Shown piece after piece: positions 1-64,000 of a DNA stretch of 64,000 nucleotides. The DNA comes from Agmasoma carcini (nom. nud.) (Eukaryota; Microsporidia; Thelohaniidae): assembly GCA_029232285.1 (NCBI GenBank), contig JAOXFI010000005.1, positions 124,001 through 188,000 on the forward strand, read 5' to 3'. The notes beneath the pieces were generated by a model that worked only from the letters and a program-made list of their open reading frames with translations, was not told the DNA's origin and made no database searches. The position numbers were made by a program, and so were the translations under genes. The stretch's first letter is position 1; every line of letters starts with the position of its first letter.

Positions 1-1
1 A

Positions 2-1735
2 ATACACAAATCTAGTGAATCACAAACTGAATCATTTAAGATTATAAATAGATTTCATGGTAATTATTTGAAGATTAAGCTATGCTCTGATGGTGTTGAC
101 ATAGCCGAAGGATCGTGTACATCACCAATAGTTTCTGTTGTATATACAAACTCGATATTAACCTTTGATTTTGATGAAGGTCTTGATATTATAGTTGATG
201 TGTATAGTTTACATTCTTTTGATAAGCTTGATTTTGTATCTACAGGTTCATCAAGGCTTCTGACTGATTATATTAATAGATTATTTCTTTATATTCTAAA
301 TTATAATTTTGACAATGAAAAGTATAAAAGTGATGAAATAGTTAGTGTTAATCTAGATTTGATATATAAAGAGAATAGCTTTGAACTTACATCTGAATTA
401 GATGTGCCATCAGATGTTTTGAAAGATTCATTTTTAAGATTAAGTAATTTTAATTCTTTTTCTATATATTTGAAGGAAAATAATAATTTTGTTATTTTTG
501 AAGTAAGGAATAACAAAATATACTTTAGAATAAGTGAAATATTTAATATGGATGAAAATATTGATATAACTCTGGGTATTAACGAGAAAATTCAAGAATT
601 CTCAATATCTAACTTAAGTAAATACAAAAATTTGCTTAAAAAGCCTAAAACAAGTGATTCTATATTAGAAATGGAGTTTAGTGATTTCATATCAACAAAA
701 TTCAATGATCTTATGTCTTTATCATCATCTATAGGAGTAAAATATGATCTTAATAGGTTATATTTACTATTTGATAATGTTTTGTTCTCTTTAATACCTA
801 AAGGTATACATCTCAACTTAAATATTAAAGAATTGTTCAATATTTATGATGAAAGCAATAGGCCTATTATTAATAATACATCAGTTAGGTTAAATCAAAG
901 TATATACTTTAAAACACCAGAGATCACTAATTATAACTCAAAGTATTCTAATAATATATTCAAACTTCAAAACTTTAGCCCTTACAATTTTTCAGGTCTA
1001 AATCTTACGAGAAGTAATCCTTCGATGTTAAATTCGCATCATAACATGCCACAATACTTCAATACTAATATCAACACAATTCAATCATACAATAATGATA
1101 AAATATACATTAAATGTTCATTTACTATTAATAAAAGTGGTATTATTAATTTTTTAGAAAATAAAAAATTTACTAGCCCTTTAAAAAAATATTATAAAAG
1201 AGAAAACAATACAAATTTTCTTTCCTTGGTTATGATCTGCAGAGATTCTGAAAATATTGAAATTATACCTAAAATACCAATAAAAATCAAATTTAGAGAT
1301 AATTTGAATATAAAGCTTATGAATGATGACGCATGCTTTACACTTGACACTTTTAAGGTATCATTTACTGATTTTATCAATGAATATGGTTTCTTTAACA
1401 GAATTCCAATATCAATAAAAAAAATAAATGAAAACAACAATAGACAACTGGTAATTTCTCATAATTCCAATTCCTTGTCTTTGCCAATAGAAAATGAACA
1501 TTTAAATCGTATTTCTTACCTCTATCATAAAATATCAGGTTTTTTTGCAAATTCTTACGTTAAAAAAATGTTTGAATACGTCTCAAAAATACCATACGTG
1601 GCTCCAATGACCAAGAAAGGTCTAGAAAGTGCAACACAGTATATTTTTAAGGATAAAATAGGAATTTATTTATATGTTGAGAATTTAAGTGATAAGGAGA
1701 TAGAACAGCGGTTGAAAATAGATTTGAATAAGTAG
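2..1735 (+). CDS. Hypothetical protein, 5' end outside window
   Basis: The reading frame is open from the first bases of the window to the TAG at 1733-1735, so the true start lies to the left. The first in-frame initiator-like codon (TTG at 68) has no AAAATTTT block before it and is not credible as a start. The visible 578 codons are rich in Asn, Ser, Ile and Lys, with an Asn-rich stretch in the middle. The C-terminal 90 residues look amphipathic (IPYVAPMTKKGLESATQY). I see no signal peptide, zinc motif or catalytic motif, and I do not recognise the family. The long continuous frame and normal amino acid composition argue for a real gene. Confidence 0.75.
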   Translation: MHKSSESQTESFKIINRFHGNYLKIKLCSDGVDIAEGSCTSPIVSVVYTNSILTFDFDEGLDIIVDVYSLHSFDKLDFVSTGSSRLLTDYINRLFLYILNYNFDNEKYKSDEIVSVNLDLIYKENSFELTSELDVPSDVLKDSFLRLSNFNSFSIYLKENNNFVIFEVRNNKIYFRISEIFNMDENIDITLGINEKIQEFSISNLSKYKNLLKKPKTSDSILEMEFSDFISTKFNDLMSLSSSIGVKYDLNRLYLLFDNVLFSLIPKGIHLNLNIKELFNIYDESNRPIINNTSVRLNQSIYFKTPEITNYNSKYSNNIFKLQNFSPYNFSGLNLTRSNPSMLNSHHNMPQYFNTNINTIQSYNNDKIYIKCSFTINKSGIINFLENKKFTSPLKKYYKRENNTNFLSLVMICRDSENIEIIPKIPIKIKFRDNLNIKLMNDDACFTLDTFKVSFTDFINEYGFFNRIPISIKKINENNNRQLVISHNSNSLSLPIENEHLNRISYLYHKISGFFANSYVKKMFEYVSKIPYVAPMTKKGLESATQYIFKDKIGIYLYVENLSDKEIEQRLKIDLNK

Positions 1736-2582
1736 AACTGAAGAATATGACAGGCTTGTACATATAAAATTATATAATGTTGAATATATGACAATACCTT
1801 AAATCATGCATTATATTGTATATAAATAAATGTAAATTGTATAATTTTTATAAATTTATTAAGGAAAAGTGAACAATATATAAATTGTTGATCATATATT
1901 CGTTTGTGATATTATCAGCAAGGTAATGTGAATAAATAACATTATTTAGCGGTTGATGTAGCAAATAGTTCGTTTATATTGTGCTCACGAATATATTTTA
2001 TATTTTTTAATCACTAAAAGATCATCAATGAAACATAAATAAGTAAATAAAACAATACCAAAATTAAACATCAATTATATTTATGATTAAATGTGTACAT
2101 TATAATTTTATAAATATTTAAAACAATTTTAAAACCTTTTACATCAGTCAATGTATAGAATAATAATCAATAAAACAAATCAAATTAATAGACTAACTAA
2201 CTTGACTAACTAACTTGACTAACTAACTTGACTAACTAACTTGACTAACTAACCTTGACTAACTAACCTTGACTAACTAATCTAGATTAACAAATTAACA
2301 AATCCAAATTTAACTGGTCAATATATATCGATTGATTAACCAAAAATATCTAACTAATATATAAACATTGATCTACAACAACCAATTATTCATTACATAT
2401 GACTTAAAGGAGTTTGTTTATCATCCTAACCATCTTTTCTACTCTAAACAAGTCCATCGCTTCCATCTCCTAAATATTCAACAATTGATCTAAAACACGT
2501 CCTTTTACTACAAACATTTGAGATCAAAAATATTTTTCGAGAAAATATTATAAATAAAAAATTTTATTGTTGTCTAGCCCAT
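1736..2582. other. Intergenic region with a minisatellite
   Basis: No gene seen. It is very AT-rich and contains the 13/14-bp tandem repeat listed separately at 2191-2284. The last 40 bases hold the start signal of the AN1 gene: an AAAAATTTT block and GCCC just before the ATG. Confidence 0.6.
2191..2284. repeat. Minisatellite, 13- then 14-bp unit
   Basis: Four perfect copies of GACTAACTAACTT (13 bp, 2191-2242) are followed by two copies of the 14-bp form GACTAACTAACCTT (2243-2270) and one degenerate copy to 2284. The array ends about 300 bp before the AN1 zinc-finger gene. Confidence 0.95.
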
Positions 2583-2933
2583 ATGCCAAGCACGCAAGAG
2601 AGCATGGATGAAGACAAAGCGGGTGCAGAGAATAGAGATATAATCAAAACTAAATCCATGCCTTATATAAGAAGAAGACTACTGCCAACCGAAGTTCAAA
2701 AAGTTAAACACAGAAAGATTGCAGAGAGAAGAGAAGTGAATGCTAAGTCTTGCGGGATATGCTCTAAGAAGCTGAAAGGCCTGCCCACACAGATGTGTAA
2801 GTGCGAGAAATCATTTTGTAGCAAGCATCTGTTTTACGATCAGCACGACTGTACTTATGATTATCGGAAACAAGCGAAGATTCAACTCGAGGAGAATAAT
2901 CCACGAATACTACCGAGGAAGATTGGGGATTGA
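2583..2933 (+). CDS. AN1-type zinc-finger protein (ZFAND-like)
   Basis: The 116-residue protein ends in a complete AN1 zinc finger. The ligands are spaced exactly as in the family: C57-x2-C60-x11-C72-x-C74-x4-C79-x2-H82-x5-H88-x-C90, followed by the usual basic DYRKQ segment. AN1 proteins such as ZFAND5/6 and Cuz1 act in ubiquitin and proteasome-linked stress responses. The A20 finger often found at the N-terminus of ZFAND5/6 is absent; the first 50 residues are acidic, then basic. The start follows an AAAAATTTT block and GCCC at the ATG. Its codons are more GC-rich than those of its neighbours, which may mean higher expression. Confidence 0.88.
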   Translation: MPSTQESMDEDKAGAENRDIIKTKSMPYIRRRLLPTEVQKVKHRKIAERREVNAKSCGICSKKLKGLPTQMCKCEKSFCSKHLFYDQHDCTYDYRKQAKIQLEENNPRILPRKIGD

Positions 2934-3779
2934 ACATATAGAGAATCTCCTTTGTAATAATAAAGGATATGTATCCATTTTTATCTTTAATTTAATATTT
3001 TCATAATTTTTTATAAAGTTTATAAAATGTCAAAATTAATGATAAAAATTTATTTAAAAAGTATCAATAAAATTTTGTTTTTTTTGTTTGTTGTAATTTT
3101 AAAAAATAGTTTATTTTTGATTCAAAACAACAATTTTTGTTGCGAAAACATAAAAATTTGTTGTTTATTATCAATAAAGTGGGCCTATGTTGATGTATGT
3201 TTTGGTTTTGATCAACTTTATCATAATTTATGATATTTTAAATATTTTTAGTTTCAAAAATAAACAACATTATAATATATGAAGATTAACTAATTTGATA
3301 AAATATTATTAATTTTTAAGAGTTTTTATATCATAAAGAAGAGAAAAATAAATATTTTAAGCTTTTATAGATTAAATGGCTTATAAAAAGTGACTAATGT
3401 TAATAATTTAAGCTTATGTAAAACAATTTAATCATAATATGTCAAATTATGTGTTTTAGCTTTAAAACTAAAAAAACAATACATTTACACTTGAAACTTT
3501 TTTTATTTTCATAAAGTATTTGAATATTGAAAATAGGCTTAATAAAAACAAACAAAATTTATTATTAAATATTTATTTTTTGTTGTTAAAGATGGACGTG
3601 ATTTAAGTTATATTTGATGTATTGCCATAAAGTGATTATAAATAAATATTTATAGGTTAAGCTTAGCATATATCAACCAGCATTCAAAAATCATATTGCG
3701 TCAAATAAATATCAATTATATTTCTAATAATTTCATATTTTGTTTTTTTTTATATTTTTGATTCTATTAAAAAATTTAC
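2934..3779. other. Intergenic region, nothing recognised
   Basis: AT-rich spacer. A 68-codon frame at 3027-3233 is low-complexity and lacks a start signal, so I do not call it. The SSL1 start signal (AAAAAATTTAC then ATG) lies at the right end. Confidence 0.5.
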
Positions 3780-4784
3780 ATGGATGACAAATTTTCTTGG
3801 ACGCAAGAATACAGAAGGACATGGGAGGAAAAATCCTCACAGGAAAGAAATCCTTTATTTATAAGCAGAAGACAGCAAAGTTCATACAAAAAGAGCATAA
3901 TTAGACACTTAAATGTGTGTATAGACTCCTCTGCCTCAATAGATAAAGCAGATTTCTTACCAAATGTTAGATTTCAGTATAGCCGAATCCTTCCCTTATT
4001 CGTCAAGCAATTCATGGCTACCAATCCACTTTCAATATTATCATTTATGACTTGTAAAGACGTGTTTGAAAAATATTCGAGCACGTTTGATCCAAAAATA
4101 CTGCTAAATACAGTTGGAGAGGGCGATTTTTCTTTTTTAAACGCGCTTAGAGCTTCTTTAGATACCCTCAAGGCAAGTAACTACAGCAGAGAATGTTTAA
4201 TAATCACATCTTCAGTAAGCACGAAGGATAACGAGTCTTACGAAAAAATATTAAAGGACTTAAAGACACATGACATTAAGGTCAATGTCTTAAGTATTTG
4301 TGGTGAAGTTACAATATTTAAGAGGGTTTGTGAGGCCACCTTTGGTAGGTTTTGTGTTCCTACCAGTTTAGGACACCTTGAATTGTTATTTGATGATTTT
4401 TCTGCACCTTTAGAATCACTTGAAAAAACGACATCACTGATTGACATGGGGTTTCCTAAATTAGTAAAAGAATCGTCCTATTGTGCATGCCATCTCAAAT
4501 ATACTGATAGCATATATGTATGCCCTGTTTGTAGTACTAATGTGTGTTCACTACCTATTCAATGTCCTACTTGTTCTATTCAGTTAGTATCACCGCTTAG
4601 CATTTGTAAATCATTTTATCATTTATATCCGCTCAAGGAATTTGAAAGGGTTGAAAATTCTTCTGAATGTAGAAATTGCAAAGGTTCGGGTGATTTTAAG
4701 TGTACCTCGTGTAGTTCAGTGGTGTGTGATAGATGTGACAAGTTCTTACATGATGAACTTGGATTTTGTGTGTATTGTGAATGA
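3780..4784 (+). CDS. SSL1: TFIIH core subunit Ssl1/p44
   Basis: The 334-residue protein has the Ssl1/p44 architecture. An N-terminal basic segment is followed by a von Willebrand A-type domain (about residues 45-215, beginning LNVCIDSSASI) and then Cys-rich zinc-binding regions: CACHLKYTDSIYVCPVCSTN, CPTC near the middle, and a C-terminal set CRNC, CTSC, CDRC, CVYC. Ssl1 is a structural subunit of TFIIH, which opens promoters for RNA polymerase II and acts in nucleotide excision repair; it stimulates the XPD helicase. The protein is shorter than yeast Ssl1. The start lies directly after AAAAAATTTAC. Confidence 0.92.
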   Translation: MDDKFSWTQEYRRTWEEKSSQERNPLFISRRQQSSYKKSIIRHLNVCIDSSASIDKADFLPNVRFQYSRILPLFVKQFMATNPLSILSFMTCKDVFEKYSSTFDPKILLNTVGEGDFSFLNALRASLDTLKASNYSRECLIITSSVSTKDNESYEKILKDLKTHDIKVNVLSICGEVTIFKRVCEATFGRFCVPTSLGHLELLFDDFSAPLESLEKTTSLIDMGFPKLVKESSYCACHLKYTDSIYVCPVCSTNVCSLPIQCPTCSIQLVSPLSICKSFYHLYPLKEFERVENSSECRNCKGSGDFKCTSCSSVVCDRCDKFLHDELGFCVYCE

Positions 4785-5131
4785 ACTTTCATATTATTAT
4801 AGCAATATCAAATATTTTACTATTAACCGTATGTTTTGTGATATATTACAAGTTATTGATCACGTATGTTATAAGCCTTCTGATATACAGCTTAATATGA
4901 TTTGAAGAAGGTTAATCTATTACAAAAAACATTGTATAACATCTGCCACAAATCAAATATATATTTGCTATTCTAATATTATGATTTTTTTAATTAAAAC
5001 GATTGATTTATTTGTTATTGTAACTCAAAAACAACAAATTTTATAAAAAAACTTTTAGCTCAAATCAACAAATTATGTTAGCTTTTTTTTATTATCATTA
5101 GAAAAATTCTTCACGTAAACAATAAATATAA
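4785..5131. other. Intergenic region, nothing recognised
   Basis: AT-rich spacer between SSL1 and the DHHC gene. A frame running 4642-4905 is a shadow of the SSL1 3' end. Confidence 0.5.
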
Positions 5132-6043
5132 ATGAGAGTGAACGAGTTTTTTTCAAGTCTTAAAGAGATTATGGTTATATCTGGCTATCCTACCATAGAA
5201 TTATACACTTACTTTGTTTTTTTGGGTGTCTTTTGCTTAGAGTCCCATCCTTTTGAAAACACATCTATTTTTATATTATTTTTAATATTCCATCTCATAA
5301 TTATATACAAAATAATATTTTATATGCAGATATTCGTTACTGATGGACGAAGTACCCTTGAAATATTCCCTCATACTGTAACTGATATAAAAGATATGGA
5401 ATTTGAGAATGCTAACCCTTTTATGGTTGAATCAGTTAATGAAACCAATTCAGAAGGCAGGATAGGCATATGTGAGATATGTAAGACTTATAAACCACCC
5501 AGGACTCATCATTGCTCTACATGTAACAGATGTTACCTAAAATATGACCATCATTGTTATATTTTAGGTGTATGCATTGGTTTTCATAATTATAAGTTTT
5601 TTATACAATTCTTAATTGTTAATTTTCTATCAAATGTTTTTTTCATAACTGTTATCTTTATTGATCTAATGGTGGCAAGCAGTAGTAATAAGTTCATCAC
5701 TTATAACTATATAATATCGCTAGTATTATCTATATTAGTATTTATAATTAATTTATATCTACTTATATATCATTTATACTTGATTAAGAACAATGAAACC
5801 ACTTTAGAGAATTCTGCCCTTAATCATTATATAAGAGGAGATCATAGTTATGTACATGTGTTCCGTGAAGGTCCTATACTAGAATATTCTGATTCTATTG
5901 ATAGAAAAGTGTTAAATCCTTATAATTTAGGTTTTTATAATAATTGGATTGAAGTTTTTGGACCACATAAATTAGATTGGTTTCGTCCTACATGGTCATC
6001 AATAGGAGATGGTGTTGCATTTAAGTCAAATATTGAAGAATAA
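5132..6043 (+). CDS. DHHC-type protein S-acyltransferase
   Basis: This is a 303-residue membrane enzyme that would transfer palmitate to protein cysteines. The Cys-rich domain (about residues 113-157) has CEIC, RTHHC, CNRC and the catalytic DHHC at residues 139-142 (YDHHCYILGVCIGFHNYKFF). Two hydrophobic segments precede it and two follow, the usual four-helix layout. A TTxE-like motif (NNETTLENSAL) and a C-terminal PaCCT-like segment (NNWIEVFG, then DWFRP) support the assignment. No ankyrin repeats are present, so it is not Akr1-like; a Pfa3/Pfa4-type Golgi or vacuolar enzyme is more likely. The residue after DHHC is Tyr rather than the common Pro. Its start lacks a strong AAAATTTT block. 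Confidence 0.92.
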   Translation: MRVNEFFSSLKEIMVISGYPTIELYTYFVFLGVFCLESHPFENTSIFILFLIFHLIIIYKIIFYMQIFVTDGRSTLEIFPHTVTDIKDMEFENANPFMVESVNETNSEGRIGICEICKTYKPPRTHHCSTCNRCYLKYDHHCYILGVCIGFHNYKFFIQFLIVNFLSNVFFITVIFIDLMVASSSNKFITYNYIISLVLSILVFIINLYLLIYHLYLIKNNETTLENSALNHYIRGDHSYVHVFREGPILEYSDSIDRKVLNPYNLGFYNNWIEVFGPHKLDWFRPTWSSIGDGVAFKSNIEE

Positions 6044-6101
6044 AAATTATAAATCTTTTTTTATATTTATGCAAAAAGTTTAAAATAAAAAATATATTTT
6101 T

Positions 6102-6548
6102 ATGCACGAGATAATTTTACAATATAAAAGAGGCCAAGTGAAAGCATATTTAGAAAATGATGTACTAGAGGACATAGGTGTTGATTATTCGTTTGAATAT
6201 TATGGATTAACCAAATATTTACCTATAAAATTTATATTTAAAAATAATTTATGTAAACCAAACAAATTTTTAGAATATAAACGAAATATTTTATATATAA
6301 TTGAAGTACAAGGAGAAATATCTAAAAAAGATTTATATAAAACATTTCCAACTGTCTTTGATGTAAAAGTTATAAAAGAAAAGAATTTGATTAAAAAATT
6401 TATTAATGATGTAAAAATTATAGAAAATTGTATATTTGAGGTATTTGGAAGGGAGGAAGGTTTAAGTTTGTTAAATAAACATTGTGAGGTCTATAACAAG
6501 ATCAAATCACTCAATAAATCTACCAGCGACACGTCCATAAACCCTTGA
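6102..6548 (+). CDS. Hypothetical protein, 148 aa
   Basis: A Lys/Ile-rich protein with no family that I recognise, no membrane segment and no zinc motif. The middle (residues 64-100) alternates hydrophobic and charged residues and could be a small alpha/beta fold. The start follows AAAATATATTTTT. Its last 42 bp overlap, in the opposite orientation, the last 42 bp of the helicase gene at 6507-8288. Both frames seem real, so this is a true tail-to-tail overlap or one gene stops slightly earlier than annotated. Confidence 0.65.
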   Translation: MHEIILQYKRGQVKAYLENDVLEDIGVDYSFEYYGLTKYLPIKFIFKNNLCKPNKFLEYKRNILYIIEVQGEISKKDLYKTFPTVFDVKVIKEKNLIKKFINDVKIIENCIFEVFGREEGLSLLNKHCEVYNKIKSLNKSTSDTSINP

Positions 6549-8288
6549 AGTGCTAAAAAGGTCAACAATCACAATCTTTGAATATTTTTTCTTGTATAAC
6601 CCACTACTTGGATGTAAAAATATTTTTTGATCATTTCTTATCATCGAATATGAGCCATCATGGTTTCTTACACAAAGGTTGTGCCTAAATGACTCACTAA
6701 ACACCTTTACCAACATTTCTTTATTGCCTTTATTTTGTTTTTTCAAAGTTTTAAATATTTTATGTGCCATTTTCAATCCTTTTACTGGTAAGCCATTCTG
6801 AATACAAAATTTTTGTTTATCGCTCGTTTCTATGTATGATTCCATCAGCTCACATAAAAATAAAACATCATCTGATTTATCTTTAGGTGAGTTAAACATA
6901 AAATTATAATTTTCAAGTGAAATTAAGCTTACAGCCAATGAACCATAATATTCAACCCCTGCGTTTATACAATTTTCATAGAAAATAGACAGAGAAGTAC
7001 CAAAAGGATGGCCTATGATTCTTTTACCATACTTAGAAATCTTAAAATGAATATATTTTGGAACTATTACAATATTTTCTGATTCTGAGCCACCCTCCTT
7101 AAGACTGTTTTCCAAATCGTCCAATTTTTCTATTTTCCTTTTGTTATATAAAAAATCAACACAACCTTTTCTTAGTAAAAATTCAAGAGCACTGGTTATG
7201 TTATTTAGACTTGGGGTATCAAGCCAGTTAAGAGTAAAAATATTTCTATTCATTGACAATAAAATTAGTACAGTATCAGACAGGTCAGACCTTAATATTT
7301 CGGGTATAGGCTCAGGTAATTGAAAATTCTCGGTATAAAGTCTATAACACATACCAGGGCCTTGTCTGTTACACCTACCAGCCCTTTGATCAGCACTTTC
7401 ATTCGTGATTGGTGATAATCCTAAATAACTAATACCATTGTATATTTTTGACTTATAAAGACCAGTATCTACAACATATTTTATATTTGGAATGGTTAAA
7501 GATGTTTCACATATGTTTGTTGATAAAATTATTCTTCTGCTTTGACTTTTTTCAAAAATAATTTGTTGATCAGCATCAGACATGGTTGAGTGTATTCTTA
7601 GAATTGTTAGCCCAGGAAGCTTCTTGACCAACTTAAAAAGATCGTTTATGTCTTCCTCACCAGATAGAAACACTAATATGTCTCTTCTTTCATCATTAAA
7701 TAAGCTTTGATCATTCTTAATAATATTTTTAATAGTCACATATGATTCATATATATAATCTGATGTAGGTTCGTCTAAATATTTAATATCTAAAGAATAA
7801 TTCTTGCCTGGTATGTCAATGACAGCAGCATCAAAGTATTTCTTGAGGTGGTCTGTGTTTATAGTTGCACTCATAAGTATTAATTTCTTCTTAAATGTTC
7901 TTAGAAGTGTAACAATTAGATCACTTCTTATGCTTCTTTCGTGTACTTCATCAACAATTATAATATCAAAGTCATCGAAGTGCTGTGTAAGAAAATAGCC
8001 ATCAGTAAATACAAAACTTTTGGTATTTTCATCACAAAACTTACTAAATCTCATTTTATAACCGATATCATCGATTTTAGTTTTTAAAGTGTTAAATAAT
8101 GAAGTTACAGCTATTCTCCTTGGTTCAATTATTGCAATTTTCTTGTCCTTGAAGATGATAGGAACGTATGTAGACTTTCCACATCCAGTTGGACCTTTTA
8201 TTATTGTGACTCTGTTGTTTTCAACTACATTCTTAATCTCTGATTCATAAGATTCAATCTGTAGCTTATAGTTGTAACATGAAGACAT
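6507..8288 (-). CDS. DEAH/RHA-family RNA helicase (DEVH variant)
   Basis: The 593-residue protein has the superfamily 2 helicase motifs in order: Walker A GPTGCGKST at residues 32-40, EPRRIA at 55-60, the Walker B variant DEVH at 113-116, SAT at 140-142, and motif VI QRAGRCNRQGPGMCYRLY. HA2 and OB-like regions follow (LCVRNHDGSYSMIRNDQKIFLHPSS in part). Family members remodel RNA-protein complexes in splicing, ribosome biogenesis or RNA turnover. The protein lacks the long N-terminal extensions of Prp2, Prp16 and Prp22; a Prp43- or Dhr2-like role is possible but not proven. Two AAATTTT blocks lie upstream of the start. The 3' end overlaps the gene at 6102-6548. Confidence 0.9.
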   Translation of the reverse strand: MSSCYNYKLQIESYESEIKNVVENNRVTIIKGPTGCGKSTYVPIIFKDKKIAIIEPRRIAVTSLFNTLKTKIDDIGYKMRFSKFCDENTKSFVFTDGYFLTQHFDDFDIIIVDEVHERSIRSDLIVTLLRTFKKKLILMSATINTDHLKKYFDAAVIDIPGKNYSLDIKYLDEPTSDYIYESYVTIKNIIKNDQSLFNDERRDILVFLSGEEDINDLFKLVKKLPGLTILRIHSTMSDADQQIIFEKSQSRRIILSTNICETSLTIPNIKYVVDTGLYKSKIYNGISYLGLSPITNESADQRAGRCNRQGPGMCYRLYTENFQLPEPIPEILRSDLSDTVLILLSMNRNIFTLNWLDTPSLNNITSALEFLLRKGCVDFLYNKRKIEKLDDLENSLKEGGSESENIVIVPKYIHFKISKYGKRIIGHPFGTSLSIFYENCINAGVEYYGSLAVSLISLENYNFMFNSPKDKSDDVLFLCELMESYIETSDKQKFCIQNGLPVKGLKMAHKIFKTLKKQNKGNKEMLVKVFSESFRHNLCVRNHDGSYSMIRNDQKIFLHPSSGLYKKKYSKIVIVDLFSTSRVYGRVAGRFIE

Positions 8289-9440
8289 AAATTTTTAGAT
8301 TAAAAAATTTTTAAGATAAAATAAAATAATATTTTAGTTGGTTTAATTTTATAATAATTAAGTATATTTGAATATTGATTATAATATTTAATAGTGACAG
8401 CTTTACATGTATTTTTCAATAATATTTGTAAGATTTCATCATTTGGTATTTTTATGTAAAATCAATGTTATCACTTTAGAATTGTAGTTTTTACTATAGA
8501 AAACACATGAATTTTATCAGAAAATCAATATGACAATAATAATTATTAAAATTGAGTAATATAGATTAGAAAACTTTCATATTTTCACTTTTACTGCGAA
8601 ATTGGAATACATCAACAAATAACGAGTGATATCCTTCAAAAACCTATCATGATTTGATAAAGGCAGTATAAACAGAACTTTACACCATCTTAAACAATGA
8701 CGGTAGAATTTTAAAGACAACTACCATAAGATACAGTTAAAGATGTTTTTTTTTGCTTTTCGTACACCAAATACCTTATATCTTTATGATCCTAAAGTGG
8801 TCTTCTCTGTTAATATAGAAAATGTGTCTATCTATCGGGATGAATTTAATTTTTTAGATTAGTTAGTTATTTTTGTCTCTATGGGCCTGTTTTAGCCACT
8901 AGCAAGCCCCAACTCGTTATAGTTCGACTGGCCGTTATTTTAAACGTTAGCATTCTGCATCAGGTGGTAATCTCGACTCATTGCAGAGTTGACTATTATA
9001 ATTTACTAACCTTATCTCAAGAATACATTAAACTTTCACTATCAAACTTTGAAACAATTCTATTTAAATCTGTAATTTTACTTCTTCATATCAACCCAAT
9101 TTACCATTGATTAATCTTAAAATGATAGACAATGAATAATAAAATGTTTTTACATAACATCTTACAGCTGAAATTGTTTTGATATTAACTTAAACAAGTC
9201 TTTTATGTAAAATATTGCTTTATTTGTATCAATTCAACTATTATAATTCTATCTTTTATTGGTTATTGTATAATATACGTTCAATAAATATAATTTAACT
9301 TTAAAATCATTTCAATATTTTTATAAATTTGTATATAATTAAAAAAACAAAGTGTATTTGTTGTATATAATATAACAAGACTATAAAAAATTGTATTTTT
9401 AATTAAAAGACTTGGAATATCATGTTGTGTCGTTCCAACC
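8289..9440. other. Intergenic desert
   Basis: No intact gene seen. The stretch contains copy A of the unclassified dispersed repeat (about 8620-9000) and ends at the left terminal repeat of a Tc1/mariner element. Confidence 0.5.
8620..9000 (+). repeat. Unclassified dispersed repeat, copy A
   Basis: Copy A matches copies near 17.9-18.3 kb and, in reverse, 43.6-44.0 kb. Shared landmarks are CATAAGATACAG (8727-8738), a block around CGTACACC, and TAGCAAGCCCCAACTCGTTA near 8899. Part of it reads as a decayed frame (LKTTTIRYS) aligning with IRYG and IKYG in the other copies. The boundaries are approximate. Confidence 0.5.
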
Positions 9441-9442
9441 TA

Positions 9443-10569
9443 CAGGATGGACAGGAAAGGTTATTATGACTCTACCAGTGCAGATCAAAGCTAAATATTT
9501 TTAAATAAACAAAATAGAATTATAAAACGAAATTAATTATTTTTTGTATTTTATAACGATGTATATAATTTTTTTATAAAAATACTCTTAGATGAGCAAA
9601 CATATTCAGTTTTTATTAAAGGTTAAGTTGTGGCATTAAAAAAGGATTTCAAATTTAAAGAAATCGCTGAAAAGGTAAACCTATATATCAGTACATGATA
9701 CAAGCTAAAATTAAAAAGGGTTGCGAAAAGCGTGCTTTAATTAATGAACAAATTTATCAAAAAGGTTTCACTAATTACATCAAATGTTTTCTCAAATAAA
9801 ACGTAAACGCTAGCACGCTTTACATTTAACATTGGTTAAATTTTGATGTTTTGAGGGGTTGGTTTAATATATACAACCCTGTTTTCGGGAATTTTTGGAA
9901 ATATTTAAATTGACACAAAAGTGGATTTATTACATTAATAACATGTGGGATAGAATTTTATGGTCGATGAATCATTATTTATCAATAAATAAATGTAGTA
10001 TTGTTGGAGAGGTGAAATCACGGCTTATGATCACAAAATTATTGTACCAATAATTAAACACGGAAGTGATGAAAATATGGTGGAGTTTTTCATTTACAGA
10101 AATTGGTTATTTACTTTTAATAAAAGGTAAGATAAATATAAATATGTTGAAATTTTGATTTAAAATTTAGGAAACTTTTAATAAATTTAACATTCAAAAT
10201 AATATTTTTTCCAACAAGATAATGATCCAAAATATATTTAATATTTTATTGGTGAAAGGGGAATTGAAAAACTAGAATGTTCGATCAAATATTTAGATTT
10301 TATCCAATTGGGCATCTTTGGGCCTATTTCGGATTTAAAAAATAATGTTTGAAGCTAACAATAATATGTTTTTAATAAATTTAAGCGAAAAGTGGTCATA
10401 TTGATTATTAAAACATAATATTATGTGTTTGATGTGTTTGTATTTGAAATTAATATACTTCGTCATAAATATAAAAAGGAATTAAATATGTTATATTATA
10501 TTACTGTGTTTTGTGAGTATTTGATTCTGATCAGCACCGGTAGAGTCATAATGGGTTTTCCTAACCCTG
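9443..10569 (+). mobile_element. Decayed Tc1/mariner-type transposon, family 1
   Basis: Terminal inverted repeats begin CAGGATGG at 9443 and, read inward from the right, CAGGGTTAGG at 10569. Both contain ATTATGACTCTACC about 20 bp further in. TA dinucleotides flank both ends (9441-9442 and 10570-10571), as expected of TA target duplication. The inside holds a broken transposase on the + strand: QQDNDPKY near 10215, and a decayed match to the SPDLNPIEHLW region near 10295-10340. It contains many stops and frameshifts and is dead. Its length, 1127 bp, equals that of the element at 57647-58773, which has related ends. Confidence 0.82.
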
Positions 10570-10670
10570 TATAAGATTCTCTTTAATCATTGGTGATTAC
10601 ACTTATTATAAAGGGGTCACAATAATTATCCGAAAGCTATAAAATATAATTAAAAATCAACAAAATTGTA

Positions 10671-11275
10671 TTGTATGCACATTTATATGCATATAAAACG
10701 CCAAATTGGTCATTTGTTGCGCAATTAAACATAAACGAAAATATTTATATTAAACTTAAAAGCTTTTTTTTATTGAAAGGATTGATGATATTGTTTGACA
10801 TAGAGATAAAATTAGAGGGATTGAGAGTTCAGTATAAATTTATGAAACTGCATGTTGAAGAAAGCTTTTAACCCCAAACTATGAAGACTGGATTACGGCT
10901 ACGAAATGGATTATTGGTACAATATGTGAAGTCACAAAAGAAATAAGACTTGAAGATTTACCACACAGGATAATTGAAACTTTTGATAATTTCATAAAAA
11001 TAACATAATGAAAGGCACCTTGATTAAAACGGATGAATTGTTATCTTATCCTGCAGCTGTTAAAAACTCTGAATATCGATATAGTATAATGAACCAAGTT
11101 AGGGTTTAAAAACAAAAGGAGAGAACATACGAATACTATAGAAAGTGTATGATCGAGTCTTAAAATTGAACTGAAATCAAAAAGAGGTGTATCGTATGAT
11201 AATTTAAGTAATTTTGTAAAAGAATATGAAATTGATGCATATCGTGAAGAAACAAAAACGGTCTTATTGTAATTA
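10671..11275 (+). mobile_element. Merlin (ISXO2-like) transposase remnant 1
   Basis: A broken coding region of an ISXO2-like DDE transposase. The clearest part translates as TNTIESV-stop-SSLKIELKSKRG, then SYDNLSNFVKEYEID. In the family this reads HTNTIES-W-S-x-LK; here the conserved Trp codon has become TGA. Upstream pieces fit the family in order: DWITATKWIIGTICE (the W-x-FG region) and KGTLIKTDELLSYPAAV (the second catalytic Asp region). The 66-codon open frame at 10671-10871 may be the amino-terminal part. It lies 100 bp from the Tc1 element on its left. Confidence 0.7.
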
Positions 11276-11424
11276 GTTATTTTTTAAAAAATTATTAAAA
11301 AGGTTTTTAATTTAAAACACCTAAGCTACTCATTTCACCCTGTTGGGTGAGTGGTTTGGATTTTATATAATAATATTTCCATAAAAATAAAGTGGTAAAA
11401 TATTTACCGGAGTTTTATAAAGGA

Positions 11425-11985
11425 ATCCCTAATATTTTGTGTATGAGCTGCAGTAACAAGGTCAATAAAATTATATTTATGATTTACTGTGTTGTAAGTA
11501 TGCCAATTTTCCTGTAATTTATAGATAATCGCACTATTATCGGAGTAAACAATCAGACTTTTAAAGCAAACTCGTTTTATTGTTAAATATGTTTAATTTT
11601 TCTATATTAGCATGTTCTTAATATACTTTAGCTAGTCTGTAAAAGGTGTTGTATATTCCGAAAAACTATAATATTTCTTTAGCAATTCTCCCTTGTTATT
11701 TTTGTAATTATTTTTACTTTCTTTGAGTTAGCATACTATATCGTTACCATTCATAATAATTTTATTTAGCTTAAATTATATTTTATTAATGGTTTTGTAA
11801 CTGATTCACATTAAACATACAGCTTTGTTGAATAAATCCTTCAAACCTCCCAAAACAGTGTTTAAACAATAAATAACGATTTTTGTTTAATGTACATGAA
11901 CTATTCATATATTTAAATGCTTTCCTGTTAATATTATTTTTGTATTTTACTAAAACACAAGTAAAATAGTAAGTTGAACAACATA
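11425..11985 (-). mobile_element. Merlin (ISXO2-like) transposase remnant 2
   Basis: On the minus strand the remnant gives SDNSAIIYKLQENW, then YNTVNHKYNFIDLVT and AAHTQNI. These match the ISXO2 pattern S/T-D, NH-x-x-x-F, HTQNIE. Near 11,950 a piece of the amino-terminal zinc region remains (VKYKNNINRKAFKYMNSSC). Many stops and shifts are present. Confidence 0.6.
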
Positions 11986-12374
11986 AATTTGTTGTAAAAT
12001 TTTAAATCAATTGAAATTGAAAAATGTATCATAGTTATCTATGAGTGTGTTGATTTATAAACAAAATATTTATTTGTAATATTAAAATTATATATTTATT
12101 ATATAATTGAATTTAGTAGACATTTTTACCGTTGATTCTAAAAATTATGACGCTAAACTCAAAAAAGCAAAATATACAAATTTTCATATAATTTACAATA
12201 AATTTATTCTTTTATGACATTAATAGATCTTCTCATTTACACTTATATTCGTAAAAAACGATGATTTATTGGTTCTACTTGAAATCATAGGCTTGAAAAA
12301 ATACTCGTGTACAAAACCGTTAGTCCTACAATTTCAAGGGGCGCAAATTTTAATGCTTTCACTCCGCTTTGGCT

Positions 12375-12790
12375 ACTATATACTCATACTTGTCAATGTT
12401 ATTTGTCATGACACCACTCTCTTTTCTGTATAAATGATTTAAATTATCATAAAAATCTCTTTATGTTGTTAATGTTGATTCTTTAATCATAAACAAAACC
12501 CACATTGTGATTTACTGTATTTTGGATTATTGAAGGTTTTCAATTGATAGATACCTTTCGGTTACTAAAATGTTCCAAACACCAATAAAATCAATTGAAA
12601 ATCTGATAAGATTAAATTTTTAGTTTTGATCCTTCTTTAGAAATAATTTTTTGATATTTGTATCATCAATTAAACCCAATCTAAATATTTTTGGTATTTC
12701 ATCAATAGTTGATGTAAGATTCATAATAATCCTTCGTCTACATAACAGTGTCTCATCTATCTTAAAACGTTCACAATAAAACAATTATCC
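12375..12790 (-). mobile_element. Merlin (ISXO2-like) transposase remnant 3
   Basis: The minus strand shows KIDETLLCRRR, which fits the first catalytic Asp region (QxDET), then LGLIDDTNIKK. Further on comes TVNHNVGFVYD followed by a stop, and NNIKRF, which correspond to the NHS-x-x-FV and HTQNIES blocks. The remnant is strongly decayed. Confidence 0.5.
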
Positions 12791-12871
12791 TTCAATATAT
12801 TCTAAAAATTAATAATATTATGTTATATGCAATTATAAATATTGGGTTGTAAAAACAAACTAAATTATCAT

Positions 12872-15163
12872 TTAATCGAAATTTTCCATCATTTTCGTCT
12901 TATGTTCAATCCATTCCTTATCAAATTCAGATGTGTTTAATTCTTCCTTTAGTGATATAAGAACATCATTTATACACAAATTTAAGTCAATATCTCCAAA
13001 TATAGACAATTTATCATTATAATCTTCAAGATTTACACTCTTAATTACATTAAAATCCCAATTTATAATCCTAACCTCGAAATTTTGATCAATATAAAAA
13101 TTCTCAAGCTTAAATTCTTTAAAAAATATTTTCTTTTCAACTAAAAAACTTATAATTTCAATTAACTTATAAAAATAATATTTTCTGATAAATTGATTAC
13201 CAAGCTCTACTGCTTTACTAAAATCATAAAAATATCTGAAAGATGTAAGAATATAACAAGAACCAGCTGTATAACAGATTTTGTAATCGTCTGAAACTTT
13301 ATCAGGAATACCAATCATCGTCTTATCAACAGGCATGAGTAAATTATGACTGGATTCAGTTGTTTGAGTAAAATCTGATTCTAAAGCCATCTTTATGGTG
13401 TATACAACACCTTTATCTATTTTAATCACCATGTGCACGTAGTTTTCAATGGTTAATTGTGCTTCTTCCTTTACTTCTCCAGATATTGGTAAAATACTGA
13501 TTCTTTCAGGAATTTTAATACGCTTGGCTTCTTCTTTCGATTCAAGGTTAGATAATAAGTCACATTCTTGTATTTGCATAATAGACTCTCTTTCGCTTTG
13601 ATGCTCCCCTATAAGTTTTGAATCAAAATTATATTCCTTGTAATTTGGTTCATTACTTTCATCAAAGTTATTTGAATCAATACCATTAACACTACACTTA
13701 TCCAATTCTACAATATCACTTTCTTCTTTTAGGTTACACAATTCTAGATTACTCTTCGTTAGTTCGTCAACAGTGATATTCCAATCAAACTTTTCGGCTG
13801 CTTCAATGCTGCTTGGCTCTATGTTTCCTTCGCTCAATTCAGTAACAGTAGATTTCCAATCCATAACTTCATTTTTTATCAATTCTTCAGGTTTTACATC
13901 ACCTTTGCTTAAAATGTCTACCTTTTCAGATTTTTCGGTTAATTTAGCAATTGTAGCTTCATCTTTAATATCATCTTGATTAAGCTTCACTTTAGATTCC
14001 ACGTCATTATCACAAACTTCAGTCTTCACCTCATCATACTCAATTACTGTGATTTTTTCATCTGTTTTGTTCATGATATTAACATCCACTTTTAGTTCAG
14101 TAGTAGTGATATTCTCTTTTGTTTTATCTGTTACGTTCATAACTTTTGATTTTACATTATCCTCATCATATTCAAGATCGGTGATTTTTTCATCAACATA
14201 ATCTTTCATTTCTGATTTATTAATTCCTTGATTTAACTCTACAATACTGCACCTATCATCAACATCATCTATCCTTTTTGATTCAAGGTCCCTGTGATTA
14301 AATTCCATATCAGTAATAATTTTCTCATCCTTCCCTTTGGATTCAAGGTTCTTTTGATCAAATTTTACAACAGTATCTTTCTTGTCCACACCATTCGCCT
14401 TTCTTAAGTCAGCATCTCCTTGATCTAAATTTATAACAGCGCTTCCATCACCAACAATATTTGTTTTAGCTGTTATTTCAGATTCTAAAGTGTTTTCACC
14501 TAATCTTACATTTATATCTTTCTCTTCCTGTTTACCTACCTTCATGGTAGTACTTTGGAGTTCTATTTTGGCCACGTCATCTTCAGATTGTTGTTTTATA
14601 ATTTCTTCCTTTTTGCTTAAATCAATAATTTTTATAAAAAAATCTTGGTTTTCATTTTCTTTAGTATTATTTCTCTTAATTTTTAACTTCAATATTTCAA
14701 AATCCAACTTCATCTTCAGATTTATATATTTAGGCTTGATATACTCATCATCCCATACTTTAACTTCATATTCATTCCATATCTTACCCAAACATTTGAT
14801 ATTTACAGGCTTCAAAGCTGATTCTAAATCACCCACTGCATATTTCCTTTCAAAATCACCGATGGAACGCAGTTCATCTTCTAGTTTCGATCTAGAAAAT
14901 ACCTTTTCTTTAATAGCCCTCTTGAGAATGTATTCAGATATCTCAATTTGATTTTTGGACCTAAAAAACCTTGAAAGCTCAATATGAACCCAATGATAAG
15001 CAGTGGATATATCTTTGTACATTAAGAATAACAATATCTGAGGATCTTTCGATTTTTGGTAGTAAGACTTCCATTTATATATATATGATGGATTATTCCT
15101 GAAAAATGGAATATCTACGTATTCAATCAATTCATTTTCCTCTTTTGATAGTAAATCAGACAT
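12872..15163 (-). CDS. BUB1: Spindle-checkpoint protein of the BUB1/MAD3 (BubR1) family
   Basis: The 763-residue protein begins with a Mad3/Bub1 homology region (about residues 10-140): NNPSYIYKWKSYY, then helical pairs with LLFLMYKDISTAYHW. Residues about 200-530 form a low-complexity tract of diverged units with the pattern ES-x-x-x-D-x-x-x-x-VxELxx. The C-terminal 170 residues resemble a kinase lobe: FFKEFKLENFYID sits where the catalytic loop HxDxKxxN belongs, and IINWDF where DFG belongs. The catalytic Asp of HRD appears to be missing, so it is probably a pseudokinase. Bub1/Mad3 proteins delay anaphase until kinetochores attach. The start follows AAAATTTTCC and ACCCTCCAAC. Confidence 0.82.
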   Translation of the reverse strand: MSDLLSKEENELIEYVDIPFFRNNPSYIYKWKSYYQKSKDPQILLFLMYKDISTAYHWVHIELSRFFRSKNQIEISEYILKRAIKEKVFSRSKLEDELRSIGDFERKYAVGDLESALKPVNIKCLGKIWNEYEVKVWDDEYIKPKYINLKMKLDFEILKLKIKRNNTKENENQDFFIKIIDLSKKEEIIKQQSEDDVAKIELQSTTMKVGKQEEKDINVRLGENTLESEITAKTNIVGDGSAVINLDQGDADLRKANGVDKKDTVVKFDQKNLESKGKDEKIITDMEFNHRDLESKRIDDVDDRCSIVELNQGINKSEMKDYVDEKITDLEYDEDNVKSKVMNVTDKTKENITTTELKVDVNIMNKTDEKITVIEYDEVKTEVCDNDVESKVKLNQDDIKDEATIAKLTEKSEKVDILSKGDVKPEELIKNEVMDWKSTVTELSEGNIEPSSIEAAEKFDWNITVDELTKSNLELCNLKEESDIVELDKCSVNGIDSNNFDESNEPNYKEYNFDSKLIGEHQSERESIMQIQECDLLSNLESKEEAKRIKIPERISILPISGEVKEEAQLTIENYVHMVIKIDKGVVYTIKMALESDFTQTTESSHNLLMPVDKTMIGIPDKVSDDYKICYTAGSCYILTSFRYFYDFSKAVELGNQFIRKYYFYKLIEIISFLVEKKIFFKEFKLENFYIDQNFEVRIINWDFNVIKSVNLEDYNDKLSIFGDIDLNLCINDVLISLKEELNTSEFDKEWIEHKTKMMENFD

Positions 15164-15272
15164 GTTGGAGGGTAAAAGGAAAATTTTAAATGAAAATTTT
15201 TTAGATTTACAAAAATAAGTTTAAATTAAAGCGCAAAACGAACAAAATATAACGTTTAAAAATAAAATTTTA

Positions 15273-16070
15273 TTACCATTTTCTTTCTGAATCAACTTGA
15301 GACCATTCACTCTCGTTCTGAGTCTCTACCCAGTTGGAGAACTGTGAAACTGATGCATTTCGATCCAACTTAGAATCCATAAAAGCATTGATATCTACTT
15401 GCTGAGCTTTGTCATCTTCTAATTCTTGCTTGATTGCTTCTAATTCAACAGCATGCCTCTGGAAGAACAATTCAACCTCAGACATATCTCTATCAAGTGA
15501 TTCACCAGTAATCATGTACTGGACAAGTCTTGAAAGGATAAAGAATGATGTACCAACAGCCTTAGCAGAACGAGTATTGGATGGGATGCAAACATCAACA
15601 AATTTAGGTTCAACACTAGAGTTAGAGAAAGCAATAACAAACACACCAATACCAGAGGCTTCTTGAATAGCCTGATAATCTGTTATTGGGTCAGAAACAA
15701 CGATAATCTTAGGTTCAACTGAGCCTCTCATTCTTATATTAGTTAAAGTACCAGGAACAAATCTACCTGTGCTGTGATTGCACTTAATTGCCTCGGCAAA
15801 CTTAGTGACTGGTTTAGCACCGACTGGTTTGGATGTAACGGCAAGAATCTGTTGCTTAGTTTGAATCTGGGCGGTTATAAATCTAGCAGCAAGTACCATT
15901 TTATCCCAATAAGAACGTAAATCAAAGACGTGAATGCCTTCGTTTCTTTGTCCGTAGACATATCTTTTCATCTTTTCAGAGACATCTCTACCACCTAAGT
16001 GTGAATTAGTTGCGATGCAAAGCTTTACGTATTGGCCAGGCATAGTGATTCCTTCACTTTCAATCTTCAT
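15273..16070 (-). CDS. RPS0: 40S ribosomal protein uS2 (RPSA/Rps0)
   Basis: The 265-residue protein matches eukaryotic uS2 along its length: LCIATNSHLGGRDVSEKMKRYVYGQR, in part, then DLRSYWDKMVLAARFI, AIKCNHSTGRFVPGTLTN and EPKIIVVSDP. The acidic tail ends ESEWSQVDSERKW. It is a structural protein of the small ribosomal subunit. The start is the ATG at 16070: an AAAATTT block and GCCCAT stand directly before it, favouring it over the internal Met ten codons later (MPGQY). The protein is 13 codons longer than a start at the MPGQ region would give. It lies 109 bp downstream of the BUB1-like gene start. Confidence 0.96.
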   Translation of the reverse strand: MKIESEGITMPGQYVKLCIATNSHLGGRDVSEKMKRYVYGQRNEGIHVFDLRSYWDKMVLAARFITAQIQTKQQILAVTSKPVGAKPVTKFAEAIKCNHSTGRFVPGTLTNIRMRGSVEPKIIVVSDPITDYQAIQEASGIGVFVIAFSNSSVEPKFVDVCIPSNTRSAKAVGTSFFILSRLVQYMITGESLDRDMSEVELFFQRHAVELEAIKQELEDDKAQQVDINAFMDSKLDRNASVSQFSNWVETQNESEWSQVDSERKW

Positions 16071-16354
16071 ATGGGCAAATTTTTATAAAAAATTTTAGTT
16101 GAAAAATTAACTATAGGAGTATTGAAAAAACAATAATCTTATTATCTTAGACTTAGTTCATAATATGATGTAAGATGGTAACTTAAACCCATAAAGTATA
16201 TGAAATGATAATATAACAACAATACTTGTGAATATGCTAGTGATGGAAATACCAATTAAATAAATGTAAATTCACCAAATCTGATATTAAAATAACACAC
16301 TGCTTCTTTATTTTCTTCTTAACAACCTCCAAATAAAGTTTAATATATTTAAAC

Positions 16355-16939
16355 TTATTTATTATTTATCATGAACTGACCGTTTATTAGTCTTTTACAT
16401 GTTTCTTTGTTGATCTTTAATTTAAGCTTAGGGATATACGGAGGCACAGTCATAGCTGATTTGATGATATTTCCTAGTGATCGTAATATTGTAAATAAAA
16501 TGGTTGATATTAAGAAATAACAGTAAAATATGATTAAATTGGTATAAATTATGGCAAAGAGGGCAAATAATAGACAGGCGAGTATTAATTGGTCACTTTC
16601 CATTTTAATTCTATCATATCTATTCTTAATAGGGTTGAAAGACTTAAAAGTGAGTAAATCAACAAGTTCTGACATTATAACTACATTTACTCTGTAGATC
16701 AGTCCAATTAACATCGAGCATACACTAGTTTGAATGTATATGTCAAAGGGAATATCGGCTTTAAGTATATGAAGGAATATATTTCCTAGATTCGTTTTAA
16801 TAATCGTGTTTTGCTTTAACCCCAAGGGTTGGTGTTGTATATAAATGATGGAACTACATTGTACTCTTAGAACAAACGGTTGTATCACAAATACAATCAA
16901 CAGGTCAAATATAGCCTCATACATCATAATAAGAAACAT
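16355..16939 (-). CDS. Multi-pass membrane protein, possibly TAPT1/Emp65-like
   Basis: The 194-residue protein has about four hydrophobic segments (residues 5-25, about 70-88, 117-140 and 140-155). The segment VVIMSELVDLLTFKSFNPIKNRYDRI resembles, in order and spacing, the SE-x-VD...K-x-FN region of the TAPT1/Emp65 membrane family of the endoplasmic reticulum. It is far shorter than those proteins, so it would be a reduced C-terminal version. The start follows AAATTTTAACC. Only 25 bp separate it from the stop of RPN8 on the same strand, so its whole start signal lies in that gap. Confidence 0.6.
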   Translation of the reverse strand: MFLIMMYEAIFDLLIVFVIQPFVLRVQCSSIIYIQHQPLGLKQNTIIKTNLGNIFLHILKADIPFDIYIQTSVCSMLIGLIYRVNVVIMSELVDLLTFKSFNPIKNRYDRIKMESDQLILACLLFALFAIIYTNLIIFYCYFLISTILFTILRSLGNIIKSAMTVPPYIPKLKLKINKETCKRLINGQFMINNK

Positions 16940-16964
16940 GGTTAAAATTTAAAAAAAAACAAAT

Positions 16965-17768
16965 TTAGGCAGAATTTTTATTAAGATTGCTTGTTGATTC
17001 TTCAAAAGAAGATCTGATAGCTCCAAAATTGTGTAATCTTACATCATTGTGTGAAATGAGTGTATTAACAAGCTCTGAAAAGTAAATTCCCTTCAAATCA
17101 ACTTCCTTTGTGATTTTAGGAACTGAATTTATAGTTTCTTGTATAGCAAATAAAATCTCCTCATCATGGCAATTATTGTTCAATTCATCATCTACGTAGT
17201 TGATTACATCTGTAAGACGTTGTTCATACACGGATAGTGAATTGTGTATGTCTGAGATGTGATCCTGCATTGATTTACCTGTCCCTTTCTTAATATTTCT
17301 TAAAAGATGTTCAATTCCCACCTCTTCAGTTTCTTCGGCTCCAATTTTTACCTTCTGATAAACAAAAGAATTATTTTGGAGTTTAAACATTTGAACTGGG
17401 AAAGCATCATCGTTGTTTTTTATGTCAATTATTGCCATCAATGGAGATTCGCAGTATTTAAGGAAGGTTTTGGTTATTTCCAAGTCAATTGAGTACATCT
17501 TTGGGCCTGTGTGATACCAACCCAGTATTTTCTCAGATGTGTTGACCTTTAGAAATAGTTCATACATATTTTGAAGGTAGGAGGAGTCTAAATAAAATAA
17601 ATCATTATTTTCTTCAAAAGGAACTGCAAAACTGTTTGTGATGTTAATAACCTCATGATCCTCAGATCCTAACAAGACTGCAACAACCCTGTTAGTGGAC
17701 ATACGCTTATAATGATCCACTGCAGAAAGAAGAACCATTGGTGAGATTGTAAGTCTTTTGTTTGACAT
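16965..17768 (-). CDS. RPN8: 26S proteasome regulatory subunit Rpn8 (MPN domain)
   Basis: The MPN domain begins SPMVLLSAVDHYKRM, continues VVAVLLGS, NSFAVPFEE, and has the Rpn8 signature GWYHTGP. Rpn8 pairs with the deubiquitinase Rpn11 in the proteasome lid and is itself inactive. I place the start at the ATG at 17768 (MSNKRLTISP), not at 17801. The motif AAATTTTTTAAAAATTCCCTCC, the start signal of this genome, stands directly before the 17768 ATG and would otherwise be coding. The resulting amino end also matches Rpn8 of other eukaryotes. The C-terminal half (residues 180-267) is helical, as in lid subunits. Confidence 0.93.
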   Translation of the reverse strand: MSNKRLTISPMVLLSAVDHYKRMSTNRVVAVLLGSEDHEVINITNSFAVPFEENNDLFYLDSSYLQNMYELFLKVNTSEKILGWYHTGPKMYSIDLEITKTFLKYCESPLMAIIDIKNNDDAFPVQMFKLQNNSFVYQKVKIGAEETEEVGIEHLLRNIKKGTGKSMQDHISDIHNSLSVYEQRLTDVINYVDDELNNNCHDEEILFAIQETINSVPKITKEVDLKGIYFSELVNTLISHNDVRLHNFGAIRSSFEESTSNLNKNSA

Positions 17769-17770
17769 GG

Positions 17771-17790
17771 AGGGAATTTTTAAAAAATTT
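17771..17790 (-). promoter_or_regulatory. AAATTTTTT/CCC start signal that fixes the RPN8 start
   Basis: On the minus strand this is AAATTTTTTAAAAATTCCCT, ending 2 nt before the ATG at 17768. It is the same two-part signal (AT palindrome plus CCC) found before other starts in the window, and it decides between two in-frame ATG codons. Confidence 0.7.
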
Positions 17791-17801
17791 AAGTTTGCCA
17801 T

Positions 17802-18924
17802 TAGACGAACGTTTATAAATTTATTAACCCAATATAATTACTTAATGAAAAGAATAACAATAATCGGGAACCATATTATCCTTTTACTTTTTTAAGAAGA
17901 TCAAAATTAATCACTATTTACCTAACAAAGGGGTTGAAGCTGATGCAGCATGTAGAAACACCAAAATTTGGAACACATCAACAGTAAAATTAAAGAAAAG
18001 AAAATGATAGTAATCATACACTTTAGTATTTTGATAAAAATGTAGTAAAAGCAAAATTTTATCCTCTATTAAACCATCTTGGATATGTGAGCAAAAACTT
18101 AAAAGCATCTAGCATAAGATACGGTTACAACTGTTTTAGGTTCCCTACGCACACCGGCAGGCTTATGTATTCAAAATCATGAAATGACTTTCTTTGTCAA
18201 TAATTTGAAGCGAAATCTATCTATTGTTAGTTAGAATGAACAAAGTATATATATCTCTTCGACTCTGATCACGTGATATTTAGACTCTTCACAAAGCCGG
18301 GCATTTAAAAATATCTTCAAAGAAATTATGAAATCTTTTTGGAGGTACACTCTAAATAATATGATGATCAAATTAAAAATAGATATTGATTGTATAAAAG
18401 TTAACATACGTATCAAAAATATCAAGTTGTTATAGAGTCTAGAGGTTGTAATGGAAGATAATTAAGTCAAGATATAAATAAATTGCTTAAATTTAACAAT
18501 TTTCTCATTTTTAAGCAAATATATAATAGATCCCATAAAAATATGATCCTTATTTTTATTGATATTATAGTTGGACCGCTACAAAAAAAAATTTCAAATA
18601 ATTGTATATTAAAATTCATACCTAGTAATATAATGTATTAGTTATACCATAAAACTATTTAACTAAGCAAATTATGTCCAATTTATATTTATTATTGCAT
18701 TTTAATATTGTTGGTATGTTCTTATTATTCAATATTTAATTAGTTATATTATGATTACCCTTAAAATCAATGTATATGTGTTTATACTCAGTTGATATGG
18801 TGCAATGTACTTTATTCTATATAAATAAAGCAACACTAGCATAGTCTATACGTATATTGCTAATTCTATTTGTTATTTTATAAAAACTAACTAACCCTTA
18901 TTAATATACAAAAATATTTTCCTC
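17802..18924. other. Intergenic desert with repeat copy B
   Basis: No intact gene. The minus-strand frames at 17914-18108 and 18231-18425 overlap the dispersed repeat and lack start signals, so I do not call them. The remainder is AT-rich spacer. Confidence 0.5.
17930..18250 (+). repeat. Unclassified dispersed repeat, copy B
   Basis: The best-preserved frame of the repeat family is read here on the + strand, about 18005-18170: YFDKNVVKAKFYPLLNHLGY, then IRYGYNCFRFPTHTGRLMYS. It aligns with the frame in copy C (YFNKKAAKHHPLLR, then IKYG). The shared DNA landmark is CATAAGATACGGTTACAACT at 18112-18131 and CGCACACCGGC downstream. Confidence 0.55.
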
Positions 18925-19836
18925 ATGTTTCTATCTAAACAGAGAGCCAGTTTTATCATTCACGCCGTTGGAATTTATGTTTTGTTTCTATTAAGTGGTG
19001 TTATCACCGAACAAATAGTAGTAATGAGATTTGATGGTCAAAGGTTCAACTATCCCATATTTTGCACTGCTTTACAATCTATTGGAGCCATTTTTTTATC
19101 AAAGCAGAATTTTAAAGGAATAAGCCCAAATTCAATTAAACTTGTTCTGATGCTCTCAATATTTAATCTATCTTCAACCATACTTTTTCAAAAGAGTCTA
19201 GATCATATGGACTATCTTTCTTCAATCATTACCAAATCTTGTAAGCTTCTTCCTATAACCTTCTTTAGTGTGGTTCTTCTTAAGAAAAAATACAATATTT
19301 TCTACTATTCAAAGATATTATTGGCAACCATAAGTGTCATTCTATTTGCTCTTTCCAAAAAAATATCTTTTAACCCAAAAAGTTTGCCTTTTATTTTAGG
19401 ATCATTGATCTTTGATGGCCTAATGAATTGTATGCAGGATTATATATTTAGTTCAACAAATATTAGTGCAAGTGCAATGATGTACTACACAAATGTATTT
19501 AAACTAGTATTTTCTGTAGCTTTGATGATCCTAAACAAGGAACTAAGCGCTTCGATCAATTTTATTCAAAAGCATCCAAATATTTTAATTTACTTATTAG
19601 CACATTCAAGTTTAGGATGTATAGGTCAGATTGTAATATATTCTATGATCAGAGAACATGGAAGTATGTCTATGAATATAGTTAACATGACACGCAAGAT
19701 TTTTGCTATTCTCATTTCTGTAATTATTTTCAAACATTCATTAAATATGATGCAGTGGATGGGAGTATGTGGTGTAATCGTTTCGATTCTCATAGGTGAG
19801 CTTATTCCTAAGAAATCGCTTAAATTCAAAAAATAA
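18925..19836 (+). CDS. HUT1: Nucleotide-sugar transporter, SLC35B/Hut1-like
   Basis: The 303-residue protein has about ten hydrophobic segments and no soluble domain, as expected of the UAA/EamA drug-metabolite superfamily. SLC35B-type landmarks are the amino-terminal SGVITEQIV (the GxxQE-like region), KSCKLLPITFFSVV (the K-S-x-K-x-x-P motif), and the late helix MTRKIFAILISVIIFKH followed by QWMGVCGVIVS. It would carry UDP-sugars, or ATP as SLC35B1 does, across the endoplasmic reticulum or Golgi membrane. The C-terminus is very basic (KKSLKFKK) and ends with a KxKK-like ER retrieval signal, which favours Hut1. The start follows AAATATTTTCCTC. Confidence 0.85.
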   Translation: MFLSKQRASFIIHAVGIYVLFLLSGVITEQIVVMRFDGQRFNYPIFCTALQSIGAIFLSKQNFKGISPNSIKLVLMLSIFNLSSTILFQKSLDHMDYLSSIITKSCKLLPITFFSVVLLKKKYNIFYYSKILLATISVILFALSKKISFNPKSLPFILGSLIFDGLMNCMQDYIFSSTNISASAMMYYTNVFKLVFSVALMILNKELSASINFIQKHPNILIYLLAHSSLGCIGQIVIYSMIREHGSMSMNIVNMTRKIFAILISVIIFKHSLNMMQWMGVCGVIVSILIGELIPKKSLKFKK

Positions 19837-20014
19837 AGAATTTTTGTTTTAGTGTTGAATTTTGATTAGGAATCAAATATTTATAAAGCCATAAATTATG
19901 CATTTACAACACATTTAATATTTATATTATGATAATTTTTAATAATCAACCTTAACACCATTGGTTATTTCACGTATTAAATTTAGAAATAAAAAATTTG
20001 ACAATTTTTTTATT

Positions 20015-20230
20015 ATGGCCAGAGCAACTTTTAAAATTCCTTGTTGTGAACCTAAAGTGGTTATGGAAGCGGTACAAATAGACTTTAATGACGGTGTGGA
20101 GTTTAAAGTAGACGAAAATCAGCTTTTAGTGATTATAGAAGCATCTGATCTTCATACTTTAACCAAAATATCTAATATTGTGATAGACAACATAAAACTA
20201 AGCATACAAACTACCGAAGCATTTAAATAA
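20015..20230 (+). CDS. PCC1: KEOPS/EKC complex subunit Pcc1
   Basis: The 71-residue protein has the compact Pcc1/CTAG fold pattern: an ATFKIPC strand, a helix with VVMEAVQID, a second strand pair ending LVIIEASDLHTLTKIS, and a C-terminal helix with SNIVIDNIKL. Pcc1 is the dimerising subunit of KEOPS, which makes t6A at position 37 of ANN-decoding tRNAs. I start it at the ATG at 20015 (MARATF), after AAAATTTGACAATTTTTTT; an upstream in-frame TTG gives an implausible basic extension. The stop is 2 bp from the end of the convergent gene at 20233-20727. Confidence 0.78.
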   Translation: MARATFKIPCCEPKVVMEAVQIDFNDGVEFKVDENQLLVIIEASDLHTLTKISNIVIDNIKLSIQTTEAFK

Positions 20231-20232
20231 AT

Positions 20233-20727
20233 TTAGTAATAATATTCTGTAGTATCAGCAGCTACTTTATATTTTCTTTCTAGTTGAAGAGCACCCTCAG
20301 AATAGACACTTATTTTTCCATCTATTTTATTATTTACACCACTAATCAAGCTTTCAATTATGATAACATAGTCATAATCATAATATTGAAGTTGTTTATC
20401 AGTGTTAGCTCTACAAACATCAATCCTTGATATACTTTTTTTATTATGAATATTATTTAAGGTCCATAGGTCATCACAAATATCGGCTTCTATATTATCT
20501 GTATCATATAAAGACTTAACATTGTATGAAAGGCCGTATTTTGATAAAATATTTTTAAAATGTGCAGCACTGTCATTACATTGTAAAATTGTTAGATTGA
20601 AGTTTCTAATTAGATCAACTAAAAAGAAGTCACAGTTTTGTGGTAATTTTTCAACAATTAAAAGCTTTGATTCCATTATTGGTAGTAACTCATAATCAAA
20701 TGCTGTTTTAAAGTCCAAGGCTGACAT
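20233..20727 (-). CDS. Elp6-like protein, candidate Elongator subunit
   Basis: The 164-residue protein resembles Elp6: a degenerate RecA-like fold without a Walker A motif, beginning SKLLIVEKLPQNCDFFLVDL, then the helix SAAHFKNILSKYGLSY (the Q-S-x-x-HY-x-x-x-x-x-KxG region of Elp6), and a C-terminal strand pattern DGKISVYSEG and KYKVAADTTEYY. Elp4-5-6 form a ring that helps Elongator modify U34 of tRNAs. The identification is by pattern only and no invariant catalytic residue can confirm it. AATATTTTTTAAAAATATTCCCC precedes the start. It ends 2 bp from PCC1, tail to tail, and the tRNA-Asn gene lies just upstream. Confidence 0.5.
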   Translation of the reverse strand: MSALDFKTAFDYELLPIMESKLLIVEKLPQNCDFFLVDLIRNFNLTILQCNDSAAHFKNILSKYGLSYNVKSLYDTDNIEADICDDLWTLNNIHNKKSISRIDVCRANTDKQLQYYDYDYVIIIESLISGVNNKIDGKISVYSEGALQLERKYKVAADTTEYYY

Positions 20728-20786
20728 TAAGGGGAATATTTTTAAAAAATATTATCCAAAAAAAATAAAAATTTCATTTTAAAAAA

Positions 20787-20859
20787 CGGTCTAGACGAGG
20801 CTCGAACTCGTAACCTTTCGATTAACAGTCGAACGCGCTAACCATTGCGCCACTAAACC
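20787..20859 (-). tRNA. tRNA-Asn (anticodon GTT)
   Basis: This is a 73-nt cloverleaf on the minus strand. The acceptor stem GGTTTAG pairs with CTAGACC (one G-T wobble), with discriminator G. The D arm contains GCGCAATGGTTAGCGC, the anticodon arm CGACTGTTAATCG places GTT in the loop, and the T arm is CGAGTTCGAGCCTCG. There is no intron and no encoded CCA. A run of six T on the coding strand directly follows the gene and would end Pol III transcription. It lies between the Elp6-like gene and RPC34, itself a Pol III subunit gene. Confidence 0.97.
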
Positions 20860-20938
20860 ATATATAACAAAAGCGTCATTATCATATTATTAATATTTAT
20901 TAAAATATAAAATTTTTTAGCAAAATTATAAATCGATT

Positions 20939-21649
20939 ATGAAAGAAATATTAGAGTTGATCTATAATTCTGAAGAAGGAATTACAGAACAAGAAGTATA
21001 CAAAGCTTTCCCATCAATTTCTAACCATGAAGTACATAAAGCACTTACTTCTTATATAAAGACCAATCAGATTAGAGTTTCAGAAGATGAAGGTGTTACA
21101 AGATATACAGCGGTAGTTAACAAGACGGTTGACTATGAAAATCTAATTGTATCATTGATTCAACAATCAGGAACGCAAGGGATGTGGCTTAAGGATATAA
21201 AGGATAAGTCGAATGTTCCACATAATTTGGTTCTTAAAATTCTTAAATCTCTTGAACAATCAAGAAAAGTGAAGACTGTTAAATCAGTAAAGAATAGTAG
21301 GAAAATGTATATAATGTATGATTTATGCCCAGATGAAGATGTAAGTGGTGGTGTATGGTTTGTAAATAACGATGTTGATGTTGTTTTTGTTAACAGAATG
21401 TTAGAGATCATATATAAGTTTATTTTTAAGCCTGAAGATGATTGTACGTTGTATAAGGTAGATAGCCTGGTAAGATTATCTGATGTTGAAGATTTTATTA
21501 ATAGAAGTAATATCTGTGAGATTGAATTAGGTATAAATGAGATTGCAAGGCTTATTGATTGTTTAGTTTATGATGGACGAGTTGAAAAAATAAAGGTTGA
21601 AGATGGAATAGCACTGAGGGTGTTAAAAAGTGATTTTTATGAACATTAA
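20939..21649 (+). CDS. RPC34: RNA polymerase III subunit Rpc34 (Rpc6)
   Basis: The 236-residue protein has two winged-helix domains (about residues 1-60 and 65-135) and the Rpc34 signature SVKNSRKMYIMYDLCPDEDVSGG followed by VWFVNNDVDVVFV, corresponding to the SVK-x-x-x-RKxYML-YxLxP-x-x-x-x-TGGxWY block. Rpc34 recruits TFIIIB through Brf1 and helps open Pol III promoters. It is shorter than yeast Rpc34 (317 residues), mainly at the C-terminus, and the usual C-terminal Fe-S cysteines are not apparent. The start lies 32 nt after an AAAATTTTTT block. Confidence 0.9.
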   Translation: MKEILELIYNSEEGITEQEVYKAFPSISNHEVHKALTSYIKTNQIRVSEDEGVTRYTAVVNKTVDYENLIVSLIQQSGTQGMWLKDIKDKSNVPHNLVLKILKSLEQSRKVKTVKSVKNSRKMYIMYDLCPDEDVSGGVWFVNNDVDVVFVNRMLEIIYKFIFKPEDDCTLYKVDSLVRLSDVEDFINRSNICEIELGINEIARLIDCLVYDGRVEKIKVEDGIALRVLKSDFYEH

Positions 21650-22589
21650 ATTTATAATTTTAATTTTTGGCATTTATTTGTAATATTTTAAAATGTTTGA
21701 TGGTGATGAATTGAAAAAATATGATAATTTTTAAATATATTTTTGTTATATCTTCTGATTTATTATACTTTAAATATATAAATTATTTTAAAAAAATTAT
21801 AATGGGTAAGGTCTATTACAAAGGTAAAGTGAAACATATAAATTTAGAAATTCTTACGATGTTAGACTATTTCATGTATAATTTGACGCATTAGGGTGAT
21901 TACTTAAGCAATAATACACTACTGAGAATGTACAATTGTAAAATCAATTTAAATATCACAAAAAGGTTTAAGTTTCATATTTTACTCCAAAATTATATTG
22001 TGAAGTCAAATGTATTCAAAATAATAATCTTGAAGTTCTCGAATATTGACTCTTTATACAGAGAAGCTTAGATATAGATTTTTCATACAAGAATATGAAT
22101 TTGTATTAAATACTATCAGCTGTACTATATGTGATAAAAATAACATCATTTTGATATGTATAATAGTTTAATTTTTAAGTTTGATAATTTTGTGATGTTG
22201 TATCTGGTACAAACTCAACAATTAAGTACTAAGCTACTGAAATAGTAAATCGGTGTGATTAAAGCATATTGAAAATTAATAATGGAATAGAATTTAGCCA
22301 AATTTAAAAAGTTAATACAACCAAGAACACAGATCAGAATTGATTATTATATTAAGAAATAACATGATTTATGAAAGGTGTAATATATTTTACATATGGT
22401 ATAAACTCACACAACATATGCAATGAATCATTTCTATATTATAAGAAAGAGTGCCTTAAACACAATAAGAAAATTAGCACTAGAAAGTATTCGTTTTTTA
22501 TTTCATATTATGGATCAAACCCAAAAAATATAATTTTTCTCTTAAAATGTTATCTTTATATATGATTTCACTATATAATTCATTAATTT

Positions 22590-23190
22590 AACAAGATAAC
22601 ATGCCTTTTCTTTCTTTAATTCTTCCACCTTCGCCCAATAAGATTCAATATTTTGTGTATTAACAATGGTATTTAGATAAACAAAGTGGAAGGAATGATT
22701 TACTGTTTCATGAACTAAACCTAAGGTTTCACTTATCCTAAAATAGGACCTTTACTGATCAAAATAAATTATTGTACCGATCAACAAACTTTATCTATTA
22801 TGGGAAGAATATATTAGAAATGCACTCGAGTATCTATTCCAGGTAAATCGTGGCTGATCTGGATGATATATCCAAAATTTCAAAAAACTAGATTTCATTT
22901 TTTGCCTGTCCTCTTTTCTTATATTTTGCCTTATGTTTAAATTGACTTTCATCAACCTGACAAACAACACCTGTTCCTTTTAATATCAGAAGGGTTCTAT
23001 CAAAATCACACATATAGTTTATTCAACCTTGTATAAATTTTTAATTTGATATCAATAATCCAATAATTTATGATTTTAGTTAAAGATATATTAAAATCAT
23101 TGAAAAATATTGTTAAATTTGTGCAATTGATAGTTAGACGCGTAAAACCTAATTTGTAGATTCTTCTATTGAATTTTTAAACCGCAAGAC
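22590..23190 (-). mobile_element. Merlin (ISXO2-like) transposase remnant 4
   Basis: The minus strand gives GVVCQVDESQFKHKAKYKKR, the classic QxDE-S-x-F-x-HKxKY-x-x-R block with the first catalytic Asp. Later pieces are GTIIYFDQ, HETVNHSFHFVYLNT and NTQNIESYWAKVEELKKEK, matching NHS-x-x-FV and HTQNIES-W. Frameshifts and stops interrupt it. Together with remnant 5 it forms a head-to-head pair. Confidence 0.75.
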
Positions 23191-23479
23191 AGATTACCCC
23201 TTAGCGCACCAGTGTCAATTAAAAACTGTATTAAATAATATTCGTCACCTAATAGCGGTTTGATAACGTCAAGATAGTAATTAAATACATGTGGAAAATA
23301 AAAATTTATATTTTTTATTTAATAGTTACAAAAGTTCAAAAATTCAGGTGAAAATTTTGGATTTGGTCTCATATTATTTTTTAGCCAGAAGAAACAACAC
23401 GATTTGATCGAGGATTTTGGGTTTAAATTAATTTTAATTAAAAGGGTATTAGTAAAATAAATATTTGTGATTTTATAGA

Positions 23480-23880
23480 TTATAAAACTAGTACCAGGTT
23501 AGGTGGTAATAGAGTGATATATCAAATTTATGTTTCTATTATAAGCAAAAATACTATACAGGTAGAGTTGGTTAATCTAATAGGTGGGTATTTGGAACTT
23601 GTGATATTTTTTTAAACTTGGAAAGTCTTACGTTGAAGTTGTCCAGATAGAACCAGATCAAACCATTGTGTAAGAAGTTGAAGGTGTCGAGAAAACACAG
23701 TATTTGGTCAGATTCATGGTGCAGTTATAAAAATATACAAAATGATTTTGATCATAAAACTGTTAATCACAAAGTTAATTTGAAAATGGTTGTCACATAC
23801 AAAGTTTTGAGTCATTGTGGAATAAGCTAAAATAAATTAAAACGAAACATCTGTGTGGGTCAAAGTGAATTAATAAATGG
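23480..23880 (+). mobile_element. Merlin (ISXO2-like) transposase remnant 5
   Basis: The + strand gives NRWVFGTCD (W-x-FG block), then, after a shift, SDSWCSYKNIQNDFDHKTVN (second Asp region and NH block), and ESLWNKLK. The order and spacing fit ISXO2/Merlin. No terminal repeats were found. The 96-codon frame at 23855-24145 begins at its end and is not called. Confidence 0.65.
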
Positions 23881-24355
23881 TTTTTTTGAAATTTTTTATA
23901 TTTTTCATAATGCTAAAAATTATGGTTTTTATTGTTTTAAACATTTACAGTATAATTTTTTAAAAATGCGTCTAAGATACAACAATTTTAACATAAGTAT
24001 TATTGTTGTGGTATCTAATAATATTCATCAATTCATATCATTTTCAAAATTTGTTATCATTGCACACTTATGTTTCATAATAGACGGTTCCAACACCTTC
24101 GGTTGTATTAGTACACTCCCTTTTTTTCTTAATCTTATTATGTGATTGATTATAATTTGAATTAAAGACAATGGTAGATAATAAAGGTAACTGTTTATCT
24201 TTATTATTGTTTCCTTGGATAAATAAAAATATTATTAAAATACTATTTTTATAATCAGAATATATCCTAGTCTTGGTCTTAATTTTTATTCTTTAGATGG
24301 TTAAAATAGCATCATTTTTTGATTTTATTTATTTTTTAAAATTTTTATTCTTCCT

Positions 24356-25471
24356 ATGAAAATAAATGAATGTGCTGTAGAGTGGGAATCTGATATCGAT
24401 TTATGTGATGTTAAGAGATATTCACGTGAAATCATTGTCCCAAATTATGGTATAAAGAGTCATAAAATTGTATCAAATACTAAAGTTTTAGTTGTTGGAC
24501 TTGGTGGCTTAGGCTCTCCTGTCTTATTATATCTAGCCTCATCAGGAATAAAGGAAATAGGCATTGTTGATTATGATGATGTTGAACTACACAACCTACA
24601 AAGGCAAATTATACACACAGAAGAACAAATAGGTAGAAGTAAGGTAGAAAGTGCATATAATACAATATCAAATCTAAATTCAAGCATCAAAATAATTAAA
24701 CACACTGAAATGCTTAATTCTAAAAACGTGGGTGAAATTATTTCAAAATATGATCTAATTTTGGATTGTTGTGATTCTGCAATCACTAGATATATCATCT
24801 CTGATACATGTTCATTACTTGCGAAGGATTTGATATGTGGTTCAGTACTGAGTTGGAGTGGACAAATATTTATTTTACCTAGAAATGGACCTTGTTATAG
24901 ATGCTTATTTCCTGAACCAAAACATGATTATAGTACGTGCAACAGTAATGGTGTGATTGGACCTATGTGCGGTGTGATTGGATCATTGCAAGCAACTGAA
25001 GCTATCAAATTTATTATCAGTGAACCAACGACAAAGATAATATTATACAATGGATATACAAACACATATCAAAATATTAATAAAAGTGGACATGAGAATA
25101 GATGTATTGTTTGTAGATCAAAACAAGCGGATATTTATAAAAATTATGGTAAGGGAGATAAAGAATTAGATCTTTTGATTGATTGGGAGCATGTCTTAAA
25201 TAATATTGACAATTATTTATTGGTTGATATAAGAAGTCATGAGCATTTTAGAATGTTAAGAATTCCTGGATCAATCAACTGTGATGCCATTGATACATTG
25301 ATTGAAAAATATTCAGAAAAAGGCAAAAAAATTGTTGTATTTTGCTATTCTGGCAACAATTCTTATAAATTTGTTAATAAGTTGAAAAATAAAGGGATCA
25401 AAGCATATAGTTGCAAGGGTGGTCTTGAGAAATTAAAAGAAATGAGTAATTTTTATAGTTTAATTAATTAA
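24356..25471 (+). CDS. UBA4: Uba4/MOCS3, E1-like activator of Urm1 with rhodanese domain
   Basis: The 371-residue protein has an amino-terminal ThiF/E1 domain with the nucleotide loop GLGGLG at residues 48-53, the RYSRE motif, and zinc ligands CYRC and CIVC. The conserved Cys lies in STCNSNGVIGP. A C-terminal rhodanese domain (about residues 270-365) carries the persulfide Cys in VFCYSGNNSYK. Uba4 adenylates and thiocarboxylates Urm1, which donates sulfur for 2-thiolation of tRNA U34 through Ncs6/Ncs2. NCS6 itself lies at 37284-38219. The start follows AAAATTTTTATTCTTCCT. Confidence 0.95.
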   Translation: MKINECAVEWESDIDLCDVKRYSREIIVPNYGIKSHKIVSNTKVLVVGLGGLGSPVLLYLASSGIKEIGIVDYDDVELHNLQRQIIHTEEQIGRSKVESAYNTISNLNSSIKIIKHTEMLNSKNVGEIISKYDLILDCCDSAITRYIISDTCSLLAKDLICGSVLSWSGQIFILPRNGPCYRCLFPEPKHDYSTCNSNGVIGPMCGVIGSLQATEAIKFIISEPTTKIILYNGYTNTYQNINKSGHENRCIVCRSKQADIYKNYGKGDKELDLLIDWEHVLNNIDNYLLVDIRSHEHFRMLRIPGSINCDAIDTLIEKYSEKGKKIVVFCYSGNNSYKFVNKLKNKGIKAYSCKGGLEKLKEMSNFYSLIN

Positions 25472-25917
25472 ATATATGTTACTACCCTTCTTATTATTTA
25501 TAGTTCTTAAATATTATAGTGTAAAACACCAACCTTTAAAAATAAATTTCAAGGCTAAATGGTCCCATATTGATGTAAGTGTATAAAAATGTACTATAAC
25601 TAGCTCAAAAGACATGAAATATAAGATATTCTAGTACTGTATTGAATTTAATCCTTATATAATATTGTACGACTCTTGAGGTGATTATAAAATCTTAATT
25701 ACTCATCACCCTCCTCATTTGTTAAAAAAGTTTAATTTTTTATTTATAATTTTTTTTAAAAAACTTACTGTTAAATTAAATATCACTTTTAAGTGATTAT
25801 TCAATCCATTATACACTTAAAAACAACATCACAACATCATACATGTATATTTAACCTTATTGAATATTTTATTATACAAAAGTTAACATATTAAAAAAAA
25901 TAAAAAATTTTATTAAT
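25472..25917. other. Intergenic region, nothing recognised
   Basis: AT-rich spacer between UBA4 and the first cytidylate kinase gene; it ends in the start signal AAAAAATTTTATTAAT. Confidence 0.5.
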
Positions 25918-26553
25918 ATGAAACATATAACTATTGATGGGCCCGCAGCAAGTGGTAAAAGTACTACAGCTGATTTAGTTGCTAATAAGCTCGGTTTTGG
26001 TAGATTAAATGCTGGTAATTTGTATAGAGCGGTAACATACATTCTATATATAAAAGGGCTAGATGTAGAATCTGAGCAAACTCCCGAATTTATTAATGAT
26101 ATTAATCTAACCCTAAAGGATAAGCTAATCATATATGACAATCTTACTTTAAATCAACATCTAAGATCAAAGTACGTTGAAAACAATGTGGCTAGAATAT
26201 CTACATACAAATACATACGTGATTTAGTTTCTAGGCAACTCACTAGTATTGTAAAGGAAAGCAATACAAATCTTGTTTTGGATGGACGAGTAATGGGAAC
26301 CGAAATATTACCAAGTGCTTATTTAAAAATTTATTTAACTGCATCAGTAGAAGAAAGGGCCATGAGAAGGTGTGCTAATAATTCAACAGATTATAATGAA
26401 ATTCTTAATGAAATAAAAAAAAGAGATGATTTTGATATAAATCGAAAGCATGGCCCTCTAAGACCAGCAGAAGATGGATTTATAGTTAAAAATGATAACA
26501 TGACAATCAATGAGACAGTAGAAAAAATAATAGAATTATTTCATCAAAAATAA
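25918..26553 (+). CDS. cmk: Bacterial-type cytidylate kinase, copy 1 (active site altered)
   Basis: The 211-residue protein is of the bacterial Cmk family, not the eukaryotic UMP/CMP kinase family. It has the P-loop GPAASGKSTT at residues 8-17, LNAGNLYRAVTY, DGRVMGTEI, LTASVEERAMRR and the lid segment RDDFDINRKHGPL. Cmk phosphorylates CMP and dCMP. Two CMP-contacting positions differ from active enzymes: the Ser/Thr of LD(S/T)G is Ala32 and the Asp of GRDIGT is Val125. ATP-binding parts are intact. It may be inactive, altered in specificity, or act with copy 2. Copy 2 lies 585 bp downstream in the same orientation. AAAAAATTTTATTAAT precedes the start, so the gene uses local signals. Confidence 0.88.
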   Translation: MKHITIDGPAASGKSTTADLVANKLGFGRLNAGNLYRAVTYILYIKGLDVESEQTPEFINDINLTLKDKLIIYDNLTLNQHLRSKYVENNVARISTYKYIRDLVSRQLTSIVKESNTNLVLDGRVMGTEILPSAYLKIYLTASVEERAMRRCANNSTDYNEILNEIKKRDDFDINRKHGPLRPAEDGFIVKNDNMTINETVEKIIELFHQK

Positions 26554-27138
26554 AATTAATTTTTTGAATATTTGAAATTTTAATTATGAAGAGGGTCAAA
26601 ATAAGATTTATATGGGTTGAAATAAAGATATAAACAGTTTTACATATATGATATGAGTATCAATAGATGTGGTATTATACTGAATTACATATATAAGTAT
26701 ATCTATAGTTTATGGGGTTTAATAAATCTGAGATTAATAGCTAAGGTATTAGTCATGAAGAGACAAGCCATAATGATATGCTTGTTTACAACACTTTTAG
26801 TTAGAAGACCAACTATAAATCAATAGATTTGGTGTTGAAAGGTTCGATCTATATGATTTCATTAAATCTTATTGATTTAAATATATAAATATCAAAATTT
26901 GATAAATAGTTGGAAAGTATCAACACGTATTCATAAATTTTAAAAAATTATTTATGATAATCTTAATATATAAAAAGGAATGTACGTTGTAATAAATGGA
27001 TGTGACTCTTCAAACCTTATCACTTAAGAAATAATTTTATATATTTGAAATCAAATATAACTAACGTAATACTTAAGTCAACTTTGTTTCATGAAAAGAT
27101 AGCCAGACTCAAAACATATTTTCAAAAAAATTTTACCA
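26554..27138. other. Spacer between the two cytidylate kinase genes
   Basis: No gene or repeat recognised. It ends with AAAAAAATTTTACCA, the start signal of copy 2. Confidence 0.5.
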
Positions 27139-27786
27139 ATGAATTATCACATAGCTATTGATGGTCCTGCAGCAAGTGGAAAGAGTACAACAGCAAAATT
27201 AGTTGCTAAAAAGCTCAATATGATTCATTTAAATACTGGTCTGCTGTATAGAGGTGTTACATACGCTTTAGAATATACGTACAATAGCTATGACCTTGAG
27301 GATCTAAATATCAAAAACTTTGTGAAGAATCTAAGATTTGATATTTCACAAAACGAGTTTATCTACAATAATGTAAATATTTTGGATAAACTAAGAACAC
27401 CCAAAGTAGATAATGAAGTAATATCAGTAGCAAGAACTGGTTATGTAAGAGAATATGTAAATACTCTGATATATTCGATATTAAATGAAGCTGACACACC
27501 TTTTGTTGTTGATGGTAGGGATATCGGAACTACGGTCATTCCAAATGCCTTCCTAAAGATCTTTTTAACTACCTCATTGGAATCAAGGGCAAGAAGAAGA
27601 GCTAAAGAGACGGGTGAAAGTTATGATTCAATATTTAAAGACTTAGAGCTGAGAGATTTTAATGATATCAACAGAAAAGTATCGCCTCTTATTAAGGCAA
27701 AGGATGCTATTCTAGTGGAAAATGATAAGCTATCAATTGAGGAGACAGTTGATATGATTATTGGAATATACAATGAAAGAAAATAA
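27139..27786 (+). CDS. cmk: Bacterial-type cytidylate kinase, copy 2 (canonical active site)
   Basis: The 215-residue protein has all Cmk landmarks: IAIDGPAASGKSTTAKLVA, LNTGLLYRGVTY, VVDGRDIGTTVIPNAFLKIFL, RARRRAKETGE, and RDFNDINRKVSPL. The residues changed in copy 1 are canonical here (Thr33 and Asp128). It would make CDP and dCDP from CMP and dCMP, useful to a parasite that scavenges nucleotides. Its sequence is clearly paralogous to copy 1 but much diverged, so the duplication is old. The family is typical of bacteria, which suggests ancient transfer; a tree is needed to show this. Confidence 0.93.
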   Translation: MNYHIAIDGPAASGKSTTAKLVAKKLNMIHLNTGLLYRGVTYALEYTYNSYDLEDLNIKNFVKNLRFDISQNEFIYNNVNILDKLRTPKVDNEVISVARTGYVREYVNTLIYSILNEADTPFVVDGRDIGTTVIPNAFLKIFLTTSLESRARRRAKETGESYDSIFKDLELRDFNDINRKVSPLIKAKDAILVENDKLSIEETVDMIIGIYNERK

Positions 27787-28390
27787 AAAAATATTTTACT
27801 TTTATATCTGCAATTATGTTTTATATAATAATTATTATAAACTTTGTTTTTTAATTGATATATGTGACTACAATTATAACAGCCCTAAATTATTAAATTT
27901 TGTATTTATCATTCCAATTAATCACATTATTTTAATAAATCTAACTAACTTTAATGAAATATTATACAAAGATGAGTCCATTTTTATCATAAACTTAACT
28001 AATGGTGAGGATTAACGAAAATTTATAAATTAATTAAATTTAAGAATCAACACTAATTCAATAAAATAAATCAAATATCATCCCTTTGATATTAATGTTA
28101 CTATCTTTGATGTGTATCCATCATATAAAACCATCATTAATACATAAATTATAAATCTGATTTTTTTCCTTTAATCCTACCCCCTCCTAAGAAACATTTA
28201 TTTCATTTTTGACATTTTAATTCAAAATTAATTTAATAATAATTTTAATTTTAATAATTTTCAGGTAAATTTTTAATATTTAAACATGGACAAGTGACAG
28301 CCAATTAATTTTTTACAAATACAAAATATTCAACAAAACATTCGTTTCATGTAAAACATTAAGAATTTAAAATTTGTCCCCAAAATTGAC
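27787..28390. other. Intergenic region, nothing recognised
   Basis: AT-rich spacer. The 84-codon frame at 27761-28015 overlaps the kinase end, starts inside it and has hydrophobic low-complexity content, so I do not call it. AAAATTTGTCCCC near the right end is the start signal for the homeobox gene. Confidence 0.5.
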
Positions 28391-28843
28391 ATGAAGAAGT
28401 ATGATGGAAGAGAAAATATCGATCAGACCGATATTGAAACAGAAAAGGTACGGTTTATTGATGCCTGTGTTGGTCTGCTGAGCTTAAATAAAGATGCAAG
28501 AACAAATCATGTTGTACCACTTTATACCAAGACAAGCTTTCAAAAAGGTGTGCTAAGTGATGTATATAGAATTACAAAGCACCCGAAGGAAAAGACACGT
28601 ACGATGCTTGGCAATCTTCTTGATTTAGGAGAAAGAGAAGTTCAGATATGGTTCCAAAACCAAAGGACAGCCGAGAAAAAAGGTAAATCAAAGATTTATG
28701 GTTCTATAAAGGACAATTATCCTGATTCTAAGTGTAGAAAGGATATCAATACACTTCAAATATTCGAAATAGTATTCAACAATTTGCCCAGTGATTTGAA
28801 GCGAGTGATAGAAAAAAATATTTTAAACTTAAATGAGAATTAA
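28391..28843 (+). CDS. Homeodomain transcription factor
   Basis: The 150-residue protein holds a homeodomain at about residues 42-100. Helix 3 reads EREVQIWFQNQRTAEKK, with the invariant W-F-x-N-x-R at residues 87-92. Helices 1 and 2 are VLSDVYRITKHP and KTRTMLGNLLDL, the latter pair having the yeast-like spacing. Homeodomains bind TAAT-type DNA through helix 3. Microsporidia keep about a dozen small homeobox genes, and this fits one of them; the specific orthologue cannot be named. The start follows AAAATTTGTCCCC. Confidence 0.92.
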   Translation: MKKYDGRENIDQTDIETEKVRFIDACVGLLSLNKDARTNHVVPLYTKTSFQKGVLSDVYRITKHPKEKTRTMLGNLLDLGEREVQIWFQNQRTAEKKGKSKIYGSIKDNYPDSKCRKDINTLQIFEIVFNNLPSDLKRVIEKNILNLNEN

Positions 28844-28977
28844 ATATTTAGTAAATTGATTTTAATATTTTTATTTATTTATAAGTATTGATCAAGTGTA
28901 TGTTATATGCAGAGGTAGGCCAATCAAATTACTATCACTACGTATTATTTTATATTCCTTTCGTGGAATATGACAAA

Positions 28978-29289
28978 TCAATGAAGATCAACGTGCATAT
29001 TCTTTAGTTTTGTCAAATTATACCATATTGATGCTGAAATGCCCATTATAATCATATTGTATGATATAAATTGACCATATGTAAGTTCATTACTGCATTG
29101 AATGTATAATCTTGCACAAATATTAACAATTTTATCCTTTTTGCATATATTTAGCTTTCTAAGGGAACTTTTTAGTTCTTCTAGCAGTCTAAAAGATTTA
29201 CAAGACCTTTTTTGATTCTTAAATATATAAATTATTCTTTTTATCATCCTCCTTTCACTTTTAAGACATTCTAAAATATTTTTTGACAT
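28978..29289 (-). CDS. Possible RNase MRP subunit Rmp1-like protein
   Basis: This is a 103-residue, basic, helical protein. The segment FKNQKRSCKSFRLLEELKSS resembles the KNQH-x-x-x-x-WW-x-x-x-x-x-L block of Rmp1, and YGQFISYNMIIMGISASIWY resembles its C-terminal FS-x-x-x-x-x-x-FA-x-LG-x-x-L block. Rmp1 is specific to RNase MRP, which cleaves pre-rRNA. The match is by pattern and the WW pair is missing. The start is the ATG at 29289, after AAAAATTTTTATT; an upstream in-frame TTG at 29310 is not credible because it would place that motif inside the gene. Confidence 0.5.
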   Translation of the reverse strand: MSKNILECLKSERRMIKRIIYIFKNQKRSCKSFRLLEELKSSLRKLNICKKDKIVNICARLYIQCSNELTYGQFISYNMIIMGISASIWYNLTKLKNMHVDLH

Positions 29290-29469
29290 AATAAAAATTT
29301 TTCGCCACAATTAATAGAAAAAACATAAATTTTAAAATTTATGATTATTGTAAAAACTTTTAACAACAAAACAATTTTATCAGACCGGATACTTTCAGAA
29401 CAAATTTACATAAGCATATCAAATCTTCAAAATATAAAGAATAAATATTCTTTATATACATAATCAATA

Positions 29470-30893
29470 CAGTACTCCAAAAAAAAATTGTTTAAAAGTT
29501 GTAAATTTATAAATATAAATATAATTTGAGCATAATTGTATAAGTATATCTATAACATTTTTAAATCGCGAATTTTATATTAACTCTTTTGATAATTTTT
29601 TTAATTAAAAACCAATAAAAAAACCGGACACCAAATAAAAATACCATATAATTTCCCTCCTTATATAACTATAAATAAAAATACAGAACAAATACCCTAA
29701 TGGGTAAACATGTTTCTGAATTCGACAAAGGTCGAATTTTTCAGCTATTTTCTATGGGGTTTTCAATACGCGAAATCAGTGTAAAAACCGACTTAAAAAG
29801 ATCTACAATACAAGATCACGTTAGAAAATTCAAGAATGATGAAGAAGATAAAAGAAAAGGTGGTAGTGGTAGGAAGGAATTAATTGATATCAGCAATATC
29901 AAATCAATAAAAACCCTTACGCTACATCCCGCAATATTAAAAAAATGATTGAAGATGAGTCAAATATAAGTATCGGTGATGAAAGTGTGCGTCTTTTTCT
30001 AAAGAAAAATCATTTTAGATGTGTTTATCCTTCATCTAAGCAAAAATTATCAAATGTGAAAATCATTAACAGATTTAGAATTGCAAAAATGTGACTATTT
30101 AAAAGCAAAGACTACTTTAGCGATGTTATTTTTTTAGATGATAGTTTTTTTAACATTTATAATGACTCTAAGAGGCAAAAGGTGTGGGTTGAAGAAGGAA
30201 TATCAACGCCTATAAATGAAACTGTCAAATTTGGTAATAAGAAAATATTTGTTTGGGGTTGTATGAGTAGAAATGGTGTTGGGAATTTGGTGTTTTTAGA
30301 TGGAACCTTAAATGCACTATATTATACTCAAATATTAAGCAATAATTTAAATGAAAGTGCAAGAAAATTCTAATTTTCAAAATATAAATTTCAACAAGAT
30401 AATGATCCAAAGCATAAAAGTAAGATGGCTTAAGAGCTTTTTTGAATATATGAATATTGAAGTGTTAGAATGGCCTTCACAGAGCCCAGATCTAAACTTA
30501 ATAGAACATCTATGGGCTTATTTAAAGCAAAAACTAGGAAATGTTGTTTTTGAAAACGAGACGCATTTGATACCAAAAATTAGTGAAATGTGGGCTGATA
30601 TTGATACTTTATACTGTATAACACTAGTAGATTCTATGAGTGACAGAATTGAAGAAAATATCGTGGCAAAAGGTGGTCATACATCATATTAAATAAAGGT
30701 CTCCGGTTTTTTAATTGGTTTTTAATTTAAAAATTTATCAAAATTATCAAAAGAGTTTATATAAAATTCGCGATTTAAAAATAAAAAATGTTATAGATAT
30801 ATTTATACAATTATGCTCAAATTATCTTTTTATTCATAAATTCACACCCTTTAAACAATTTTTTTAGGTGTCCGGTTTTTTTTTGGAGTACTG
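29470..30893 (+). mobile_element. Tc1-like transposon with long inverted repeats and broken transposase
   Basis: The ends begin CAGTACTCCAAAAAAA on both sides, flanked by TA (29468-29469 and 30894-30895). The inverted repeats are long: left about 29470-29637, right about 30695-30893, sharing GAGCATAATTGTATAA and AAATCGCGAATTTTATAT. Each arm carries an ACCGGACACC block, but at different positions. The transposase lies between and is broken. The element is 1424 bp long and appears younger than the others in the window. Confidence 0.9.
29700..30692 (+). pseudogene. Broken Tc1-family transposase
   Basis: The amino end (MGKHVSEFDKGRIFQLFSMG, then IREISVKTDLKRSTI) is a helix-turn-helix domain typical of Tc1 elements; this frame ends at 29948. 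Catalytic-domain pieces follow in other frames: VIFLDDSFFNIY (first Asp), KIFVWGCMSRNGVG, QQDNDPKHKSK (second Asp) and WPSQSPDLNLIEHLWAYLK with the Glu of the DD34E triad. A one-base shift separates the second Asp block from the Glu block, so no single frame covers the domain. Confidence 0.9.
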
Positions 30894-33205
30894 TAAATAA
30901 AAATCTAAAATAAGATTCAAATTATTGTTATAGAAAATAAAAATATTATATATACAAAAACATGAAATTTATTAAATCGAAAATATTGACATTTAAAACC
31001 AAAAAAACATGTTTTACATTTGCAATTTTTGAATTTTAATTGATTTGTTAATTATAAAAATAATTTAAATTTTGGATCAAGATCTAAAATTTTCTCTCGG
31101 TGTTTATCAAATACAAGATTTTCCTTAGAAAAAACAGCAATTTTAATAAATATTTCAATATATTAAAGATTGTTTAAAATCACCTCAAAGAACACTATCT
31201 TTTAACATCATTTCCACTAAAAAGAATCCGCTTTAGTAGATTGCAACATTTTCTTCTCTTTAATTCGCGCCTTGACTTTGGCCCAATAAACTTCAATATT
31301 TAAGTATGAACTAAAGTGTCAGGATTGACAAAATTTAAACTATGATTGACTGTTCCATAAACTAAAACATGGTTAAGATATATCTTTAACTAAGATTTCT
31401 ATTCATCAGAATAGATTATTGAGCCTCGGCGACATACTCTGTATATAATTGGTAAAAGAGTAGATGCGCTTCTGTCATGCACATACTCAATATATACCTT
31501 TGAAGGTCTTGATGAAATTTTAGCAATACCAAAAATCTAAATATCAGTATTTTGGTATCTTTCTTTATTCACCTTCTGTTTGTGGTTGAATTTTTTTATC
31601 AACCTGACATATAATATTTTGATCAACCAATTATAAATGGTTAAATTCAAAATAATTAAAAGCGAAATTATTTAATTTCAAATATATTTTTGAAATTGTA
31701 CCCTTTTAAGAATTCATGTTTTTTACGGCTTTGGATATTGTTATATCATTTAGCCATAAATTCATGATTTTCATGGCGTTACTCAAAGTAAAGTTGAGAC
31801 CACAGAAGAAACTACCTTTTCAAACTTAAATTTTTTTTTGTAAGGTGGGCATACACTATTCATGCATCTAAATGCCCTTTTGTCGATATTTCTTGTGTAT
31901 TTAACAATTAAACAAATTGAAAAACACTTAGAACATCTATGATGTCTTTTTAAAACAACAAGCTCACGTAATACTTGTAGTAGATAATCTATATCATCTA
32001 ATAATGGTTCAATATTATTACTAAAATAATTGCTCATATTAATTCAAATTCTTGAAATTTTATTCTATAAACTAAATTTTAAATTAAAAATTTTGTATTT
32101 TTTTTCTAAAAACCGGACGAAACTTTCCCATGGTTAAAGTTTTAATGTGATCCAAAATATTCACTTATTATGAAAAATTCTTTCAAATTTCCAAAAATTT
32201 TCTTTAAACGGAGATTGTCTGTTTAATGGTTAAATCTTAAAGACTACACCGACTTAAGACAATGCGATTTCACAGTCTGATCCTTCTCTTTCAAACCTTC
32301 AACGAAGTAATAGAATAATACTTTTTAAATATACGGTTGAGATCAAATGGTTCACTAAAAATAAAAGTTATTTATGGCATACTGTATTATTTGTAAAATT
32401 TATTTTTGACTTTTTACACTAGGTGGTTCATCTCTATGTATTATACTGTTTGAGGTAGCTCATTTGGTTATGATAGGTAGAAAGGTTAAAACATATCATT
32501 AGGCAACACCTTTACAAATTCGTTCTGAATATAATCACTATAAACTCTATTATATATTATGTGTTCTATTTGTTGAATAGATTTTTTCTACAACGCGACA
32601 TACACTTATATTTTATTTATATTTTTATCTATTTAAAACAATTCTATTTATACTCTTGAGATCTAGATTCGGTATGAGTAGAGCAAAATTTTAAACTATT
32701 ATTTTTATCGTTAATCATCACATGTCATTGCACACAATAACAAATAATTACTCTAATCATATTATATTAAAGTCTTCAAAAATGAACCTTAACGTAAAGA
32801 GTTATGAATTTTAAATCTTCATGCTTAACCATATTTGCTATTTTATTTTCATATATTTTGCATTTAAGATCACCATTAAACAACCTGTATTCTTGTAAGA
32901 TTCCTATAAATTCGAATTCTGACATAAAAGTCAAAAATTTCTATTTCGCTCATTTTTGCCTTTGATACAGATTTGCGATATCCAGAGATCAAATATTACA
33001 CATAAAAACAACAATACATCTGATATTGTTAATTTTAATTGTTAATTTTATAAAATTTGTAAAATATATAATAACGACAGATAAGAATTAGATATCACAT
33101 CCCTTGATTGTTCTCTTTCTTATAGTATAAATACGCACGAGAGATGAGGTACCAATGTACATAACTTATCTAATCAATAGAACCATTTATTTAAAAGAGA
33201 GTATA
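30894..33205. other. Transposon-derived desert
   Basis: It contains Merlin remnant 6 (31220-32037). From about 32040 to 33200 I see only AT-rich spacer without a recognisable gene. Confidence 0.45.
31220..32037 (-). mobile_element. Merlin (ISXO2-like) transposase remnant 6
   Basis: The amino-terminal frame at 31783-32037 is open for 84 codons and has the zinc region HHRCSKCFSICLIVKYTRN followed by AFRCMNSVCPPYKKKF. Further along the minus strand come IFGIAKISSRPSKVYIEYVH and SASTLLPII (W-x-FG and DR-x-x-x-TLLPII blocks), then TVNHSLNFVNPDTLVHT and NIEVYWAKVKARIKEKKM. The order is complete from zinc region to C-terminus, but with stops and shifts. Confidence 0.8.
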
Positions 33206-34416
33206 CAAGGGTATCAATAAAAAACCAGGACAGGGTTAAACTTAAAATAAAACAATATCAAATGAATTATTTTATATATGTGAGAAAAATCAATATAAAA
33301 TAGAATAAATATATTAATAGTCTGTATGATTACTGTTACTTTATAGCATTTTACTATTTTGTTCTTCATACTTAATATTATTTTTGGCGAACTTCAATAA
33401 CGATTTTATACCATTCTCATGTACTTTGGATCTTATTATTGATCATTTAATTTAAAACCAGCCAATTATTGCTCTATTATCGGCCAAAGGTTTAAAAATG
33501 CGTTATTATTACTGTTATTCAAGTGTTTCAAATGTTTATGGTGCAGAATAAGAAATTATTAACTTTGATCTATGCTTTTAATCATTGTCATGCTGAAAAA
33601 TTGTTTTTTTAAATCAAAATAATTATAGATTGAGATAATGTTGATATTGATCCATCTTATTAATACTATTTTCTATATCTCTCTATCTTAAACACTTTAA
33701 ACCATAATTTCTACTCCACCAAATTTTACTGTTGAAATTAAATTTTGTAATTTGTTTGTTTCTATTAACTTACGCCCATAATACCGTTTATTACGCAGAT
33801 TTACTCGATAAACGGCTACACATCACTAAATATAACATTTTCTCAGTAATTTCTTGTAATATACCCATCTTTCAGATATCAAAAAATACCTAAAATTATT
33901 TTATCTGAAATATATAATTTTGTTATAAGAAAAGAAAAAAGGTCGAGTTCATGTTGAAAATTATTATTATGGTTCTTAATACTTTCTTTTTTATTTAATA
34001 TCATGTTATTTATGACATTATTATCATATTCGGTAAACTTTGAGGATGTTTCGGTGACTCATTTCTTTGTATACTATTGCCTGTTTTTGTTTTCTAATAA
34101 TATTCCCTATCGTAGACTTTGATTTACCCATTTTTGTTGTAATTGAACGAATGGCGTAGCCCTGATCTAGATAATAAACAATACAACCCTTATCAAATTC
34201 AGACATATGATTAAAATTACGTTTAAAATATATATTTAAGAAGATAAATATTTTTGTCGCATTTTCTTTTGACACTTCATGTAATTTTTTAAATATGTGC
34301 TCCTTGTTAGGCTTTAAATAAAAACAAGAAGTTCTATTTATACTATTTGCAAAAAATATTATAAATTTATTTCGTTAAGATTTTTATACATGACCCATTT
34401 TTTATTTACACCCCTG
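33206..34416 (-). mobile_element. Decayed Tc1/mariner-type transposon, family 3
   Basis: The ends read CAAGGGTATCAATAAAAAAC (33206) and, inward from the right, CAGGGGTGTAAATAAAAAAT (34416), each with a flanking TA. The minus strand retains a helix-turn-helix frame at 34024-34275 (FNHMSEFDKGCIVYYLDQGY, then SKSTIGNIIRKQK) and, near 33600, FQHDND followed by KHRSKL (second Asp block). The remainder is too decayed to read. Confidence 0.75.
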
Positions 34417-34766
34417 TATATCCTAACAATATATGACAAAAAAATAAAACAAAATTTACTAAAATAATATTTATATTTGTTTAAATAATTCCAGTGGTGT
34501 TCGCTTTTTTATCCAGTTTAATACAATAATTTGCTTTTATTTCAAGGTATACCTTTTCATTAAACTAAATAATTGTTAATTTAAAAAATTTTAACCAGCG
34601 CTGATATGTTTATAGTACAAATTTTATAATTAGACGTTAAAACAATAAATTAGATAAAAAACAATAAATAAAAGCATTACCAGACCCCATCTCACTTTCA
34701 AACGATGGCATTTTGAAATGAAAAGGCCTTGACAGGCTAAAATAAACTAAAAGTAACATGAAAGAT

Positions 34767-35315
34767 TTATAAACTTCTCTTTGTTTCAAACATAGCAATA
34801 AATTTACTGTGCATGAAATAAAGAGCAACAGCCGAGGCAACCGTTTCCACTATCACAACAAAACTTATAAGATTCTTCACACCTTTCACCCTATCCTGAT
34901 TTTTTATGATAATCTTATTCAAACCCTCTTGCTCACTAATAAGTCGTCTAAGGATCCTCTGTAGATTAGTTAGCTTGTTTTCACCATTTACATATCCTAA
35001 AGGATTGTGTAGCTCCTTTGACAAATCTGGTGCCTTGTGAGCAAAGTCAAGGGGTGTTTCTCCACTATTTCTGATCTCAATCATAATCCTGCACTCTTCC
35101 TCAGATCCTAAAAATATAGTATCATTATCTCTTTTAGCGGAGTACAATAGATTGCTTTCATCGTCATGAATCCTAACACTTGTGTTTTCATTTGCTCCAT
35201 ATATAAATTTATATGGTTTATCTGCTTTAACAATATCATAGATCTTAACACTGCTTCTTGGGGCAACCTTAATGTACCTTCCTAAAATGGCCGCAATAAA
35301 TAAAACAACAAACAT
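34767..35315 (-). CDS. p24 family (emp24/TMED) cargo receptor
   Basis: The 182-residue type I membrane protein starts with a hydrophobic signal segment (MFVVLFIAAILG). The GOLD-type luminal domain has ENTSVRIHDDE and the pattern CRIMIEIRNSGETPLDF. A coiled-coil region (residues about 110-145) precedes one transmembrane helix (about 149-168) and a short cytosolic tail FIAMFETKRSL. p24 proteins cycle between ER and Golgi and bind COPI and COPII coats. The aromatic plus basic tail fits, although a clean KKxx is absent. The start follows AAAAAATTTATCTCT. Confidence 0.85.
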   Translation of the reverse strand: MFVVLFIAAILGRYIKVAPRSSVKIYDIVKADKPYKFIYGANENTSVRIHDDESNLLYSAKRDNDTIFLGSEEECRIMIEIRNSGETPLDFAHKAPDLSKELHNPLGYVNGENKLTNLQRILRRLISEQEGLNKIIIKNQDRVKGVKNLISFVVIVETVASAVALYFMHSKFIAMFETKRSL

Positions 35316-35725
35316 AGAGATAAATTTTTTAAATTTGTAAAAAGTAGGAAATAAAATACATTTTTAGTAAAAAATTATTTCAGGTGGCTCTGACTATTTA
35401 GTGTTGATATATGACAAAGTTTGGTATAATGTAAAGTTTAACTGAATTATAACAAACATTTCTTAAGTTTTAGACGTTTATTTTAAGCGTGATTTTAACT
35501 ATAAAAACGTTAATGAATAAACCAAATTTCATTTTATTTCATATCAAAGCATTTATAATCATAAATAAGTGTAAAATAGACTAGCCAAAACAATCAAAAG
35601 TATCCCCAAATATTATCATATCAAACACCAGATAAATTTATGAACAAAACAACAAATTAACATCATTTTTAAAATACTTTATATACAAATTTATTAATTC
35701 ATCTAAACATTTTTATAAGTTACCC
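35316..35725. other. Divergent intergenic region, nothing recognised
   Basis: AT-rich spacer between two divergent genes (p24 and GPI2), with start signals at both ends. Confidence 0.5.
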
Positions 35726-36463
35726 ATGTTTATTTTCCATAAAATGGAAACACTAGCATATTCCTTAATGCTAAGGCTGATTATCGCCATGACCTATATA
35801 TTTATATATAGAATGTTAGAAAAAGGTGATTTTGAGCTATCACTTTGGTATCCTGATCCTAATATTTTATTTTTCTATAACAAATTGTTAAATTCAACTA
35901 TAACTGAAAAATCATTTACGAGATCATTTGCCCTGATCATGCTATTTGTTTGTGCATTTTTACCAATATTTAGAACACTTACCGCTGAAATAGCATCAGA
36001 TACAATTCTTTTTAACTTTATTTTGTGTCAAATTGTATATATTATAGATTCTATTAGGGTATCAATATTAAATAGACCCTGTAACCCTAGAAAATTGACC
36101 AGAAATATGGTATTGTCATGTGAAGAGAGTTTGTTACACGCTAAAAAGAATGAATATGTTGATTCAATGGGTAGAATCAGTGTAGTGATTGGATTTATAT
36201 TGATATCATCAAGATTAAAACACAATATTGACATTATTGTGCTTCAAACAATAGGATTTATACTTTATTTTAGGCTTCCTCGTTGTATTGAAGAGACTGA
36301 AAATAAATTTAAAACCTTATTGCTGTTCTTAGGAGTATTTCTCATACTAATTGTCTCAGATAGAGTCTATTGTGTGATATTCACATCTATATGCATGTTA
36401 GTGATGTTTGGTTTTATGATAACTGTAAAAGTTCTAGAGATGCATTCTCGATTGATAAATTAA
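35726..36463 (+). CDS. GPI2: GPI-GlcNAc transferase subunit PIG-C/Gpi2
   Basis: The 245-residue multi-pass membrane protein carries the PIG-C hallmark FLPIFRTLTAEIASDTILFN (general pattern S-P-V-L-K-T-L-T-x-S-x-S-x-D-T-I). About six more hydrophobic helices follow. PIG-C is part of the enzyme that transfers GlcNAc to phosphatidylinositol, the first step of GPI-anchor synthesis in the ER. The start follows a TTTTTATAAG tract and ACCC at the ATG. An alternative Met (METLAYS) is six codons downstream; the ACCC signal favours the first. Confidence 0.88.
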   Translation: MFIFHKMETLAYSLMLRLIIAMTYIFIYRMLEKGDFELSLWYPDPNILFFYNKLLNSTITEKSFTRSFALIMLFVCAFLPIFRTLTAEIASDTILFNFILCQIVYIIDSIRVSILNRPCNPRKLTRNMVLSCEESLLHAKKNEYVDSMGRISVVIGFILISSRLKHNIDIIVLQTIGFILYFRLPRCIEETENKFKTLLLFLGVFLILIVSDRVYCVIFTSICMLVMFGFMITVKVLEMHSRLIN

Positions 36464-37283
36464 ACCAATTCAAGTAATACTTTAGTTTTATATCACACCT
36501 GCAAATTGTATGAACAAACATAAATACACTATTGATGTATTCTTATAAAAAGAACATTAGAAAATATTACAATAAATTGTTTATGACTATTGTTAAGCCT
36601 TTAAGGTAAATATGTTTTACATGAAACCTAAGCGGGCACGAAAATACACAATAAAAATAGTTTTTCCACTACGGACGATATTTTATGATATCAATTTGTT
36701 AAATATTAAAAATCATTTAGATCTGCGAAAGATAGCAGAGTGGAAGTAACTGCTAATAAATTATAACAGGCTAGAGGCTAATTAGGGCCGAGGGAAGAAA
36801 AGATAGCCCTGTTTACATTAGGTATTTAGTTTAAGGTCAATAGATACAACATTTTTATTGGTAAAGAAATCGAATTTGGATATTAAATATATAAGGTGGG
36901 GTGTGTAAAATAATAAATTCAACCATCAGATCATATATTGTGATGTATTTTAAGTTTTACTGTCAGTATCTAAAAGGACATGATATTCTGTTTTTGCTGT
37001 CTATTTTAATTTACTATAACTATATGATTGTGTTTCTTTATATATGTGTTGCAGTTTTTACGATCTCGTAGGGTTTTCGTCTTTTTTTGGTAATTATTTA
37101 TTCATTTTATAATTTCTGTTAAAAAACGTGAAAATACATCCAATCACCATGGTGTCTTTTTAAAAAAAGTATTATCAAGTTGACTAATAATAACATATAA
37201 CAACATGATATTTAAAACTACCTTCATTTTTATTTAAAATTTAATTTTTTTATTCTATAAGAAAAATATCTTAAAATTTTTCG
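36464..37283. other. Intergenic region with a hairpin
   Basis: No gene seen. It holds the hairpin at 36766-36820 and a weak match to the dispersed repeat, and ends in CTTAAAATTTTTCG, the start signal of NCS6. Confidence 0.45.
36766..36820. other. Inverted repeat/hairpin in a GC-richer spot
   Basis: AACAGG at the left pairs with CCTGTT at the right, and the next CTA pairs with TAG across one bulged base, giving about nine base pairs around a loop of roughly 30 nt. The spot is much richer in G and C than the surrounding spacer. Its left half (TATAACAGGCTAGAGGCTAA) resembles part of the dispersed repeat copy C, so it may be a fourth, partial copy rather than an RNA gene. Confidence 0.35.
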
Positions 37284-38219
37284 ATGTCATGTGAAAACTG
37301 TGGTATAAATAAAGCAATAGTTATTAGACCAAAGAATGGATTAAAAGTATGCAAAGAATGTTTTTTTAATTTGTTTGAAAACGAAATACATGATTTGATC
37401 ACATCGTCAAAGATGTTTAAACCAAAAACTAGAATAGGAGTAGGATATAGCGGTGGTAAAGATAGCACAGTTCTTGCTTATGTATTAGATAAACTAAACA
37501 AGAAACACAACTACTGCTTAGATATTATACTCTTGTGTATAGATGAAGGTATCAAAGGATATAGAGACAAATCAATTGAGACAGTAACTATTAATCAAAA
37601 AATTTTGAATTTAGAACTTAATATTTTAAGTTATGAAGAATTATTTGGATTTACAATGGATAAGGTGGTTGAAAAAGTAGGCAGTAAAGGTAATTGCATG
37701 TACTGTGGCACATTCAGAAGGCAGGGTCTAGAAGAGGCGGCAAAAAGGGCCAATGTTGAGTGTATTGTGACAGGGCACAACGCTGACGACATGGCTGAAA
37801 CAATATTGTTAAATTTTATGAGAGGTGATTCAATTAGGATGAGGCAATGTACATGTTCCAGGACCGGTGGGTCAGGAAATAACAGTAACAGTATTTCTAT
37901 TCCCAGATGCAAGCCTTTTAAGTTTAGTTATCAAAAAGAAATTGTCTTATACGCTTATTATAAGAAATTACTATATTTTTCAACCGAATGCACATATTCT
38001 CCTGGTTCTGCTCGTGGTGATGTTAGACTGTTTATTAATGATTTAGAGAAAATTAAATCTTTTTCAATCAACAATCTTATAAAAGCTGGTGAAACATTCG
38101 AAGGTAGGGCGAGCAACAGTGTTGGTGTTTATGAATGCATTTATTGTTCACAACCAACCGCTTCTGCCAGCAAAACCTGCAAAGCATGCATATTTATTGA
38201 TCAATTAAAGAAACTATAA
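37284..38219 (+). CDS. NCS6: Cytosolic tRNA 2-thiolation protein Ncs6/Ctu1
   Basis: The 311-residue protein has an amino-terminal zinc knuckle (CENC, CKEC), the PP-loop SGGKDST preceded by GVGY, the CMYCG Fe-S or catalytic Cys motif, TGHNADDMAET, and a C-terminal zinc finger (CIYC, CKAC). Ncs6 with Ncs2 adenylates U34 of tRNA-Lys, -Glu and -Gln and inserts sulfur delivered from Uba4 and Urm1. UBA4 is at 24356-25471. The length and motif order match Ctu1 of other eukaryotes. The start is 4 nt after AAAATTTTT. Confidence 0.96.
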   Translation: MSCENCGINKAIVIRPKNGLKVCKECFFNLFENEIHDLITSSKMFKPKTRIGVGYSGGKDSTVLAYVLDKLNKKHNYCLDIILLCIDEGIKGYRDKSIETVTINQKILNLELNILSYEELFGFTMDKVVEKVGSKGNCMYCGTFRRQGLEEAAKRANVECIVTGHNADDMAETILLNFMRGDSIRMRQCTCSRTGGSGNNSNSISIPRCKPFKFSYQKEIVLYAYYKKLLYFSTECTYSPGSARGDVRLFINDLEKIKSFSINNLIKAGETFEGRASNSVGVYECIYCSQPTASASKTCKACIFIDQLKKL

Positions 38220-38729
38220 ATATTATATTAAATAATATTACTTTTTGGGGTTTAATCAAATAAATTGATCAATATTTTTTAATGAATACTTATCTCTTGT
38301 AGGTTAAGATTTTATTATAAATAATCACAAGTTATATATTTGAATGATTATATAGCCAAAATATACAATAATGATAATAATCAAGATATTGAGGTGTAAA
38401 TGGATGATGCTAATAATATAAGATTATGTTTCTAAAGACAACTTTAGGCTTTTGATATGCCACATCATGCTCTCATTTATGATCACAACGTGTATTAATG
38501 AAAATAATACTGCTATACAGTTTCTTAACAGCCTTTATTTGTAATTGATGCTGCTAATATATTATAAATTATATACTTAATCATTATGTTACTTATAAAT
38601 ACGAAGGAATGATAATTCTAGTCTTTATTATGGTCAAGACAATCAAATCGTTAATTTTAATAAAATAATTAAATACAATTACAAAAAGAATCTTAATTTT
38701 TTACTTAAAAATTTTTTCCAATAAATTCA
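38220..38729. other. Intergenic region, nothing recognised
   Basis: AT-rich spacer between NCS6 and DIM1. Confidence 0.5.
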
Positions 38730-39563
38730 ATGACAAGTCATAAATTCAAAAAGCAAGAAGGACAGCATATATTGAAAAATCATGGTTTAATTGATACAAT
38801 TATAGATAAAGCAAAAATTAAGCACACAGATGTGGTCTTAGAGATTGGTGCTGGTACAGGATCAATTACTCTTAAGCTGCTAGCAAAAGCTAAAAAAGTG
38901 ATAGCATACGAAAGCGATAGAAAATTGGCATCAGAGCTAAGAAGAAGGGCGTCCCGCAATCCATCATATAAAAATAAGTTAGAAATAATTGAAGGTGACG
39001 TACTTGACCAAGATTTTCCACATTTTGATGTTTGTGTATCAAATATACCATTCAATCTATCATGTCCAATTATTTTGAAATTGCTCTGTTCTAATTTCCG
39101 AAGCTCTTACATATTAGTGCAAAAAGAGTTTGGACAAAGGCTTTGTTCTAATGTTGGAGCATCTGATTATTCAAGGATATCGATAGTAACACAGCTGTTA
39201 ACCAAAGTTAGACATGTGATGAATGTATCAAGAAAGAGTTTCATACCTGAACCAAAGGTTGATACATGCTTTATCAAATTAGAACCGAAGTCACCAAGAC
39301 CAGAAATTGATGTTATAGAATTTGATAATTTTTTAAAAGTATGTTTTAACAGGAAGAACAAAACGTTATTAGCCAATCTTAAAGCTTCTTCTATTCCAGA
39401 TATGTTTAAGAATAATGAAAAATATAAAAATGAAGATTCAACGGTATTATTAAAGGCGATTTTGGATAAAGTTAGTTTGTTAGATGCGAGAACAGCTAAA
39501 ATGGATATTAATGATTTTTTGGCTTTACTATTAGAATTTAAAAAAATAAATATTAGTTTTTAG
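38730..39563 (+). CDS. DIM1: 18S rRNA adenine dimethyltransferase Dim1
   Basis: The 277-residue protein belongs to the KsgA/Dim1 family: FKKQEGQHILKNHGLIDTII, SAM motif I VLEIGAGTGSIT, the acidic IAYESD, the EGDVL motif, and the catalytic SNIPFNLS (NIPF is the eukaryotic and archaeal form of NLPY). The C-terminal region with FIPEPKVDTCFIKL contacts RNA. Dim1 dimethylates two adjacent adenines near the 3' end of 18S rRNA and is needed for 40S maturation. The start follows AAAAATTTTTTCC. Confidence 0.95.
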   Translation: MTSHKFKKQEGQHILKNHGLIDTIIDKAKIKHTDVVLEIGAGTGSITLKLLAKAKKVIAYESDRKLASELRRRASRNPSYKNKLEIIEGDVLDQDFPHFDVCVSNIPFNLSCPIILKLLCSNFRSSYILVQKEFGQRLCSNVGASDYSRISIVTQLLTKVRHVMNVSRKSFIPEPKVDTCFIKLEPKSPRPEIDVIEFDNFLKVCFNRKNKTLLANLKASSIPDMFKNNEKYKNEDSTVLLKAILDKVSLLDARTAKMDINDFLALLLEFKKINISF

Positions 39564-40085
39564 TTGAATATTATGATTTTATATGAATTACAATTTTAAA
39601 GACAGATGGTACGATATCATATTGTTTTATAAAATAAACCTTATGATATTTAGATACAATCATTGATATGCTATTGTATATAAAATTTAAAAAAATATTA
39701 TATTATTTTGTTTGTAATACAATGAGATCTTAAAAATTGATAATATATCTATAACAAATATAAATATTTCTAATTTAAATAAGTAAAGCCATATTCAGCT
39801 TTAAGATGACAACGCATATAAAACGATTAACTTACTAATTAAGATTTATATCATAAAATGAGTTACATCATAAGACGAGTATATCACAAGACGAATCATA
39901 TCATAATACTTTGATGTATATAACAAGAGTAACTTACAACTTAAGAGTTATATATAAGACGAGTGTATATCACGAAACGATTTATAACATAAAATGAGCT
40001 ATATCATGAGACGAAATATATCACGAGACGAGTCATATAACAAGACGGGTCATATCATAAGACTTGAAATTACTTTTTAAAATTT
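39564..40085. other. Intergenic region with degenerate tandem repeats
   Basis: AT-rich in its first half; the second half is the repeat tract at 39845-40072. DIM1 and UTP23 converge on it. Confidence 0.5.
39845..40072. repeat. Degenerate tandem repeat, unit about 17-20 bp
   Basis: Diverged units of the form ATATCATAAGACGAGT recur in variable spacing (ATCATAAGACGAGTATATC, CACAAGACGAATCATATC, CACGAGACGAGTCATATAAC, CAAGACGGGTCATATC). The AAGACGAG core is conspicuous against the AT-rich background. The tract lies between the 3' ends of two convergent genes. Confidence 0.8.
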
Positions 40086-40589
40086 TTATTCGAGCATTTT
40101 CTGTAACCTTTGAATTTCCTCAGCATCCGCAGCTGAACCCATGTTGATCATTTGCTTTTTCTTCATATTATAAGTTTCAATATAAAAATTGTGGTTCTTA
40201 GCCTTAAGCAATGGCACGTTTCCAGCATTTTCATAATATTTTATGTTTTTATGATCGCCTAAAGCAAATATATAGTTTATTTTGTTTTTCTTAGAACTGA
40301 AGTCTCTAATACAGTCTTTATGATCATCGTTGCTTTTACATTTAATTATATCACAATTACCACAAAAATCACCATTTATGTTTAACTTAGCCTCTTTATA
40401 GACACAATCAGTGATATATAGCTTTGGCATGCTTTTTAGAACATTTTTAATGGTTTTAACAGCATCAGTCATCTTAGAAGCTTTAACTAAGAAGCTATAA
40501 TCTAAAAGTACTTTAAATGGCTTCTCAAATCCGTTAGATTCCAAAATTTTCAATATCTTCTTACTTTTCTTGACACTTGTTTTCATCAT
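40086..40589 (-). CDS. UTP23: SSU processome PIN-fold protein Utp23
   Basis: The 167-residue protein has the Fcf1/Utp23 pattern: KPFKVLLDYSFLVKASK, KLYITDCVYKEAKL, a CCHC-like zinc segment CGNCDIIKCKSNDDHKDC, INYIFALGDHKNIK and a final NVPLLKAKNHN. The zinc segment and the loss of some acidic PIN residues (the first block has D29 in LLDYSF) favour Utp23 over Fcf1. It acts in early processing of the 18S precursor and in release of a snoRNA. It is shorter than yeast Utp23 (254 residues), lacking the C-terminal tail. The start follows AAAATTTTCTTAGAAAAT. Confidence 0.82.
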   Translation of the reverse strand: MMKTSVKKSKKILKILESNGFEKPFKVLLDYSFLVKASKMTDAVKTIKNVLKSMPKLYITDCVYKEAKLNINGDFCGNCDIIKCKSNDDHKDCIRDFSSKKNKINYIFALGDHKNIKYYENAGNVPLLKAKNHNFYIETYNMKKKQMINMGSAADAEEIQRLQKMLE

Positions 40590-41457
40590 ATTTTCTAAGA
40601 AAATTTTTTTTTTAATTTTATATAAAAATATTAAAAATTTTCATTTATATAATAAAATAATAATATTAAGGTATTTTCTATGTATTTACACTGAATATAT
40701 ATTTTAATATTAGTTATAATTGGGTTTGATAGTCTATAATACACATAAATATGATTTTATTGTTTTTCTTATATTTACAATATATTTATTGGTTTAAGCT
40801 TCAATACTGATATAAAGGGATAAATGTTTTGATCTTTGAATTAATACATCATAATCTTAAGATAAATTATATGAGTCTTAGATATTGAATATTAACATCT
40901 AAATAAGTATTTAAATTGATAATATCATAATTTTATTGTATAGTAATATTTTAATATACGTTCCTATTTTTTAAATAAAAAGGTATTAGATTACATTCGA
41001 CACTGTTCCTGACTACCTATACTGATTACTAATATTGATTAATCAATCTATATAAATATATCTATATAACGTACATTCCTTCAATTAAAACTAATATCTT
41101 ACGTTCAATACAAGTATAAATGCATATAAAATGGTACTAATGTGACTTACATCATGTAATAACACTCTTTCAACACCCTTTTACTTAAAATTTGATTTAA
41201 AGATTGTTATTTTATAAAATTTATGATTGAACTTAAAAATATTAAAATAAAAACTTTAATTTAATATTTTACTTGATTAAAAACAAATTTTTACTTTTTT
41301 TGTTTATTTATTTATAAATAATATTTTATGTTAATTATATACTCATCGAATCAAATGTATTATTATATAACTAACTATACACTAATTAAGCTTCTAGTCA
41401 TCGAGTCTTTGTTATTAATTCTTTATTTATTTACTATTCACAAAATCACCCCATAGT
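40590..41457. other. Intergenic region, nothing recognised
   Basis: AT-rich spacer between divergent genes. CACCCC stands just before the ATG at 41458. Confidence 0.5.
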
Positions 41458-42666
41458 ATGAATCTTAAGCTTGCTATAAAATTATCAATTATGGATTGTT
41501 GGGCATATATACTTGTATTGCTCTATAGACAGTGCACTGACAACTTTAAGAACGTATTAATCAACCCAGCCAAAATATGGGAGAAAAGACTTGGATATCT
41601 AAATTATCTGTTTGATAACATAAAGGGTAACCATTACTTCTCATTATCAGATTTTAATAGAGAATTCATATGTATATTCGCTTTTAGCACTCTATTTCTG
41701 CTATTTCTAGTCTTCTTATACTCCTTTGCTCCTGATTCTGTACAAGTCATTTGTATCATTATATTTGCTACTTCAAGCATTTATTATATAGAATCAAGAG
41801 ATGTCAAAATTGAATACAGAATACAAAAGCTCACTCTAGTGGTTCTATATTCACTCTTTGAAACCGTTAGAACATGCACTAAGAAAGTCCCTCCTATTCA
41901 TATGACAGTAAGGAGAGTTATCATAAGATTTCTGTCATTCTCTAAAGAATTATATCTTAAGATGATTATATCAACTATTTTGATTTATTACAAAATTCTT
42001 AAGCTAAGAATAAGTGATTATCAAGGTGGTTCATATTTTAGGGATGCTCTGTATATTTACTATATATTCTTTGAAATATTCACTGTAAGATACACAGTTA
42101 GATTTCAATATACGTCTAAATTTTGGAAATACGCTGATCTACAGCATCAACGCATCCCATACTACTTTATGTTGGCTAGGTTCTTCTCCATAAGAGTTGC
42201 TGCCTTTTTATTGATCCCTAACCTAATTTTGAAATATATCTTGAGATTAGCCGTTAGATTTAACCCAAATATAATGAAATATTCAATTGCTACAACATAT
42301 TTTGACTTTAATTCAACCAAAATGTTTTATTGTGCGACAAATCCAGTTTCTTACTTTGAAGGATCCAGAATTTCTAGAAAATTATATTGGAAAGGTATTG
42401 TTAAGGATAGAATACGTCAGATCAACTATCCTAGAGAGTTTCTACCATTAGTTTGTTGTTGTGTGGCTGTATTTGCAGTGATATCTAAATATTTTATTAG
42501 AATATTTAGATTTACTGATTCTTGCTTCCTTATTTTCATAATAGCAAGTTATATAATAGAAGTGATTTATTGTTATAATATATCAACAGTATTTAAGCTT
42601 TACAACAATGAAGATTCTGTTGAAACTAATAATATCATAGAATCTAAAAAAATTGAACAAACATAG
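41458..42666 (+). CDS. Multi-pass membrane protein of unknown function
   Basis: The 402-residue protein has about six to eight hydrophobic segments (for example residues 72-88, 95-110, 165-180, 265-280, 335-350 and 355-375), separated by basic loops. Candidate landmarks are YQGGSYFRDALYIYYIFFE and KFWKYADLQHQRIPYYFMLA. No transporter or enzyme signature is visible and I do not recognise the family. The C-terminal tail is polar and acidic. The start follows CACCCCATAGT, the C-rich form of the start signal, without a clear AAAATTTT block. Confidence 0.8.
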   Translation: MNLKLAIKLSIMDCWAYILVLLYRQCTDNFKNVLINPAKIWEKRLGYLNYLFDNIKGNHYFSLSDFNREFICIFAFSTLFLLFLVFLYSFAPDSVQVICIIIFATSSIYYIESRDVKIEYRIQKLTLVVLYSLFETVRTCTKKVPPIHMTVRRVIIRFLSFSKELYLKMIISTILIYYKILKLRISDYQGGSYFRDALYIYYIFFEIFTVRYTVRFQYTSKFWKYADLQHQRIPYYFMLARFFSIRVAAFLLIPNLILKYILRLAVRFNPNIMKYSIATTYFDFNSTKMFYCATNPVSYFEGSRISRKLYWKGIVKDRIRQINYPREFLPLVCCCVAVFAVISKYFIRIFRFTDSCFLIFIIASYIIEVIYCYNISTVFKLYNNEDSVETNNIIESKKIEQT

Positions 42667-42951
42667 AAGAAATAAATTAATTGTATTATTAATTTGTTAA
42701 AATTAGTAATTAGGGCAGTGTTCTATACTTTAAGAGTGTAAAGGTTGAATTTTGATATTATTAAATCATAATTAGACAAATATTTGATATAAAATTATAG
42801 GTTCTGATGTTACAATGTCGTATTGTATTAATCACTTCTTTGTATAATATTTATCATCAGAAATATTGTATAATATCAAATAGTTCTATTCTAAATTATA
42901 AAGATTAGAAAAAGTGTTGCTTAACTAAAAACAATTTATTTGTATTTTTCA

Positions 42952-43446
42952 TTATTTTTTATTTTGTTCAAATTCTTTTAAAAACTTATCAGATTTTTCT
43001 TTTCTCTGTTTTTTTCTTTCATAAACCTTGACTGCTTGCTCTTGTGCCATCTTAATGTACTTATTCTTTCTTCTAGGCTTTCTCTTTCTATTGTAATCTT
43101 TAGTTTTGGTCTCAACCTCATCATCTACTTTAAGATCCTCAAAAGTTGTTATTTCATCAACAGGATCATCTCCAAAAGCAACCTTGCGTCCGGGATTTGA
43201 AGCGAACTGATTGGAATAAACTTGAAATAAAATTTTGTTGTTTTCTCTAAGGAAATTTCTAACCTCATTAACGTATATCGGTTTTTGAAACTTAACAAAA
43301 TTTTCTAATAAGAATATATGTTTCTTATTCTCGAGGGTAAGATCAACCCCTATTAAAGCATATGCATTGATACTATGTAACTTTTCATTATAACCATCCT
43401 TTTTAATACAATTTACTAGCCTATTTATCTCTTCTTCATTTTTCAT
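42952..43446 (-). CDS. Hypothetical basic protein, possibly nucleolar
   Basis: The 164-residue protein has an amino half with mixed alpha/beta pattern (INAYALIGVDLTLENKKHIF) and a C-terminal third very rich in Lys and Arg (RKRKPRRKNKYIKMAQEQ), helical and probably RNA- or nucleus-directed. I do not recognise the family. The start follows two AAATTTTT blocks ending about 13 nt before the ATG. Confidence 0.7.
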   Translation of the reverse strand: MKNEEEINRLVNCIKKDGYNEKLHSINAYALIGVDLTLENKKHIFLLENFVKFQKPIYVNEVRNFLRENNKILFQVYSNQFASNPGRKVAFGDDPVDEITTFEDLKVDDEVETKTKDYNRKRKPRRKNKYIKMAQEQAVKVYERKKQRKEKSDKFLKEFEQNKK

Positions 43447-44536
43447 TTTATATCTATAAAAATTTTAAAAATTTTTTATTTGAGATAAAGATTTTAATAT
43501 AAAATGCTAACTAATTACAATGGAATGACACAGATAGATATAGCTAAATATCAATTCAAGCCTATCTATAAGTATTTTTTGATTTAAACTTAGAAAGAAA
43601 ATATAAAATCACCATAATGAAAACATCGGAAACACCAGCTAATTAGACTATAACAAGTTAGGGCTTGCGAAAGGATGCAAATAACCATGCTCACTGTAAC
43701 CAATAATATATTCTCAATTCTTCTTTATTGAAAGATATAAGCTGGCCGGTGTGCGTATAAAAAACAGCAGCAGCCGTATTTTATGGTTGTTGTATTTGAA
43801 GTTTTGCAATCACTATCTGAAATGGTTCTTAACAGGGGATGGTGTTTTGCAGCCTTTTTATTAAAATAAGATAAATTTACGATTGTTATCTTTCCATCAG
43901 TTTGTTACTTTGAATCTTATTGTTCAATTCTTGTAGATAAATATTAATTAGTTTTGATCACTTTGTAGAAATCTTGAAAAGGCAAAGGTGTTTTATATGG
44001 GCTTTCTTCTTCCATATATTTTCCTGTGTAATTATATTGGATCAATAAAATTATTTAATATTATTAATAGTGGGTTTCAGTGGATGAAACTCTGCAATAT
44101 AGAATTCAGTCTCTTCTTTACACATTTTATAAAATATTATTATAGTAATAAATTATATATCACAATATATTTATCATAGATCGTAAACTCAGGTTACACA
44201 ACCATATACTTTAAATTTAGTGCTTTGGTAAAAGAATATATCAAAACAATGACATTTTAAACTCAAAAAGATTCTAGTGACACATTCAAAAATATATTAT
44301 TGATTTGTCTATTTTTAATCCGAAACTGGCAAATACCTTTTTTGTAAAATTATCTATCATAAATCTGTTTTTCAATGAATAAATTCTCATTTGAAGTTTT
44401 AATTTAATGTTTTATAACTTTTATTGGTTTTAATAACAGTTATAGTCTATTTAGCAATCAATTAACATGTTTTTATTCTCATCATTAGTAATTCTGGATA
44501 CTTTCTGAACAAATAAAAATATAAAAATTTTACCAT
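43447..44536. other. Intergenic desert with repeat copy C
   Basis: Copy C of the dispersed repeat occupies about 43630-43980. No intact gene seen. The topoisomerase start signal TATAAAAATTTTACC is at the right end. Confidence 0.5.
43630..43980 (-). repeat. Unclassified dispersed repeat, copy C
   Basis: Read on the minus strand, an open stretch of about 50 codons gives ITIVNLSYFNKKAAKHHPLL, then TTTIKYGCCCF and AHRPAYIF, ending in TAA. It aligns with copy B. On the + strand the landmark GCCGGTGTGCGTATAA (43744-43759) is the complement of the CGCACACCGGC block in copy B, and ACTATAACAAGTTAGGGCTT (43647-43666) matches copy A in reverse. Confidence 0.55.
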
Positions 44537-47500
44537 ATGGCTAAAACAGTTGAAGAAATTTACCAAAAGAAAACACCGGTTGAGCATATCTTAATTAGGC
44601 CAGACACTTACATTGGCTCGATCGAGAGCGAAACTAAAGAAATGTACGTCTACGATGATGTATCAAAGAAAATAATACCTAAAACAATATCTTTTCGTCC
44701 AGGACTCTATAAAATATTTGATGAAATTTTAGTAAATGCTGCTGACAATAAAATCAGGGACAAATCAATGACTACAATTAGAGTCGATATTGATAAAAAT
44801 GAAAATAAAATTTCTATCTTCAATGATGGATTGGGTATACCAATCGAAATGCATTCTAAAGAGAACGTTTATGTTCCTGAGTTGATATTTGGCCATCTAT
44901 TAACTAGTAGTAACTATAACGACGATATTAAGAAAGTAACAGGTGGTCGTAATGGATATGGCGCAAAGCTTTGCAATATTTACTCCAATAAATTTGTTGT
45001 AGAAACAGCAAATTGGTCTAAGAAGAAAATGTATAAGCAGGAATTTAGTAAAAATATGAGTATAAGATCAGAACCAGAAATAGATAGATATAAGGGCAAG
45101 GATTATACAAGAATAACGTTCTATCCTGATCTAAAAAGATTTAAAATGAGCGTTCTCGATGATGATATTATATCTTTGATGAAGAAACGTGTTGTAGATA
45201 TGTGTGGTACAGTTAGAAATATTATTGTATATCTGAATGGAGAAAAGCTTGATATATCATCATTCAAGGACTACGTAAAATTATATATTGATGACGATAA
45301 AGCAGTAGTACATCAGGTTATCAATGATAGATGGGAGTTAGCATTCACGACCGATGATGAACAATTCAGACAAGTATCCTTTGTTAATTCTATTTCAACC
45401 TCTAATGGTGGTACTCATGTAAATCATGTCATGGATCAAATTGTAGAAAAAATTCAAGAAGCTTCTAAGAGAAAGGACAAAAGTGTTATAATCAAACCAA
45501 TGCACGTTCGTAGTTCATCTTTCGTATTTGTAAATTGTCTTATTGAAAATCCTAGCTTTGATAGTCAAACAAAGGAAAATCTAACTCTTAAGATATCTTC
45601 CTTCGGATCTAAATGTTCCCCAATTGATGGATTTATTAAAAATGTGGTTAAAAAGACAGATATTGTAGAGAGAGTAATGGCATTTTCCAGGGCAAAGCTA
45701 AATGCACAAATTAAAAAGGCTGATAGCTCAGCCAGCAAGCGTTTAAACGGTATTTTAAAGCTTGAGGATGCTAATAACGCTGGAACTAAAAAGGGTAAGG
45801 ATTGTACACTCATATTAACAGAGGGTGATTCTGCCAAGGCTTTAGTAATTGCTGGTTTTTCAATCATAGGCAGGGATAACTATGGGGTATTTCCATTAAA
45901 GGGTAAACTTTTAAATGTAAGGGATGCACCTTCTAAACAAATTATGGACAATCAAGAAATTTGTAATATTAAGAAAATTATTGGTCTTAAACACGGCGAA
46001 GTATATGAAGATACTTCTTCATTAAGGTATGGCCATCTTATGATCATGACTGATCAAGATAATGATGGTTCACATATAAAAGGTCTACTCATTAACTTTT
46101 TTGACCATTTTTTCCCTTCCCTACTAAAAGTGAAAGGTTTTCTACAAGAATTTATCACACCTATTGTAAGGGCTACTAAAGGAACACAAATTAAAGAATT
46201 TTTTACTATACCTGAATTTGAAACATGGAAATCTGAAGAAGATCAAACCGGTTGGAAAATTAAATACTACAAAGGTTTAGGTACTTCTAATAGAAAAGAT
46301 GCTCAGCAATATTTTAGTAATTTACCAAGACATGTTAAAAACTTTGATATAGCTGATGAGGTTGATAAAGGGCTTGTTGATTTAGCTTTTAATAAAAGAA
46401 AGGCTGAAGATAGAAAGGATTGGTTGGCAAGGTTCGTTCCTGGCACATTCTTAGATCAGTCAGTATCCTCCCTTAAGATTAAAGATTTTGTCAATAAAGA
46501 ACTTATTCTGTTCTCTATGGCAGATAACCTTCGTTCTATTCCTAATGTGGTCGATGGTTTGAAACCGGGTCAAAGAAAGGTGATGTTTGCTTGTTTTAAG
46601 AGAAAATTACATGAAGAAACAAAGGTTGCACAGCTTGTTGGTTATGTATCTGAGCATACTGCTTATCATCACGGTGAGGCATCCCTGTCTGCTACGATCG
46701 TTAACTTAGCTCAAGATTTTGTAGGTTCAAATAATATAAACTTATTACGCCCAATGGGTCAATTTGGTACTAGAAATATGGGCGGTAAGGATGCTGCTAG
46801 TCCAAGGTATATTTATACATATTTATCTGAATTAACAAGATATATATTTAGACAGGAAGACGAAAATGTTATTGATCAGTTAATTGAGGATAATTTAAAG
46901 GTAGAACCTTTATATTATGTGCCAATTATACCTATGGTTCTTGTTAATGAGGTTAAAGGAATTGGTACTGGATGGTCTACATCCATTCCTAGTTACAATC
47001 CCATAGATATAATCAATAACATAAGGAAAAAGATAGATAATCAACCTATGGAGGATATGATTCCATTTTATCAAAATTTCCAAGGTGAAATTGTAAGAAC
47101 TGGTTCTAAATTTGTTTGCAGCGGTCTCTACGAGCGTGTTTCTGAAACTGAAGTATTGATTAAGGAGTTACCAGTTGGATGTTGGACTGAGAATTACAAA
47201 CAACATTTGATTTCTTTACAGGAAAAGTCTTCTATTCATACTTATAATAATTTTTCTACTGATCTTATAGCGGAATTCCAAGTGTTTTCAAATGGTAGTT
47301 TTGATTTAAACATTGAAAAAACAATTTCTTTATCAAATATGGTATGTTTTGATCATACGGGTAAGCTTAAGCGATATTCATCTCCTCAAGAGATAATTGA
47401 TGAGTTCTTTGTTATACGTGTTGATTTATATAAGAAAAGGCGTGAATTTTTATTGGCGCAACTTTTACAACGACTTGATATTCTTAGGAATAAAATGAGG

Positions 47501-48208
47501 TTTATTACTGAAGTCAACGAAGGTATTGTTGTTATTAGTAAAAGGAAGAAGGTTGAGATTGAAAGTGTTTTAGAGAGACGAGATTATCTTAAGGTAGAGA
47601 ACACATATGATTACTTGCTTAGATTACCTATTTCTTCATTAACACATGAACGGGTGGTAAAGCATGCTGAAGAGGTAGATTTGTGTCAAAAAGAGTATGA
47701 AAATCTATATGGAATGACTGTATATGATATTTGGAGAAAAGAACTGGATGAATTCGAGGTTAAGTATCGTGAGAAGGTGGCTGCTGATTCTGCTTTGTAT
47801 TCTGATAGATCAGCACAAAATAAGCAAAAATCTAAGATCAAGAAACCTAACCTAAAAGCCATTAAACGAACCTCTAAGAATGCGAACTCAAAAGATTCTA
47901 ATAACAGCAAAGAAAAAATGAAGAAAACTGTTAAATCTGGGAAAGCAACAAAAACTAAGGAGTCAACTACAAAGTCGAAACAAAGTACACTTGATAATGT
48001 TGTTAAAAAGAAGACCCCTTCTAAGAAGTCTAGTTTAAAGAAAAGCAAGAAGGAAGAGAAAAGCAGTGAATCTGATGATATTTCAAGCTCATATTCTTCA
48101 TCTGTAATATCTTTAAGTGAAGAACCTAAAAAGGTGAAAGGCAGGAGATTTGATATATCTAGCTCAAGTGATAATGAAGAGGATAAGCCATGGAAAAAAT
48201 ATCAATAA
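44537..48208 (+). CDS. TOP2: DNA topoisomerase II
   Basis: The 1223-residue protein has the full eukaryotic order. The GHKL ATPase has NAADNK, FNDGLGIP and GGRNGYGAKL, with the QTK loop in FDSQTKENLT. The TOPRIM region has EGDSAKAL and DQDNDGSHI. The DNA-cleavage domain has the catalytic Tyr758 within SPRYIYTYL. The C-terminal 140 residues are Lys/Ser-rich with acidic patches and likely hold nuclear localisation and phosphorylation sites. It passes one DNA duplex through another during replication and chromosome segregation. It is shorter than yeast Top2 (1428 residues), mainly in the tail. The start follows AAAAATTTTACC; the stop is 31 bp from that of a convergent gene. Confidence 0.98.
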   Translation: MAKTVEEIYQKKTPVEHILIRPDTYIGSIESETKEMYVYDDVSKKIIPKTISFRPGLYKIFDEILVNAADNKIRDKSMTTIRVDIDKNENKISIFNDGLGIPIEMHSKENVYVPELIFGHLLTSSNYNDDIKKVTGGRNGYGAKLCNIYSNKFVVETANWSKKKMYKQEFSKNMSIRSEPEIDRYKGKDYTRITFYPDLKRFKMSVLDDDIISLMKKRVVDMCGTVRNIIVYLNGEKLDISSFKDYVKLYIDDDKAVVHQVINDRWELAFTTDDEQFRQVSFVNSISTSNGGTHVNHVMDQIVEKIQEASKRKDKSVIIKPMHVRSSSFVFVNCLIENPSFDSQTKENLTLKISSFGSKCSPIDGFIKNVVKKTDIVERVMAFSRAKLNAQIKKADSSASKRLNGILKLEDANNAGTKKGKDCTLILTEGDSAKALVIAGFSIIGRDNYGVFPLKGKLLNVRDAPSKQIMDNQEICNIKKIIGLKHGEVYEDTSSLRYGHLMIMTDQDNDGSHIKGLLINFFDHFFPSLLKVKGFLQEFITPIVRATKGTQIKEFFTIPEFETWKSEEDQTGWKIKYYKGLGTSNRKDAQQYFSNLPRHVKNFDIADEVDKGLVDLAFNKRKAEDRKDWLARFVPGTFLDQSVSSLKIKDFVNKELILFSMADNLRSIPNVVDGLKPGQRKVMFACFKRKLHEETKVAQLVGYVSEHTAYHHGEASLSATIVNLAQDFVGSNNINLLRPMGQFGTRNMGGKDAASPRYIYTYLSELTRYIFRQEDENVIDQLIEDNLKVEPLYYVPIIPMVLVNEVKGIGTGWSTSIPSYNPIDIINNIRKKIDNQPMEDMIPFYQNFQGEIVRTGSKFVCSGLYERVSETEVLIKELPVGCWTENYKQHLISLQEKSSIHTYNNFSTDLIAEFQVFSNGSFDLNIEKTISLSNMVCFDHTGKLKRYSSPQEIIDEFFVIRVDLYKKRREFLLAQLLQRLDILRNKMRFITEVNEGIVVISKRKKVEIESVLERRDYLKVENTYDYLLRLPISSLTHERVVKHAEEVDLCQKEYENLYGMTVYDIWRKELDEFEVKYREKVAADSALYSDRSAQNKQKSKIKKPNLKAIKRTSKNANSKDSNNSKEKMKKTVKSGKATKTKESTTKSKQSTLDNVVKKKTPSKKSSLKKSKKEEKSSESDDISSSYSSSVISLSEEPKKVKGRRFDISSSSDNEEDKPWKKYQ

Positions 48209-48239
48209 ATATTTTTAGTGAAGTTTTAAATATGTGATT

Positions 48240-49346
48240 TTATTCGTTAATTGTTGTTTCTAGAAAGTTTTCATCAAAGAACATAAAATTTTGTTTTATT
48301 AGATCAATAAAATAAGAATCACCACTGGTTTGTGCAAGGTCCTTAATTATTGCTTTGCTCAGTCTGTCTCTATTGTGTTTGTAGTGGTTCAAAATGTAAA
48401 TAAAGTTGTTCCTTAGGTGCGGGCAATGACATACAAGTGGTTTTAGTGGTTTGGTATTGTATTTTTGTAAAAAATGTGTTAATAATTGATTGCTATCATC
48501 AAACCATTGAGAAATTACATTTTCTATTAATTTTTCATTATTTTTATTTTCTAATATTTTTAATATGATTTTCATTTTTAAGTCAATTTCTTCCTCAGAA
48601 GACAGATTAAACAAGTTTATATGTGAATTAACATATGTACGTATTGTTTTGGTGTTCAAAGGTGTATTTAAAGGATTAGGAATTAATTCTTCACGATTAT
48701 CTACAATAATACCATCATATGTCTTCAATTCGGGATAAAGTTTATAAAATTTATATATTAAATTATTAATAAATTCAAATTGGGAGTTTTTGATGATTTT
48801 ATGGATCCTTTTATGATTAAAGGTTATAGCTTTAGTGCGAGACGTGTCATTTATATTAAAAAAATTATAAAAATCATCAAAAATAAATTGTTTTGATATT
48901 TTAAGAAGGATTGGTGAAGGTTTTTGACTGAAAATAATTTTTTGTTCTGAAGGTGAAATATTGTTGAATAAATGAATATAAAAATCTAAATCAACATCTG
49001 CTAGACCATTAAAGGTTTTTTCTAGCTTAAGAATTCTTCTTAAAAGCTTAAAGTAATTATATTTTTTGTATTTACTAAAATTTTGACAAACCTTTTGAAA
49101 ATCACTTTCTATGTCAAAAGTTTCTCTAATTAAAAACTGTGTTAGTTTTGGAGAATTAAAAAGTCCAAAGGTGTATAAAAGATCGTGTTTATATTGAATT
49201 ATGTCATTAAAGAGAGCTACTGAATAGTATAGCATCATTTCATTAGATAATGAAATGTTATATAGTGTTTGGATGGTCTCCTTTGGTGTATTTATGTTTT
49301 TACTGTAATATAATTTAACTATAATCTCTTTATTGATTTTTGACAT
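48240..49346 (-). CDS. Hypothetical protein, 368 aa, helical
   Basis: An all-helical, Asn/Lys/Ile-rich protein without membrane segments. The pattern of paired amphipathic helices suggests a repeat-helix scaffold (armadillo-, HEAT- or nucleoporin-like), but no family is recognised. A CHCPHLRNNF segment (residues about 308-317) may be coincidental rather than a zinc site. The start follows AAAAATTTTATACCCA, combining both parts of the start signal. Confidence 0.7.
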   Translation of the reverse strand: MSKINKEIIVKLYYSKNINTPKETIQTLYNISLSNEMMLYYSVALFNDIIQYKHDLLYTFGLFNSPKLTQFLIRETFDIESDFQKVCQNFSKYKKYNYFKLLRRILKLEKTFNGLADVDLDFYIHLFNNISPSEQKIIFSQKPSPILLKISKQFIFDDFYNFFNINDTSRTKAITFNHKRIHKIIKNSQFEFINNLIYKFYKLYPELKTYDGIIVDNREELIPNPLNTPLNTKTIRTYVNSHINLFNLSSEEEIDLKMKIILKILENKNNEKLIENVISQWFDDSNQLLTHFLQKYNTKPLKPLVCHCPHLRNNFIYILNHYKHNRDRLSKAIIKDLAQTSGDSYFIDLIKQNFMFFDENFLETTINE

Positions 49347-49774
49347 TGGGTATAAAATTTTTGACGAAAAAATTTGATAAACTATAAATATAAAAATTAG
49401 TTGAAATGTGGTCTTTATAAAGCAATATTTTAATAAATTATTATCTTTAACTTATATTATATCATAATTAAAGTATAATTAATATATTTAGGTGTAAATT
49501 ATTTTATATGAAATTATTTATATTTTCAACATATAAAATTGATTAAAGGTACTGATCTTATCCTTAAATTTTAATTCTTAGTACAAAATATATATTTTTT
49601 TTATAATATTTTGTATTATTTGATGCGCCATGATTTGATATCATAAGGTTTATAATATATGTGCTTTATAAACATTTCTTTATAAATATTTAACTATATT
49701 TTAATCAAGATTGAAACTTTGTGTTTTAAATTGTTTCGGGTAAATAATTTTAAAAATCATCAAAATTATAAAAA
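49347..49774. other. Divergent intergenic region, nothing recognised
   Basis: AT-rich spacer between two divergent hypothetical genes. Confidence 0.5.
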
Positions 49775-50293
49775 ATGTTTTATAATTTTGTTTCTTTTTC
49801 TTATTGCGTATTCATTGAACTAGAAAATGCAGGTTTTCTTAGTTTAAGAAACGAAGGAATTGATATTGTACGTGATGCTAAACACGCCACAGATTTTTTA
49901 ATGGAGGAAAGTACTAATGTTTACGGTAATGTTGCAATTATAAATGAAAAGAATGGACATAGTATAAATTCTATACTTGGAACACACGATATAAGCTCAT
50001 CAGTATTTGACAAAACAAAATCAACGTTTTTTGAAGTCATAATGGCTAAGAATCATAACTTTAAAATAGCTACCATTAAAAGTTGTGTTGGCTTAAATCA
50101 AAAGTCTTCAAAAATAATGCTTGGCTCTTGTAAAGATGAAAATAATTTTCTAAATAATTTTAAGTTCTACATGCGTAAAGATCCTAAAGAAAGATATGAT
50201 TATAAATCACCTGAAACTAAAGAGAAAATAAACAAAGGAAGAGGAATTGAATATAATACTTATGATGTTGATCCAAGTTTTGAATATTTCTAA
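49775..50293 (+). CDS. Hypothetical protein, possible beta-trefoil
   Basis: The 172-residue protein begins with a moderately hydrophobic segment (MFYNFVSFSYCVFIE) that could be a weak signal peptide. The middle, KIATIKSCVGLNQKSSKIML followed by SCKDENNFLNNFKFYM, is reminiscent of the I-x-S-x-x-GLxL...V-x-L-x-x-C repeat of ricin-B-type beta-trefoils, which are common in microsporidian secreted proteins. The C-terminal 45 residues are charged and probably disordered. The assignment is speculative. Only a weak AAAATTATAAAAA signal lies before the start. Confidence 0.6.
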   Translation: MFYNFVSFSYCVFIELENAGFLSLRNEGIDIVRDAKHATDFLMEESTNVYGNVAIINEKNGHSINSILGTHDISSSVFDKTKSTFFEVIMAKNHNFKIATIKSCVGLNQKSSKIMLGSCKDENNFLNNFKFYMRKDPKERYDYKSPETKEKINKGRGIEYNTYDVDPSFEYF

Positions 50294-50373
50294 TAAATTT
50301 ATTTCTTTAAGTCAAAATATAATATGGTAATATTTAAATCAGTAAATTCATTTATTTTGAAAAAAGATAATAA

Positions 50374-50475
50374 TACCATTATATTTTATAATTAGATCTA
50401 AATCACATACCTTTAATTTAATTATACCATTATATTATATAATTAGATCTAAATCACATACCTTTAATATAAATA
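50374..50475. repeat. Direct tandem duplication, 51-bp unit x 2
   Basis: Two head-to-tail copies of a 51-bp unit (50374-50424 and 50425-50475). Both contain TAATTAGATCTAAATCACAT; only a few bases differ. The duplication lies between convergent genes. Confidence 0.92.
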
Positions 50476-50532
50476 CCCTATTTCACCTTATTAAAACTAT
50501 TGAATGTTAAAATATTTTAATTAAGTTTATTT

Positions 50533-51723
50533 CTATATGTTTTTGATCATTACAATATATACACTTGTCCTTTGATCAACCCTCTCAGAGGCATAAGCTA
50601 TCAAAAATAATAATATTGAAGATAAAAGATCAGCACATGCTGTTATGATAGGTATAGTAAACACACCCATGTCTACACTAGTCTCACGTAAAAGACCATC
50701 CATAACTTCTACAATCTTTAATAATATGTAAACCTGAAAAGTGAACGACACTATGAAGAATAACGAGAATCCATTGCTATAGCCAAATTCTAAAAATGAT
50801 GAGATAATTATAAAGAGTATGGACGAGAGAACTGACAAGAGAATCAAGGTCGGTTGTAATGATCTCGTGTTTTCATCATTCTCTTCTCTAGAACAAAAAA
50901 GCTTATGAAGTGATATAAAGGAAATAGAACCACTCATTCCCGAAAAAACCGGGAACGCTGAAGCTATAAAATTAAAGTTCTGTGAAAACTTTTCTAAAAA
51001 GTAACCACTCAATGCACTGGTTAGATAAGTAGAAACAAGAGTTTCTATTGAAAACGATGGCATTCTATCTGTAGCATTTAATACAAAGTATAAATTTATC
51101 AGAAAAATCAGTAAAAGTGTGACTGATAGGGATATGGCTGATATATAATTGAATGTATCAATCATTTTGGTAAAGAACATCAATGATTTAACGGTCAGCA
51201 CATCAATCACAGATGAAAGTGTAGGCAAAAGAACATTTTCAAGGTCTAAATGTAATAAATCTGCCAGTTCTATAATAAAAATTGATGTTAGGTTGAAGAT
51301 AAAGGTGGTGAAAACACAAGTGATGATAGGCCTAAAGAATAGCTTGTAATACACCAAATAATTAGTGAAATACTCGCCCATATTCATTAACAAGGTTATA
51401 AACCCTACAAAGATGCCTATGGCTAACGACTGCACCATGATTAGGTTAGAATTATTGAAGGCATATTTCATATAGAAGAAGTCGTCGTTGCTTCTTATCC
51501 TTGCAGTACTTAAATACATAGCGAAGACCAATTCGATGTTACCTTTAAAATTAAGAATACAACTGGCTTCCATAAGCAGGGGGTATTTAAAGTACATAGG
51601 GGTGTGCGAGATGGCATTGAACATAGCACCTGTGATTAAAAGACCAGTTAATGAGATAATTAGAGAAGGTGTTGACTGGAAGAACACCGTTTTATTTACC
51701 AAACTATAATTTCTATTGTTCAT
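50533..51723 (-). CDS. SLC41/MgtE-type divalent cation (Mg2+) transporter
   Basis: The 396-residue protein has about ten transmembrane segments. SLC41 landmarks are ILNFKGNIELVFAMYLSTAR (pattern LxGNxEMxLASRLST) and, in the second half, VDMGVFTIPIITACADLLSS (pattern VD-x-G-x-x-x-x-P-x-x-TA-x-x-D), which form the two halves of the Mg2+ pore. SLC41 proteins move Mg2+ across the plasma membrane. I start it at the ATG at 51723 (MNNRNYSL); the longer frame begins at an unlikely TTG. The start signal here is CTTAGG, a GG-type variant, preceded by AAAATATAAAT. Confidence 0.86.
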   Translation of the reverse strand: MNNRNYSLVNKTVFFQSTPSLIISLTGLLITGAMFNAISHTPMYFKYPLLMEASCILNFKGNIELVFAMYLSTARIRSNDDFFYMKYAFNNSNLIMVQSLAIGIFVGFITLLMNMGEYFTNYLVYYKLFFRPIITCVFTTFIFNLTSIFIIELADLLHLDLENVLLPTLSSVIDVLTVKSLMFFTKMIDTFNYISAISLSVTLLLIFLINLYFVLNATDRMPSFSIETLVSTYLTSALSGYFLEKFSQNFNFIASAFPVFSGMSGSISFISLHKLFCSREENDENTRSLQPTLILLSVLSSILFIIISSFLEFGYSNGFSLFFIVSFTFQVYILLKIVEVMDGLLRETSVDMGVFTIPIITACADLLSSILLFLIAYASERVDQRTSVYIVMIKNI

Positions 51724-52366
51724 CCTAAGATTTATATTTTTGTTTTTAAGAAAAATCAATAACTGAAATTTCTAAAACTGTTTTAGATTGAAGTGATGAG
51801 TTACAGGTTATGTTTTAGAAAATTATGTTGGGACTGTTTTATTATATATGAAACAAAATAATACACCGGATCAAAGTTTTTGGCATTTACTTAAAATCAA
51901 ATAAATTAAAAAAATAATATTTGAGTATATTTCAAAAGTTATATAGTCAGATATATATACCATAGTACATAAGAACAAGGCTTAGTACTATTTTTATGAA
52001 TTATTAATATAGAGCTAAGTATTTTTTTATAAATTTGTATCAAAGGTAAACCTATTCACTTCAAAATAAATTATTGTTAAAAACAAATATAGATCATCAT
52101 TTTTAACACTATGGGTTGTATATAAACAATAAATATATTAAAAAACAATATCTAACTAACATTAGCTAAATATAACCATTATTAATATTTAAGAAAAAAC
52201 ATGTAAAATATTTGATATCCTTTCAAATAAGCACATACACCCCCTTTAATGTATCATATCCTTGTTTTATAACTCTAAAGACACTAAAAACTATCTTATA
52301 TTAGAATTTACATTTAAAACATTTTTTTTTAAGTTTTAAGCCAAAACATAAAAAATTTCATCTCCT
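51724..52366. other. Divergent intergenic region, nothing recognised
   Basis: AT-rich spacer with start signals at both ends; no gene seen. Confidence 0.5.
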
Positions 52367-53056
52367 ATGTCTCATCTCTCACCAACTAAGAAAATATCCA
52401 AGTTTCTTAATAGACTCTATAAAGCTATAAATGATGATACTGTGCCTTATATTATATGGAATGAGGCCGGCGATCGCTTAAGAATCACAGATAAGGATAT
52501 GTTTATTAAAGCTACACTTCCTACACTTTCCAAAACAAAGGAGTATTCAGCCTTTATCAGACAACTAAACTTCTACGGATTTATTAAAATAAAAAACGAT
52601 AGAAATGATGACACTGAAGAATATTACAATGTTAACTTCAAGAGAGGCCATCCCGAGCTACTTATAGGAATACGAAGAGTAAAAAATTCACATCTTGATC
52701 AAACCAGAATTAATGGGGCTACCATTGAAAATACACTTTCATATTTAACCACTGCCAATTTCAAATTGAATAATGAAATTCTTAAACTAAATGAGCGAAT
52801 GGATAAACAAGATAGAACAATTGATGCACTATTAGGCATACTAAGTAAGGTGTTTTCAACTGGTGCCCAGACTATGAAATTCCGTACTGATGATGTAAAT
52901 AAGGATATAATTAATCAATTGAGTTCTTATCATGGAAGCGGGTTTTATAGAAACGATAATTTTCAAAGGCTGTCAGCAAAGGGTGATGACAATGGTAAGG
53001 ATTCGAAGAATAACGAAAATTTTGACTACGATCATATCAATGATATATTTTTTTAG
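52367..53056 (+). CDS. HSF-type transcription factor
   Basis: The 229-residue protein has an amino-terminal HSF DNA-binding domain (about residues 10-107): KFLNRLYKAIND, PYIIWNEAGDRLRI, the recognition helix AFIRQLNFYGFIKI and NVNFKRGHPELLIGIRR. A coiled coil with heptad spacing (about residues 125-165, KLNNEILKLNERMDKQDRTI) would trimerise it. No long activation domain is present, unlike yeast Hsf1. It likely controls stress genes. The end is acidic and Asn-rich. The start follows AAAAAATTTCATCTCCT. VMA21-like starts 31 bp after its stop. Confidence 0.92.
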   Translation: MSHLSPTKKISKFLNRLYKAINDDTVPYIIWNEAGDRLRITDKDMFIKATLPTLSKTKEYSAFIRQLNFYGFIKIKNDRNDDTEEYYNVNFKRGHPELLIGIRRVKNSHLDQTRINGATIENTLSYLTTANFKLNNEILKLNERMDKQDRTIDALLGILSKVFSTGAQTMKFRTDDVNKDIINQLSSYHGSGFYRNDNFQRLSAKGDDNGKDSKNNENFDYDHINDIFF

Positions 53057-53087
53057 TGTTATTGTTTTTGTTTAAAATTTTTTCCAT

Positions 53088-53327
53088 ATGGTTAAACAAG
53101 CCAGGAATGAATTTCATAAACATCTTGTATTGAGTGTGGTATTTCTTTTCATGATGCCAATTTTCACATTTATTGTTCTATATAATGTTGATGTTTCACC
53201 CCTTTTCAACATGATAACTGCCCTAAGTATGTTTATAGCCGTATTTTGGTATATTTGTTCGATCACACTTAAGAGATATCGTAAGAAAGGAATAAACAAG
53301 AAGAAACATAAAATAAAAAGTTTGTGA
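53088..53327 (+). CDS. VMA21: V-ATPase assembly protein, Vma21-like
   Basis: A 79-residue protein with two transmembrane helices (about residues 13-33 and 40-62) joined by a short polar loop, and a strongly basic tail ending KKKHKIKSL. Size and topology match Vma21, an ER protein that helps assemble the proton-pumping V0 sector; the basic tail could act as ER retrieval signal. There is little sequence to anchor the family, so a different two-helix protein is possible. The gap to the HSF gene is 31 bp and contains the whole start signal AAAATTTTTTCC. Confidence 0.55.
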   Translation: MVKQARNEFHKHLVLSVVFLFMMPIFTFIVLYNVDVSPLFNMITALSMFIAVFWYICSITLKRYRKKGINKKKHKIKSL

Positions 53328-53480
53328 TAGTTTTTTTGTTGTTATGTTTTGCTAGACTAGTCTATTGTATGTTTTAGTTACTAATCATACCTTATGTGTT
53401 TTTTTGAAAATTATGAAAAAATATTATAAATCGTCATTTTAATATGAGATCAATTTATAGTCTTATATTAGTTATTTAAT

Positions 53481-53714
53481 ATTATTGGAAACAACTATCT
53501 GGGTAGCAGCTATTCGAGCTTACCGAGTCGAATAATGTATTATGTGAGTACCCCTCTGGGTATTTAAGAAGCTTTGAAAAGTTTACCCATCGATATTATG
53601 AACAGTACAAGCCAGAAGCACAAGCTAAGGACGGCAAAAGGATAAATCCTTTTCCATCAAATCTATCTACATCCATCGTCTATTGGGCAACCCCTACGCG
53701 TGAGTCACAATAAT
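53481..53714 (+). ncRNA. Candidate structured non-coding RNA
   Basis: A 234-nt island much richer in G and C than the flanks, without an open frame. The ends pair: ATTATTG at 53481-53487 with CAATAAT at 53708-53714. Inside are TATTCGA/TCGAATA (53511-53517, 53528-53534), GGGTA/TACCC (53558-53562, 53584-53588) with an inner AGCTT/AAGTT, and AAAAGGAT/ATCCTTTT (53636-53643, 53646-53653). The segment GAACAGTACAAGCCAG (53600-53615) loosely recalls conserved region IV of RNase P RNA, but other diagnostic regions are not clear. Strand is a guess. It could also be SRP, telomerase or another RNA. Confidence 0.5.
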
Positions 53715-54059
53715 GTTTCAATTATTTACGTAGTATATTATATTGACAATGATTTTCATAAATTATGTTGTTTTAAGTATTTTTGCTTATTAAATACCTT
53801 ATATAATAATAATTAAAGTTTATTTATAGATAAAAATTATAGAGTAGTGTTCAAAATAAATAAAATTATTATTTTGTTTGTTATTATATGTATAAAGACT
53901 ATATAAAGATAATTAAATAAAATGAGAGGGTTTTAAAAATGGACTCCAATTTTTAATAACTTATATGCCCATGTTTTGCATCATAAATAGTCAATACAAG
54001 TCTATGAAAACTTAAAATTTTATAATTAGATCATTCCCCGTATTAGAATTCCAAATTAT

Positions 54060-54860
54060 ATGATTTTTTGCTATAATTTGTTTCTCTTTACCTAAACACT
54101 TTTTAATATAAACGCAAACATGTTTTATTGAATTTAAATAGCCTTTTGAGTGTCATTGTAACACATCAATATGTTTCATCTCTAACCATTCACTTGCAAT
54201 GCTTGATGTGTGATTTGGGTCATTATCATGTTGAAAAATGAAAGCAACGTTACTATTAATATCTATGTTTTGCTTTTTACGATGGTATTTGCTTATATAC
54301 TGCACCAATTATTGTATCCTCAATAAAAGCTAATTTTTAAGCCCTTTTATATAGTGTTGATCCCCATATCTTAATATTGCCTCCTCCATAGTTAGCAGTT
54401 GCCACAATATTTTTGTTTCGTGTCTTTCTCCCTTATAATATATTACATAACGACAACCATCACTATTTAATAAATATTTTATAAAATTGAACCCTTTTAA
54501 ATATTTTGGAATTTAGAAGGTTTTTTAGACATGTAACTATTTATTAAACTCAAGGCTTTAAAAAATCTATAAACGGTCGAAGTAACATTTTTAAATTTAA
54601 GTTGATTTCAATATTTTAACAACCTCGTGTGATGTAGAATATTTTTTCTTATATAAACTACTTATATACCTCATTATTATATCAAAAAAAAATTCTTCCC
54701 TACACAATCCTTTGAACTATATATCACCCAAACCAAAATATTTGACAATATTATTCAACTCGCACCCTTTTAAAGTTAATTTGAAAAAAGTGCTTTATCT
54801 ATTTCACTTGGATGTTTTGATATGAGAAATGTAACTTTGAATCTTTAATATATTTAAATT
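54060..54860 (-). mobile_element. Decayed Tc1-like transposase remnant
   Basis: On the minus strand QHDNDPNHTSSIASEWLEMK (near 54150-54220) matches the DNDPKHTS block with the second catalytic Asp, and SIKHVCVYIKK further on matches IEHLWAYLK with its Glu replaced by Lys. Upstream sequence up to about 54860 may hold the amino-terminal part. No terminal repeats were identified; edges are approximate. Confidence 0.6.
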
Positions 54861-55078
54861 GGTTATTACTGGGCCGTTTCAGTTTTTTTTTGCGCACAAT
54901 AATAAATAAAATAATTGTAAAATATTAAAATTTAAGAATTTATTTAGTCTTTTTAATTATAATATTCATTGTTTATAATTTTAGAAATGGATCTATTTTT
55001 ATACACACCACTATTTATGGTCACCAATGAACAACCTTCGCACAATATAATTTAATAAATATATAAGGCCAGTTTATA

Positions 55079-55293
55079 ATAGCAATATTATCACTAAATT
55101 AATATTACAAAGCATAGTATATGATCACACTTCTATAACATGACTATCACGTTTAAAATAGTAATATTATCACTAAATTGATATGATCGGCCTCTATAAT
55201 ATAACTATCACGTTTAAAATAGTAATATTACTACTAAATTGATATTGTATGGCATAATACTTCATCATCCCTCTATGACATGATTATAATAAT
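55079..55293. repeat. Tandem repeat of about 61-79 bp, three copies
   Basis: Three adjacent diverged copies share AGTAATATTATCACTAAATT and CTATCACGTTTAAAAT. The middle copy (61 bp) lacks an 18-bp segment containing a GCATAGTAT-type block that the first copy keeps. The array ends about 35 bp before the next gene. Confidence 0.8.
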
Positions 55294-55326
55294 AGCTTTT
55301 TTTAATAGTTTATAAAAATTATCCAT

Positions 55327-56091
55327 ATGAGTAGTGAGATTAGCTTTCCAAAATTTGAAACACTTGAAAGCTATGAAGAAAAGGAGAAAACACTTATAAA
55401 GTTGCTTAAAGAGTTTAAAAATGGTTCAAATTGTCAAAAAATAGTTAGTTACATGCTTTCACAATTTAAAAAAGGAACCCACACCGAAAAGCTACTAATT
55501 TTAAATTACTTAAAAAACATTGATCAATCCAACATAAATGTAAATTTTGATATATATTCTTTACTGAACTCAACTAACAAAATTGAAAGGCATTTGGCCG
55601 TAAAATTTGTTTGTATTTTCATAAATTTTTTTATTCATGATGAGGTGGTAATTTACACTTGTAGAAAATATAAAAAGGTTTTAAAGCTATTGGTTGACAA
55701 CAAGAAATACTCATATTGCTTTAAGAAACGAATATTTAAGGTAAAACTGGCCAAATATTATAAAAAAACGAAAGAATTCAAGTATCAATACTTAATTAAT
55801 AAAATCAGACATGGTGAAAGTATAATAGATGATCTTAATATGCTAACTAATGATAGATCGTTAAAAACTGATTATAGAAGAATATTTAGATATTTTCTAA
55901 GTTTGTATGCTAAGTCTACACCAAATGAAGAATGTTTTATACCTGGGTTGGTAGATGTGTGTGAGGAGGGATATACGGGGCTTGATCCTTTAATGGAACT
56001 GGAAACGCTTGGACTTACATCTAAAAAGGTATATCTTAGAATAAGAACAGCTCTTGTTGAGCAAGGTATCGTATTTTTTGAAGAAGAGTAA
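55327..56091 (+). CDS. Hypothetical protein, 254 aa, helical
   Basis: A Lys/Ile/Leu-rich, helix-predicted soluble protein with paired helices in the middle (IERHLAVKFVCIFINFFIHD), somewhat like a HEAT or adaptin-type scaffold. The C-terminal 60 residues (CEEGYTGLDPLMELETLGLT) look conserved in style but I do not recognise the family. The start follows TATAAAAATTATCCAT. No membrane or zinc motif. Confidence 0.75.
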   Translation: MSSEISFPKFETLESYEEKEKTLIKLLKEFKNGSNCQKIVSYMLSQFKKGTHTEKLLILNYLKNIDQSNINVNFDIYSLLNSTNKIERHLAVKFVCIFINFFIHDEVVIYTCRKYKKVLKLLVDNKKYSYCFKKRIFKVKLAKYYKKTKEFKYQYLINKIRHGESIIDDLNMLTNDRSLKTDYRRIFRYFLSLYAKSTPNEECFIPGLVDVCEEGYTGLDPLMELETLGLTSKKVYLRIRTALVEQGIVFFEEE

Positions 56092-56275
56092 ATTATATAG
56101 AAATATTTTGATAATCTTTCTTGTAAATACAAGCTTGATTATATTCCCATCATGCAGCTCTATTTTATAAAGGGGTTGAAATATCTACAAATTATTATTT
56201 TCTAATAATTGTATTAAATAAATCATATTTATTTAACTATTTTAATAAAATAAAAATTACAGATTTTCAATTTTT

Positions 56276-56452
56276 TTATTTCAAATACATATCCAGTCTT
56301 TCTTCATACAGTAAAATCCTTCTCAATAACTCTTCTTGCTCATATATATCAGCATCAATGTACTCGTGTATTTTATTTATGGTCACTGAGTCCATATCAG
56401 TTCCTTTTACATCAATTTTAAATTCTGGCAATTCAAACGTTGGAAATTGCAT
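56276..56452 (-). CDS. Small coiled-coil protein, 58 aa
   Basis: A 58-codon gene with ATG at 56452. The protein begins MQFPTFELPEFKIDVKGTD, then continues with a helix of heptad pattern (INKIHEYIDADIYEQEELLR and then RILLYEERLDMYL). Acidic and uniform composition, a TAA stop and AAAATTTTTTTAAAAAAATTTAAAG-type sequence directly before the ATG argue that it is expressed. It resembles the small coiled-coil subunits of multiprotein complexes, but I cannot name one. It diverges from KRR1 across 28 bp. Confidence 0.65.
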   Translation of the reverse strand: MQFPTFELPEFKIDVKGTDMDSVTINKIHEYIDADIYEQEELLRRILLYEERLDMYLK

Positions 56453-56480
56453 CTTTAAATTTTTTTAAAATTTTTTTTAC
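56453..56480. promoter_or_regulatory. 28-bp bidirectional start region
   Basis: The entire space between two divergent start codons. It contains only A and T apart from one C and one G-equivalent: TTTAAATTTTTTTAAAATTT followed by TTTTTAC. Both genes have a mirror-image AAAATTTT block within 20 nt of their ATG, so transcription must begin inside the shared region or inside the opposite gene. Confidence 0.75.
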
Positions 56481-57161
56481 ATGCTCAAGAATTCAGAAGA
56501 TAGCAACTTTATTAGAAACAAATCTAAATTTCTGGAAACAAGCACGTATAACGTTTCTTTTGCGTCATTTAGAGAAAAGTATCTAAGAAGTGTTGAAAAA
56601 TACATTATAAAGGCTTTAGATCATAAAAATATAGATTTTAAGATTAGTTACGAGGATAGAAGGATGCACGTCTCTACAACATCAAAAACAAGTGATCCAG
56701 TTGTTTTTCTAAAGAGTTATGAATTTATTAACTTACTTGCTGCCGGTGCAACAGCTGAGGCTGGTATGAAAGTCTTGGAGGATGACGTGTTTTCTGAAGT
56801 AATACATTCGAGGAATTTAGTTGAGAATCAGGATACATTTGAAAACAGAAGAAGACGATTAGAAAATGAAAAAGTAATCAAAGCTCTTAATCTTTTAACT
56901 GGCTGTGATATAATTATATCACAAAAGTTTGTGTGTTTGATTGGTTCATATAAGGGTATTAATGAAGCAGCTGGTATTATTGTTAAAAACTTTGAAAATA
57001 AACATCCAGCATACACTATTAAGGAGCTTATGATAAGGAGAAAGTTGGAGAAGGATGGTGTTGAAGGTAGTTGGGATAGATATCTTCCTAAATATAAAAA
57101 GAGTAGATCAAAGGCTAAAAAAATCGATAAGAATGTTAAAAAAGAGCCAAAAAATGAATAA
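56481..57161 (+). CDS. KRR1: SSU processome protein Krr1 (KH domain)
   Basis: The 226-residue protein aligns with Krr1 through two KH-like domains: FASFREKYLRSVEKYI, VSTTSKTSDPVVFLKSYEFI, AAGMKVLEDD-type sequence, then LENEKVIKALNLLTGCDIII and IGSYKGINEAAGIIVKNF, ending in the diagnostic HPAYTIKELMIRRKLEKD and SWDRYLPKYKK. Krr1 is an assembly factor of the small ribosomal subunit in the nucleolus. The basic C-terminal tail (residues 200-226) is much shorter than in yeast. The start follows AAAATTTTTTTTAC. Confidence 0.95.
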   Translation: MLKNSEDSNFIRNKSKFLETSTYNVSFASFREKYLRSVEKYIIKALDHKNIDFKISYEDRRMHVSTTSKTSDPVVFLKSYEFINLLAAGATAEAGMKVLEDDVFSEVIHSRNLVENQDTFENRRRRLENEKVIKALNLLTGCDIIISQKFVCLIGSYKGINEAAGIIVKNFENKHPAYTIKELMIRRKLEKDGVEGSWDRYLPKYKKSRSKAKKIDKNVKKEPKNE

Positions 57162-57202
57162 ATCATAAACGAAAATATTTTTTAGTTAATTAATTAATTA
57201 AT

Positions 57203-57361
57203 CAATTTATTATTTATTATTATCATGTCAAAATCTCAATGTAATATATTTTAATTGTCTCAAGAGTATTTAAGTAATAGTGAAACCCTATCCCATGCTG
57301 GAACATGCATTTAATAAAGATGTTTTCAACAATTTATTATTTATTATTATCATGTCAAAAT
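57203..57361. repeat. Spaced direct repeat, 32 bp x 2
   Basis: A 32-bp sequence (beginning CAATTTATTATTTATTATTA and ending GTCAAAAT) occurs identically at 57203-57234 and 57330-57361, 127 bp apart. It lies just downstream of the KRR1 stop. Confidence 0.85.
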
Positions 57362-57646
57362 ATTGATATGGGTTTTATATAATAATTATTGATATTCCAC
57401 TTTATAATTCAATTGTAAATATGACAACTTATGGGAAGTTGAAACTATAAAAACACATTTAAATTTATTAAACATACAGTAAAATGTATAAAAATGTAAT
57501 AATTATATATGATTTTGTATATATTTTATATTCTGGGATTATATTGAAAAAATTATAAATATATTAATTTTTTTAAAAAGGGTTCCAATAAGATATAAGA
57601 CTTTGGGATTTAATCCTTTTTCTGAATAATTATCTACCCACATATA

Positions 57647-58773
57647 CAGGGTTGGCAAAAACCCCGTAAAAGCTATTATGACTCTACCAATGCTAATAAT
57701 AGTATATAATTCTTTTTATATTTTATAACGACTCGTATTAATAAAAAAATACCAAAACTTCAAATACTGTGGCAAATAAATTTCAATAATCAATATAACC
57801 ATCTTTCGCTAAAAAAACAGTTTCGCATCTTTTTTCATGCTTCTAATTAAGTTTTTACAAAAATTGACTGGTATGATAAACCAAACACGCTTAATTTGTT
57901 AAAAATATCGTTTTTTATCATAAAAACCCAGAAATGCTCATTTATATTTAAATCTAGAAATTAAACTGGTTATTCAAGTTTTTCATTATCTTGTTGAAAA
58001 ATATCATTTTCAAGGCTTAATTTATATCTATTTTACCATCTGTTAAAAATAACTAACTAACTAACTATAATTTTACCCCTTTCGTGTTTTATTATTGGAA
58101 CAAGATGTTTGTGATCATAAGCAGTACCTTCTTTCGCCAATAATACTATTTTTTGTTCATAATTAATTTAAATGGTCATTCATCACCACATAAAATTCTA
58201 TCCTAAATATTATTATTGTAATAAATCTGTTTTTATGGCAATTTAAACATATTTAAATTATTTTTCAGAAAAAAGGGCTTCCGTATAGCAACATATCCTC
58301 TTAAACCTTCACAATAAATCAATGCTTAATATTATATGGAGATACGTCTAACTATAAACCCTTGCTGATATTTTTGGATATTATTTGATGTAATTAGGGA
58401 ACTTTTTCAATAACTTTGATTAATTTTTCTTTCAATTTTACCATGTACTTTATTGAAAAATTGGTTTACCTTTTTTAGGCGATTTTTTATACTTGATATC
58501 TAAATATTTTAACGTAACAACCTTACCTCTAATAAATCAAATACATATTTAACTATATAAGATTGTTTTTTATAATATATTGTAAATACGGAAGTGATTA
58601 ATTTTTTTCAGATTTTTACCACATTATTTAATATTTTGAATTAATATACATCGTTATAAAATACCAAAAATCAATAAATTGTGTTATATAATGGTATTTT
58701 ATATAAAAATGTTTAGTTCTGTTCTTCATTGGTAAGTCATGATAGTTTTCACGGTTTTTATTTGCCAACCTTG
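57647..58773 (-). mobile_element. Decayed Tc1/mariner-type transposon, family 1
   Basis: Ends are CAGGGTTGGCAAAA at 57647 and, inward from the right, CAAGGTTGGCAAAT at 58773, each flanked by TA. Both have ATTATGACTCTACC or its variant ATCATGACTTACC about 25-30 bp inside, as in the element at 9443. On the minus strand, sequence near 57980-58010 reads TTTTTCAACAAGATAATGA, the FQQDNxx block, so the transposase lies on the minus strand. It is too decayed to read in full. The element is exactly 1127 bp, the same as its relative. Confidence 0.82.
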
Positions 58774-59274
58774 TATATATAGTATGAGGCTACAGAAAAG
58801 TAAAGCAATATGAATACATTAATTTCAAATTTTATTTAATCTATCTAAGTAAGATTCAAATCCCACTGAACCAAAAATTTATTTTGGAATAAATACATAA
58901 AACTTCTAATAAGTAGAAATGTTGTAAATTTTTATTATCTTTCTTCTTAAATATTTTTAGTAAAAGAAAACAATAATAATATTGATACATATCTGTCACC
59001 GAGAGAAACGATTAATAATGTATTGAATATAATCTTCAATGTTAAATACTTTCAAAAATTGAAGGGTTATATTAGAAACATTTTCACCTTTTAACGAGTA
59101 AATTAAAACATTTTGTTGTTGCTTTTAACCTATTAATATACCATTTGTTAAATCTTGATGATTATAATTTCTGAATCTAGTGTTTTTTCCGCATATAAAA
59201 ATATAAATACAGTTTTGAAAATATATTGATTAAATTATCAATTAAATAAAATATTAAAATCACCTTTCACAATA

Positions 59275-60097
59275 TTGTCTTTACACATCCACTCAAGTAA
59301 ATACGATTTTAACAACCAAGAACAAGAAATTATCATATTTTACAATCTCTTTCTCAGTTTATTCAATAAAGGCTCAATATTTTGAGTATGAACATCATCA
59401 ATTAATTCAACAAAATTAAAAATATAATTAGCTGTTGAGTATAAAATTTTAAATTTATTTTATTCATATAACCACACTATTAGTCACACCATATTATAGT
59501 TTTCTCTCTTCACATATTTTGTAAAATAGGTAATAGAGTTGCTGCACTCTCATCTTCAACCAATTTAACAAAATACTTTGAAGGTGATGTAGATGTTTCT
59601 ACAATACCAAACACCCAGCTAGCTTCATCACCAACTCTTCCTCGATGGTATTTTTACTTATACTTAAACATAGATTCATCAATTTGCAAATCACACCCAA
59701 ACCATCCAGCATCATTAGATAGTTATCATAATATATTTTTATTTTTTCCTGTATCTTTTAGACAAGTTAACCTTTAAAAATACATAATATAATTATTTTC
59801 TCAAAGGTATCTTGATATCACTAAAAAAGGTTGTTTGTTCGTATGTTTATTCTTTTTAAAATCGATATAACCATTTTTATAACAAATAAATATTATATTA
59901 TCAATTGAATGCACATACTTTATTTCCCTAATAGGGGTGTTACAGTCATAACAATAAACGATGTAATCAAGAACATTTTCTTTTCTTAGTATATTTATAA
60001 CAGCAATAGTATTATTTTGAATTATTACGAACTCATTTTTAAAATTAAACATGGTAAATTTTTTGATACTTTTATTACCACATGTAGGAAAAAACAT
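59275..60097 (-). mobile_element. Merlin (ISXO2-like) transposase remnant 7
   Basis: The amino-terminal frame 59801-60097 has a zinc region with YCYDCNTPIREIKYV and NIIFICYKNGYIDF. Further on the minus strand: CDLQIDESMFKYK (first Asp), YHRGRVGDEASWVFGIVETS, KYFVKLVEDESAATLLPILQ, then HTQNIEPLLNKLRKRL-type sequence. This is the longest readable part of a Merlin transposase in the window, but stops and shifts break it. Confidence 0.8.
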
Positions 60098-60269
60098 TAG
60101 ATCTTAATTTCTTTTAAATAACACCGATCCAAAAATTTCAAGGGCTTTATATTTATATTCTTATTCAAACCACCAATTAATTCATTATAACTCACAAAAG
60201 GGCCATTGATAGTCTCTCCAATAAAAACTCATTAAGCTAAATTATGTCTAACCAAATATAACTCTCTTC

Positions 60270-60420
60270 CAATAATTTCATTATCAGAGTACCAAAATTA
60301 TTAAATATAAACCTGATGACATATTATAATATCTATTTAGCATCATGGCAAACGTTTTAGCACCTGCTAAAGCTTTCCCCACAACCTTTAAAATATGCCA
60401 AATGTAGCCATCTTTTTTTA
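60270..60420 (-). pseudogene. Unidentified coding remnant
   Basis: About 45 codons are open on the minus strand, reading DGYIWHILKVVGKALAGAKT then FAMMLNRYYNMSSG, with unusually low AT content for the desert. Stops follow at once on both sides. It is upstream of Merlin remnant 7 but does not match the Merlin amino-terminal region. It may come from another transposon class. Confidence 0.3.
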
Positions 60421-61075
60421 TTTTTTCTAATCTATTGTAATGCTGTCATTCGATTAAAATCGGGGTATACCTTTTCATAATTTATTAACCGAGTCTAGTA
60501 AAGAAAATTATTGTTGACTCATTATCTCAAAGATGATTTCACTGGATATTTTTGTACAGGTCTAAAGATATAATTTCCTTTGTGAAAAGCGTTACTATAA
60601 ACAAATAATCTTCATTCTCTTAACAGAATTGTATTATATAGGCACAAACTAGTTTTCAATAGATTATTTCATGATAAAGGTTTCTGTTTAACCAAATGAT
60701 CCCAGTAATGAAATTATAAGATTACTTAAGAATATTTCAGAAGCCTTGTTTAAAAGTTGATTTCTATAATAAATAGAGTTAAAATAAATTATTAGTTTAT
60801 TTTTGTTGTATTCAGCAGATCTACAAATCAAAAAATATATTTAACATACTATAATAGTTATAATAATAAAATATTTATTTAAAAAATTCACATTTTAGAA
60901 ATATCTATTTCCCCAGCAATAAATATTATACTAATTCAATAATTCGTCTATAATCAACTATTAAAATATTAAAATGATATTTAACGCTATAATAAATTAT
61001 ACCAATCACATCAATTGTATCAATAATTATAAATTTAAATATTTTTATCATTGATAAAATTTTTTAGCCACAAAA

Positions 61076-61993
61076 ATGAAAACAAATGAAATTACATCTC
61101 TCAAATATGAGGACAATACCGTTTATATGTGTGAAAATTATTCTGAAAAATGGCAAAAGGCACCCTTTTCTATAATTCCAGAACTTGAAAAGCTTAAACG
61201 TAAATTTGAAAATTTCTCATTCCCCTCGAAAAGCACAAAGGAGGATGTTGAAGTTGAAAACGAATATGGTCTCGGAGATGCTTCGATTAAAGCAAATAAG
61301 GACGAATATGGTGAAACAATATTTACGTATAAGAGAGAAGAACCTGTATGCACAGAAGTTATCGATTTCAACGAAGACGAAGAATTCGGCATTATTAATA
61401 CAAATGATGACCAAAAGCATGATGATGATGTTAATCATTGGACAGTTCCAAATCCTAAAAAACCTAAAATTGAAGCTATAGAAGATTTATCAACTGCGGC
61501 TAGAAAGAGAAAAAGAATTGTTGCCGATATTTCAAAGACGAGACCAGCCGAAATTAATACAGCATCTTTTAAAAAGAGACCCTTTTCAATTATACTTAAA
61601 AACAAACCAATTACTATAATCAGAGGCGATATGAAAAAGGTTTATGAAAATAATACACATTTCTTAAAGAGGCAGTTCCATGAGAGAACAAGTGCTGAAC
61701 ATAGATTAAGTATATTGTTTTCAAGGCTTCTAAATCATCCTATTGAATTAGATGCCGATTTTAAGCCATTTCTAACCGATTTCATAAAATCAAACCCCGT
61801 TTATCTAAAGAAGAAAAAGGAATTTGTTAAGGATATAAACATCGATTCTGGTGTTTTAATTAGTAAGTACCGTTATAATGCAAGAAACAAAATAGAGTTC
61901 TTTTATGAAAGCAAGTTTTATCTCGATGATGGATGTGAATTTTTAAATAAAGATGAAGCAACCTTGGATGATTATTTCAATCATAGACTCTAA
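61076..61993 (+). CDS. Hypothetical protein, 305 aa, charged
   Basis: The first 150 residues are acidic and disordered (VIDFNEDEEFGIINTNDDQK, DDDVNHW). A basic nuclear-localisation-like segment follows (ARKRKRIVADISKTRP, about residues 142-157). The C-terminal half is helical, with TSAEHRLSILFSRLLNHPIE and ILKNKPITIIRGDMKKVYEN as the most ordered parts. It is probably nuclear. I do not recognise the family. The start follows AAAATTTTTTAGCCACAAAA. Confidence 0.72.
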   Translation: MKTNEITSLKYEDNTVYMCENYSEKWQKAPFSIIPELEKLKRKFENFSFPSKSTKEDVEVENEYGLGDASIKANKDEYGETIFTYKREEPVCTEVIDFNEDEEFGIINTNDDQKHDDDVNHWTVPNPKKPKIEAIEDLSTAARKRKRIVADISKTRPAEINTASFKKRPFSIILKNKPITIIRGDMKKVYENNTHFLKRQFHERTSAEHRLSILFSRLLNHPIELDADFKPFLTDFIKSNPVYLKKKKEFVKDINIDSGVLISKYRYNARNKIEFFYESKFYLDDGCEFLNKDEATLDDYFNHRL

Positions 61994-62303
61994 AAACAAA
62001 TAAATGTTATGAATTTTTGATATTATTCTTCATGATCAAATATTTAAGACCAGGGTAGGGTGCTCTTTAGTTTTTATTTTGAAAGAATGCTTATAATCAT
62101 AAGGGGATCTTGGTTTGGTGTATCTATTTAATATTTAATCATTTAATTCATACTCAAGGTTGCTAAAATAATTTTTGATTGACTCTATTCATAGTATTTA
62201 CATTATATTTGATACTGCTTTTGCCTTATCTTAATGCCCTATCTAAATATTATATATTTTTATTTAATACCAAAAAATTAAATTTTTAAATATTCAATTT
62301 ATT
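61994..62303. other. Convergent intergenic region, nothing recognised
   Basis: AT-rich spacer between the 3' ends of two convergent genes. Confidence 0.5.
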
Positions 62304-64000
62304 TTACATCAAGAAAAATCCAGTTGTCAAGTTTATAGCAGACAACAATTTTGACTTTAGTTTCTCTTTTGATGAATATTCTGGTAAAAGCAACGTATTG
62401 AAGCATGTTTGAGAGCTTGGTAACCTGTCAGTATCGCATCCATTCCTCATTATAGTAAAGTTTAATGCTTTTGCACCCCCAACAGGCATCCTATTATTAC
62501 CAGTTACAAATTGTAAAAGCTTTTTCTTCTCATCAATAGTTAGTTGAATAAATATGCTCCAAAATTCCTTAATAGTTCTACTTTCTGATGTAAATCCAGT
62601 ATATTTTGTTCCATTCTTAATTGCCTCATAGTTAAAATCATCAACGCCCATTATAATCTTTTCAAGTTCATCAGGCCTTAGCCTTGTTATGGTATCCTCT
62701 CTAATAATACTAAAGAAACCACTTGTAAATGCTTCAAACTCTTCTTTTATCGATGTCTCTGTGTAGAAGAATGAATATGAATATTTAAAAGGTAGAAAGT
62801 TTCTTTTGGTTACCTTCATTTTTCTTCCACCATTGATCAATTCAACCTCTTTGAATTCATCGTTATATTGTAAGTTGGCTGTGAAGTATAAATCACAGCT
62901 TAGTAATTCACTCTCTGAACACTTCTCAAGATTATATATTGAACCATATAGAGCAGGCTCTATTTCTTCCATATCCTCAAAGTCTAATTTTATTCCCAAA
63001 ATCTTTTTGAACATAAAAAAAGGAAAAGGGAGATTTAGAACAACATCATTATAAAGTGCTATACCTATGATCTTACCCACAAGATGTAATCTAGTTCTAT
63101 CTACATTAGGTTTAAACCATATTCTGTTGTTCTTCTGTGCAAATATTGTTTCATCATTTGATATTTCTTGACTCAACAACTGAAAGTACTCTTTTCTTAT
63201 ACCACCTGAATCAATACCTTCTTCACCCACGAAAGATATTTTTAATTGCTTTTTAGCCTCATTAATATTTAATTTATCAATGATTCTTAGTGTATCAAGG
63301 TAAACAAAATCTCTACGTATCTTGATAAAGAGGTAAGGTTCAGTCACACCCTCAAATAGGGCTCTAAAAAACGCGTCCTGTAATGTATTTTTCATAGCAT
63401 CCCCATTTTCATACTTAAGGATTTCAGCCTTATTAACTATAGGGATCATGAAATAAAAATCAATAATAGAGCTTAGCCTTGATCTATGAACCTTAAACTC
63501 GTTATATAAATTCATTTTGTTGATAATTTCTTCTAAATAGAAATATGTATAGTCGTAATGACCCAGTTCATCATTTAATAAATATAATATTTCATATATT
63601 TTCAATAATTTTTCTAATTTGTCTGAAGATTGAACATTTGTCTCCTTAATTGATATAATAATGCTCTTAAGGGTATTTACACAATTCTCAAAATCAGATG
63701 TAGTGAAATTGAGCTGAAACAAGCAATTACAACCTTCTTTACAAGCATTTGTCTTTGGAAGATCAAGTTTCATTATTGATCCAAAGATGCGACTTGAAAT
63801 AAGAGAAAATACTTCAAATAAAGTTGAATAATATTGTTGATCTAAGTTTTCATGTATTGTTTGTGTTGTAAATAGTCTTATGATAATTAGGGCAATATTA
63901 AAGTTTTGTTGCTTCTCGAATTTCTTTAAAAATAAATGAAGTAATCCTGTGACGAGGTATTGATCTACATCGGTGAGGGTCTGTGTAGTGATAGAACAAA
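62304..64000 (-). CDS. HECT-type ubiquitin ligase, 5' part outside window
   Basis: The frame remains open on the minus strand from the stop at 62304 to the right edge, 75 codons beyond the ATG at 63773. That ATG has no start signal before it, so it is internal (upstream codons read CSITTQTLTDVDQYL). The HECT domain spans about the last 370 residues: ISFVGEEGIDSGGIRKEYF, RLHLVGKIIGIALYNDVVLN, MGVDDFNYEAIK, and the catalytic Cys in LPSSQTCFNTLLLPEYSS. The end, LTTGFFLM, is a variant of the usual GFGL. It transfers ubiquitin from an E2 to its target; an Hul4/UBE3A-like member is likely. Confidence 0.92.
   Translation of the reverse strand, partial: CSITTQTLTDVDQYLVTGLLHLFLKKFEKQQNFNIALIIIRLFTTQTIHENLDQQYYSTLFEVFSLISSRIFGSIMKLDLPKTNACKEGCNCLFQLNFTTSDFENCVNTLKSIIISIKETNVQSSDKLEKLLKIYEILYLLNDELGHYDYTYFYLEEIINKMNLYNEFKVHRSRLSSIIDFYFMIPIVNKAEILKYENGDAMKNTLQDAFFRALFEGVTEPYLFIKIRRDFVYLDTLRIIDKLNINEAKKQLKISFVGEEGIDSGGIRKEYFQLLSQEISNDETIFAQKNNRIWFKPNVDRTRLHLVGKIIGIALYNDVVLNLPFPFFMFKKILGIKLDFEDMEEIEPALYGSIYNLEKCSESELLSCDLYFTANLQYNDEFKEVELINGGRKMKVTKRNFLPFKYSYSFFYTETSIKEEFEAFTSGFFSIIREDTITRLRPDELEKIIMGVDDFNYEAIKNGTKYTGFTSESRTIKEFWSIFIQLTIDEKKKLLQFVTGNNRMPVGGAKALNFTIMRNGCDTDRLPSSQTCFNTLLLPEYSSKEKLKSKLLSAINLTTGFFLM

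What the first reader, a model, noticed from the sequence alone, without database searches (positions are those of the whole stretch)
25918..27786. Tandem bacterial-type cytidylate kinases, the first with a damaged CMP site
Two adjacent genes belong to the bacterial Cmk family rather than the eukaryotic UMP/CMP kinase family. Copy 2 keeps the canonical residues (Thr33, Asp128 in GRDIGT). Copy 1 keeps the P-loop and lid, but has Ala32 and Val125 at these two CMP-binding positions. A retained ATP site with a lost acceptor site suggests a new substrate, a regulatory partner or early decay. The long spacer and low identity imply an old duplication after transfer.
Basis: partly seen in the sequence, partly recalled or inferred. 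Interest (0 to 1): 0.75.

Follow-up and report, generated by a model that had tools for sequence, protein, structure and literature searches.

The report
Twin CMP kinases, one base-blind
An apparently microsporidian parasite genome carries two neighbouring genes for bacterial-type CMP kinases, and one of them has changed the two residues that in relatives touch cytosine's amino group while keeping eight other substrate-binding residues, so it likely also phosphorylates UMP, a step for which the searches made here found no dedicated enzyme in this genome.

Summary
Two intact ORFs of 211 and 215 aa, 585 bp apart and 42% identical, both score above the curated CMP kinase cut-offs; no other was found in the 4.26 Mb genome. 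Copy 1 has Ala32 and Val125, where 328 of 328 homologues have Asp at the second position and none has Ala at the first. The site is not simply damaged: eight other aligned contacts (Lys14, Tyr36, Arg37, Arg101, Arg124, Arg169, Asp173, Arg176) are kept, and in the Thermus enzyme the two changed residues are the pair that touch cytosine's N4 amino group. Coding constraint, a branch no longer than copy 2's, a confident fold and a start-site element argue against decay. Both copies sit in a microsporidian clade of the bacterial family; a residue state seen only in these two favours a duplication within this lineage, but the tree does not settle it. The genome searches found kinases for AMP, GMP and dTMP but none recognised for UMP. 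My reading is a kinase with relaxed or shifted base choice, UMP being the likeliest gain (inferred, unassayed). Main rivals: a spare ordinary CMP kinase, or a weak or regulatory pseudoenzyme.

The parts
25918..26553 (+). Cmk copy 1, 211 aa, with Ala32 and Val125 in the cytosine-reading positions
26011..26013 (+). codon GCT, Ala32 (aligned with E. coli Ser36, copy 2 Thr33)
26290..26292 (+). codon GTA, Val125 (aligned with E. coli Asp132, copy 2 Asp128)
25905..25910 (+). AAATTT element just upstream of copy 1's start, as before 14 of 20 window genes tested
26554..27138 (.). 585-bp spacer, 23% G+C; no ORF of 80 aa or more lies wholly inside it
27128..27133 (+). AAATTT element just upstream of copy 2's start
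27139..27786 (+). Cmk copy 2, 215 aa, canonical Thr33 and Asp128
27235..27237 (+). codon ACT, Thr33 of copy 2
27520..27522 (+). codon GAT, Asp128 of copy 2

Best explanation
Copy 1 is an intact bacterial-type CMP kinase paralogue that has changed the two residues which in relatives touch cytosine's N4 amino group, and it is therefore likely a kinase with relaxed or shifted base choice whose likeliest gained substrate is UMP, beside a canonical copy 2 predicted to keep the CMP/dCMP reaction. Shown here: the two substitutions, retention of eight other aligned substrate residues, signs of constraint, and no protein recognised as a UMP kinase in the genome searches; a confident Cmk fold is predicted. 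From paper passages: both residues contact N4 in the Thermus enzyme, and ordinary Cmks already turn over some UMP. Inferred: with hydrophobic Ala and Val in place of a hydroxyl and a carboxylate, the O4 of uracil is no longer disfavoured, while Tyr36 stacking, Arg101 and the phosphate and ribose grips stay; CMP turnover would fall and UMP turnover rise relatively. Copy 1 would then recycle UMP from RNA turnover to UDP, feeding UTP, CTP (one CTP synthase found) and dTTP (thymidylate synthase found). None of these catalytic steps was tested.
For: Asp at the second position in 328 of 328 homologues, Ala at the first in 0 of 328, both changed in copy 1; Lys14, Tyr36, Arg37, Arg101, Arg124, Arg169, Asp173 and Arg176 kept. 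Passages of PMC7259600: Thermus Ser33 and Asp127 both touch N4 of cytosine; Arg107 touches N3 and the hydroxyl; Arg126 and Lys15 the phosphate; Asp175 the ribose. Passages of PMC3603445: in a CDP homology model of Yersinia Cmk, Ser36, Asp132 and Arg110 bond to the cytosine base; Cmk over-expression suppresses PyrH inactivation. Passages of PMC10248530: a Thermotoga (d)CMPK accepts UMP. Genome: 2 Cmk, 1 PF00406 protein whose best solved relatives are adenylate kinases (107.4 bits against 93.7 for UMP-CMP kinase), 1 thymidylate kinase (15), 1 guanylate kinase (54), 0 PF00696 (36), 0 PF00485 (38), 1 CTP synthase (39), 1 thymidylate synthase (44). Constraint: dN 0.53, dS 1.35 by NG86; third-codon G+C 0.18 against 0.43 in the first position; end branches 0.86 for copy 1, 0.90 for copy 2; model pLDDT 93.9, best solved match 7l4a, E. 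cuniculi Cmk with two CDP.
Against: No assay, expression data or orthologue. Canonical Cmks already show some UMP activity, so copy 2 could cover the gap. So could the PF00406 protein: a Thermotoga adenylate kinase takes CMP and UMP (PMC10248530 passage) and yeast Ura6, of that family, takes AMP, CMP and UMP (PMC13397275 abstract; the family is recalled). The review PMC5113988 says microsporidia keep dedicated monophosphate kinases (passage). All 51 other microsporidian-clade proteins keep Asp, and I did not check whether those species have a UMP kinase. Arg101, which would touch N3, is kept; by recalled work on the E. coli enzyme (not read here) it does not suit uracil. By the same recollection, hydrophobic changes at Ser36 hurt CMP turnover, so copy 1 may simply be weak. 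The eight worst-fitting positions of copy 1, all with residues unseen in the 328, include Leu108, Thr77, Gly187, Thr109, Met126 and Tyr135 besides the two; Met126 is also E. coli's. Its mean profile score (-1.74) is below 50 of the 51 clade members. The assembly may be incomplete: no NDK and no SSU rRNA match (5 of 64 candidates scored), so a UMP kinase not found is not proof of absence.
Confidence: 0.4

Rival explanations
1. Copy 1 is still a CMP/dCMP kinase with somewhat lower affinity, kept for dosage or stage-specific expression; the two substitutions are tolerated.
For: Eight other substrate residues kept, Arg101 and Tyr36 among them; one of 51 microsporidian-clade homologues (Nucleospora, P0254) has Gly at the first position; replacing Asp132 in E. 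coli Cmk is mild by recalled work (not read here).
Against: Asp is 328 of 328 elsewhere, and loss of both N4 readers together was seen in no homologue.
Confidence: 0.25
2. Copy 1 is a weak or inactive pseudoenzyme, regulatory or in slow decay.
For: Several unprecedented residues and a low mean profile score; Arg110Ala, Arg131Ala and Arg188Ala of Yersinia Cmk showed no activity, so the pocket is sensitive (PMC3603445 passages).
Against: P-loop Lys, three lid arginines and the other listed substrate residues kept; dN/dS by NG86 about 0.39 (dS near saturation); end branch no longer than copy 2's; pLDDT 93.9; AAATTT start element.
Confidence: 0.21
3. Copy 1 has become a base-blind nucleoside diphosphate kinase, standing in for an NDK that this genome appears to lack.
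For: No PF00334 match; in Thermotoga maritima, which also gave no PF00334 match among that call's controls, AMPK, GMPK and (d)CMPK make NTPs from all tested natural (d)NDPs (PMC10248530 passages); 7l4a was solved with two CDP.
Against: The absence may be an assembly gap; the review PMC5113988 says microsporidia keep NDK (passages); I saw nothing in the sequence that points to a donor-site change.
Confidence: 0.08
4. Ala32 or Val125 is a sequencing or assembly error.
For: None beyond the absence of reads to check.
Against: Val125 needs two base changes from an Asp codon and Ala32 a third; the ORF is otherwise open and well aligned.
Confidence: 0.03

Closest known systems
Encephalitozoon cuniculi cytidylate kinase (P0005; PDB 7l4a)
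   Same: Same microsporidian clade of the bacterial Cmk family; 42% identical to copy 1; best fold match of the copy 1 model
   Different: Keeps Ser and Asp at the two cytosine-reading positions; only one Cmk cluster bearing that species' name in my three listings
Bacterial (d)CMP kinase, TIGR00017 / PF02224 (E. coli 1cke, Thermus 3akc)
   Same: Scores above cut-off, same predicted fold, same P-loop Lys, lid arginines and the listed phosphate/ribose residues
   Different: Ser/Thr36 and Asp132, both N4 readers, replaced by Ala and Val in copy 1
Eukaryotic UMP/CMP kinase (Ura6 type, PF00406)
   Same: Possible shared function (inferred)
   Different: Different family; the one PF00406 protein found in the genome is closest to adenylate kinases
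Bacterial UMP kinase PyrH (PF00696)
   Same: Possible shared reaction (inferred)
   Different: Unrelated family; no match in the genome

Membership tests
Bacterial Cmk sequence family (PF02224, TIGR00017) | Whole-protein score above curated cut-off, both copies | tested here: met
Bacterial Cmk sequence family (PF02224, TIGR00017) | Cmk fold | tested here: met
   copy 1 only, on a predicted model: pLDDT 93.9, ranks 1-21 of the PDB matches are Cmk; copy 2 not modelled
CMP/dCMP-specific kinase (function) | Ser/Thr and Asp that bind the N4 amino group of cytosine | tested here: not met
   copy 1 Ala32, Val125; met in copy 2 (Thr33, Asp128)
CMP/dCMP-specific kinase (function) | Equivalents of E. 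coli Lys18, Tyr40, Arg41, Arg110, Arg131, Arg181, Asp185, Arg188 | tested here: met
   8 of 8 in both copies
CMP/dCMP-specific kinase (function) | Phosphorylates CMP/dCMP | not testable with these tools
   needs an assay
Eukaryotic UMP/CMP kinase (PF00406) | Match to PF00406 | tested here: not met
   neither copy matches at E 0.001 in Pfam; copy 2 has weak NCBIfam adenylate kinase matches far below cut-off (19.8 bits against 168)
Prokaryotic UMP kinase (PF00696) | Match to PF00696 | tested here: not met
   neither copy matches; none in genome
UMP kinase (function) | Phosphorylates UMP better than the canonical paralogue | not testable with these tools
   inferred only

The most novel reading that the evidence does not exclude
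A microsporidian has remade a UMP kinase out of a bacterial CMP kinase by duplicating it and removing the two side chains that read cytosine's amino group, a third family for this step besides Ura6 and PyrH.
Probability: 0.28. Interest if true: 0.68.

Novelty: new variant of a known kind. Interest (0 to 1): 0.5.

Why it matters
How microsporidia acquire pyrimidine nucleotides is called unclear in a 2016 review (PMC5113988, passages). A Cmk paralogue that has changed its two cytosine-amino readers and kept the other listed contacts is a directly testable candidate for the UMP-to-UDP step, and a natural experiment on what sets cytosine against uracil in this enzyme fold.

Tried and rejected
Considered and rejected or downgraded. 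(1) Simple pseudogene: disfavoured by the open frame, NG86 dN/dS about 0.39 (dS near saturation, YN00 failed, ML gave dN 1.66 and dS 10.4, so a rough figure) and branch length. (2) Archaeal-type Cmk: copy 1 scores higher on TIGR02173 than copy 2 (53.9 against 34.9 bits), but 33 of 33 members of A1 match it and the best E-value among them (1.4e-15) is better than copy 1's (2.1e-14), so this means nothing special. (3) A profile-score outlier argument for Val125 alone: its score (-11.87) is the lowest seen, but copy 2's Ile111 is nearly as low (-11.84), so I rest on the chemistry instead. (4) Deaminase as a route from dCMP: the one PF00383 protein looks like a tRNA adenosine deaminase; cytidine deaminase families other than PF00383 were not searched. 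(5) Viral-contig scan with copy 1: 6 stretches matched a pattern, none encodes a relative. (6) Paper searches for a duplicated Cmk in microsporidia or a Cmk turned UMP kinase: I saw none in the listed titles and abstract starts; that is as far as this claim goes. Passages of PMC12667214 treat another residue, Ser11, and did not help. (7) SSU rRNA search for the organism: no match, so the microsporidian label rests on the tree, the two TLC-type nucleotide transporters (2 matches, 0 of 14 control genomes) and gene content. On rechecking I added the adenylate-kinase and review caveats and lowered the main reading from 0.42 to 0.40 and the novel case from 0.30 to 0.28.

Full report
What is there. 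The window (27% G+C) lies on contig C30 of a 4,263,419-base, 69-contig genome. Two ORFs run the same way: copy 1 at 25918-26553 (211 aa) and copy 2 at 27139-27786 (215 aa), with a 585-bp spacer. Both match PF02224 and TIGR00017 well above the curated cut-offs and share 42% identity. A whole-genome search with PF02224 found these two and no other. Of 20 window genes tested, 14 have AAATTT within 25 bp of the start, both copies included; no shuffled control was run, and that this is a microsporidian start signal is recalled, not looked up.

The substitutions. Copy 1 Ala32 aligns with E. coli Ser36 and copy 2 Thr33; Val125 aligns with E. coli Asp132 and copy 2 Asp128. I compared the two copies with the 328 proteins listed by three searches (the best 120 rows of each, overlaps counted once): 51 that group with named microsporidia and 277 others. 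The Asp is present in 328 of 328. The other position is Thr 258, Ser 67, Cys 2, Gly 1. Copy 1 is the only protein of this set with Ala or Val there. The Val codon is two base changes away from Asp.

What they do in relatives. Passages of PMC7259600 say that in Thermus CMP kinase Ser33 and Asp127 both interact with the N4 amino group of cytosine, Arg107 with N3 and the hydroxyl, Arg126 and Lys15 with phosphate, Asp175 with ribose, and Tyr37 appears to stack. Passages of PMC3603445 give like roles to Ser36, Asp132, Arg110, Arg131, Arg41 and Tyr40 in a CDP homology model of the Yersinia enzyme, and report that Arg110Ala, Arg131Ala and Arg188Ala showed no activity. I set Thermus Ser33 and Asp127 equal to E. 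coli Ser36 and Asp132 by these matching roles, not by an alignment of the Thermus sequence. In copy 1 the equivalents of E. coli Lys18, Tyr40, Arg41, Arg110, Arg131, Arg181, Asp185 and Arg188 are kept (8 of 8), as are three lid arginines. The Yersinia passage also names Ser14 as a contact; copy 1 has Ala10 there, but so do copy 2 and at least 95% of the homologues, so that is not special to copy 1. Two of these ten residues hit at random would be this pair one time in 45 (my arithmetic; not a test chosen beforehand).

Constraint or decay. NG86 between the copies gives dN 0.53 and dS 1.35; YN00 failed and ML gave dS 10.4, so synonymous sites are near saturation. Codon-position G+C of copy 1 is 0.43/0.32/0.18. 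End branches are 0.86 (copy 1) and 0.90 (copy 2). The AlphaFold2 model of copy 1 from alignment A1 (33 sequences) has pLDDT 93.9 and pTM 0.87; its 21 best PDB matches are all Cmk, led by 7l4a, E. cuniculi Cmk with two CDP. Against this, the eight worst-fitting positions of copy 1 (the list was cut at eight) all carry residues unseen in 328 homologues: Leu108, Thr77, Gly187, Thr109, Met126 and Tyr135 besides the two; Met126 is also in E. coli. Its mean profile score (-1.74) is lower than those of 50 of the 51 microsporidian-clade proteins.

Origin. In a 76-row IQ-TREE, the two copies and 51 microsporidian-type proteins form one side of a branch against 23 bacterial proteins, 100/100; the bootstrap had not fully settled. 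Eight of the 51 bear species names: Encephalitozoon cuniculi, E. hellem, E. intestinalis, Vittaforma corneae, Enteropsectra breve, Nucleospora cyclopteri, Ordospora colligata, Hamiltosporidium magnivora; the rest are unnamed and counted as microsporidian-type by the tree and score gap. A passage of PMC3486916 speaks of weak evidence for a bacterial transfer of the T. hominis cytidylate kinase, so the idea of transfer is not new. The two window copies are sisters with weak support (60/77); a tree with copy 1 outside all other microsporidian Cmks is not rejected (p-AU 0.547). One residue favours a duplication in this lineage: at copy 1 position 108, 322 of 328 homologues have Gln and 6 have Glu or Lys, while the window copies have Leu and Ile. 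No protein more than 45% identical to copy 1 was seen, so I found no orthologue; each search scored at most 8000 candidates, and one search did not list some clade members.

Pathway. Searches of the genome found one thymidylate kinase, one guanylate kinase (54), one CTP synthase (39), one thymidylate synthase (44), two TLC-type nucleotide transporters (53), and one PF00406 protein closest to adenylate kinases. They found no PF00696 (36), PF00485 (38) or PF00334 (46) match; the one PF00383 protein looks like a tRNA adenosine deaminase. UMP to UDP is thus left without a recognised dedicated enzyme among the families searched. Caveats: the SSU rRNA model also found nothing (5 of 64 candidates scored), so the assembly or the search may miss genes; a review says microsporidia keep dedicated monophosphate kinases and NDK (PMC5113988 passages); and adenylate-kinase-family enzymes can take UMP (PMC10248530 passage; PMC13397275 abstract start).

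Reading. I think most likely that copy 1 is an active kinase with relaxed or shifted base choice, UMP being the likeliest gain. That ordinary Cmks handle some UMP is in print (PMC3603445 passage on suppression of PyrH inactivation; PMC10248530 passage on Thermotoga (d)CMPK). This supports the ease of such a shift, but also means copy 2 alone might do. Substrate, activity and physiological role are inferred. From recollection only: studies of E. coli pocket mutants found mild effects of Asp132 changes and stronger effects at Ser36 and Arg110.

Verdict.

Noticed in passing
G000 (whole genome): No nucleoside diphosphate kinase (PF00334) match in the genome although a review says microsporidia keep it; either an assembly gap or a real loss.
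   Followed up: partly
window 24356-25471 and 37284-38219: A ThiF-rhodanese protein of the Uba4/MOCS3 layout directly upstream of the Cmk pair, and a PP-loop protein further on; together they could belong to tRNA thiolation (the pathway link is recalled).
   Followed up: no
window 29700-29948 and 30351-30692: Separate short ORFs with weak transposase-type helix-turn-helix matches below cut-off and a DDE_3 match just above it, looking like a broken Tc1/mariner-like element downstream of the pair.
   Followed up: no
window 28391-28843: A small homeodomain protein follows copy 2.
   Followed up: no
window 25918-26553 and 27139-27786: Both copies carry a hydrophobic residue (Leu108, Ile111) at a column that is Gln in 322 and Glu or Lys in 6 of 328 homologues; its role is unknown.
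   Followed up: partly
P0254 (Nucleospora cyclopteri Cmk): Has Gly instead of Ser/Thr at the first cytosine-reading position but keeps Asp.
   Followed up: no
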